From positions 1-35,774 of IMG/VR virus record IMGVR_UViG_3300021961_000011: DNA of 35,774 nucleotides. One strand, given 5' to 3'. The translations under genes were made by a program, and so were the position numbers. The notes under the pieces are model-generated. The model was not told where the DNA came from and ran no database searches. It saw only the letters and a list, made by a program, of their open reading frames with translations. The number at the start of each line of letters is the position of its first letter. Position 1 is the stretch's first letter. Shown here piece by piece: positions 1-35,774 of this stretch. Origin of the DNA: a virus.

Positions 1-42
1 GCTTTTGAGCGTGGTGTTCTTCGACTTGCTCCCGCTCTTGAT
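1..42. repeat. Left copy of the 42-bp terminal direct repeat (contig circularity)
   Basis: Bases 1-42 are identical to 35733-35774. The repeat lies inside the lysozyme reading frame and keeps it in frame, so it is best read as the overlap produced when a circular or circularly permuted genome is assembled. It is unlikely to be a biological terminal repeat. The coordinate origin is therefore arbitrary. Confidence 0.95.
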
Positions 43-252
43 GGTCATCAAGGCGCATTCGACGCTTGCGTCTCTTTCAGCTACAACGTCGGCCTCGGCA
101 ACTTCCAACGCTCGAGCGTCCGAATGAGGGTCCAGCGTGAGGACTGGGAAGGCGCAGCCGCCGCGTTCATGCTGTGGACAAAAGGCGGCGGGCGCGTGCT
201 GCCGGGCCTGGTCAGGCGCCGGCAGGCTGAGGCGGCGTTGTTTACAGGCTGA
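1..252 (+). CDS. Endolysin (GH24 lysozyme), C-terminal part; gene begins at 35478
   Basis: The frame is open from base 1 and ends in TGA at 250-252. It is the continuation of the gene that starts at 35478 and runs off the right edge; joined across the 42-base terminal overlap the protein is 168 aa. This part holds the C-terminal lobe of a phage T4/P22-type lysozyme: a SFSYNVG motif, then an LWTKGGGRVLPGLVRRRQAE stretch, the usual signature of muramidases that cut the MurNAc-GlcNAc bond. The stop lies 11 bases inside the 3' end of the convergent integrase gene (242-1198). The catalytic residues are in the 35478 part. No signal peptide is seen, so release through a holin is expected. Confidence 0.93.
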   Translation, partial: AFERGVLRLAPALDGHQGAFDACVSFSYNVGLGNFQRSSVRMRVQREDWEGAAAAFMLWTKGGGRVLPGLVRRRQAEAALFTG

Positions 253-1198
253 CCCGCTCTGCCGCGGCTGCCAGGTGTTCGGGCGACAGGTGGGCATATT
301 TCTGCACCATCGACGCCGAGTGCCAGCCGCCCAGTTCTTGGAGCACCGACAGCGGCGTGCCTGCCTGAGCGTGCCAAGAGGCCCAGGTGTGGCGCAGGTC
401 ATGGAACCGCAGCCAAGGCACGCCAGCGACCGTGCAAGCCTTCTTCCAGACCGACGGGCTGACCCGCGTCGGGCATTTGAAAACAAAGCCTTGGCGCTCA
501 CCTGGCATGGCCGACAGCATCTCCCGCGCCTGGCTGTTCAACGGCACCAGGATGCGCTCGCCGGCCTTGGCCTCGTCAGCGTGGACGATCACCATGCCCT
601 TTTCAAGATTCACATTCTCCCACCGCAGTCCCAGCGCGTTCGACTTTCTCAACCCGGTGAGCAATGCAAAACGGACTGGACAACGGTACTTTTCCGGTAA
701 CGCGGCAATCAGTGCCTCGGCCTGTTCGCGTGTCAGGAATGCGACGCGCCGCCGCGGTTCGGCCTCGACCCGCAGGGCCGGTGCCTTGACGATCCAGTCC
801 CACTCACGCTCAGCAGCGCGCAGGATCGCCCTGACCAGCGCCCGGTAGCGGTTCCTGGTGGCCGGCTTTACGTCGGTCGGCAGGCACGCCTCGATCGTGT
901 CGCGGTCAAGGTCAGTCAGTAGCTTGTCGCCTAGGATCGGCTCAAGGACGCGGATCTTGTCGCGGTCGTCGCGGATGCTGCGCTTGTGGGCGCGCTCAAC
1001 CAGCCAGCGTTTGGTGGCGTCTGAGAACTTCTTCTTGGGACGCTCCTTGAGCACCCGCGCCCGCCACAGTTCAGCCCGCCGGATGTCGTGCAGTTCCTTG
1101 GCCGCTTTGGGGTCAGAGGTCTTGAGCGACTCCCGGTGCCTGACGCCGTTGATACATACGTCAATCCAGTAGCTGCCGCCGCGTTTCTTGATCGTCAT
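242..1198 (-). CDS. int: Tyrosine recombinase / phage integrase
   Basis: 318 aa. This enzyme integrates the phage circle into the host chromosome by site-specific recombination. Residues 1-50 form an arm-type DNA-binding region and about 55-140 a core-binding SAM-like domain. The catalytic domain shows R184 (TGLRKSN), K211, H266-x-x-R269 (FHDLRHT), W292 in place of the second His, and nucleophile Y301 (VQKYAHL), with XerD-like spacing of 23 and 9 residues. It is the last gene of the leftward early operon and overlaps the convergent lysozyme stop by 11 bases, so there is no room for attP downstream of it. No excisionase is certain; small neighbouring proteins are candidates. The full set of active-site residues suggests an active enzyme. 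Confidence 0.96.
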   Translation of the reverse strand: MTIKKRGGSYWIDVCINGVRHRESLKTSDPKAAKELHDIRRAELWRARVLKERPKKKFSDATKRWLVERAHKRSIRDDRDKIRVLEPILGDKLLTDLDRDTIEACLPTDVKPATRNRYRALVRAILRAAEREWDWIVKAPALRVEAEPRRRVAFLTREQAEALIAALPEKYRCPVRFALLTGLRKSNALGLRWENVNLEKGMVIVHADEAKAGERILVPLNSQAREMLSAMPGERQGFVFKCPTRVSPSVWKKACTVAGVPWLRFHDLRHTWASWHAQAGTPLSVLQELGGWHSASMVQKYAHLSPEHLAAAAERVSL

Positions 1199-1233
1199 CG
1201 TTGTGCTCCGTTCATGGTGGTGACATCATCTCA

Positions 1234-1416
1234 TCATCGTGAGGAAACGTCAACACGCTTGGCGGGGCTAATCTCCCATTCGTCGCAGCGGTACTTCTCA
1301 GGCCGGCCAGTGCCGTCCAGTTCGCAGCGCCGAATAATGATGTCCCAAATCTTTGCTGGCGGGCCTGACCATGCGCAGTTAGCGCAGCACTCAGTCTTGC
1401 TGTCTGATTCGCTCAT
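1234..1416 (-). CDS. Small cysteine-rich protein (putative zinc knuckle)
   Basis: 60 aa, starting at the ATG at 1416, which has GAGGAA a few bases upstream and overlaps the stop of the previous gene. A longer in-frame ORF reaches 1467 but ignores that site. It shows C-x2-C (CCANCAW), then a single Cys in RRCELDG and another in YRCDEWE, a spacing seen in small phage proteins that bind one metal. No catalytic motif is visible. It sits just upstream of the integrase in the same operon, so a role in regulation or recombination directionality is possible, but this is inference. Confidence 0.65.
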   Translation of the reverse strand: MSESDSKTECCANCAWSGPPAKIWDIIIRRCELDGTGRPEKYRCDEWEISPAKRVDVSSR

Positions 1417-1583
1417 CTGTTCCTCATTGCCTGTTTGCGGACTTCCGCGCATCGTTTGCAGCGCCACATATTCGGCGTCTTCAAACCGCCTTCAATGGGC
1501 TTTGTCATCTGACACGCCGAGCACCAGCGTTTGCCGGTGGCGGCGATTTCCCCTGCCATTGCTTCTTCCCTTGTGCTTGCCAT
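1413..1583 (-). CDS. Small CxxC...CxxC protein (putative zinc finger)
   Basis: 56 aa. It has two Cys pairs, WCSACQM and WRCKRCAE, separated by about 20 residues, followed by a basic tail; this looks like a four-Cys zinc-binding fold that could contact nucleic acid. The start at 1583 forms a TAATG overlap with the winged-helix gene upstream and has GGAGGGTTGTGAGG before it; an ORF start at 1601 is less likely. Its stop overlaps the ATG of the next gene (ATGA). Function unknown; it belongs to a run of tightly coupled small genes leading to the integrase. Confidence 0.65.
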   Translation of the reverse strand: MASTREEAMAGEIAATGKRWCSACQMTKPIEGGLKTPNMWRCKRCAEVRKQAMRNR

Positions 1584-1768
1584 TACCTCACAACCCTCCA
1601 ACCCTTGCCATATCCAAGATGCTCGACCAGGTTAAGTTCTTCAAGGTCGATCAAAGCGTTATAGACCGCGCTGCGTGACAGAAAGAAATACCCGGCCAAC
1701 ATCGCGACCGACTGCGGAGTTTTAAGCTCCGACAGGCGGTGAAAAATTCGCCGCTGCGTATTGGTCAC
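1583..1768 (-). CDS. Small winged-helix DNA-binding protein
   Basis: 61 aa. The sequence reads as one winged helix: helix 1 (RRIFHRLSEL), helix 2 (SVAMLAGYFFL), recognition helix (SRSAVYNALIDLEELNLV), then a wing ending in GKGWRVVR. This is the pattern of MarR/GntR-like regulators cut down to the DNA-binding unit. The ATG overlaps the stop of the acidic gene upstream and its TAA overlaps the next ATG. It could be an excisionase-like or regulatory protein for the neighbouring integrase, but nothing in the sequence proves this. Confidence 0.7.
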   Translation of the reverse strand: MTNTQRRIFHRLSELKTPQSVAMLAGYFFLSRSAVYNALIDLEELNLVEHLGYGKGWRVVR

Positions 1769-1923
1769 GCTTCATCCTCTTCCCAGAACTCTTCGTCGTA
1801 CTCAGGATCGAGCGGGTCAGGGTGCTTGCGCGCCTGGCGCTCGCGGATGGCCCGATTGATCTCTTCCTCAAGGCGCTCTTGATGCTCATACGCATCGCGC
1901 CAGTCCTTGAAGTCTCTAGGCAT
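1765..1923 (-). CDS. Small acidic hypothetical protein
   Basis: 52 aa, strongly charged. A helical N-terminal half (WRDAYEHQERLEEEINRAI) is followed by a very acidic C-terminus (DPEYDEEFWEEDEA). The chosen ATG at 1923 overlaps the last codons of the RuvC-like gene by 8 bases; an upstream in-frame start at 1968 lies inside that gene and is less likely. The function is not recognised. An acidic tail of this sort could mimic DNA or bind a partner protein, but that is speculation. Confidence 0.55.
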   Translation of the reverse strand: MPRDFKDWRDAYEHQERLEEEINRAIRERQARKHPDPLDPEYDEEFWEEDEA

Positions 1924-2392
1924 GCAACCCCCAGTGTGCGATGAGTGCAGCTTCCGCTTTTCCGTCATCCTTCACGCGCCGGAACTCGCCGGCCATCTCA
2001 GGCCACAACGCCGCGGCCTTAGCGCGTGAGGCGTCCTTGCTGGGCGACAGGTTGTGCCACTTCTTCCACTTCCCCGGTGGCACCAGTTGCGCCGGTATCG
2101 CCAGCCCAGCCAGCACACCTTGCACAATCCCGAATGCCTGACCGAATGCGAACATGCTGGTCACGCCTTGGCCTGGCATGGCATTGACCTGCTCGACGTA
2201 GGCGATCGTCGCCTTGACTGCATACAGTCTCAGGTCCGCGGCCAGCATCTCAGGCGAGATCCGGCGCTTGGCCTTGTGATTGACGATCAGTTCAACGGAC
2301 GGCATCTCAAACACATGAACGAGATCGCCGTCGCGCTCAAGAATTGCCACTGCGCCTGACGCGCCTGGGTCGACTCCGATGATGAAACTCAT
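1916..2392 (-). CDS. RuvC-like Holliday junction resolvase
   Basis: 158 aa, an RNase H-fold nuclease expected to cut four-way junctions or branched DNA during phage recombination and before packaging. The N-terminus SFIIGVDPGASGA carries the first catalytic Asp (D8), the second acidic residue is E67 in AYVEQV, and the C-terminal motif VKDDGKAEAALIAHW (D142/D143, E147) matches the RuvC pattern. The start at 2392 is chosen because the family begins just before the GVDPG strand, GGGGA lies upstream, and the ATG overlaps the stop of a 41-aa gene. A longer ORF to 2626 is upstream read-through. It follows the exonuclease in the same operon. Confidence 0.85.
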   Translation of the reverse strand: MSFIIGVDPGASGAVAILERDGDLVHVFEMPSVELIVNHKAKRRISPEMLAADLRLYAVKATIAYVEQVNAMPGQGVTSMFAFGQAFGIVQGVLAGLAIPAQLVPPGKWKKWHNLSPSKDASRAKAAALWPEMAGEFRRVKDDGKAEAALIAHWGLHA

Positions 2393-2514
2393 AACAATCC
2401 CCAGCCAAAATTCACCAACAAATACATCACCTTGAGTGCGACGCCGAGTCCGATAGCCCCTGCGGCCCACCAAAACAAGACCGCGCCAAGAGACATGACA
2501 TTGCCGCGCCTCAT
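2389..2514 (-). CDS. 41-aa single-pass membrane miniprotein
   Basis: This short ORF encodes a basic N-terminus (MRRGN) followed by one long hydrophobic segment with small-residue spacing (AVLFWWAAGAIGLGVAL, then VMYLLV). Its ATG overlaps the exonuclease stop (ATGA, 2511-2514), and its own TGA overlaps the resolvase ATG (ATGA, 2389-2392), so it fills the gap between two real genes exactly. That geometry, together with the clear membrane helix, is the main evidence that it is translated. An internal Met at codon 7 is an alternative start. Function unknown. Confidence 0.6.
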   Translation of the reverse strand: MRRGNVMSLGAVLFWWAAGAIGLGVALKVMYLLVNFGWGLL

Positions 2515-3689
2515 TGCTGTTCCTCCAGTGCCTTGAGCGCGTCGCTGACCTTCTTGCGCGCCTCTTTCTTCTTGGGCGCGTCAGCCTTGACCGGGATGTC
2601 GTCAGGGTGCGTTGCCAAGTCATCAAACGACGACGCGAACGTGCCGCTGATCACCTTGGCGCCGGGGAACTCGGCCTTGAGTTCTGCCGCCCCCTCAAGA
2701 AGCGAGCCGGGGCAATGTTCCAGTTCCTTGCTGCTAAACACCGGCCCATAGTCCTTAACCGACTCCGCGCCATTAGTGAAGAGGGCGCCTGTCTCGCGAT
2801 GCCTGTACGCGACCCATCCCTCGCCGCCATCAACCGGCTCGCCGTATGGGACCAGTGCCGGGATCATCAGGTGGTCTCCGCAGCCCTTACGCTGCGCGTC
2901 AATAGGTGGGTTGCCTTGGTGAAACTCGCACCGCCATTCGCTATTCTCAACAGGCGTGGAATGCGAACAAGTGCGGCAGTTGGCCTCCGCGGCCTGGTTG
3001 TTGTGGCAGTGCGCCCAAAATGAACACCACTTGCACTGCCAATGCGACGGGTCGTCGCTAATCCGCTGCGGCGGCACGGGCGACTCAATCAGCATGCTGG
3101 CCCGCACCATCAGCGAGTCAAACGTCTCCTTGCTGAACTCGACCCACTCCGTATAGAGATCGTCGGTGTCCTTGTTGACCGCGATGTACAGGGCACGGGT
3201 CAACTCCATCAGGCCCATATAGATTTGCATCTGCGCGTAGTGCTGCGGCTTGCTGGCCTCGACTTTGTTCTTGACCAGGTCCGCAAACGACTTGGATGAG
3301 TGCGTCTTGAACTCAAGCACCGCGGCCGTCTTTGGTGCCTCGGGCAGTCCCTTGGCGACGCCGTCCAAGCTGCCGCCAAAGTGCCCATTGTGTGCGCTGA
3401 CGGTCCACTGGTTGCCGGTCGCAGGATCAGTGTCCCAAACCTCGGCACCGATGCCGCGCAATTCCTCGAGGATGCGCGTCTCTTCGCGCTTGCCGGTATC
3501 AAAGAGACGCAGCACACGCCCCTCGAACGTAGGTTTCATGGCCCATCGCCAGGTCAGCCAGACGTTGCGTGAGCAGGGGTGCCCTATGATCGACGCGCCC
3601 ATGTGTGGGCGATGCTCTTGCGGCTTTCGTTCGTACCAGTTGACGATTGCGTGAGCGGTGGTGTGCTTGGATTCGGGGATTTCTGCCAT
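2511..3689 (-). CDS. PD-(D/E)XK exonuclease, Cas4/RecB-like, probable Fe-S protein
   Basis: 392 aa. The nuclease core shows GGSLDG (D109), an E126-F-K128 motif in VLEFKTH and a QxxxY motif (Q153...Y157), as in RecB, lambda-type and Cas4 exonucleases. Cysteines C39 (GHPCSRN) and C219, C222, C228 (CKWCSFWAHC) match the split four-Cys arrangement that holds a 4Fe-4S cluster in Cas4/AddB. A second group (C238, C241, C254, C270) may bind zinc. The C-terminus is rich in Lys and Glu. It probably resects DNA ends for the annealing ATPase and SSB-like protein encoded upstream. The start at 3689 has GAGG six bases before it. An intrinsic terminator lies directly upstream. Confidence 0.85.
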   Translation of the reverse strand: MAEIPESKHTTAHAIVNWYERKPQEHRPHMGASIIGHPCSRNVWLTWRWAMKPTFEGRVLRLFDTGKREETRILEELRGIGAEVWDTDPATGNQWTVSAHNGHFGGSLDGVAKGLPEAPKTAAVLEFKTHSSKSFADLVKNKVEASKPQHYAQMQIYMGLMELTRALYIAVNKDTDDLYTEWVEFSKETFDSLMVRASMLIESPVPPQRISDDPSHWQCKWCSFWAHCHNNQAAEANCRTCSHSTPVENSEWRCEFHQGNPPIDAQRKGCGDHLMIPALVPYGEPVDGGEGWVAYRHRETGALFTNGAESVKDYGPVFSSKELEHCPGSLLEGAAELKAEFPGAKVISGTFASSFDDLATHPDDIPVKADAPKKKEARKKVSDALKALEEQQ

Positions 3690-3702
3690 CGTTGCCTCGT
3701 AT

Positions 3703-3735
3703 AAAAAACCCGCCGCGCCGGTTGAACGCGACGGG
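3703..3735 (-). terminator. Intrinsic terminator inside the leftward early operon
   Basis: Read on the minus strand, CCCGTCGCG (3735-3727) pairs with CGCGGCGGG (3717-3709) to make a 9-bp stem with one G-U pair, followed at once by six T (3708-3703). It lies 13 bases after the stop of the DUF669 gene and just before the exonuclease ribosome site. It should limit transcription of the exonuclease, resolvase and integrase genes unless polymerase reads through. Confidence 0.85.
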
Positions 3736-3747
3736 AAGGGGAGACAC

Positions 3748-4209
3748 TTACCAGGGGCGTCCTGCTGCCTTAGCTGCCGGGACCGCCTTGACGGGTGCCG
3801 GCTTCGCGGTCACGGCACCGCTTGCAGACGTGTAGCCCATGATCCGATTGCGCTCGGGGTCTTTGCGATCAATCGCCACCGACGCGATGAACGGCTTGTC
3901 GTGCAACTGCTCGGTGTCGGTCATGTTTGGAACATCGAGCGCGACCTGAAGCGCCGCCAGCGCCTGCTTGGCGATGTCCTCGGCGGTCTTGTTTGGGTTG
4001 TCCACGTTCAGACGCTCCCACAGACGACGGCCTGAGTGCTCACCACTGACTACGTGCATCTCAAGCTCGATGTACTGACCCGTTCCAGCATTCGTTGGTT
4101 TCAGGTCAGAACGAGCAATGATCATCTCGTACTCGCCAGCGGGGAGCGGGCCATACGCGCGGGGTTTTTGCGGTTCGACTGTCGTTGCGTCAAAGTTAAA
4201 GAGTGCCAT
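3748..4209 (-). CDS. DUF669 family protein, probable ssDNA-binding/recombination accessory
   Basis: 153 aa. The central region matches the DUF669 pattern as I know it: PLPAGEYEMII near the start, then GTGQYIELEMHVVSGEHSGRR, LWERLNVDNPNKTAEDIAK and ALAALQVAL. Members sit beside phage recombinases and are thought to act like single-strand binding proteins. The C-terminal 30 residues are Ala/Pro/Lys-rich and disordered, ending in RPW. The start has AAGGAA upstream. It follows the Sak4-like ATPase by 17 bases and is followed by an intrinsic terminator, so the ATPase and this protein should be made in larger amounts than the exonuclease. Confidence 0.8.
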   Translation of the reverse strand: MALFNFDATTVEPQKPRAYGPLPAGEYEMIIARSDLKPTNAGTGQYIELEMHVVSGEHSGRRLWERLNVDNPNKTAEDIAKQALAALQVALDVPNMTDTEQLHDKPFIASVAIDRKDPERNRIMGYTSASGAVTAKPAPVKAVPAAKAAGRPW

Positions 4210-4226
4210 TTTGTTTCCTTCGTTGA

Positions 4227-4955
4227 TTACGCGATTGCGCTGGTAAATGCTTCCCAGGACATGGGTAGCGACTCGGGTAGTGAGTAGCGGTTTTTCGCCA
4301 TATAAGCCGGCCGCTCACTCGTAAACAACAGGCGTTCACCCGTTGTGACACCTCGGTTGTTCGTCTTATTGAAACCGAGGTCATCTTTCTTGACGATAGT
4401 TCGATAGTTCGCAAACAGCACCGCGTCACACCATTCGCGGATGAGTGCGCTGGACCGTTCTTGCAACTTGGGCTGGTAGCGGTCGTAAGGCTCAACCTCG
4501 GGCGAATCAAACCGCTTGATCTGCGTATGTGCAATCAGAATGACGCACATGCTCTTTTCATTGCGCAGATGATTCAGCCCTGCCAGCACATCGCGCCACC
4601 GCTCGGCGACGATCATTGCGCCCTTGCCGTAGGCGAGATCCTTGGCGTCGTGGGTTGCCTCAACGTCGGTCCAGATCAGGTTGTCGAGCCAGTCCACGCT
4701 GTCCAGGACGACGGTATTAAAGTCGTGGTCGTCCTTGATCAGCGTGGCGATCGCGTCGAGCACATCAGCCGCGGTCTTTGCGACGGGGAAGTGATCAACG
4801 GCCAGACTGCCAAGGCCATCTTCCGTCAGGATAAAGACCGGGTTCTTTGCGCCTGACGCGAAGGTGCTCTTGCCAATGCCCTCAACGCCGTAGACCATCA
4901 CACGCGGGGCGGCGATTGAGGTGTTCTTGCGAATGCTTTTTAAGTCGAATGCCAT
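4227..4955 (-). CDS. AAA_24 / Sak4-like RecA-fold ATPase (single-strand annealing protein)
   Basis: 242 aa. A Walker A motif GVEGIGKST is at residues 23-31 and Walker B TVVLDSVDWL at about 81-90 (D85). A further conserved strand is VILIAHTQIKRF, followed by a DRYQPKL segment. This is the architecture of phage nucleotide-binding proteins of the AAA_24 group, which includes Sak4-type annealing recombinases related to a minimal RecA core. With DUF669 and the exonuclease it makes a phage recombination module. AAGGA precedes the ATG; the upstream gene stops just before it. Annealing activity is inferred from family and context. Confidence 0.82.
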   Translation of the reverse strand: MAFDLKSIRKNTSIAAPRVMVYGVEGIGKSTFASGAKNPVFILTEDGLGSLAVDHFPVAKTAADVLDAIATLIKDDHDFNTVVLDSVDWLDNLIWTDVEATHDAKDLAYGKGAMIVAERWRDVLAGLNHLRNEKSMCVILIAHTQIKRFDSPEVEPYDRYQPKLQERSSALIREWCDAVLFANYRTIVKKDDLGFNKTNNRGVTTGERLLFTSERPAYMAKNRYSLPESLPMSWEAFTSAIA

Positions 4956-4957
4956 CG

Positions 4958-5338
4958 TTAATCCTTGGTTCGTATGGTTACGCCAGTCTTGGCGGGTTTC
5001 GTTTCAATTGCTGGCGCGATGAGCGTCCAGAGCTTGGGCGTTTCACGCCGGATTGCCTTGAGCTTCGTCTCGTCAACAACGACCTTCTTGATGAATGGCC
5101 GCGCGGACTCAGGCCAGGTTGCCGTCAGTCCAATCAGTCGATCAATGTCGACCTTGTAGGACAACTTGCCGGTAACGGTGATGCGTGCGCCGTTGTCAGT
5201 CGCGAATGACTCGCTGCCTTCCTCGGGCGCTGCGTGCAGGGCGAGGATCTGCTGCTCAATCGCGACGCGGTTGTCGCGCGCCGTGTCCTCCTGCGCCTTG
5301 TACTCGAGCCACTGCTGGGAAAGTTGGTCAAGCGTCAT
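4958..5338 (-). CDS. Hypothetical early protein, coiled N-terminus
   Basis: 126 aa. Residues 1-40 look like a helical coiled region (LSQQWLEYKAQEDTARDNR), followed by a beta-rich middle (ARITVTGKLSYKVDIDRL) and a segment with FIKKVVVDETKLKAIRRETP. Proteins of this shape are common next to phage recombinases and may be Gam-like or resolvase accessory factors, but I do not recognise the family securely. The start at 5338 overlaps the stop of the 36-aa membrane gene (ATGA); an in-frame Met seven codons earlier lies inside that gene. It ends two bases before the Sak4-like start, suggesting coupling. Confidence 0.75.
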   Translation of the reverse strand: MTLDQLSQQWLEYKAQEDTARDNRVAIEQQILALHAAPEEGSESFATDNGARITVTGKLSYKVDIDRLIGLTATWPESARPFIKKVVVDETKLKAIRRETPKLWTLIAPAIETKPAKTGVTIRTKD

Positions 5339-5445
5339 TGCGGGACTCCGAAAATCCACTCACATATCAAAAGGGCTGCGCAGAACACTGCGACTGTGCC
5401 AAGTGCAACCGCAATGACGACATCTTCCATCTGGCGTCTCGTCAT
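5335..5445 (-). CDS. 36-aa putative membrane miniprotein
   Basis: It encodes MTRRQMEDVV followed by one hydrophobic helix (IAVALGTVAVFCAALLICEW). Its ATG overlaps the stop of the 222-aa gene upstream (ATGA at 5442-5445) and its TGA overlaps the next ATG (5335-5338), the same geometry as the 41-aa gene at 2389-2514. A competing ORF (5360-5650) covers most of it in another frame. An internal ATG at 5430 could give a 31-aa form. Function unknown. Confidence 0.5.
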   Translation of the reverse strand: MTRRQMEDVVIAVALGTVAVFCAALLICEWIFGVPQ

Positions 5446-5650
5446 GCTTTCGCTCCCCTGGTCTTGCGACTCGCCACTTTTTCTGAAACCCCGACCGATA
5501 CAGATCCATCGCCGTCATTGACCCACCGCCCGGTAGAGCTATCAATCCGTCCGCTCGCTGCGAAAGCAGAAATGGCCCGTATTGCCATAGATCCAGCGGG
5601 TTGGCGGGTTTGGTTTTTTCCGCTGAGTCCTGTATTTCCTGTTGCATCAT
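5360..5650 (-). CDS. Alternative-frame 96-aa ORF overlapping two other genes
   Basis: The ORF starts at ATG-ATG with AAAGGAAG about five bases upstream, a stronger ribosome site than many accepted genes here. The protein has varied composition with many aromatic residues (DLWQYGPFLLSQRADGLIAL) and a small Cys cluster (CRHCGCTWH) near its end. It overlaps the last 69 codons of the 222-aa gene and most of the 36-aa ORF in another frame, so not all three can be under ordinary selection. It may be real, with the 222-aa C-terminus being neutral read-through, or it may be a shadow. I cannot decide from sequence alone. Confidence 0.42.
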   Translation of the reverse strand: MMQQEIQDSAEKTKPANPLDLWQYGPFLLSQRADGLIALPGGGSMTAMDLYRSGFQKKWRVARPGERKHDETPDGRCRHCGCTWHSRSVLRSPFDM

Positions 5651-6110
5651 TGCTTCCTTTCTTCACTTCGTTTTTGACTTTGACGATCTTGACGGTGCGC
5701 ATGTCGCCTTCGCTATCGCGAGGCATTGGGATCGGTTCTTCAGGGGAGAGCTTCCACAGTTCGTAGTTGATCCTGAAAGAACGCCGCGCGTACTCATCAA
5801 TGCGCTCAACAGTGCTTCCGGCGTCGCCGCCCCTGCCTCTCAACGCGGCAGCGGTGGGTTGCTTGCGGCGTTCGTACATGACCTCCAGCAATTCACGCCG
5901 CAGCCAGTCAGGATCAATATCCAGCCACTTCAGATAAGCGTGCGAGGTATCGGTAAACAAAAAGTTAATCGCTGAGCGGGCGTGCATTGACAACTCGAAG
6001 TTTTCCAGCGAATCTGTTCGCCCGCGGTGCTTGACGATGGGTCGCTCACAGGCGTCAACGATTGCCTGATTGACGACCGCGTACAGCACGCGCTCTTCCG
6101 GTGTGATCAT
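5442..6110 (-). CDS. Hypothetical early phage protein
   Basis: 222 aa. The first 150 residues look like a genuine globular, mainly helical domain (ERVLYAVVNQAIVDA, ARSAINFLFTDTSHAYLKWL, DWLRRELLEVMYERR, RRSFRINYELWKL). The last 70 residues are rich in Gly, Ser, Thr and Ala, have no pattern, and coincide with another ORF in a different frame. AGGAGGG lies before the ATG at 6110. It is the second gene of the leftward early operon. The C-terminal half fits early phage proteins of unknown function; no catalytic motif is seen. Confidence 0.72.
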   Translation of the reverse strand: MITPEERVLYAVVNQAIVDACERPIVKHRGRTDSLENFELSMHARSAINFLFTDTSHAYLKWLDIDPDWLRRELLEVMYERRKQPTAAALRGRGGDAGSTVERIDEYARRSFRINYELWKLSPEEPIPMPRDSEGDMRTVKIVKVKNEVKKGSNDATGNTGLSGKNQTRQPAGSMAIRAISAFAASGRIDSSTGRWVNDGDGSVSVGVSEKVASRKTRGAKA

Positions 6111-6112
6111 GG

Positions 6113-6313
6113 TTAGCCCTCCTGCTTGACTTGAAACTGCGACGTGATTGCTTCGCGTCTTGCTTCAATAAAATCAAGCTGGAAGTCCAGCCACTTCTTG
6201 ATGTATCGCGGGTCTTTGCTGGGAGGAACCCAGCCAGTAAGCCGCTGCCAGGTTGAGGCCACGTCGGCCCCGGTCACATAAATCGCCTTGGTACTTGTTG
6301 TTGCATCGTTCAT
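6113..6313 (-). CDS. Small early protein, first gene of the leftward operon
   Basis: 66 aa. It contains a compact hydrophilic domain with Trp residues (TWQRLTGWVPPSKDPRYIKKW, then LDFQLDFIEARREAI). AAGGAG precedes the start at 6313. As the first gene after the divergent control region it would be the earliest product of this operon. It may be a regulator or host-interaction protein; no known motif supports a particular choice. The next gene starts two bases after its stop with its own AGGAGGG site. Confidence 0.72.
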   Translation of the reverse strand: MNDATTSTKAIYVTGADVASTWQRLTGWVPPSKDPRYIKKWLDFQLDFIEARREAITSQFQVKQEG

Positions 6314-6467
6314 CGTTCACTCCTTGTTTTTGAGAACGCAAGTAGATTGGAACACACCGATGAGTAAAGCGCAACTGGTCGTGGTAAAAAGAGTAAATTT
6401 CGTGTGCGCGGTGGATCGTGTCAGAATATCCACATTGAGTCAATCCCATCTGCTTGGAGAAAAAGTA
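6314..6467. promoter_or_regulatory. Divergent early control region between the leftward operon and the HTH gene
   Basis: 154 bases separate two divergent starts, so at least two promoters should lie here. Visible elements are a direct repeat GAGTAAA at 6362-6368 and 6391-6397 (29 bp apart), a related GTAAA between them, and an AT-rich stretch. A weak leftward pair (TTTACT and TCTACT, 16-bp spacer) and a weak rightward -10 (CAGAAT, about 6420) can be drawn, but neither is strong. The repeats are candidate operator half-sites for the HTH protein encoded at 6468. Confidence 0.45.
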
Positions 6468-6707
6468 ATGATCCCGACCGTTCATAAGTGTGAACCTGCG
6501 TATTCGGTGCTTGAGCGTCTTGGTGGAAAGGGGCCGGTCAGTGCCCACCTGGGGCTTGACCGCTCGACTCTGTCGCGGTGGTGTTCCGAGCGCCCCGGCG
6601 GCACTGGCGGGATGATCCCGCAGCAGCACTGGCCGAAACTTCTTTCTATGGCGCGGCGGTACGACATCAGAATCAAGCTGGCCGATCTGGCCGGCATGCG
6701 GGGTTAA
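6468..6707 (+). CDS. Cro/CI-like HTH transcriptional regulator
   Basis: 79 aa. The fold runs AYSVLERLGGKGPVSAHLGL, a recognition helix DRSTLSRWCSERPGGTGG, then IPQQHWPKLLSMARRYDIRI. This is the familiar small phage Cro-type regulator with a variable turn before the IPQxHWP segment. The start at 6468 has GGAG nine bases upstream; an in-frame ATG at 6360 lacks one. It faces away from the leftward operon and precedes the replication gene. It probably binds the divergent region at 6314-6467. No larger CI-type repressor with a peptidase domain is present, so this protein may also carry the maintenance role. Confidence 0.85.
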   Translation: MIPTVHKCEPAYSVLERLGGKGPVSAHLGLDRSTLSRWCSERPGGTGGMIPQQHWPKLLSMARRYDIRIKLADLAGMRG

Positions 6708-6710
6708 AGA

Positions 6711-8792
6711 GTGATCGGCCTCGAGATGACGAACTCCGACTTCTTGGCCGAGCTTTATGGGCAGATGGCCCAGGGAGAGTACGGATGGGTTTGTACCTTC
6801 GCCGCTGACCCTTCAGACGCGCCGCCCGATGTGTGGTCGGGCAGACCCTACAACGGGGGTCCGGCGCAAGCTGGGCTGATTGATCGCGCCGTCAGTGAAA
6901 ACACGTACTTCTGCCCGGCTTTGCTTGGCTTAGTCGATGGCGAGATGGTCAGGCGCAAGTCTGCCTTTGTGCAGTTGATGGCGCTCGTCGTGGACGACGT
7001 GCAGCCTGACGACATTGGGCAGTTCAGCTACTCAATCCAGACTTCGCCCGGCAAGTTCCAGGTCGGCATCCTGCTCGATCCGAATGACCCTGACTGCTCG
7101 AACCTTGACCTGGTTGATCGGGTGATGATGCACCTGTCCGGTCGCGGGCTGATTAAGAATGACAAGTCGGGCAACAACGCGGTGCGCCTGTTGCGGTTGC
7201 CGCGGGGGATGAACACGAAGCCACGCGATGCGGGGCCGTGGACGGTCCAGCTTGAGCAGTGGAATCCGTCGATCCGGTATTCGCTCGATGATGCGGTTGC
7301 CTCGCTGGGCGTTGATCTTGCTGCGCTGCGGCAAGTCGTGAAAACTACCTCTTCGACAACTGGGTCAGGGGCAGGGCAGGGGTCGCACGCGGGCGGCTTC
7401 GTGGCCGGCATTACGGGTCCGCTTGAGGATCGGGCGTACCACGACAACTTGATCAAGCTGGCGGCGTCGCTGGTTGCTGGCGGCATGTTTCCTGGCGCGG
7501 CGGTGAGTTACCTGTATTCGCTGATGGATGCGGCGAAGCCTGTCGGCTCGGATGCTGAGATCCAGCGCTGGCAGGCGCGTCGGGCTGAGATCCCTCGAGC
7601 GGTGAAGAGTGCTGAGAAGTTTGCGCCGGCTGAGCGTGCGCCTGTCTCTGTGACGGTCAACCTGGGCAAGCCTGCCGAGGCCGCGCCGGGTGATCCGGTT
7701 CCGCTCGACTGGATGGCGCTTGCTGGCCGTGAACCGCGCCAAGTTGAGTGGGCTGTTGAGGGTTGGCTGCCGCGCGGGCATGTGACCCTGCTGTCGGCCA
7801 ATGGCGGCGTCGGCAAGTCGACCGCGGCGCTACAGATGGCCGTCTCGATCTGTCAGGGTTCGCCGTGGCTGGGGTTGCCGGTCGCGCAGGGTTCAGTGAT
7901 GGTCGTCTCGGCTGAGGATGGTACGGACCTGGTGCATGCGCGCGTGTCGAACATCTGCCGAGCTTCTGATGTCAGCTTGCAGGCTTTGCACCGCGACTTG
8001 GTCGTGTTTGATCTGTCAGAGCAGGATTCGGTCTTGTGGCGCGGCGGTGCGCCGACGGTGCGCATGCAATGGTTTGCGGATGCTGTGGCGCGCGTGCGGC
8101 CGTCTGTGGTGATCGTAGACAATGCGTCTGATGTGTACGCGGACAACGAAAACGACCGCGCCACGGTGCGAGGGTTCCTGCGGTGCTTGAAAACAATTGC
8201 GTCGGGCACTGATGCAGCGATCCTGTTGCTGGCGCACGTCGACAAGGCGTCGGTGCGCTCGGGGGCCGGCAATGATACGGATTCGACTTTCAGCGGCTCG
8301 ACTGCTTGGAATAACACGGCACGGTCGCGCTGGGCGATGGTGCTCGCTGACGACCGTGAGATCGTCTTAAAGCATGAGAAGTGCAACGTCGGGCCAAAGT
8401 CGCCCGCGGTATCAATTGAGTATGATGCTGGCTCGCACATATTCCGCGAGTTCGGCACGATTCCTGGCGCTGCTGCTGCGGCTGCGGTGGTGCGAAATCA
8501 TAACCAGGGTGTGATTCTTCGATTGATTGAGGATGCGGTTAAAGCAGGGCAACGCCTAAGCATGAGTGCGACCAGCAACAACAACGCATTCCGAGTGCTA
8601 CAGCGCGCGCCAGGATTCCCGCGGATCGCGCGGTCGGATTTCTTCTCGCTGCTGTTTGCGATGCAGCGCGACGGCCTGATCGTCGAGCGTGACTATCAGG
8701 GGCCGTCGCGGCATGTTGCAAAGACGATTGAGCTTACGGACGCGGGCAGGATGCGGATTGCTTACTCGCCCATTCCTTCAAGTGGCATGTAA
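6711..8792 (+). CDS. Primase-helicase: AEP/RepB-like primase fused to RepA-like AAA_25 helicase
   Basis: 693 aa counting from GTG at 6711, which follows GGGG in the end of the previous gene; an ATG at 6726 is possible. The N-terminal half has archaeo-eukaryotic primase features: acidic pair VVDDVQ (D95, D96), YSIQTSPGKFQV, and RLLRLPRGMNTKP. After a Gly/Ser linker near 210-230, the C-terminal half is a RecA-fold hexameric helicase: Walker A SANGGVGKST (about 362-371), SAEDG near 400-404, Walker B VVIVDNASD (D470), LLLAHVDK (H509), then an arginine-containing SRW segment near 539-541. It should unwind and prime phage DNA. It ends in a 31-base convergent overlap with 8762-9091. Confidence 0.9.
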   Translation: MIGLEMTNSDFLAELYGQMAQGEYGWVCTFAADPSDAPPDVWSGRPYNGGPAQAGLIDRAVSENTYFCPALLGLVDGEMVRRKSAFVQLMALVVDDVQPDDIGQFSYSIQTSPGKFQVGILLDPNDPDCSNLDLVDRVMMHLSGRGLIKNDKSGNNAVRLLRLPRGMNTKPRDAGPWTVQLEQWNPSIRYSLDDAVASLGVDLAALRQVVKTTSSTTGSGAGQGSHAGGFVAGITGPLEDRAYHDNLIKLAASLVAGGMFPGAAVSYLYSLMDAAKPVGSDAEIQRWQARRAEIPRAVKSAEKFAPAERAPVSVTVNLGKPAEAAPGDPVPLDWMALAGREPRQVEWAVEGWLPRGHVTLLSANGGVGKSTAALQMAVSICQGSPWLGLPVAQGSVMVVSAEDGTDLVHARVSNICRASDVSLQALHRDLVVFDLSEQDSVLWRGGAPTVRMQWFADAVARVRPSVVIVDNASDVYADNENDRATVRGFLRCLKTIASGTDAAILLLAHVDKASVRSGAGNDTDSTFSGSTAWNNTARSRWAMVLADDREIVLKHEKCNVGPKSPAVSIEYDAGSHIFREFGTIPGAAAAAAVVRNHNQGVILRLIEDAVKAGQRLSMSATSNNNAFRVLQRAPGFPRIARSDFFSLLFAMQRDGLIVERDYQGPSRHVAKTIELTDAGRMRIAYSPIPSSGM

Positions 8793-9091
8793 AAAATCTG
8801 CGCGATGCCTAAAGTGTTCTGCCACGGTTTAATTTCGCATTGCGGCTCGTATCCGTCGCGCATGTTTTGTTCGATCTCTTGCGCCCATGCATTGAGCATC
8901 GACTGCGTGAGCGGCCCGTCATCCTCAACCAGCAATCGCGGCTCAAGCCATTCGCGCAGCAACTGCATGCCGAGTTTGTTGACCGATGTTCGCGCATATT
9001 CATCGGCGGCTTTTTCTTGCTCGACGTATTGATCAATGGCGGCTTGCTGCCATGCCGGGCTTAAATCTTGAACGAAGTGACGTGATCCCAT
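8762..9091 (-). CDS. Hypothetical protein ending the ardC operon
   Basis: 109 aa, probably helical, rich in Gln, Glu and Trp (WQQAAIDQYVEQEKAADEYAR, then LLREWLEPRLLVEDDG). The ATG at 9091 is preceded by GAGGG about 11 bases away. The last 31 bases run into the 3' end of the primase-helicase gene on the other strand, and no terminator separates the two. No family recognised. It lies last in a leftward accessory operon whose first gene is ArdC-like, so a role in coping with host defence or early takeover is a reasonable guess. Confidence 0.7.
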   Translation of the reverse strand: MGSRHFVQDLSPAWQQAAIDQYVEQEKAADEYARTSVNKLGMQLLREWLEPRLLVEDDGPLTQSMLNAWAQEIEQNMRDGYEPQCEIKPWQNTLGIAQIFYMPLEGMGE

Positions 9092-9103
9092 GATCTTATT
9101 CCC

Positions 9104-9331
9104 TCAGTTTAAGTCGGTTTTTTGAACTGGCTGCGAAAGTGAGTCGATGCCGGCGCTGATCAAGTAGCTTGCGCCGTCGAGCGCGGCCGATACCATGTAC
9201 GGATTCGGCAGGATGTGCTCGTCATCGCACAGCATCAGCGCCAGCGCGTCGATGATTGCTTTGGCCTCGATCATGCGCTGCTCGACCGCGAAATTGTCGA
9301 TGATGAATTGCTCTGGTTGTTTCTTAGCCAT
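9104..9331 (-). CDS. Small hypothetical protein
   Basis: 75 aa, mostly helical with acidic and Leu/Ala-rich segments (VEQRMIEAKAIIDALALML). The ATG at 9331 has AAGAGG upstream that overlaps the stop region of the 27-aa gene before it. Twelve bases separate its stop from the next ATG. No motif is recognised. It is part of the ardC accessory operon. Confidence 0.68.
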   Translation of the reverse strand: MAKKQPEQFIIDNFAVEQRMIEAKAIIDALALMLCDDEHILPNPYMVSAALDGASYLISAGIDSLSQPVQKTDLN

Positions 9332-9340
9332 GATTGCCTC

Positions 9341-9424
9341 TTAAATATTGAGTGCGATTGCCGCGCCAAGCGCGACGCCGAATGCAAGGGCGATTGCCCA
9401 GTCTTTGATTGATTGGTGGGTCAT
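9341..9424 (-). CDS. 27-aa membrane miniprotein
   Basis: The ORF reads MTHQSIKDW followed by a single hydrophobic helix rich in Ala and Gly at regular spacing (AIALAFGVALGAAIAL). GAGG, overlapping the stop of the 80-aa gene upstream, is placed about seven bases before its ATG, and its stop TAA overlaps the ribosome site of the next gene. The clean spacing on both sides is the argument that it is translated. The helix pattern resembles oligomerising membrane helices. Function unknown. Confidence 0.55.
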   Translation of the reverse strand: MTHQSIKDWAIALAFGVALGAAIALNI

Positions 9425-9433
9425 TCTTTGGCC

Positions 9434-9676
9434 TCAAATGCCGTTGCGACCGCGTAAATCAGCCATTGCAGCGCGAATCGCCGAGCGCGAATAAAGCGCG
9501 CCGTCAGGCGTTTTTTCCATGCCGAGATCGCACAACAAAACGCGCATCGACTCGGCAGCATCATCCGCGCGGGAATGCCGCCGGCGAATGCTTCTCATCG
9601 TGCGATATAGATGCTCGTCGTTGTTGAGCCACAAGCTGACGTTCCAGTGATTCCAGTTTTTGTGCCCGTTGTACAT
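9434..9676 (-). CDS. Phage YNG...WNV-LWL-NDE family protein (DUF7249-like)
   Basis: 80 aa. The N-terminus YNGHKNWNHWNVSLWLNNDE matches a small family often seen in phages and plasmids, which I recall as DUF7249 and which usually begins YNGWTNyeTWNVaLWl.NDE. The C-terminal half is helical (DDAAESMRVLLCDLGM, RSAIRAAMADL). AGGGG precedes the ATG at 9676, overlapping the end of the 43-aa gene. Members often sit near antirestriction genes; their function is unknown. The family name is from memory, not from a search. Confidence 0.7.
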   Translation of the reverse strand: MYNGHKNWNHWNVSLWLNNDEHLYRTMRSIRRRHSRADDAAESMRVLLCDLGMEKTPDGALYSRSAIRAAMADLRGRNGI

Positions 9677-9679
9677 TAT

Positions 9680-9811
9680 TTATCCCCTTGCATATAGATA
9701 GGCGAGCGCAGCGGCGCGCGACTCAAAACGACCGCCGATTGGCGCGTGATGGCGACCGCGCACGATGAACCACGCGCCGAGCAGTTTGTTGTAGACGATG
9801 CGAAGATTCAT
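9680..9811 (-). CDS. 43-aa basic miniprotein
   Basis: It encodes an apparently structured small protein: strand MNLRIVYNKLLGAWFIVRG, then RHHAPIGGRFESRAAALAYL. The pattern beta-beta-GGRF-helix is one I associate with small phage and plasmid proteins that have no assigned role. Its ATG overlaps the ArdC stop (ATGA at 9808-9811), and its stop precedes the next ATG by three bases. The coupling makes real translation likely. Confidence 0.65.
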   Translation of the reverse strand: MNLRIVYNKLLGAWFIVRGRHHAPIGGRFESRAAALAYLYARG

Positions 9812-10584
9812 TTCTGCACCTCGACGCTGCCGGCCTCGAGGATTTTGTTTGCAGCGGAAAAGATGCGCTGCGCAGACTTGTCGCTGATCTCGCCGTCGGC
9901 TAGCCAGTTTTGGATATAGCCGCGCGACTCATTCAGTCCAGGCAAGCCCAGCAAGGCGCAAAGGATGTAAGCGACGCTTTCGGCTTCGACTTCGCGCGTA
10001 TCGCGCGGCGTGAACTCCGAGTCAGTCATCAAACCCTCTTTTGTGTGACCGAGCACAATATGCGCAAGCTCGTGAAAGCGGGTTTTATGCGGATATTCAG
10101 CAACCGGATTGATTGCAATTGCGTCGAGTTGCGCATAACCCTGCACATTGCCGTTTGCAATTGAGAATTGCTCTTCTGTGATATTGAGAGCGGCAAGCGC
10201 CTGGGTTTTATCCCAGGCCGGCGTTTTGGCCTCGTGCGCAAAATCTTCGCCGTCAGTTTGCCCAAGCGTGAACCAGTTATTACGCATCGCGAACATTTGA
10301 AAAACCTCGCCAGTCTTTTCGCCGGCCTCGTCTTTTTTATTGATCGTGACCGGCATGACAAGCGCAAGCGCCTTTTCGCCGCGCCGCACTTGCCGGCCCA
10401 GTTCCTGCCATTTCTTAAACGTCGCAATCGGGCCAAGCGGCAACTTACGCGCCGCGCATTGCGACCAGGCCAGCAACTGATTGCCGATGCTGTAACCGTG
10501 GAACGTGCTGTAAGCCTGGGAGATGATGCCTGGCTGCTCGACCGCGTCGCGCAGAAGCTGGCTGAAGTTTGCTGTGTTGCTCAT
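9808..10584 (-). CDS. ardC: ArdC-like antirestriction protein (ssDNA-binding + zincin-like domain)
   Basis: 258 aa. The N-terminal domain (FSQLLRDAVEQPG, STFHGYSIGNQLLAWSQ, PIATFKKWQELGRQVRRGEKA) is the ArdC/DUF1738 ssDNA-binding fold. The C-terminal domain has a metalloprotease motif H171-E-L-A-H175 (RFHELAHIVLGH) and a downstream Glu ligand in EVEAESVAYIL (E202). ArdC proteins of plasmids and phages protect incoming DNA from host restriction. It is the first gene of a leftward accessory operon with a TTGACA promoter upstream (10632-10660). At 258 aa it is close to typical for the shorter ArdC members, and the zinc ligands look intact. Confidence 0.88.
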   Translation of the reverse strand: MSNTANFSQLLRDAVEQPGIISQAYSTFHGYSIGNQLLAWSQCAARKLPLGPIATFKKWQELGRQVRRGEKALALVMPVTINKKDEAGEKTGEVFQMFAMRNNWFTLGQTDGEDFAHEAKTPAWDKTQALAALNITEEQFSIANGNVQGYAQLDAIAINPVAEYPHKTRFHELAHIVLGHTKEGLMTDSEFTPRDTREVEAESVAYILCALLGLPGLNESRGYIQNWLADGEISDKSAQRIFSAANKILEAGSVEVQK

Positions 10585-10631
10585 CGTTTCGCCTCGTTGT
10601 GTTGTTGCGGTGCTGATGCGACCGTGACGCT

Positions 10632-10660
10632 ATGATGCGGGAAGCTCACCATCATGTCAA
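10632..10660 (-). promoter_or_regulatory. Sigma-70-type promoter for the ardC operon
   Basis: On the minus strand a perfect TTGACA -35 box (10660-10655) is followed after 17 bases by CATCAT (10637-10632), four of six matches to the -10 consensus. It leaves a leader of about 40 bases before the ardC start at 10584. The palindrome ATTCATGAAT just upstream may be an operator. Confidence 0.65.
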
Positions 10661-10727
10661 GCGGATTATTGCGGCACATTCATGAATTGTTTTAATCGCG
10701 GCCCGAATGTTGATAGGGTTTTGGTTT

Positions 10728-10900
10728 GCGCGAGCTGCGCGAGCTGTGCGCGCGCTATAGGTTGCGCATGCTCGCGCATAGGTTGCGCAGGATGGAGAAA
10801 TAACACCCCTCCCCCCTAGGGGAGGGGGTGTTTTCTCCTGCGCGTGCTAGCACTTAGTAGGGGTGTGGGGAGAGCGCGCGCAGGTTGCGCAAGGTTGCGC
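10728..10900. repeat. Phased TTGCGC direct repeats (iteron-like)
   Basis: AGGTTGCGC occurs at 10759-10767, 10780-10788, 10882-10890 and 10892-10900. The first pair is part of an exact 12-base repeat ATAGGTTGCGCA, 21 bp apart; the second pair is 10 bp apart. Both distances are whole helical turns, so proteins bound to them would lie on the same DNA face. A tandem GCGCGAGCT pair (10728-10736, 10737-10745) precedes them. Confidence 0.7.
10784..10844. terminator. Large imperfect hairpin, possible bidirectional terminator
   Basis: The core CCCCTAGGGG is flanked by further complementary sequence: GGAGAAA (10794-10800) with TTTTCTCC (10831-10838), and outside these TGCGCAGGA (10784-10792) with TCCTGCGCG (10836-10844), with bulges. 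On the plus strand TTTT follows the GC-rich part. A terminator between divergent operons is odd, so it may instead be a DNA structure used for origin or packaging. Confidence 0.5.
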
Positions 10901-10981
10901 GGGCTGGGTGCGCGGCGCGTTTGTTGGGCGATTGTTTGGCGCGTTTGTGACGAGTGCAAAAATGGATGGCAGAATGGGGGC

Positions 10982-11473
10982 ATGATTGAAACGCATCAGG
11001 CGGTTTTAGAAAAACCAGCGCAAAAGCTGCGAAAGGGCGGCATCAGCCCGCTGACAGGCCAGCCCACGCCAGCGGGTCGCCCCAAAGGCGTGCGAAACCG
11101 CCTGACAAACATCCGCGACGCGGTCCTCGAGGCGTTTGAGACGGTCGGCGGGCCTGCGTACCTGGTGCGCCTGGCGAACGGCACGCAGAGTGACAGGGCC
11201 GCGTTTACTGGGCTTGTGGCGAAAGTGCTGCCGACTCAAATTCAAGCGAACATCGATGGCACGGTCAAAATCGAATTAGGCTGGCTGGGTGGTCGGAGCG
11301 TCGGCGCAACGACGGCACAAATTACGGATGACCGTTCGCAAGTCGTTGAAATGGTTCAAGATTCCAAGGGTGTGCTCCGGATTAAAGATCCGATAGAGAG
11401 CGCGCAGCCAGCCAATCCGGCCGCGGAAAAGCCAGACCCCCACCCCCCCATCGAGCCGGGGGCGGGGGGCTAG
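10982..11473 (+). CDS. terS: Putative terminase small subunit
   Basis: 163 aa. Typical features are a basic AGRPKGVRNRL segment near residues 30-40, then a helical RDAVLEAFETVGGPAYLVRLAN region and FTGLVAKVLP, the pattern of small terminase subunits in podovirus- and siphovirus-like phages. The C-terminal tail is Pro/Ala-rich and disordered. The small subunit recognises packaging sites and recruits the large subunit. GGGGG precedes the ATG at 10982; a longer ORF from 10844 covers the repeat region and is unlikely. It lies two small genes before the large terminase. Confidence 0.78.
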   Translation: MIETHQAVLEKPAQKLRKGGISPLTGQPTPAGRPKGVRNRLTNIRDAVLEAFETVGGPAYLVRLANGTQSDRAAFTGLVAKVLPTQIQANIDGTVKIELGWLGGRSVGATTAQITDDRSQVVEMVQDSKGVLRIKDPIESAQPANPAAEKPDPHPPIEPGAGG

Positions 11474-11537
11474 CGATAGCTGGGTCCCTCCCCCCTATTT
11501 CAGTAACCTCCACCAGCCCTATTGAGAAATTCGCACC

Positions 11538-11756
11538 ATGAAACTCACAGGCGATCGCAATCAATGCCGGGGCTGCGCGGTAGCCTTCAATTCGACGCGA
11601 TCGTTCGACAGGCATAGGGTGGGTCAGTTTGGTGTCGATCGGCGCTGTTTGACGACTACGGAGATGCTGCAAAGGGGCATGTCGCGCAACAGCCAAGGGT
11701 TCTGGGTAGGAAAGCGGATGCCGGGCGGTTTTCCGGCATGGGCAAAGGCAAGTTGA
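11538..11756 (+). CDS. Small Cys-rich zinc-finger-like phage protein (DUF7274-like)
   Basis: 72 aa. It shows a Cys pair (QCRGCAVAF), an S-FDRHR segment and a later RRCLTTTEMLQRGM stretch followed by GFWVGKRMP. This is a conserved small phage family, which I recall as DUF7274, often found next to the terminases. The spacing C-x2-C...H...C suggests one zinc ion. GAGAA lies upstream of the ATG. Its stop overlaps the next ATG (TGATG). Function unknown; a packaging or regulatory accessory is plausible from location. Confidence 0.75.
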   Translation: MKLTGDRNQCRGCAVAFNSTRSFDRHRVGQFGVDRRCLTTTEMLQRGMSRNSQGFWVGKRMPGGFPAWAKAS

Positions 11757-11920
11757 TGGACACCATTGACATCCAGGTCTTGGACAATCCAGACGGATCA
11801 ATTTCGTGGTTGTGGGAGTCGCCTGACGGAGTCGCGTTTGTTGGGGTCTCTGAGACGGAGCAGGGCGCGTTCGAGGCCGCGATCAGGGCGCAGGATGATT
11901 GGTACAGGAGTGTGCATTGA
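11756..11920 (+). CDS. 54-aa hypothetical protein between the terminase genes
   Basis: It encodes a short acidic beta-rich protein (IDIQVLDNPDGSISWLWE) followed by a helix (ETEQGAFEAAIRAQDDWY). The chosen ATG overlaps the stop of the previous gene, and AAAGG lies upstream; an in-frame ATG at 11738 is an alternative. Its TGA overlaps the TTG start of the large terminase. It belongs to no family I recognise. Confidence 0.65.
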   Translation: MDTIDIQVLDNPDGSISWLWESPDGVAFVGVSETEQGAFEAAIRAQDDWYRSVH

Positions 11921-13248
11921 AGCTCTCCGAATACCAGCCTCGCGAGGTCTTTCACCCGTTGCACAACCGCTCCAAACGGTGGGTGACGGTGGTGGCGCAC
12001 CGGCGTGCGGGCAAGACGGTCGCGATGTGCGCGGACCTGGTGATCGGGGCGTTGGAGACGGCGCTGCCAAAGCCGCAATTTGCGTATCTGGCGCCGCAGC
12101 GGGACCAGGCAAAACGGGTCGCGTGGAATTACCTAAAGGAATTAACGCGCGATTTTTGGGCAAAGCCGCCCAATGAGTCCGAATTAAAGTTGACCATCAA
12201 TAATGGTCACAAAGACACCTCAACGATATATGTTGCCGGAGCGGATAATTATGACGCGCTGCGGGGTATGTATTTTGATGGTGTGGTTTTAGACGAGGTT
12301 GGGCAAATTCGTCCAAGTGCCTGGTATTCGGTATTACGGCCAGCATTATCTGACCGCCGCGGTTGGGCAATATTTGCAGGAACCCCGGCCGGCAAGAATA
12401 TGTTCTGGAATCTCAGAGAAGAAGCCAGACTAAATCCCAAAACCCACCTCCTATTAGAGCTGCCAGTATCAAAAACGAACCTGATTCATCCTGACGAATT
12501 GCGCGACGCAAAGGCGCAGATGACGGAGGACGCGTTTGCGATCGAGTATGAGTGCAGTTTCGATGCCGCGGTGCCGGGCGCCTATTACGCCAAGCTGGTC
12601 GGGGCCGCGTATGACGAGGGTCGCGTTAAGGAGTTGCTGATTGACCCGGCGTTTCCGGTCAATTTGGTTGCGGACTTGGGGTTTACGGACTCCTGTAGCT
12701 GGTGGGGCTGGCAAGAGGCGCCAGACGGGTACAGAGTTGTTGAGTTCTATGAGGACGACAACCAGCCGATCCAGCACTACATCGACTGGGTCAAGAGTCG
12801 CCCCTATCGCGTTGGAACCGTGTACCTGCCCCATGACGCCAAGGCCAAGAGCTTGCAGACGGGCAAGTCGATCATTGAGCAGTTTTTAGCCAACGGCATC
12901 CGACCGAGCCTGGTCCCTGAGATGTCGTTACAGGATGGGATTGAGGCGGCAAGACTTGTTTTGCCCAAGTGCTGGTTTGACGAGACGCGAACGTATGACG
13001 GCCTCGAGCACCTGCGCGCGTACATGAGGGAGTGGGATGAGCGCACGCAGTCGTTTCGGTCCAAGCCCAAGCATGACCAGCACTCGCACGCGAGCGACGC
13101 ATTCAGGTATTTGGCCCTTGCCGCGCGTCCGGTGTCGCGAAAAACACAACCAAATACTACAATCGCACCAATTACCAGCGCCAGTTACCAGTTTTCGTTA
13201 AATGACATCTGGGACTGCGGGCCACAGGCATCACAAAGGATTGGATGA
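11917..13248 (+). CDS. terL: Terminase large subunit
   Basis: 443 aa from a TTG start at 11917, which has AGGAG six bases upstream and overlaps the previous stop. An upstream TTG at 11899 is less likely. The packaging ATPase shows HRRAGKT (28-34), Walker B VVLDEV (D126, E127) and a coupling motif AGTPAGK (155-160). The nuclease domain has acidic residues at D253 (VADLGFTDS), D307 (LPHDAKA) and D394 (HASDAFRYL). It cuts and pumps DNA into the prohead through the portal encoded next, with which it overlaps by four bases. Confidence 0.95.
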   Translation: MKLSEYQPREVFHPLHNRSKRWVTVVAHRRAGKTVAMCADLVIGALETALPKPQFAYLAPQRDQAKRVAWNYLKELTRDFWAKPPNESELKLTINNGHKDTSTIYVAGADNYDALRGMYFDGVVLDEVGQIRPSAWYSVLRPALSDRRGWAIFAGTPAGKNMFWNLREEARLNPKTHLLLELPVSKTNLIHPDELRDAKAQMTEDAFAIEYECSFDAAVPGAYYAKLVGAAYDEGRVKELLIDPAFPVNLVADLGFTDSCSWWGWQEAPDGYRVVEFYEDDNQPIQHYIDWVKSRPYRVGTVYLPHDAKAKSLQTGKSIIEQFLANGIRPSLVPEMSLQDGIEAARLVLPKCWFDETRTYDGLEHLRAYMREWDERTQSFRSKPKHDQHSHASDAFRYLALAARPVSRKTQPNTTIAPITSASYQFSLNDIWDCGPQASQRIG

Positions 13249-15212
13249 TGGACACGCAAAGCAAATTAGTCAGCGAGAGCGACTTTGACAACTCGCCGGC
13301 TGGTCTGGCGCAGCGGTGGGGCACCGAGATTGAGGCGTCGCGTCAGGAGCTATTGAAGTTCCATCAGGACGCGAACCGGATCACGCAACGGTACCTGGAC
13401 AAGCGTGACGCCTACGGGCATGACGAGTCCAAAGTCAACCTGTTCTGGTCAACGATGAAGGTTCTTCTGTCCATGCTGTACGCGCGGCCGCCCAAGGCTG
13501 ACGTGAGCAGGACGTTCCAGGACTATGAGGATGACGTGGCGCGGGTCGCTGGGACAATGTTGCAGCGCATCCTGAACCGCGGCTTTGATGACGATGTCTC
13601 GGAGTGGGACGCGGCTGTTAGGCAGGGCATTGAGGACTGGCTGATTGTGGGACTGGGCCAGATCTGGCTGCGGTATGAGGTCGAAACTGAGCCTTACACG
13701 ATTGAGGCGGTTCTGGACCCAATGACGGGCGAGGAACTGGTGCCGGCGCAGGAGGCGGAGCGGATTACGGAAGAAGACGCCTGCTGCGACTATGTGTATT
13801 GGGAGGACTTCTACTGGTCGCCCGCACGGGTGTGGCCTGAGGTCCGGTGGGTCGCGCGCCGGGTCTTTATGACCAAGGACCAACTCGAGGCGCGGTTCGG
13901 GGAAGAAATTGCGCGGATTGTGCCGCTGGGCAACCGCAAGCAAAGTGACAGCGTCAATGACCAGACCGTCAAGCATGACCCGTGGTCCAAGGCGGAAGTC
14001 TTTGAGATCTGGTGCAAAGACCACCGCAAGGTGTACTGGTACGCCCGCGGCGCGGATGTCATTCTTGACGTTGTGGATGACCCGCTGGGGTTGGACAACT
14101 TCTTTCCGTGCCCTAAGCCCGTGGCGGCCAACGTCACAAGCTCCAACTTCATGCCCCGCGCGGACTACATCTTTGCGCAGGACCAGTTCAATGAACTAGA
14201 CGAGATCAATACCCGCATCACCTGGCTGACGCGTGCGGCCAAGGTTGTGGGCGTGTATGACAAGTCGGCCGATGGCATCCAGCGCATGTTTGCGCAGGGC
14301 GCGGAAAATCAGTTGATCCCGGTGGACAACTGGGCCTTGTTTGCCGAGCGTGGTGGCATCAAGGGCCAGGTTGACTGGGCGCCGATTGAGCAGGTCGTTA
14401 ACGCGATCAACCAATTGCGCCAGTACCGGCAAGACAAGGTGATGCAGATCTATGAGGTGCTGGGCATCTCGGACGTGATGCGCGGAAGCTCCAAGGCCAG
14501 CGAGACGGCAACGGCGCAGCAGATCAAGGCCCAGTTCGGCTCAACGCGCGTGCAACTGATGCAGTTCTATATCGCTGACTGGATCAGCCAGGCACTGCGC
14601 ATCAAGGCTGAGATTATCTGCAAGCACTGGCAGCCCGAGACGATCATCAAGCGCAGCAACATCGAGCGCACGCCAGACGCGCAATTGGCGATGCAGGCGA
14701 TTCAGTTGCTAAAAGATGAAGAGATGAGCGAGTACCGGATCAACATCGAAGCGGACTCGATGGCGGCGATGGACTGGGCAGCAGAGCGCGATGCGGCGGT
14801 GCAGTTCATGCAGGGACTCGGGGCGTTTGTGAGCCAAGTGGCACCGATGGCGCAGCAGGTGCCGGGAGCCGCACCCGTCTTGCTTTCGATGCTTCAGTGG
14901 GCGGTGAGCAAGTTCCGTGTCTCAAATCAGATTGAGTCGGTGCTGGATCAAGCGATTACGGGCTTAAAGCAGCAGGGCATTCAGCCGCCACAGCCTAACC
15001 CGATGCAGGTCGCAGCAGTGGAAGAAAAGAAAGCCGGCGCGGCTGAGCGGATGGCAAAGGCCAAGAAGACGAACCTCGAGGCCGAGGGGCAGGCGATGGA
15101 CTTGGCAGTTGCGCGGCGCATGCTGGGCATTAACCAGCCGAATCCTAGTTTGCCGCCAGCAATGCCGCAGGCGCCAATGCCGCAAGGCCCGATGGCACCA
15201 CCCGTTCAGTAA
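13245..15212 (+). CDS. Portal protein
   Basis: 655 aa, the dodecameric ring at the head vertex through which DNA enters and leaves. The sequence runs from an N-terminal helical region (WGTEIEASRQELLKFHQDANRIT), through NLFWSTMKVLLSMLYARPPKADV, to a C-terminal helical barrel rich in Gln and Ala with a Pro-rich tail. Segments such as DEINTRITWLTRAAKVVG, IYEVLGISDVMRG and SETATAQQIKAQFG are typical of podovirus-like and siphovirus portals. The start overlaps the terL stop; a second ATG follows at once. The length is within the range for large portal proteins of short-tailed phages. Confidence 0.93.
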   Translation: MMDTQSKLVSESDFDNSPAGLAQRWGTEIEASRQELLKFHQDANRITQRYLDKRDAYGHDESKVNLFWSTMKVLLSMLYARPPKADVSRTFQDYEDDVARVAGTMLQRILNRGFDDDVSEWDAAVRQGIEDWLIVGLGQIWLRYEVETEPYTIEAVLDPMTGEELVPAQEAERITEEDACCDYVYWEDFYWSPARVWPEVRWVARRVFMTKDQLEARFGEEIARIVPLGNRKQSDSVNDQTVKHDPWSKAEVFEIWCKDHRKVYWYARGADVILDVVDDPLGLDNFFPCPKPVAANVTSSNFMPRADYIFAQDQFNELDEINTRITWLTRAAKVVGVYDKSADGIQRMFAQGAENQLIPVDNWALFAERGGIKGQVDWAPIEQVVNAINQLRQYRQDKVMQIYEVLGISDVMRGSSKASETATAQQIKAQFGSTRVQLMQFYIADWISQALRIKAEIICKHWQPETIIKRSNIERTPDAQLAMQAIQLLKDEEMSEYRINIEADSMAAMDWAAERDAAVQFMQGLGAFVSQVAPMAQQVPGAAPVLLSMLQWAVSKFRVSNQIESVLDQAITGLKQQGIQPPQPNPMQVAAVEEKKAGAAERMAKAKKTNLEAEGQAMDLAVARRMLGINQPNPSLPPAMPQAPMPQGPMAPPVQ

Positions 15213-15221
15213 AGGACAGTC

Positions 15222-16601
15222 ATGGACGCGCAAGCAATTATCAATGAGTTGCGCCGCCGCGGCAGCAACATGGTGGCGTTGGATACACCGCAGGACCAGG
15301 ATCTTGCCGACATTGCGCTGGACATTGGTGCCGGGTTCTTGCCAGTTGTGGGTACGGCGCAGGCCGGCCGAGACTTCGAGCGCGCGCGTCGTGAGAGCGA
15401 CATCCTGGGCATGGGCTTGTCGGGCCTGGGCATGATCCCGGTGGTGGGCGGAGTTACGCGCGGGATCAATAAGCTGCGCAAGGGCAAAGAGACAGCCGAT
15501 GCGCTGCGCAAAAAGCCTTCCTCTGCCGGCTATGACATGGACAAGGTTGCGGAAAATTATCCAGACACCGCTCCGCCTGTTCTGGCTAAAGACAAAAAAA
15601 CGGGCAAAGAGTTTTTGCAAAAGCAGAACTCTGAAGAAGCGCAGGCCGTAGAGAAGGCGCGCAAGGCCGCGCAAAAAGATATTGATGCCGGCAACTACAC
15701 GCCTTTTTTTAAGGTCGAGGATCGGTACTACGCCGACGCGTCTAAGTACCCGCTGGAAGGTCGGACGGTCACCGACGCGCTGCCAAAAAAACAGGCCACC
15801 ATTGATAAGTACGTCACCGAGTTTGATACGCCAGAGGCGCGCGCGCGGCTGACGCAGGCGTTTAGGGAGGGGAGCAAAGATCCTCTTGCGAAAGACTGGT
15901 ACGCGATGGGGCAGCTTGAGGCGCAGTTTGTCAAAGAGTTTGGCGAGAAGAAAGGCCGCGAGATGTTTAAGGAGCGGTTTGCTGATGCAATGGCCGCGAC
16001 TACTGGCGGCGCTGACCCGACCGCGAATCTGCTGATGTCCGCATACGGAAACTTTTTGCGGCAAAAGGGCGTTGCGCAGCCGGCCGCGGCGTATGAGTTT
16101 CCGTATCCGATTGGTGGCCGCTTCGCGTCCGGCAACATGGCGATGTACGACAAGGTCATCAACAAAGGCGCCGGCTTAGAGGCAACAAAGACACCAAAAC
16201 GGTTTGATTTTTCTGGGAACTTCTTGGGCCACCGCGATCTTGCAACGATTGATGAGCAGATGAGCGGCGGATTCAAGCCAGGTTTGCTGGTTCCGCCTGG
16301 GGATTCATACGGCGTGTTTGAAAAGGTCATTCACGACTTGGCTAAAGCCGAGGGCGTGATGCCGGCGAACTTTCAAGACGTGACGTGGAAGGGACTAAAA
16401 GGCGTGCCTGGCAAGCCGATGATTCAGCACGTCAATGAGGCCATCGAACGCACTGCTCGAGTGACCGGCAAGAAACCAGAAGATGTTGTGCGCGACAGCC
16501 TGGTGCGCGGTACGCATCCGCTTTACGGGATTGGCGCTGCTGGGATTGGAACCGCGGCCCTTGTTTCTGCGCTCCGCGGTCAAGAGGAAGAGCAGTTTTG
16601 A
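15222..16601 (+). CDS. Unknown virion-module protein (459 aa)
   Basis: 459 aa. Residues 30-90 are Gly-rich and hydrophobic (GAGFLPVVGTAQAG, GLSGLGMIPVVGG), and the C-terminus has another small hydrophobic segment (GIGAAGIGTAALV) before an acidic tail. The middle carries a conserved-looking stretch: DWYAMGQLEAQF, then MAATTGGADPTANLLMSAYGN, then GRFASGNMAMYDK and RFDFSGNFLGHRDLATIDEQM. AAAGGA precedes the start. It sits between portal and scaffold, where many phages encode a minor capsid protein or injected effector. No toxin or enzyme motif is certain. Its 3' end is overlapped by a gene on the opposite strand. Confidence 0.75.
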   Translation: MDAQAIINELRRRGSNMVALDTPQDQDLADIALDIGAGFLPVVGTAQAGRDFERARRESDILGMGLSGLGMIPVVGGVTRGINKLRKGKETADALRKKPSSAGYDMDKVAENYPDTAPPVLAKDKKTGKEFLQKQNSEEAQAVEKARKAAQKDIDAGNYTPFFKVEDRYYADASKYPLEGRTVTDALPKKQATIDKYVTEFDTPEARARLTQAFREGSKDPLAKDWYAMGQLEAQFVKEFGEKKGREMFKERFADAMAATTGGADPTANLLMSAYGNFLRQKGVAQPAAAYEFPYPIGGRFASGNMAMYDKVINKGAGLEATKTPKRFDFSGNFLGHRDLATIDEQMSGGFKPGLLVPPGDSYGVFEKVIHDLAKAEGVMPANFQDVTWKGLKGVPGKPMIQHVNEAIERTARVTGKKPEDVVRDSLVRGTHPLYGIGAAGIGTAALVSALRGQEEEQF

Positions 16602-16783
16602 TCGTCAAGCTCAATCTTGAGTTGCTTGACCGCGTCAAGTGTTTTGACGCCGAGCTTGCTTTCTAAGTGAGGGTACATGTCGCCAGTGTCAATAATTAAA
16701 GACGCGGCTTCAAGCATGGCGGACCAGATTTTGCGCGGTACGCGTACTACTCGGTCGCCAACAACCACAATCACTTTGTCCAT
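16580..16783 (-). CDS. Antisense 67-aa gene inside the head module (moron-like)
   Basis: It runs against the late operon. The start at 16783 has AGGGGAG five bases upstream, one of the best ribosome sites in the window, and the protein is ordinary in composition: strand MDKVIVVVGDRVVRVP, helix WSAMLEAASLIID, then a helical C-terminus. It overlaps the 459-aa gene by 22 bases at the 3' end, and its start is 33 bases from the rightward gene at 16817. A TATTCT sequence about 20 bases upstream of the start is a possible -10 box, but without a clear -35. Function unknown; the orientation suggests separate expression. Confidence 0.62.
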   Translation of the reverse strand: MDKVIVVVGDRVVRVPRKIWSAMLEAASLIIDTGDMYPHLESKLGVKTLDAVKQLKIELDDQNCSSS

Positions 16784-16816
16784 GTCACTCCCCTTTAATG
16801 TTGAGAATAGCACAAC

Positions 16817-17134
16817 ATGACCCGCCGCCGCTACGTCCAGATCAAGGGTGAGTTAGTCGAGATCACTGACGACTATCAGCCCCAAAGACACAACGACTCG
16901 GGCGCCTTGTGGGGCGACCGTAGCTATGACGGTCTGCGGGCGACAGACGGCACCGACATCAGTACGCGCGTCAAGCACCGCGAGTACATGAAGCTGAACA
17001 ACCTGACGACCGTGGACGATTACAAAGAGACATGGTCAAAGGCCCAAGAGGCGCGTGACCGCTACCGTCAGAGTGGTGGCACGTTTAGCCGGCGCGACAT
17101 CGAGCGCGCGATTTCACAACTACAAAGGCGATAA
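16817..17134 (+). CDS. Conserved small protein between portal and scaffold
   Basis: 105 aa. It contains a pattern I know from many short-tailed phages: YVQIKGELVEITDDYQP at the start, then SYDGLRATDGTDISTR and KHREYMKLNNLTTVDDYK, ending in a helical RDIERAISQLQRR. It probably assists head assembly, but its role has not been clearly set. Only GAGAA lies upstream as ribosome site. Its stop is two bases before the scaffold start. Confidence 0.8.
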   Translation: MTRRRYVQIKGELVEITDDYQPQRHNDSGALWGDRSYDGLRATDGTDISTRVKHREYMKLNNLTTVDDYKETWSKAQEARDRYRQSGGTFSRRDIERAISQLQRR

Positions 17135-17136
17135 GC

Positions 17137-18258
17137 ATGAGTGAACCCACGACACTGCGCGATGAGATTGAGGCGGCACTAGACGCGCCTGAACCGCAAG
17201 CGGCACCCGAGCCAGTTAGCGCACCGGAGCCAGTTGCCGAGGCGGCACCGGCACCCGAGCCAACAGAAGCCGAGAGTGCGCCAGCCGAGGCGCGGCAGGA
17301 TCTGAACAGCCTAGCTGAAGAAGAAAAGCCGGAATCTGGCCCGCAGCGCGATGAGCAGGGCAGATTTAAGCCAAAAGAGAAAGAAGAGGGCATTCAGCCT
17401 GGCCCGAAAGCTGGCCCAAAGCAACAAGGCGAGAAAGCGCCGGCATCATGGCGTCCCGATGTGCGCGAGCACTGGGCGCAATTGCCTGAGCCTGTTAGGG
17501 CAGAGGTGCAACGCCTCGAGGTCGAACGTAATCGGGTCTTGCAGGAGTCTGCCGAGGCTCGCAAGGGCTACGACGCAGTCATGAAGACGATTGCCCCGTA
17601 TGAAGGCTTTATTCGGGCTGAAAACAGCAACGCCTTGCAAGCAATAGACAACCTGATGAGCACCGCCGCGCGGTTGCGTACTGGCACCGCGCCAGAGCTT
17701 GCGCAACTGGTGTCAGGGATCATCAATCAGTTCGGGGTTGGTCGGTTTGGCAAGGGCTTTATTGAGATGCTGGACAGCGCCTTGGTTGGCCAGGTGCCGG
17801 CATTGGACCCGCAGCAGGCCGCGCTTGATCAGGTGCTCAATCAGCGCCTGGCGCCAATGCAGCAGATGTTCAACCAGTTCCAGCAGGCCCAACAAGCTCA
17901 AGAGCAACGGGTCACGCAGCAGGCTCAGAACGAGGTCAATACGTTCCTTGAGCGTGCCGAGTTCGGCAATGATGTACGCGAAGAGATGGCCGACATTATT
18001 GAGTCTGCCAGCCGCCGCGGGCAGAACATTTCCTTACTAGACGCTTACAAAAAGGCGTGCATGTTGAACGATAACGTGCGCACGGTAATTTCTCAGCGGG
18101 CCAAAAACCAAGGCGCGCAACAGCAGACGCAGGCTGCGCAGCGGGCGAGATCGGCGGCAGTCAGTGTGTCAGGCGGCGCGCCAGTTGGCGGTCTGAAGCA
18201 AGACCCGACGAATGTCCGTGCAGCAATTGAAGCGGCAATTGTCCAAACCGCAAGATAA
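17137..18258 (+). CDS. Scaffolding protein
   Basis: 373 aa. The N-terminal 100 residues are disordered and rich in Pro, Ala and Glu; the middle is helical (PVRAEVQRLEVERNRVLQES); residues around 235-270 are Gln-rich coiled coil (MQQMFNQFQQAQQAQEQ); the tail is basic and Ala-rich. This low-complexity, helical, acidic-to-basic layout directly before the major capsid gene is typical for capsid scaffolds, which are removed after prohead assembly. AAAGG precedes the ATG. The last codons overlap the region of the capsid promoter. Confidence 0.85.
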   Translation: MSEPTTLRDEIEAALDAPEPQAAPEPVSAPEPVAEAAPAPEPTEAESAPAEARQDLNSLAEEEKPESGPQRDEQGRFKPKEKEEGIQPGPKAGPKQQGEKAPASWRPDVREHWAQLPEPVRAEVQRLEVERNRVLQESAEARKGYDAVMKTIAPYEGFIRAENSNALQAIDNLMSTAARLRTGTAPELAQLVSGIINQFGVGRFGKGFIEMLDSALVGQVPALDPQQAALDQVLNQRLAPMQQMFNQFQQAQQAQEQRVTQQAQNEVNTFLERAEFGNDVREEMADIIESASRRGQNISLLDAYKKACMLNDNVRTVISQRAKNQGAQQQTQAAQRARSAAVSVSGGAPVGGLKQDPTNVRAAIEAAIVQTAR

Positions 18259-18270
18259 TGTGGTTATAAT
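18239..18270 (+). promoter_or_regulatory. Promoter for the major capsid gene
   Basis: A perfect TATAAT -10 box is at 18265-18270, just after the scaffold stop. Upstream, TTGTCC (18239-18244) resembles a -35 box, though the 20-base spacing is long; another sigma factor or an activator could be used. Transcription would begin near 18277 and enter the structured leader. Confidence 0.55.
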
Positions 18271-18276
18271 GACACT

Positions 18277-18451
18277 ACTGGCGGAGAAATCCGCTTGTGG
18301 TGTGCCGTAGCACCAGCAGCCACCGAAAGCTCGCAGGAGACGCCGCAAGGGCGTCCCACCTACGACAATACCGGACTGAATAGGTTCGCGTAGGCGCATC
18401 TGAATAGGTGGGCGCAAGCCCTTTGCCAAACTCAGATGAGGGTTTTCAATC
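18277..18451 (+). ncRNA. Structured 5' leader RNA of the major capsid gene
   Basis: This 175-base untranslated stretch can fold into at least five compatible stems: GCGGA/TCCGC with a GAAA loop (18281-18294); TGGTG/CACCA (18298-18315); GACGCC/GGCGTC with a GCAAG loop (18339-18355); CCTACG (18359-18364) with CGTAGG (18389-18394), enclosing CGGAC/GTTCG (18372-18388); and GGGC/GCCC with a GCAA loop (18410-18421). A competing 8-bp pairing, CCCACCTA (18355-18362) with TAGGTGGG (18405-18412), would break the last stem. CTGAATAGG is repeated at 18376-18384 and 18400-18408. The capsid ribosome site GAGGG follows. I do not recognise a known RNA family. Pairing was worked out by eye. Confidence 0.55.
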
Positions 18452-19426
18452 ATGGCATTTCCGAATGTATCGGACATCGTCGCAACGACGATCCAGAATC
18501 GTTCGCGGCAAATCGCGGACAACGTCACCAAAAACAACGCCATCTTGGCGAAACTCAACCAGCGCGGTAACGTCCGCACCATTTCCGGTGGTAATACCAT
18601 CCTAGAAGAGCTTTCGTTTGCTGAGAACGCAAACGGCGGCTTCTACAGTGGCTATGACCTGCTGCCGGTCGCTGCACAGGACGTCATCTCGGCTGCTGAG
18701 TATCAGATCAAGCAGTACGCAGTCCCGGTCGTTATGAGCGGCCTCGAGATGCTCCAGAACAGCGGCAAAGAGCAGTTCATTGACTTGCTTGAGGCGCGTC
18801 TGAATGTTGCCGAATCGACGATGGCAAACAACCTGTCGTCCTCGATTTACAGCGACGGTACTGGTTCTGGCGGCAAAGAAGTCACGGGTCTGAACGCAGC
18901 CGTTCCGGCTGATCCGACCACTGGCACCTATGGCGGCATTGATCGTGCGACTTGGGCCTTCTGGCGCTCCAAGCTGTACGACTTCAGCACCGCCACTGGC
19001 GGCAATGCAAGTGCAGCCAACATCCAGGCTGGCATGAACAACCTGTGGGCGCAGACCACCCGTGGTTCTGACCGTGTCGATCTGATCGTCATGGACACGA
19101 ACTACTGGAGCCTGTACTTGGCCTCGCTCCAGGCTCAGCAGCGTTTCACCAGCCCCGACACCGGCAACCTCGGCTTCCCGTCCATTAAGTTCATGGACGC
19201 TGACGTGGTTCTGGATGGCGGCATTGGTGGCTATTGCCCGGCGAACACCGGCTTCTTCCTGAACACCAAGTACCTGAAATGGCGCCCGCACAAGGACCGC
19301 AACATGGTCCCGCTGTCGCCAAATCGTCGGTACGCGATCAACCAGGATGCGGAAGTTCAAATCCTGGCTTGGGCGGGCAATCTTTGCGCGTCCGGTGCTC
19401 AGTTCCAAGGCCGCATGCAGAACTGA
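18452..19426 (+). CDS. Major capsid protein
   Basis: 324 aa, beginning FPNVSDIVATTIQNRSRQIADNVT, then a conserved N-terminal helix-strand region, VMSGLEMLQNSGKEQFIDLL, and LIVMDTNYWSLYLASLQAQQRF. The C-terminus SIKFMDADVVLDGGIGG and FLNTKYLKWRPHKDRN are typical for an HK97-fold capsid protein of short-tailed phages. It follows the scaffold and has its own promoter, structured leader and terminator, consistent with the high amount needed for a capsid shell of several hundred copies. GAGGG lies about ten bases before the ATG. Confidence 0.92.
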   Translation: MAFPNVSDIVATTIQNRSRQIADNVTKNNAILAKLNQRGNVRTISGGNTILEELSFAENANGGFYSGYDLLPVAAQDVISAAEYQIKQYAVPVVMSGLEMLQNSGKEQFIDLLEARLNVAESTMANNLSSSIYSDGTGSGGKEVTGLNAAVPADPTTGTYGGIDRATWAFWRSKLYDFSTATGGNASAANIQAGMNNLWAQTTRGSDRVDLIVMDTNYWSLYLASLQAQQRFTSPDTGNLGFPSIKFMDADVVLDGGIGGYCPANTGFFLNTKYLKWRPHKDRNMVPLSPNRRYAINQDAEVQILAWAGNLCASGAQFQGRMQN

Positions 19427-19455
19427 TTTTGGTGGACCGTCGTGGGTCAGCCTTT

Positions 19456-19492
19456 CCCGAGGGTTGGGCTGGCCCACTCCCTCGGGTTTTTT
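19456..19492 (+). terminator. Strong intrinsic terminator after the major capsid gene
   Basis: CCCGAGGG (19456-19463) pairs perfectly with CCCTCGGG (19479-19486), with an inner GGGC/GCCC helix in the loop, and six T follow at 19487-19492. It lies 30 bases after the capsid stop. Partial read-through would be needed for the downstream tail genes unless they have another promoter. Confidence 0.9.
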
Positions 19493-19506
19493 GAAGGAGT
19501 TTGAAC

Positions 19507-19704
19507 ATGGCAATCACTTACGGTGCAGCGGTTAGCGCGAGCGCGCCCGCGATTGTTGACACCGCAGCAAGTCAGGCAACTGGCGCAGTCTGCGAGGGTA
19601 TCGGCCTTACCGGCGCGGATGGCGCAAGCATTAGCGGCAGTCGTATCGGCGGCTCACCAGGCGCAGACCTGTTAGTCGAGTACGGCGACGGCGTCGGCGT
19701 TTAA
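19507..19704 (+). CDS. Small Ala/Gly-rich structural protein (possible head decoration)
   Basis: 65 aa from the ATG at 19507, which has AAGGAG eight bases upstream. Composition is Ala, Gly and Ser-rich with a beta pattern (TYGAAVSASAPAIVDTAAS, then GIGLTGADGASISGS). It sits just after the capsid terminator. Small proteins here are often head decoration or fibre components, but no family is recognised and a regulatory peptide cannot be excluded. Confidence 0.68.
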   Translation: MAITYGAAVSASAPAIVDTAASQATGAVCEGIGLTGADGASISGSRIGGSPGADLLVEYGDGVGV

Positions 19705-19723
19705 TCAATAAAAGGATAATTCC

Positions 19724-20329
19724 ATGCAACCCACGACACCCACTGTATTCCCTGAAATCCCCGTACCGCGCCCGGATGAGTCGCGGTATGCGTATGACAA
19801 TCGGCTTTACGTTGAGTTCTATCGCAAGCCGATGCAGCACGATGCCAAGTCTCGAGAGGCCGGCCGCGCGATCTATGACGAGGTGGACTACATCCGCATC
19901 CATACGCCGGGCGACAAGTCCAGCGTGATTGAGCGTCCTGTCACCGCGATGGATGCAGAGCGGTTCGCTGAACGCTACAACAAGTGGAAGGCTGGTCAGG
20001 AAGAGGCGGTTAGCGGCACGCCGTTGACGGCAATGCCTGGCATGACGCCTGGCAAGGTTGAAGAGTATCGGTTTTTCAAGATCACCACTATTGAGCAACT
20101 GGCCGAGGCGGCAGATAACCTGGGGCAGAAGTTCATGGGCTTCCAAGGTGACAAGGCGCGTGCCAAGGCGTTCATGGAAGTGGCGGCAAACAATGCGCCG
20201 ATTGAGAAAATGAACGCTGCACTGCAAGAGCGTGATGCAACGATTGAGCAATTGACTAGTCGGATCGACGCGATGCAAGTGCAACTCGGCAAGATGGGCA
20301 AGAAAGCAGCGACGGCAGACGCTGACTGA
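19724..20329 (+). CDS. Putative head-associated structural protein
   Basis: 201 aa. It begins with a Pro-rich segment (FPEIPVPRPDESRYAYDNRLYVEFY), continues with a DEVDYIRIHTPGDKSS stretch typical of a phage family next to the capsid gene, and ends in a coiled coil (MNAALQERDATIEQLTSRIDAM) and a basic tail. AAAGGA precedes the ATG. Location between capsid and adaptor suggests a role in head completion or virion structure. Function is inferred from position only. Confidence 0.72.
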   Translation: MQPTTPTVFPEIPVPRPDESRYAYDNRLYVEFYRKPMQHDAKSREAGRAIYDEVDYIRIHTPGDKSSVIERPVTAMDAERFAERYNKWKAGQEEAVSGTPLTAMPGMTPGKVEEYRFFKITTIEQLAEAADNLGQKFMGFQGDKARAKAFMEVAANNAPIEKMNAALQERDATIEQLTSRIDAMQVQLGKMGKKAATADAD

Positions 20330-20343
20330 TTGGAGTTGCGGGA

Positions 20344-21093
20344 ATGGCCTTTCAGATTGTCAACGAGTCCACGCTATCGGCCATCGTTCAAAACGTGGCC
20401 TCGATGGTGGCCTTCCCCGTACCGTCCGATCCCGCCGGTTCTGAAGACCCTGCCGTTCAGCAGATGGTGCAAGCGGCCAACATGGCCGGCATCGAACTGC
20501 TGTCGATGTATGACTGGCAGGAACTGATCAAGAACTACCAGGTCGCAATTCAGGCTGACACAAGCGGTCAGCTTGAAAAAGGCTACGCGCTGCCGGAAGA
20601 CTTCTTCGACTGGATTGATCAGACCAACTGGAATGCGACGACGCAGTTCCCGTCACTGGGTCCGGTATCGCCGCAGATGTGGCAGCAACTGCTGATCCGC
20701 ACGACGCTGCCGACGCTGTCGTTTTACTGGCAGGTACGCGATAACCTGTTGTACGTCTTGGCGCCCCCTGATGCGCCGCAGACGATGAACTTTTTTTATC
20801 TGTCGCAGGCGTGGGTCAAGGATCAGGATGACCCGACGCTGTACAAGAACCGCATCACCAAGAACGGCGACATCGCGTTGCTGGATGCCACGCTGATCAC
20901 GCTGTATACCCGCGTGAAGTGGCTGGAGATGAAGGGTCTTGATAGCGCGGCTGCGATGCGCGACTTCCAGATCGCGTTCGACAATCGCAAGGGCGCTGAG
21001 AAGGGCGCTCCGGTGCTGTCGATGGTGCGGGACTTCCGCTTCCCGTACATCCAGCCGCTGGTGTCCACACCTGACACCGGGTATGGAGCCTGA
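20344..21093 (+). CDS. Head-tail adaptor/connector protein
   Basis: 249 aa, helical with several Trp/Tyr-rich turns (LLSMYDWQELIKNYQVAIQA, YALPEDFFDWIDQTNWNATTQ, YLSQAWVKDQDDPTLYKNRI). The pattern matches short-tailed phage adaptor proteins that bind below the portal, comparable to T7 gp11 or P22 gp4 by position and size. It is followed after two bases by the tail hub gene. Assignment is from pattern and gene order. Confidence 0.78.
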   Translation: MAFQIVNESTLSAIVQNVASMVAFPVPSDPAGSEDPAVQQMVQAANMAGIELLSMYDWQELIKNYQVAIQADTSGQLEKGYALPEDFFDWIDQTNWNATTQFPSLGPVSPQMWQQLLIRTTLPTLSFYWQVRDNLLYVLAPPDAPQTMNFFYLSQAWVKDQDDPTLYKNRITKNGDIALLDATLITLYTRVKWLEMKGLDSAAAMRDFQIAFDNRKGAEKGAPVLSMVRDFRFPYIQPLVSTPDTGYGA

Positions 21094-21095
21094 CC

Positions 21096-22730
21096 ATGCC
21101 ATTGGTTCAGCTTGCTCCCTTCAAGGCCCCGCGAAGGGCCGCCGCCTCTAGCGTCGCGCAGCCTTATGTCGTTCCTGCGCCAACGGGTGGTTTGAACTGG
21201 CGTGATCCGATCAGCGCAATGTCGCCAGCCGACGCGCTGGTGCTGACTAACTTTATCCCTAAGCAGCAGGGCGTTGAACTGCGTCGCGGATACCAAGCGT
21301 ATTCAGATGCTGTGACGGTTGGCGGCGTTGCGCAGTCGGTTGAGTCTGTGTTCGGATATCGAGCACCGAATCCGGCTGACGACAAAGTGTTCATGGCAAC
21401 TGCCGGCAACATCTATGACGTGACTTCTGGCGGCACGCCAGTGGTGGCCGTTACTGGTACTGGCAGCGACGCGGACGAGTGGTGGACGACGCAGTTCTCC
21501 ACGCCGGCAGATACGTTCCTTTTGGCCGTGTCACCTGGTGCTGGGTACTGGACGTACAGCACGACGACCGGGTGGGTTGATCAGACAAATAACATCAACC
21601 CTAGTGGCCCTGGCGGTTCGTCTATTCCGCTGACGGTTCGCACGGTTGCTGTATGGAAACAGCGTGTCTGGTTCACGTTTGAAGAAGAATCGCAGGTTCT
21701 GTATCTGGACACGGTCAACGCAATCACCGGAACAGCGACGTTTTTTCCAATGGGATCGACGCTGCGCAACGGTGGCTATGTCTCTGCGCTAATCAACTGG
21801 ACCGTTGATGCTGGGTTCGGCATTGATGACTATCTAGTGGCGGTCGGCACCGAGGGCGATGTCGGCGTTTGGGAAGGCACAGACCCAACAAGCGCATCGA
21901 CGTTTGGTTTGAAAGGCGTCTGGTACGTTGGCCCAGTGCCTAAGCATGGCACCTACTTCACGCCGTTCGGCGGTGACGTGATGATTGTCAGCGAGTTGGG
22001 CCTGGTTCCCATGTCCAAACTCATCACGGGTCAATACTCGCAGGATGTGCAGTCTGGCGGCCCTGCTTCCAAGATTCAGTCGGTCTTTGCTCCGCTGGTT
22101 CGACGACTACGCGATGAGAAGTTCTTTGCGTGTTTTGTGGTGCCGACCTCCGACGTGCTGGTTGTGAAGTTGCCTGCTGATGGCGGCACTTATCGTCAGT
22201 TCGCGATGAACGTGACGACAGGCGCCTGGTGCCAGTTCTTGGGAATGCCGATGCGCAGCGCGTCTGTCATTGGCGGGCAATTGTATTTCGGCACCATCGA
22301 TGGTCTTGTCTCCAAAGGGTTGTTTGGCAACCTGGACGGCGTTGACTCTGTCGGTGCTGGCGGCACCTACGTTGAGGGCGAAATCCAGACCTCATTTCAG
22401 AACTACGGCACGCCTGCGCAACTCAAGAAATTTGGCATGGCGCGTCCGATCTTTATTGCGACTGCCGCGCCTGCGGTCAAGTTGGTCGTCAATACGCAGT
22501 ATCAATTTAATACTGTCGGCGGCTCGCCGTTCTTCTTCGATGAAGATAACGGCATCTGGGACGCAGGGATTTGGAACACATCCACCTGGGTCGGCCAGAA
22601 TACATATCAGGGTTGGTATGGGACAACCGGGTTGGGTTATTACGGTTCTCTGCGGATGAAGGTGCGCGGGTTGCCGGCAACAGTCTTCACGTCGGCACAC
22701 ATGCTGACTGAAACGGGTGGGGTGATGTAA
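21096..22730 (+). CDS. Tail hub / DNA-stabilisation protein (P22 gp10-like)
   Basis: 544 aa. It is beta-rich with repeated short blades (VFMATAGNIYDVT, VGTEGDVGVWEGTDPTS, LYFGTIDGLVSKGLFGN), as in the tail hub or packaged-DNA stabilisation proteins of short-tailed phages. The N-terminus carries a GGLNWRDPISAMSPADALVLTN segment, characteristic of this family as I know it. It ends with a TAATG overlap with the next gene. A ribosome site GGAG lies in the end of the previous gene. Confidence 0.83.
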   Translation: MPLVQLAPFKAPRRAAASSVAQPYVVPAPTGGLNWRDPISAMSPADALVLTNFIPKQQGVELRRGYQAYSDAVTVGGVAQSVESVFGYRAPNPADDKVFMATAGNIYDVTSGGTPVVAVTGTGSDADEWWTTQFSTPADTFLLAVSPGAGYWTYSTTTGWVDQTNNINPSGPGGSSIPLTVRTVAVWKQRVWFTFEEESQVLYLDTVNAITGTATFFPMGSTLRNGGYVSALINWTVDAGFGIDDYLVAVGTEGDVGVWEGTDPTSASTFGLKGVWYVGPVPKHGTYFTPFGGDVMIVSELGLVPMSKLITGQYSQDVQSGGPASKIQSVFAPLVRRLRDEKFFACFVVPTSDVLVVKLPADGGTYRQFAMNVTTGAWCQFLGMPMRSASVIGGQLYFGTIDGLVSKGLFGNLDGVDSVGAGGTYVEGEIQTSFQNYGTPAQLKKFGMARPIFIATAAPAVKLVVNTQYQFNTVGGSPFFFDEDNGIWDAGIWNTSTWVGQNTYQGWYGTTGLGYYGSLRMKVRGLPATVFTSAHMLTETGGVM

Positions 22731-23986
22731 TGGCTGAACTGACTGCTGATCAGCAGGCTCAAGCAAATCAGTTGCATGGCGCGGTTGGCTGGATTTATCC
22801 AGACACGTCAGACACTGCGTTCTGGAACAACTACTTCAACCCGACGCCGACGCTGACTGCCGACGAGCAGGCCAGCGGAATTTCCATTGGCCCGGCTGAC
22901 TCGAGCTACTACACGCGGCCTTTGCGCAGCGGAGCAAACTACGACACGGTCACGTCTGCGTATCAGGGCATTGGTCGCAGTAATTTTGGTGACGCGCCAA
23001 ATCAGATTGACCAGGAAGGGTTTGATTATTGGTTGAACCAACTGGATAGCGGTGCATTGTCGCCAAACGACTTCCAGTCTACGTTCAATAACAGCGTCAA
23101 TACGGTGCTGTCGCAGAATCCGAATAGCGATGTTTCCAAGTACGTCAGTTCGTACATGGCCGGCGCAAATCAACCCGGTTACGGGTCTGGTCCGTACCAG
23201 TCGAGCTTGATTCAGTCACTGCGCGGCGGATCTCCGGCCGCGCCTGTTTCTCCGACTGTGACGTTGCGCGCCAACAAGGCTAACGCAGCGCCGATTGACT
23301 TTGAAGCGTTTGGCAGCGGTAGCTTAAACAGCCCTGGCATGATTCAAACGGATGGCACTAGCGTAACGCCTGGAACAAAGACTGCTCAGACACCGTTGAC
23401 GAACAGGCCACCAAAGATTGAGACAACGGTTGAGGATTATCTGCCTTACGTTGTTGAGAACGTCAACGACTATCTCGGTTCGCAATCGAACGAAGATTTG
23501 GTCAATGCGGCTTACGAAAGCATTGGCCGCACTGACGTAGGAACAGCCCCGAATCAGATTGATCAGCAGGGCTACGATTACTGGACTGGGCAACTGGACA
23601 GCGGCGCATTAAGCCCAGCCGAGTTTCAACAGGCATTCAGCAACAGCGTGAATACTGTGCTGGATCAAAGCCCAGATGAGCCTGTTTCGCAGTACGTCAG
23701 CGACTACCTTGGCGGGCTAACCAATGACCAGCTAGTGCGCGAGGCGTATGCCGACATTGGGCGTGCTGGGATTGGATCTACTGCGAACACGATTGATCAA
23801 GAAGGCTATGACTACTGGACTGGGCTTCTTGATAGCGGTGTCTCGCCGGAAGACTTCCAAAAAGCGTTCTACGACTCAGTTGTGACGGTGCTTGGCTATT
23901 ACCCAGGCGAAGAGACGACAGCGGCCACAAAGACAGTGCAGCAAACCGCACCGACAACTGGACTTGTTCCTGGTGAAATGCCATGA
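22730..23986 (+). CDS. Virion protein with three DUF4214-like repeats
   Basis: 418 aa. Three related segments lie at about 75-129, 257-312 and 335-389. Each has the pattern AY-IGR...IDQEG-DYW...LDSG-SP-DFQ-F-SV. This resembles DUF4214, a domain often found in surface and secreted proteins where it is repeated. Between repeats 1 and 2 is a low-complexity linker of about 125 residues. It follows the tail hub and may be an internal or tail-associated virion protein. The start overlaps the previous stop (TAATG). Function unknown. Confidence 0.75.
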   Translation: MAELTADQQAQANQLHGAVGWIYPDTSDTAFWNNYFNPTPTLTADEQASGISIGPADSSYYTRPLRSGANYDTVTSAYQGIGRSNFGDAPNQIDQEGFDYWLNQLDSGALSPNDFQSTFNNSVNTVLSQNPNSDVSKYVSSYMAGANQPGYGSGPYQSSLIQSLRGGSPAAPVSPTVTLRANKANAAPIDFEAFGSGSLNSPGMIQTDGTSVTPGTKTAQTPLTNRPPKIETTVEDYLPYVVENVNDYLGSQSNEDLVNAAYESIGRTDVGTAPNQIDQQGYDYWTGQLDSGALSPAEFQQAFSNSVNTVLDQSPDEPVSQYVSDYLGGLTNDQLVREAYADIGRAGIGSTANTIDQEGYDYWTGLLDSGVSPEDFQKAFYDSVVTVLGYYPGEETTAATKTVQQTAPTTGLVPGEMP

Positions 23987-24423
23987 AACTTGTCACCGAT
24001 CAGTCTGAGCAGTACCCGGTCATCTGGCGCTGGATGAACAAGCACACGCGCCTGCCGTGGAGCACTGACTTGCGCACGATTGCCTCAATGCGCGATGACG
24101 GGTCGATTGCCTGCGCGGTTGGGTTTAATGCTTGGACGCATTCAAGTTGCTGGATGCACGTCGCATTTGATAGTCCGCATTCGCTGACGCGGCAGTTGTG
24201 GCGCGCCGCGTTTGAGTACCCGTTCGTGACGGTTGGCGTTGAGGCGGTCTACGGGTTGACGCCCAAGGATTTGCCTGACGCACTGAACATGAACGAGAAA
24301 TTAGGTTTCCGTCAAATTGCTGAGACGGTAGATTGCTACATGTTTGAAATGCGGGCGGACGAGTGCCGCTGGCTTAAGGAGAACGCTCATGGGCGGCAAG
24401 GGAAGCGCACCAGCCACGCCTGA
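23983..24423 (+). CDS. GNAT-like acyltransferase-fold protein
   Basis: 146 aa, with a GNAT-like ending: AAFEYPFVTVGVEAVYGLTP, then DALNMNEKLGFRQIAETVDCYMFEM. Such proteins occur among the internal virion genes of T7-like and related phages. The acetyl-CoA loop is not clearly visible, so the enzyme activity is uncertain. The start overlaps the previous stop by four bases (ATGA) and the 3' end overlaps the start of the next gene by 35 bases. Confidence 0.75.
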   Translation: MKLVTDQSEQYPVIWRWMNKHTRLPWSTDLRTIASMRDDGSIACAVGFNAWTHSSCWMHVAFDSPHSLTRQLWRAAFEYPFVTVGVEAVYGLTPKDLPDALNMNEKLGFRQIAETVDCYMFEMRADECRWLKENAHGRQGKRTSHA

Positions 24424-25684
24424 CTACGTCGGTGCTGCACAACTGCAAGGAGAGCTATCGAAAGAAGCTCTGAACATGCAGAACTATGCAAACCGGCCGG
24501 TTATCAATACGCCGTTCGGTTCGCAGACTTGGGGCACCAAGGCGATCACCGATCCGGCGACTGGGCAAGACGTTACGCAGTGGACGCAAAACACCACGCT
24601 TGCGCCGGGGCTGCAAAGCGCACTTGAGGCTCAGGTTGGTACGCAACTTGGTCGCAGCGAGTTGGCTGGCGGGTTTATGAACCGCGTGGTAGATGAATAT
24701 AGCCAGCCGTTCGACTACGCCGGTCTGCCTCAGATGGCAGAGTTGAGTGGGCCGTCGCAGTTGAGCACTGGCGTTGCTGACTACACGCCTGGTCTGACCA
24801 CCAGCTACAACTTTGGCAGTGCATTGCCTGAATTTGACTCGAGTTACCGGGACACGGTCGCAACTCAACTGATGCAGAAGATGCAGCCGGTGCATGACTA
24901 CCAGCAGCGGCAACTTGAGACGAAACTTGCCAATCAGGGGTTTGTTCAAGGATCTGAAGCATACAACCGCGCTCTGACAGAATTGGGCCAGCGTCAAGCC
25001 GCCGAGCGTTTCAACGCGCTGGATGCGTCTGGTGCTGAGGCGCAGCGTCTGTACAACATGCAGATGGGCACCGCTCAGGCCGGTTATCAGCAGAACCTTG
25101 GAGCGGCGCAGTTTCAGAATCAGGCACTGGGCCAGGCTGCATCGCTTGATCAGCAGCGCATGGCGGCTCAGAACGCTGCCTTGTCTCAGCAGCAGTCGCT
25201 CAACCAGCAATACGCCAACTATCAGAACCAGTTGCGTCAGCAGGCAATCGCTGAAGAGGCACAGCGTCGTGGCATGTCGCTCAACGAGATGAACGCGCTC
25301 CTGTCAGGCCAGCAGGTTCAGATGCCTCAGATGCCGTCGTTCAATCAGTCTGGTCGGGCTGAGACGCCAAACATCCTTGGCGCAACGCAGATGGGCTATG
25401 ACGCGCAGCTTGGTGCGTACAACGCCCAGCAGGCGGGCTTTAACAACCTGCTCGGTAGTGCGGCGCAGTTGGGCAGCGCCGCGTTTATGTTCTCTGACCG
25501 TCGGCTAAAGTCCAACATCGTCAAATTGGGTGATCACCCGATTGGCGTTGGTGTGTATGAGTACACGATGTTCGGCCAGCGCCAGGTTGGCGTGATGGCG
25601 CAAGAGGTGCAGAAGGTGCGGCCTGACCTGGTCAAGCGTCACGCCAATGGCTACCTGATGGTCGATTACGGAGGTCTGCAATGA
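24389..25684 (+). CDS. Virion protein with C-terminal S74 intramolecular chaperone domain
   Basis: 431 aa from the ATG at 24389, which has AAGGAGA upstream. The long middle is Gln/Ala-rich and helical (QNLGAAQFQNQALGQAASL, RMAAQNAALSQQQSLNQQY), suggesting a coiled or trimeric shaft. The C-terminal 63 residues match the peptidase S74 / endosialidase chaperone domain: a SDRRLKSN motif with Ser369 and Lys374 (the self-cleavage dyad), then YEYTMFGQRQVGVMAQEV and a terminal VDY. This domain trims itself off after trimer folding, so the protein is a tail or internal virion part that must trimerise. Confidence 0.85.
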   Translation: MGGKGSAPATPDYVGAAQLQGELSKEALNMQNYANRPVINTPFGSQTWGTKAITDPATGQDVTQWTQNTTLAPGLQSALEAQVGTQLGRSELAGGFMNRVVDEYSQPFDYAGLPQMAELSGPSQLSTGVADYTPGLTTSYNFGSALPEFDSSYRDTVATQLMQKMQPVHDYQQRQLETKLANQGFVQGSEAYNRALTELGQRQAAERFNALDASGAEAQRLYNMQMGTAQAGYQQNLGAAQFQNQALGQAASLDQQRMAAQNAALSQQQSLNQQYANYQNQLRQQAIAEEAQRRGMSLNEMNALLSGQQVQMPQMPSFNQSGRAETPNILGATQMGYDAQLGAYNAQQAGFNNLLGSAAQLGSAAFMFSDRRLKSNIVKLGDHPIGVGVYEYTMFGQRQVGVMAQEVQKVRPDLVKRHANGYLMVDYGGLQ

Positions 25685-26073
25685 ATAACGATGCAATGCT
25701 CTACGACTACCTGTTGCAGATGGGCGCGATGCGCCCTGAGCAGGACGAACTGAAGCGCAAGCAGGCAATGGTTGATGCGCTTCGTCAAGGTGCAATGACC
25801 CCGCAGCAGGGCCAGATGATTGGCAAGCACTACGTCGGACCTGGCATTGCCGGCGCGTTGGGGCAGCTTGGTCAGGCTTACTTTGCCAAGCAGGGACAGG
25901 GCGAGGTTAATAGGGCAATGTCAAACCCTAATTTCAACCCTGCATTGCCGGAAGGTCCAAACAATGTCGCCGGCCTAAATCAGCGCCAGCGCAAAATGCT
26001 TGAAGACCTTCGCCGCCGGAGCATGCTTGGACAGTCTTCTGATATGTCTATGACCGGAGAGGGGTATTTGTGA
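25681..26073 (+). CDS. Small Gln/Gly-rich virion protein
   Basis: 130 aa. The N-terminus is helical (MLYDYLLQMGAMRPEQDELKR), followed by a Gly-rich hydrophobic segment (YVGPGIAGALGQLGQAYF) and a basic tail with RQRKMLEDLRRRSM. It overlaps the S74-domain gene by four bases (ATGA) and the next gene by one. It belongs to the run of internal virion genes and may be an ejection or assembly factor; nothing more can be said. Confidence 0.7.
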   Translation: MNNDAMLYDYLLQMGAMRPEQDELKRKQAMVDALRQGAMTPQQGQMIGKHYVGPGIAGALGQLGQAYFAKQGQGEVNRAMSNPNFNPALPEGPNNVAGLNQRQRKMLEDLRRRSMLGQSSDMSMTGEGYL

Positions 26074-27209
26074 TGGCAACGCCGTATGAGCAGTTGTCAA
26101 TGGAGCAAGTTGGCAACTATGACGAAGAAGGGCTTCGCCGCCTTATTCAAGCCAGGCTTGCGCAGGCTCCGCAGCAGATGCCTATTGCCCAGCCGCAACC
26201 TGCTCCGCAGGCAGCACCGCAGCGGGCGTTACCGTTGGCGATGGATTCGATGCAAGCAACAATGCCGCGATCGCTGCGTCTGCGTCAGCAGATTGCAGAG
26301 CTTGAAGGGCAGGGCGCAGGTGATGATGGCGGCATGTCGCTGCTGAATGCGCTTGCTGCCGGCTACGCAGGTGAGCAATACGCTCCTGTGCAGGCGCACT
26401 TTTTAAAGCGCGCGATGGCGATGTCGCCCGAGAACCGCACGAAAGCTCAGATTGCAAGGTTGTCTCGAGAGGCCGAGATTGCGGATCGGCAAGAAGGCGC
26501 GGCAGCCCTTCTGCGTGAGCGGATTGAAGAGCAGCAAAGGCGTGATAGAGAAAGGGCTGACGAAAGAGAACGTCAAAGAGCTTGGCAGCAAAATTTCCAA
26601 GAACAGGGCCAACAACAGTTGCAAGCATACCGTGAGGCGTTGCTCGCATTGAGAACGCCTCAAGCGCCTCCCTCTCCAGAAAATCAACCAGCGCCTCAAG
26701 CAAACATCATTAAGTCAGACATTGCACCAGACACCGCAATGGGCATAAGGGGTAAATGGGAAAATTTTTGGAATAAGGTTGGCGATGCAGTCAATGCTGG
26801 CGATCCGCAAGACGCAAGCAGGCAGGCAACGGAGCAACTTAGCGCATTGGCAAACTCAACGCGCACAGTTCTGCAAGAGGCCGTGCCAGGAAGGCCGTCA
26901 AATTATTTGGTTCAGTTGTTTAATGCTCAAGCAATTGAGCCAAATCAATTGTTTGTTGGAAAAGGTACTGCAATTAACCGAATTTCAGCGGTTCAGGGAA
27001 TTCTTGACAACGGCATTCAGGCTCAAAGTTCTATTTTGCAGAACCCTGCTGCTTACACAAAATCGCACGTTTCTAATGCCGCAATCAAGTTGCAACAACT
27101 CAAGCAACTGAAAGCGGAATACAACGCGCTTGGGTCGGTTTTGTCTGGAAGCAGTCAAAAAGAAAGACTTGAGTTTTTGCGCAAGAAACACGGAAGGGCA
27201 CCACAATGA
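26073..27209 (+). CDS. Gln-rich internal virion protein (putative)
   Basis: 378 aa from ATG at 26073, which overlaps the previous stop (TGATG) and has GAGAGGGG upstream. Helical, with a long Arg/Glu/Gln-rich coiled region near residues 140-190 (RIEEQQRRDRERADERERQ), Pro/Gln linkers, and a C-terminal helical domain. Such composition, and the position before the very long 892-aa protein, suggest an internal core or DNA-ejection protein. From about 26500 the sequence becomes richer in A and T than the earlier head genes. Confidence 0.7.
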   Translation: MATPYEQLSMEQVGNYDEEGLRRLIQARLAQAPQQMPIAQPQPAPQAAPQRALPLAMDSMQATMPRSLRLRQQIAELEGQGAGDDGGMSLLNALAAGYAGEQYAPVQAHFLKRAMAMSPENRTKAQIARLSREAEIADRQEGAAALLRERIEEQQRRDRERADERERQRAWQQNFQEQGQQQLQAYREALLALRTPQAPPSPENQPAPQANIIKSDIAPDTAMGIRGKWENFWNKVGDAVNAGDPQDASRQATEQLSALANSTRTVLQEAVPGRPSNYLVQLFNAQAIEPNQLFVGKGTAINRISAVQGILDNGIQAQSSILQNPAAYTKSHVSNAAIKLQQLKQLKAEYNALGSVLSGSSQKERLEFLRKKHGRAPQ

Positions 27210-29884
27210 GCCTGACACCTCAAGAGCAGCAAGAGCTTCGAGAGCTTGAAGAGCTTGACCGGCTTGAGCGCGCGGCTAAAGAGCCTGCGCGTCGCGGTCC
27301 AGTGAATGCCGCATTGATGGGCGCAAACACCAAGATTGCAAACATTCTTGGGACTCCTGGAGACTTGAGCACTGCGGCAGCAGGATATTTGGGCCACAAA
27401 CTTGGACTTTTTGATCAGCCTCTTGATCTTGAGGATTCTTGGATCGGGTCTGCTGCGATCAAAAGAGGGCTTGCGAAACTTGGCGTTCCTACCTATCAAA
27501 ACGTAGAAGAACTTAACAAGTCAGATCGACCCTTTGCGGTCGGCGGTGAAACGCTTGTTGGTTCTGTCGGGGCCGGCGGCGCGGCAATGAAGGCAACATC
27601 TGCGCTGCCCAAAGCGTTGATGGACCCTGTAACGCGCATGATACAAACGGCGCCCGGTCGCTTTGCTGCTACTGAGCTTGGCCTTTCTGCTGGTTCTGCT
27701 GCAGGCGCGGCTGGCGCTGAGAAAGTCGCGCCAGGAGACCCTTATGCTCGTTTTTTAGGTGAAGTTGGTGGTGGTTTTGCAAATCGAACCAATCTTCTTT
27801 CATCAGCTTATTCATCTGGAAAAGACAATGTCGGGCGCGCTTTGTCGTCGGTTTCTAAAGCAGGGCGCGAACGGCAGGCTGCAAATATCGTTCAGGAAAT
27901 TGTCAGCAAGACAGGCGAGGACAAGTCAGCAATCATTAATGCCTTGCGGTCGCCTGATCAGTTTAACCTTGGATTGACTTCTGGGCAGCAGACTGCAAGC
28001 CCGGCTCTTCTTGCCGTTGAATCAAGGCTTGCCAAGCAAAGTCCGCAATTTGCGGCACAAGCTCAAAGCAACATCCCCCGCGCGTTTGGCGAACTTCAGC
28101 AGGCCGGTCAGGGCGTCGTCAGGACTGGCGACGCAATGGATTTAACACGCGCCGCACAGGAGCGCGTTGGCCGCACGCAAGGTCTTGCAAGAGCGCGAGC
28201 CGCTGCTGCTCAACAGCAGGCAGGGCAGGCGCGTGAACAGGTCGGCAATGTAAACCGCGCTGGTATGACTCAGGCAAGCGTCGAGGGAAGGGAAGCCCTT
28301 GAGACTGCTATGCGTTCTGCTCGAGATCAAGAAGGAGATCTTTGGAGGCAGATTCCGCGCGACCTCCCGGCTGAACCTACGAATGTGCTGGCTGCAAGGC
28401 AGGGAATCAGGGAAGAACTACTGCCAAACGAAACATTCCCGCAGCCTGTAGAGACATTCACTGGCGGTCTGGCAAGACAAGCTGATCAGGCTGTAGACAC
28501 TGGACTTATTGATGCAACTGGTCGCTCGATTACTCGACCTGGAGAGGCGCAGGTAACGTCTGGCGAACTACTGCGCCTTCGCAATCGCGCGCTGACAGAG
28601 CAAAGAAGTGCTGAAGCTCGCGGAGATTTCCAGCTTGCGCGGCAAATGAGGCTCATTTCTGAGGGTGCGCTTAACGATCTGAATGCGTTGCAAAATGCAG
28701 CAATTGATCCGGCGCGCGCATTCTCAAGAGAATTGAATCAGAACTTTACTCAAGGCTTTGGCGGCAAAGCACTTGCAACGGATCGTGCAGGTGCCCCGCG
28801 TATAGCGCCTGAAACAACTCTTGAGCGTGCTTTTGGGTCCGGTGGTGCTGGCGGCGATGTTCGCATGCGTCAACTGGAGGATGCGGCCAGGTTTGGCGGT
28901 CAAGCAGATGCCATGATTAACGCGCAGGACAGGTTCCTGAGAGGCGCTGTTCAGAGTGCAATTGACCCGAATACAGGACGCGTTAATCCGCAGAAACTGG
29001 CAGAGTTTAGAAACAAGAACTCAATGATTCTTGAGCGTTTCCCGCAGTTGCGCGACCAGTTGGCAAATGCCGAAACAGCCGAGCGCGCAATGCTCAGGAT
29101 CACGGCCAGCACAGATAAAGCCATCGAAAACGCAGGCCGCTCTGTGATCGCTCAAATCGCTGGCGTTGAGAACCCGGCAATGGCGGTCACGCAAATCTTG
29201 CGTGGCAAAAATCCTGTTGGCGACTACGACTCTTTGGTTCGATCGGCAAGTCGCGCAGGGCCGGAAGCTATTGCAGGATTGCGGTCAGCCACGCTTGAGT
29301 CTGTGTTTACGTCTGCAACGCGCGGCGATGGGACATTGGACTTCGCGCGTTTGAATCAATTGCTGAACAGGCCGGCAAGCCTGCAACAAGGTTCGCAAAG
29401 CCTGTTTGAAACGATGTCAAGGACAGGCGTTCTTGATCAAGCCGCGTCGCAACGGTTGAACACAATTATCGAACGGGCAGCGACTCTTCAACGGGCAGCC
29501 ACAACGCGCTCAGACATTGATAAGCTAGTCGGTGAGCCTGACATGCTCTCCAATTTCTTGCAGCGCGTTGTGGGCGCAAACATTGGAGGCGCGTTGGGTC
29601 AAGGCAGTGGCGCTCCTTTGGTCGCGGCAGGCGCAGGTTCCAAATTGGTTCGGAACTTCTTTGACAAACTGCCTGCTGCAAAGGTGACGGAAATCTTGAA
29701 AGAAGCGGCTAACAATCCTGCACTCATGGCGAATTTGCTAGAGAAGCCGACAAGCATTCAAAAGCAACGAGAACTGCTGCGCCAGTTGAACGGTTTCTTG
29801 GTGAATGCAGGTATTGTTGCAACAGGGGAACTGCAAGAGGATCGTAGGCCGCTGCAAAAGTCAGTTGATGCCTACGCTCAGTGA
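27206..29884 (+). CDS. Large internal virion / DNA-ejection protein (putative)
   Basis: 892 aa, the longest gene. It starts with Glu/Leu-rich helix (EQQELRELEELDRLER), then has Gly/Ala-rich hydrophobic segments (LVGSVGAGGAAMKATSALP, LGLSAGSAAGAAGAEKV) that could insert into the host membrane, long helical regions, and a C-terminal RNFFDKLPAAKVTEILKEAA part. No lysozyme or transglycosylase motif is seen. Large helical proteins at this place in short-tailed phages are ejected with DNA and form a channel across the cell wall. Base composition is less GC-rich than the head genes. The start overlaps the previous stop (ATGA). Confidence 0.73.
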   Translation: MSLTPQEQQELRELEELDRLERAAKEPARRGPVNAALMGANTKIANILGTPGDLSTAAAGYLGHKLGLFDQPLDLEDSWIGSAAIKRGLAKLGVPTYQNVEELNKSDRPFAVGGETLVGSVGAGGAAMKATSALPKALMDPVTRMIQTAPGRFAATELGLSAGSAAGAAGAEKVAPGDPYARFLGEVGGGFANRTNLLSSAYSSGKDNVGRALSSVSKAGRERQAANIVQEIVSKTGEDKSAIINALRSPDQFNLGLTSGQQTASPALLAVESRLAKQSPQFAAQAQSNIPRAFGELQQAGQGVVRTGDAMDLTRAAQERVGRTQGLARARAAAAQQQAGQAREQVGNVNRAGMTQASVEGREALETAMRSARDQEGDLWRQIPRDLPAEPTNVLAARQGIREELLPNETFPQPVETFTGGLARQADQAVDTGLIDATGRSITRPGEAQVTSGELLRLRNRALTEQRSAEARGDFQLARQMRLISEGALNDLNALQNAAIDPARAFSRELNQNFTQGFGGKALATDRAGAPRIAPETTLERAFGSGGAGGDVRMRQLEDAARFGGQADAMINAQDRFLRGAVQSAIDPNTGRVNPQKLAEFRNKNSMILERFPQLRDQLANAETAERAMLRITASTDKAIENAGRSVIAQIAGVENPAMAVTQILRGKNPVGDYDSLVRSASRAGPEAIAGLRSATLESVFTSATRGDGTLDFARLNQLLNRPASLQQGSQSLFETMSRTGVLDQAASQRLNTIIERAATLQRAATTRSDIDKLVGEPDMLSNFLQRVVGANIGGALGQGSGAPLVAAGAGSKLVRNFFDKLPAAKVTEILKEAANNPALMANLLEKPTSIQKQRELLRQLNGFLVNAGIVATGELQEDRRPLQKSVDAYAQ

Positions 29885-29897
29885 TTAAGGAGTAAAC

Positions 29898-32123
29898 ATG
29901 CCACGCAACGGTTCTGGAGTCTACACACTGCCCGCCGGCAACCCGGTGGTGCCAGGCACAACGATTGAGTCGACTTGGGCAAACGACACGCTCGAGGACG
30001 TTGCCAATGAGTTAACGAACTCGCTGTCGCGGACCGGCGCCGGGGGCATGCTGGCGCCGTTCAGGATCGCGGACGGCACGGTCAGCGCGCCTGGCCTGTC
30101 CTACCTGAACGAGACAAACAGCGGTCTATACCGCAGCGGTTCCGGCTCGGTCTGGATGTCCATCCTGGGCGTCAACGTCGCGCAGTTCTCGACGGTCGGG
30201 CTTACGGTGCCGGCAGGCAAGGCGTTCACCGCGCAAGGAAACGCCTCAGTCGGCGGCACGTTTGCGGTAACTGGTGCTGTCACCTTTAGCTCAACGCTTG
30301 CCTTGACTGGTGCGCTTACAGCAACGGGTGGAGTTTTAGGCAACATCACCGCCGCGTCAGGCACCTCGACGTTCAACAACGTCACGATCAACGGTGATCT
30401 GGACATGAATGCCGGGAGTGCCGGCACCATCACCAACTTGCCCAACCCGACCAACAGCGGTGACGCAGCCAACAAGGCATACGTTGACGCTCAGGACGCA
30501 CTAAGGCTGGCGCTGACGGGTGGCACGCTGACCGGCGCGTTGGCGATGTCGACCAACAAGATTACGGGCCTGGGCACGCCGACCGCGGACGGCGATGCGG
30601 CGACTAAGTCGTATGTCGACAACGTCGCGCAGGGCATTGATGCCAAGGCGTCTTGCCTTGTTGCAACCACCGCAAACATCAGCCTGTCGAACACTCAGAC
30701 GATCGACGGGATCGCCGTGACCGCAGGCCAGCGGGTGCTGGTCAAGAACCAGTCCGACGCGACGCAGAACGGGATCTACGTCTGTTCAGCCAGCACCTGG
30801 ACACGATCGACTGACGCCGACACCTGGAATGAGCTTGTCGCCGCGTTCACGTTCATCGAGCAGGGCACAACGAACGGCAATAACGGATACATCTGCACGG
30901 TGTCTGCCGGCGGCACGCTGGGCGTGACCGCGGTGACTTGGGCGCAGTTCAGTGGTGCTGGTCAGATCACTGCCGGCACCGGCATGAGCAAGACCGGAAA
31001 TACGCTGAACGTGAACACCGCGTCGAGCGCCAGGATCGTTGTCGGTGCAGACGAGATTGACCTGGCAACGACCGGCGTGACGGCATCGACCTACAAATCA
31101 GTCACGGTTGATCAGTGGGGCCGGATCACGGCCGGAACCAACCCGACGACGCTGGCAGGCTTTGGCATCTCCGACGCCTACACGCAGGCGCAGACCGATT
31201 CGTTCCTGAATGCCAAGCTGAACCTGGCCGGCGGGACGATGTCTGGCGCGTTGGCAATGGGCACGAACAAGATCACCGGAATGGGTGATCCGACGAATGC
31301 CCAGGACGCGGCGACCAAGAACTACATCGACACAATTTTTGGCAGCACGACGTCCGCAGCGGCCTCGGCAGCGGCGGCGGCTACAAGCGCGTCGAATGCA
31401 GCAAGTTCCGCGTCTGCTGCCTCGAGTAGTGCGTCGTCGGCAGCGTCATCCGCAGCTTCTGCTGCGGCCAGTTGGGATCAGTTTGATGACACTTATTTAG
31501 GCGCAAAGTCGTCCAATCCTACAACAGACAATGATGGCGGTCCGCTGGCGGCTGGCATGTTGTACTTCAATACCAGCGCCTCGCGCCTGCGCGTGTATGA
31601 CGGTTCAGCGTGGCAAGACGCTGGGTCATCCGTCAATGGAACCTCTAATCGACAGACTTATACAGCAACGGCTAGTCAGACTACGTTCAGCATTGTTTAC
31701 GACGTTGGCTATGTCGATGTTTACCTAAACGGTGTCAAACAAGTTGACGGGACTGATTTCACGGCCACGAATGGCACGACCGTCGTGTTTACGGTTGGTT
31801 GTCAGTCTGGAGACATCGTTGACTTGGTGGCCTACGGCGCGTTTACTGTTGCAGCTACCACGCCAATCATTACCGGAACCAATACTAACGCAGCAGTCAA
31901 CCGGCAATATATTTTGACTGCATCTTTGACACTCACATTGCCTGCGTCGCCTACTTCCGGAGATACGGTTGGTATCAGCAACTTGAGCGGAACGACTACC
32001 TGTGTCGTGGCTCGCAATGGCAACAAGATTCAAGGGCTTGATGAAGACTTAACGGTTGACACGATCAACGCCGCAATCAAGTTGATGTATGCCGACGCTT
32101 CATTGGGCTGGGTGTTTGTTTGA
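29898..32123 (+). CDS. Tail fibre protein
   Basis: 741 aa. It carries repeated fibre motifs of the type PT..GDAA.K.YVD at about residues 183-198, 228-241 and 465-478, a Thr/Ala/Gly-rich shaft, and an Ala/Ser-only helical tract at about 482-522, followed by beta-rich domains (MLYFNTSASRLRVYDGSAW, YVDVYLNGVKQVDGTDF). The N-terminus may bind the tail. AAGGAG lies seven bases before the ATG. The fibre is expected to recognise the host together with the two glycine-rich proteins that follow. Confidence 0.88.
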   Translation: MPRNGSGVYTLPAGNPVVPGTTIESTWANDTLEDVANELTNSLSRTGAGGMLAPFRIADGTVSAPGLSYLNETNSGLYRSGSGSVWMSILGVNVAQFSTVGLTVPAGKAFTAQGNASVGGTFAVTGAVTFSSTLALTGALTATGGVLGNITAASGTSTFNNVTINGDLDMNAGSAGTITNLPNPTNSGDAANKAYVDAQDALRLALTGGTLTGALAMSTNKITGLGTPTADGDAATKSYVDNVAQGIDAKASCLVATTANISLSNTQTIDGIAVTAGQRVLVKNQSDATQNGIYVCSASTWTRSTDADTWNELVAAFTFIEQGTTNGNNGYICTVSAGGTLGVTAVTWAQFSGAGQITAGTGMSKTGNTLNVNTASSARIVVGADEIDLATTGVTASTYKSVTVDQWGRITAGTNPTTLAGFGISDAYTQAQTDSFLNAKLNLAGGTMSGALAMGTNKITGMGDPTNAQDAATKNYIDTIFGSTTSAAASAAAAATSASNAASSASAASSSASSAASSAASAAASWDQFDDTYLGAKSSNPTTDNDGGPLAAGMLYFNTSASRLRVYDGSAWQDAGSSVNGTSNRQTYTATASQTTFSIVYDVGYVDVYLNGVKQVDGTDFTATNGTTVVFTVGCQSGDIVDLVAYGAFTVAATTPIITGTNTNAAVNRQYILTASLTLTLPASPTSGDTVGISNLSGTTTCVVARNGNKIQGLDEDLTVDTINAAIKLMYADASLGWVFV

Positions 32124-32134
32124 GGAGAATTTAG

Positions 32135-32866
32135 ATGAGCACACTTTCACAATTTTTTAGCGGCGGCAAAAGCCAGTCTGAGGTGTTTACTTCTGGCCCC
32201 GGCACTTGGACGGTTCCAGCTAACGTGACCGGAGTGCGTGTGTTTTTGGTTGGCGGAGGCGGCGGTGGCGGCGGTGGCTATACCGCAACTTATCGTGCTG
32301 GCGGGGGCGGCGGTGGAGCAATCGTCGTTTCAGACTTAGAAGTCAATCCAGGTGCGTCTATTTCTTACTCAGTTGGAGTCGGTGGTTCAGGAGGTGCGGT
32401 AAATGTAGCAGGGGCTGTCGGCGGGAATACGACGTTTGGATCATTAACCGCATACGGCGGCGGCGGTGGCGGTAAAGGAAATGCAACTAGCAACGGCGGC
32501 GGCGGCGGTGGTGGTGGCTATCACGCTGCGGGATTAACGTCTAACAGCAACTTTGGCGCAAATGGCGGCGGACCCAATGGCGGTTCTGGCGGTGATGCGG
32601 GATCTGTCGGATTGAACGGATCGTCAGTTTTCTTTGGGCAAGGCGGTGGTGGAGGTGGAGGAAATGGGTCTTCTGGCGGCAACAGTATGGGGCCTGGCGG
32701 CGCTGGCAGTTCCAGCCGTGGCGGCGGTGGTGGTTCGTATGGCGCAGGCGCTGCCGGCGGGGCGTCTGCGTCTGCCAATACTGGCGGTGGTGGTGGTGGT
32801 GGGGCAATCAACGCAGCGGGCGGCGATGGTGGTTCCGGTTACATCATGGTTTCTTGGGTGGGCTAA
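32135..32866 (+). CDS. Glycine-rich putative receptor-binding adhesin 1
   Basis: 243 aa. A short N-terminus (STLSQFFSGGKSQSEVFTSG) is followed by TWTVPANVTGVRVFLVGG and then repeated runs of Gly separated by loops, ending in GYIMVSWVG. The many poly-Gly stretches can form a polyglycine type II sandwich, the architecture of the gp38-type adhesins of T4-like phage S16 that tip the fibre. GAGGAG precedes the ATG. This resemblance is to composition and layout; no homology search was done. It is paralogous to the C-terminal part of the next gene. Confidence 0.72.
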   Translation: MSTLSQFFSGGKSQSEVFTSGPGTWTVPANVTGVRVFLVGGGGGGGGGYTATYRAGGGGGGAIVVSDLEVNPGASISYSVGVGGSGGAVNVAGAVGGNTTFGSLTAYGGGGGGKGNATSNGGGGGGGGYHAAGLTSNSNFGANGGGPNGGSGGDAGSVGLNGSSVFFGQGGGGGGGNGSSGGNSMGPGGAGSSSRGGGGGSYGAGAAGGASASANTGGGGGGGAINAAGGDGGSGYIMVSWVG

Positions 32867-32869
32867 AAA

Positions 32870-34114
32870 ATGAGCAAAGCAAGAGATGCGGCAGATAAAG
32901 CACCAGTCGCGGCTACGCTGACCGGGACAGAGACGCTGACTAATAAGACGCTTGATACGCCAAACATTACCAACGGGCTGACGATTGCTGGATCGGCTGG
33001 ATCAGCCGGTCAGGTGCTGCAAAGCAATGGGTCTAGTGCGCCGAGTTGGGGCACTCCAAGTACTGCTACTACCGCCACGAACCTTGCAGGCGGCGGTGCG
33101 GGGCAAGTCCCCTATCAGTCTGGTGCTGGTACTACTGCATTTTTGGCGGCGGGTACTAACGGATATTTTTTACAGTCAACTGGAGCAGGTGCGCCTGTTT
33201 GGGCTGCGGCTGGAGCATCCATAAACTACGCAGCAAAGTCTACAACGTATACAGCGGTAGCGGGGGATAAAGGCTATTTGTTTGGCTGCACGAGTACATG
33301 GACACTAAGCTTAACTGCCGCAACTACTTTGGGTAACGGTTGGTTTCTGTATTTACAAAACTTGGGGACTGGGGTTATTACTGTTGACCCTAATGGTGCG
33401 GAAACTATTGGCGGTGTGGCAACAGCAAATTTAAACCCCGGTGATATTTGGTTAATTGTTTGTAATGGGACTAATTTTCAACTAGAAAGATTAAACGGCA
33501 ACAACTATCAAATCTTTACATCTAGTGGCACGTTTACAGTCCCTGCTGGTGTTTACAGAATTTACGCTGAAGCATGGGGCGGCGGTGGCGGTGGTGGAAA
33601 AATAAATACTTATCTTCCCCCCGGCGGCGGTGGCGGTGGTTATTCGGCAGGTTGGATAAATGTAACTCCCGGCCAAACAATTACCGCAACAGTTGGGTCT
33701 GGCGGGTCTGCTGGAGGTGGATATAACAGCGCAGGCGCGGGGGGTAATGGAGGCGCATCAACATTTGGTGTTCTAACTGCAAATGGCGGGATTGGTGGAG
33801 TAGGTTCTGGTTCTGGCTCTACTGTAGGACACGCGCTTTCCGCTGGAGGGACGGCATCTGGTGGAGATATAAATATAAGAGGGGGCGTTGGCGCTCAAGT
33901 TATTATTGCACTTAGTTCCGGAGAGCGTTATAGCAGGGGTGGAGATGCATCAAATGGGGGATTAGGGGGCGCAACATGGTATCTTTATGGCACAGATTCC
34001 TCATCTTTACAGGAACCTTCTATACCGGGAGGCGGCGGCGGTAGTGGAAGCTGGGCACCTAATTTATATTCCCAAGATGGCGCTCGCGGTGAAATTCGTG
34101 TGTATTGGGTTTAA
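32870..34114 (+). CDS. Fibre-like protein with glycine-rich adhesin domain 2
   Basis: 414 aa. The N-terminal part resembles phage fibre shafts (TLTGTETLTNKTLDTPNITNG, then GQVLQSNGSSAPSW), followed by a beta-rich middle. From about residue 220 (GTFTVPAGVYRIYAEAWGG) it repeats the glycine-rich layout of the previous gene: poly-Gly runs, GWINVTPGQTITATVGSGGS, GASTFGVLTANGG and a final GEIRVYWV. Bases from about 33230 on are clearly richer in A and T than the rest of the late operon, which suggests recent exchange. It probably competes with or complements adhesin 1 in host binding. Confidence 0.73.
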   Translation: MSKARDAADKAPVAATLTGTETLTNKTLDTPNITNGLTIAGSAGSAGQVLQSNGSSAPSWGTPSTATTATNLAGGGAGQVPYQSGAGTTAFLAAGTNGYFLQSTGAGAPVWAAAGASINYAAKSTTYTAVAGDKGYLFGCTSTWTLSLTAATTLGNGWFLYLQNLGTGVITVDPNGAETIGGVATANLNPGDIWLIVCNGTNFQLERLNGNNYQIFTSSGTFTVPAGVYRIYAEAWGGGGGGGKINTYLPPGGGGGGYSAGWINVTPGQTITATVGSGGSAGGGYNSAGAGGNGGASTFGVLTANGGIGGVGSGSGSTVGHALSAGGTASGGDINIRGGVGAQVIIALSSGERYSRGGDASNGGLGGATWYLYGTDSSSLQEPSIPGGGGGSGSWAPNLYSQDGARGEIRVYWV

Positions 34115-34124
34115 GGAATAAAAC

Positions 34125-34373
34125 ATGAACACGTACGCAGTGATTGAAAATGACAAAGTAATAAATTCTGTTGTTGCCGATTCAGAATTTGCTGCACAAC
34201 AGGGTTGGATTTTGCTGCCGGAAGGCGCTGGAATTGATTGGGATTACATTAACGGCCAGTTCGTTGACAACCGCCCGGTACCCCCTGCACCAGAACCTGC
34301 ACCCGCACCCACCAAAGAACAGTTGATGGCTGAACTCGCAGCCCTCACGGCAAAAATTCAAGCATTGGAGTAA
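34125..34373 (+). CDS. Small fibre-associated protein (putative tail fibre assembly factor)
   Basis: 82 aa. The N-terminus NTYAVIENDKVINSVVADSE and GWILLPEGAGIDWDYINGQF resembles small phage proteins encoded right after fibres, which act as fibre chaperones or tip proteins. The C-terminal half is a Pro/Ala linker (RPVPPAPEPAPAPTKE) and a short helix (LAALTAKIQALE) that could trimerise. AAGGA precedes the ATG. Role inferred from context. Confidence 0.7.
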   Translation: MNTYAVIENDKVINSVVADSEFAAQQGWILLPEGAGIDWDYINGQFVDNRPVPPAPEPAPAPTKEQLMAELAALTAKIQALE

Positions 34374-34379
34374 TAAACC

Positions 34380-34535
34380 GTGCTCGACGTGGAAAGCAAA
34401 TTGTCTGTGCATGAGGCCGTTTGTGCGGAGCGGTATGCGGGGATCAATGCCAGGCTCAAGCGCCTTGAGCACATCCTGATCGGCTCATTCGGCGCGGTGT
34501 TCATTTTGCTGCTCGGCCTTGTGCTGAAACTCTAA
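34380..34535 (+). CDS. 51-aa single-TM XhlA-like membrane protein (putative holin accessory)
   Basis: The GTG start at 34380 has GGAG about ten bases upstream; a GTG three codons later is possible. The protein has an amphipathic helix (HEAVCAERYAGINARLKRLEHI) followed by one membrane segment (LIGSFGAVFILLLGLVLKL). This layout matches the XhlA/haemolysin group that works with holins in lysis. It opens the lysis cassette. Confidence 0.65.
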   Translation: MLDVESKLSVHEAVCAERYAGINARLKRLEHILIGSFGAVFILLLGLVLKL

Positions 34536-34537
34536 TC

Positions 34538-34981
34538 ATGCTCGCGGAACTTATGGCGGCAAACGCCGCTTTCAGTGTCATCCGCGAGGCGATCTCCCAC
34601 TCTGGGGAGATTGTCTCTGCCGGGAAAGCGGTCTTTGATTACTTTGATGCCAAGGCTGCGCTGCAACGCAAAAGCAACAGCAAGGGCAACAAATCCGAGC
34701 TTGAAGAGTTCATGGCGCTGGAAACCTTGCGCCAGCAAGAAGAGAGGCTGCGCGAGGAGATGATCTACGCCGGCCGGCCAGGTATGTGGGAAGACTGGCT
34801 GCAATTCCAGGCGCGGGCAGCACGCGAACGCGAGGCGCGCAAGCGGGCAGAGATTCAGGCGCGGATTGAGCGGATCAAAGTAATCCAGACATTTGCGCAG
34901 TACACGCTGATCTCCATCTTGATCACTGCAATCGCAGCAGTCATTACCTGGATCAGTGTCCGTTTGTTGGGGAGAGTCTGA
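34538..34981 (+). CDS. Lysis-module protein with C-terminal membrane helix
   Basis: 147 aa. A long charged helical region (LEEFMALETLRQQEERLREEM, REREARKRAEIQARIERIKV) with an intervening GRPGMWEDWLQFQ motif leads to one C-terminal hydrophobic helix (TLISILITAIAAVITWISV). It lies between two membrane proteins in the lysis cassette. It may be a holin regulator or spanin-like linker; it lacks a lipobox, so it is not an outer-membrane spanin. No clear ribosome site precedes it, so translation is probably coupled. Confidence 0.7.
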   Translation: MLAELMAANAAFSVIREAISHSGEIVSAGKAVFDYFDAKAALQRKSNSKGNKSELEEFMALETLRQQEERLREEMIYAGRPGMWEDWLQFQARAAREREARKRAEIQARIERIKVIQTFAQYTLISILITAIAAVITWISVRLLGRV

Positions 34982-35481
34982 TGTTGTCACTGATTTCAAC
35001 CTTGGGCGGACTGCTTGTTTCTGGACTGCCAAAGCTCCTTGACTTCTTCCAAGACAAACAGGACAAGCGGCATGAGCTTGACCTGGCGCGCATTCAAACT
35101 GAGCGCGAGCTTGAGCTTGCGGCCAAGGGGTTCGCGGCCCAAGCGCGGATGGAAGAGATCCGCACGGATCAGGTCGCGATGCAAACAGACGCGCAGATGA
35201 CGGTCGCCGCGCTTGACCACGACAAGAAGGTTCTCGAGAAGGCGTCGCGTTGGGTCGCCAATTACGTCGGCACCGTGCGCCCGACAGTGACGTACCTGCT
35301 GATTATTGAACTGATTGCAATCAACGTCGCGCTGACCGCGTATGTATTCATGCATCCCGGCCTGGTCAGCAGCATCGAAGACTTGGTCAGCATCACCACG
35401 GTCATTTTTTCTGACGATGAAATGGCGATGCTGGGCGGAATCATTGGCTTTTGGTTTGGGTCCAGGAACTGGAAGAAATGA
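34981..35481 (+). CDS. 3TM-type holin (GTA_holin_3TM-like)
   Basis: 166 aa. Hydrophobic segments at the N-terminus (LISTLGGLLVSGL), middle (VRPTVTYLLIIELIAINVALTAYVF) and C-terminus (MLGGIIGFWFGSRNW) surround a charged coiled region (RIQTERELELAAKGF). The RPTVTYLL...E segment and final FWFGSRNWKK are typical of the 3TM holin group known from gene transfer agents and phages. The holin opens the inner membrane at lysis so the endolysin can reach the wall. Start overlaps the previous stop (TGATG); its TGA overlaps the lysozyme ATG. Confidence 0.82.
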   Translation: MLSLISTLGGLLVSGLPKLLDFFQDKQDKRHELDLARIQTERELELAAKGFAAQARMEEIRTDQVAMQTDAQMTVAALDHDKKVLEKASRWVANYVGTVRPTVTYLLIIELIAINVALTAYVFMHPGLVSSIEDLVSITTVIFSDDEMAMLGGIIGFWFGSRNWKK

Positions 35482-35774
35482 GACTGTCGGCCGCTGGCGC
35501 TGCGGTCATGCACCAGTTCGAGGGCTGCCGATCCCGCCCTTACCTGTGTCCATCGCACATCTGGACGACAGGCTTCGGCCATGTCCTGTACCAGCAGCAG
35601 ATCAGGTTGCCGATCACGCGGTCGCCAGAGCGCCAGGTGCCGATGATCCGCAAAGAGTACCCACTGCGGCCGGAGGACAACCGCGTATTCAGCAAGGACG
35701 AAATTGATGCGCTATTCGAGGCTGATGTCGCTGCTTTTGAGCGTGGTGTTCTTCGACTTGCTCCCGCTCTTGAT
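35478..35774 (+). CDS. Endolysin (GH24 lysozyme), N-terminal part; continues at base 1
   Basis: The gene starts at ATG 35478, overlapping the holin stop by four bases, and continues at the left edge to 252 (168 aa in total). The active-site segment runs FEGCRSRPYLCPS then WTTGFGH. With T4 lysozyme spacing, Glu15 is the general acid, Thr30 matches the conserved Thr and the residue in the Asp20 position is Cys24. An E-C-T triad is found in some phage endolysins and is compatible with activity. A long insertion (about residues 36-65) follows the GFGH motif. No signal-anchor is visible. Confidence 0.93.
   Translation, partial: MRLSAAGAAVMHQFEGCRSRPYLCPSHIWTTGFGHVLYQQQIRLPITRSPERQVPMIRKEYPLRPEDNRVFSKDEIDALFEADVAAFERGVLRLAPALD
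35733..35774. repeat. Right copy of the 42-bp terminal direct repeat
   Basis: These 42 bases are identical to 1-42 and keep the lysozyme frame. They mark the point where the circular contig was opened and should be removed to obtain the true genome length. Confidence 0.95.

Follow-up and report, generated by a model that had tools for sequence, protein, structure and literature searches.

Comparative sequence analysis indicates that the regulatory core of the leader RNA ahead of the major capsid protein (MCP) gene in the window, the whole 35,774-nucleotide stretch of viral DNA analyzed here (IMG/VR record IMGVR_UViG_3300021961_000011), is an anti-SD strand (18325–18332) that pairs with the SD and its spacer, accompanied by recurrent internal loops in which CCA stands opposite A. 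The leader is a new RNA family that works by a known principle, and it probably controls the timing or amount of capsid protein. With a probability of roughly two in three, we read it as a cis-acting element of translational control whose SD is blocked in the ground state, the balance being shifted through the CCA/A loops. Phages make no protein in larger amounts than capsid protein, whose ratio to scaffold is important for assembly. A gate on capsid translation conserved in a large clade of uncultured phages, with relatives in the cultured phages Mx8, Mx9, and BUCT555, would make the control of capsid stoichiometry directly testable.

A conserved leader linked to the capsid gene

The sequence-only reading of this DNA had described a perfect -10 box followed by 175 untranslated bases, and this layout holds: TATAAT (Table 1) precedes an intergenic leader (18277–18451) that lies between the end of the upstream gene at 18258 and the ATG of the MCP gene at 18452. 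An extended -10 (TGn before the -10 box) is present in 33 of 61 relatives; a consensus -35 was sought at this promoter and none was found. The upstream gene occupies a position that is retained in Mx8, Mx9, and BUCT555 and that points to a scaffold function. Further upstream, 16817–17134 codes for a 105–amino acid protein of unassigned function that is retained beside the MCP across the family. In the tail region of the window, 22730–23986 encodes a protein with a DUF4214 domain.

Table 1. Positions in the window of the promoter, genes, and RNA elements of the capsid leader
Feature	Position	Strand	Basis or remark
Upstream gene in scaffold position, 373 aa	17137–18258	+	No family match
-10 box TATAAT	18265–18270	+	Sequence; kept in relatives; predicted start near 18277
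P1ext 5' strand CACTAC, between -10 and predicted start	18273–18278	+	Complementary to 18297–18302
P1, 5'-terminal hairpin, GAAA loop	18281–18294	+	Hairpin of at least 5 bp in 65/66 relatives, sequence variable
P2 hairpin GGUG/CACC, invariant loop start UGC	18299–18314	+	98–100% canonical at three of four pairs
M1 5' strand CAG-CCA-CCG, CCA side of CCA/A loop	18317–18325	+	Invariant in class A; GAG-CCA-CCG in class C
J1, anti-SD strand GAAAGCUC, P0 5' strand	18325–18332	+	Covaries with SD/spacer
M2/P4-P3 hairpin AGG-A-GACGCC..GGCGUC-CCA-CCU, second CCA/A loop	18335–18361	+	P3 covariation; motif scan
P3 with GCAAG loop	18339–18355	+	Pair 18340–18354 covaries, E 0.008
P5 helix CCUACG/CGUAGG	18359–18394 (18359–18364 with 18389–18394)	+	Helix-aligned pairing test
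M1 3' strand CGG-A-CUG	18372–18378	+	CUC in class C, where the 5' strand has GAG for CAG
P6 terminal stem CAUCUGA/UCAGAUG	18397–18438 (18397–18403 with 18432–18438)	+	Present in 66/66
P6b GGGC-GCAA-GCCC	18410–18421	+	Pairs covary, E 0.008 and 0.042
SD (GAGGG) + spacer GUUUUC	18438–18447	+	P0 3' strand is 18440–18447
MCP gene	18452–19426	+	PHROG 9953 major head protein, E 1.2e-118

Collecting MCP relatives from IMG/VR and genome contigs yielded 305 loci. The window's leader belongs to a class, class A, in which the RNA lies ahead of the MCP gene in 66 non-redundant phage contigs (less than 97% identical) and which has the invariant blocks GUGUGC, CAGCCACCG, CCACC, CGGACUG, GGU, and GGC. A covariance model recovers one strong class A copy in each of eight long contigs (window included), always at the MCP, and its search found the RNA absent from the HNH-type contigs and from those contigs of other classes that were searched. 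The leaders of cultured phages whose MCPs are related (BUCT555, Mx8, and Mx9) fall into other classes, and the majority of distant MCP relatives have no long leader. Judged from these sequences, the stems are clade-specific; what recurs across diverged classes is the CCA/A loop and, in several of them, an occluded SD. One class A leader with its MCP (L291) lies on a Brevundimonas MAG contig (JADCBH010000335.1), a possible hint at the host.

The same distribution bears on whether the local promoter might instead produce a trans-acting or packaging RNA similar to pRNA. This would account for the promoter-like element, and the phi29 pRNA likewise has a CCA bulge. Such a role is nevertheless extremely unlikely, given that the leader always lies directly before the MCP, has no second copy in the genome, is absent from HNH-type phages, and includes the SD as part of its structure.

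Mu-gpT-DE and GP20, two phage RNA motifs of Rfam, are structured RNAs beside phage structural genes, but none of the leader classes searched has a match among the Rfam families. At the Rfam 15 gathering threshold, there were no matches in the window or in 13 loci of other classes, and at E ≤ 1 there were none in six class A loci; the best local match was a chance snoRNA at 19 bits against 60. The initial impression that this RNA falls into no recognized class is thereby borne out at both gathering and relaxed thresholds. The candidates of a group I intron and of a HEARO-type element were dismissed, as neither obtained an Rfam score.

The leader folds at −73.2 kcal/mol, compared with −57.1 ± 4.4 for shuffled sequences (z −3.63), and none of 200 shuffles folds as well. 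All the stems named in the sequence-only reading, at least five compatible ones with GAAA, GCAA, and GCAAG loops, exist in the window, and within its own clade covariation is found and the stems are present in the relatives. Against a phylogenetic null built by branch shuffling, only three column pairs covary at E < 0.05, all of them in the model, which excluded the SD-pairing helix P0: P3 18340–18354, P6b 18411–18420, and P6b 18410–18421. P5, whose core ACG/CGU lies at 18362–18364/18389–18391, occurs in 21 sequence versions when aligned by helix and scores 14.0 with its own partner, 11.2 with swapped partners, and 10.0 with shuffled ones. P6 is exchanged whole between branches, being CAUCUGA/UCAGAUG in one and CCACA/UGUGG in the other, and its 3' end abuts the SD in the window and always ends at the SD across relatives. 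The sharing and crossing of strands among several helices explains why RNAalifold, run on the raw MAFFT alignment, returned no more than a partial and weak fold.

A structured leader need not regulate. A 5' hairpin and a compact fold could simply lend stability to an abundant mRNA and keep its ribosome-binding site insulated or exposed, and the abundance of the gene product, the 5'-terminal hairpin of 65 of 66 relatives, and the abutment of P6 on the SD would all suit this. The T7 gene 10 leader, which is also structured, carries a 5' hairpin, and precedes a major capsid gene, enhances translation, whereas the SD of the leader described here is predicted to be blocked. A passive role predicts neither the covarying helix that covers the SD nor the specific, recurrent letters of the CCA/A loop, and we regard it as unlikely.

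Pairing of the SD

In the minimum-energy fold, the leader is closed by pairing of 18325–18332 with 18440–18447 (helix P0), the most informative helix and one that the sequence-only reading had omitted. Across relatives, the anti-SD strand scores 14.6 with its own SD, compared with 11.6 ± 0.3 for permuted partners (P = 2e-4) and 8.2 for shuffled anti-SD strands; these permutations correct for relatedness incompletely, and kinship is addressed by a sliding-window control, in which only the two windows overlapping the SD stand out among 25 leader windows tested as J1 partner (z 10.1 and 6.0), and by a subset of 23 distant leaders, which alone gives J1–SD covariation at P = 2e-4. Since J1 covaries with the SD window and no other, we conclude that the leader sequesters the ribosome-binding site of the MCP through an SD-complementary strand that is kept by covariation. 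Relatives retain P0 with other letters, examples of the strand pairs being GAAAGCUC/GAGCUUUC, AAAUGCUCC/GGAGCAUUU, GAUGAG/CUCAUC, AUGACUC/GAGUCAU, and GAAACUC/GAGUUUC.

Predicted SD accessibility is lowered relative to shuffled sequences in class A (0.11 versus 0.29), class E (0.14 versus 0.31), and class D (0.15 versus 0.30), as well as in class C, and it is 0.00 in the cultured phages Mx8 and Mx9, compared with 0.23–0.27 for their shuffled leaders. It is unreduced in class B (0.47 versus 0.41) and in the HNH-type leaders, two of which (L019 and L121) lie above their shuffled counterparts. Covariation between leader and SD is found in class E, the BUCT555-type, in which the SD is paired over up to 10 bp (P = 3e-4), and in class D (P = 0.009); the same test detected no SD-pairing covariation in classes B and C. 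The BUCT555-type leaders (L082, L245–L258, L262, L265, L271, and L290) carry GGAG-CUNAC-CUCC–like hairpins with conserved GACACC and CUNACC letters, and the 3' arm of these hairpins could alternatively pair with the SD (up to 10 bp). They apparently represent a second switch-like leader, undescribed before.

The regulatory core is not the competing helix of the sequence-only reading, 18355–18362 with 18405–18412. This helix is present in the window and is not conserved, at least 6 bp being available in 23 of 66 relatives and the full 8 bp in two. The repeat of CTGAATAGG pointed out in the same reading fared similarly: both copies are real (18376–18384 and 18400–18408), and 3 of 66 relatives share it. 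Pairing of CCCACC with the loop of P6 was rejected as a conserved switch.

Hairpins that sequester the ribosome-binding site have been described for the T4 late genes soc, e, 25, and 26 and for I-TevI, segB, and mobE (PMC2988022). They resemble the capsid leader in that an upstream strand hides the SD and a local promoter lies beside the inhibitory structure; the capsid leader differs in having an elaborate fold of several helices that a whole phage clade retains. In the window (18271–18302) and in relatives, the bases from the -10 box to the predicted start form a strand that is able to pair with GGUGUG and that shows compensatory changes; this pairing and P2 are mutually exclusive. At this position (P1ext), relatives score 15.4 with their own partners, 13.9 ± 0.21 with swapped partners, and 9.7 ± 0.33 with shuffles, in a run that anchored the window on GATAAT 15 nt upstream, the pairing in the window itself (18273–18278/18297–18302) having been read by eye.

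If the predicted start is right, this strand is carried by read-through transcripts only, which raises the possibility of a switch based on transcript origin. Read-through transcripts, with CACACC between the -10 and the start, would pair it with GGUGUG and displace P2; transcripts from the local promoter, without CACACC, would fold differently and be translated, as for the T4 late genes and I-TevI. We entertain this as a tentative possibility, since the complementary strand covaries and the layout follows the principle described for T4 (PMC2988022). In T4, however, the promoter lies between the two strands, whereas J1 (from 18325) is downstream of the predicted start (18277) and hence present in both transcripts, with only P1ext being lost. 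Release of the SD would therefore not be automatic, and the T4 scheme does not simply apply. The starts, moreover, are predicted ones, and the complementarity could reflect a palindrome at the DNA level.

The CCA/A internal loop and its candidate ligands

An asymmetric internal loop with CCA opposite A, set between Watson-Crick helices and occurring in either order, is common to different leader classes. The window leader holds two such loops, M1 (CAG-CCA-CCG/CGG-A-CUG) and M2 (AGG-A-G../..C-CCA-CCU); the corresponding elements are GAG-CCA-CCG/CGG-A-CUC in class C, AUG-CCA-UCC/GGA-A-CAU in class B, and GUG-CCA-UCG/CGA-A-CAC in class D. Because M1 is invariant in class A, support for its pairing comes from the other classes. 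A scan of 132 diverse MCP leaders found 139 matches in 78 leaders, over half of them from class A and with cross-combinations in class D counted more than once, against 4.5 expected from shuffles (maximum 10); there were 5 matches on the reverse strand and at most 12 for each of 17 other letter sets. In a stricter scan, the loop was found in 80 of 132 leaders, compared with 10 of 121 stretches of the upstream gene and 5 of 131 of the MCP gene. With the recurrent loop, an RNA-binding phage factor can be probed for specifically. A CsrA site (GGA) was rejected as its identity, given that the class D copies of the motif lack GGA.

A known motif with a comparable layout is the C-loop of 23S rRNA, thrS mRNA, and viroids, the 23S example being UCACU/AAA (PMC8983868, PMC8570644). 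As in the published description (PMC8983868), the CCA/A loop has a 3:1 asymmetry and is flanked on both sides by Watson-Crick helices; its long strand begins with C and its short strand contributes A. This candidate C-loop departs from the known ones in its letters (CCA/A rather than CAC/A) and in its repeated use, at least twice in each capsid mRNA leader.

The CCA/A helix lies beside the strand that pairs with the SD or shares bases with it, M1 and P0 having G18325 in common in the window, and this placement suggests a switch or a pseudoknot. In class C, the SD finds its best partner in the CGG-A-CUC(C) strand itself. M1 crosses both P5 and P0, and each of these helices is separately supported. 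In a comparison of nested folds, the energy favors P0 (−81.6 kcal/mol, versus −72.8 kcal/mol with M1 forced).

In the mechanism that we propose, J1 would rest on the SD and spacer in the ground state, with P6 ending at the SD, resulting in poor initiation by ribosomes. M1, M2, and P5 adjoin or cross the SD-blocking helix, and the SD-blocked and CCA/A-held forms may hence alternate or be combined in a pseudoknot. A stage-timed factor, most likely a phage protein, would recognize the CCA/A loops and shift this balance, thereby setting the timing or amount of capsid synthesis, which on the present comparisons is probably gated through these loops. The conserved structure, the covarying SD pairing, the enrichment of the motif, and the position at the capsid gene are computational results; the regulation itself, its direction (ground-state repression with modulation at CCA/A), and the protein ligand are what we infer. 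The original suggestion of a regulatory or stabilizing RNA for the capsid gene survives in that the RNA is conserved, structured, covarying, and functional, with its core relocated to the anti-SD strand and the CCA/A loops.

The nearest regulatory precedent is T4 gene 32, in whose leader a pseudoknot ahead of the ribosome-binding site has been proposed to serve autogenous translational repression (PMC3014915). Both are phage mRNA leaders whose structure controls, or in the case of the capsid would control, an abundant late protein, and the capsid leader may likewise form a pseudoknot. The capsid leader differs in that the SD itself is paired, the gene is that of the capsid, the CCA/A loops are multiple, and there is no A+U-rich tract for cooperative binding. 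Following this precedent (PMC3014915), free capsid protein could bind the CCA/A loops and stabilize the SD-blocked form until assembly consumes the protein. The leader and its motif do stay linked to the MCP family across several classes, including those of cultured Mx8 and Mx9, which would suit autogenous feedback; any protein of the conserved neighborhood would fit equally, however, and the majority of distant MCP relatives manage without a long leader. Because the CCA/A strand of class C is the best partner of the SD, a protein bound to it would in that class release the SD instead of blocking it. Feedback by the capsid protein is, in our view, doubtful.

A small molecule is a far less probable ligand. 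A pseudoknotted fold, invariant unpaired letters, and an SD expression platform would be expected of a riboswitch, but the leader has no Rfam similarity, the gene is structural and not metabolic, and the small internal loop is the only element common to the leader classes. We consider this very unlikely and retain a phage protein as the preferred ligand.

HNH genes in the leader slot

At 14 loci, the RNA is replaced in the leader slot by a gene for an HNH endonuclease of about 195 amino acids. Loci with this arrangement, between the scaffold-position gene and the MCP, bear the labels L019, L062, L064, L080, L121, and L307–L320. The HNH coding sequence keeps AUGCCAUCUACG..GCGU..GAACAUGACG in 14 of 14, in proteins down to about 51% identity, and the CCA/A hairpin that it would form shows a matched change from GCC/CGG to GCU/CAG; in HNH homologues unlinked to the MCP, the hairpin is absent. 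Synonymous conservation over the hairpin region is only slightly raised (0.57 versus 0.51–0.53), and the evidence that a CCA/A hairpin is retained within the HNH coding sequence is hence suggestive.

Collinearity with the HNH gene, over its 3' third, is found for the class B leaders (z 4.5–7.6 for five leaders and about 2.7–2.8 for two), which indicates that one leader class is HNH-derived, class B apparently being an HNH gene turned into leader RNA. The leaders of L079, L175, L178, L201, and L202, taken as the last 240 nt before the MCP, are of this collinear type. An HNH ancestry of the class A, C, and D leaders was rejected for want of a signal (z −1.8 to 1.7), as was the likeness of GGUGUGC..AAGCACC to the HNH start, which is not significant. 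The overlap of leader and coding sequence in the HNH genes, together with an HNH-derived class, outlines a route from mobile gene to regulatory RNA.

Taken to its widest extent, this would mean that an RNA switch that senses protein through repeated, C-loop–like CCA/A sites controls synthesis of the HK97-type capsid protein throughout a large family of tailed phages, with the switch of one branch drawn from a domesticated HNH homing-endonuclease gene. We hold this to be rather improbable as a whole; if true, a coat or assembly protein of double-stranded DNA phages would recognize RNA much as the coat proteins of RNA phages do.

Both kinds of MCP locus, the RNA-type (L018) and the HNH-type (L319), occur on a single contig, IMGVR_UViG_3300047554_000338, which at 71149 bases is about twice the usual genome length and likely represents two phages joined in assembly.
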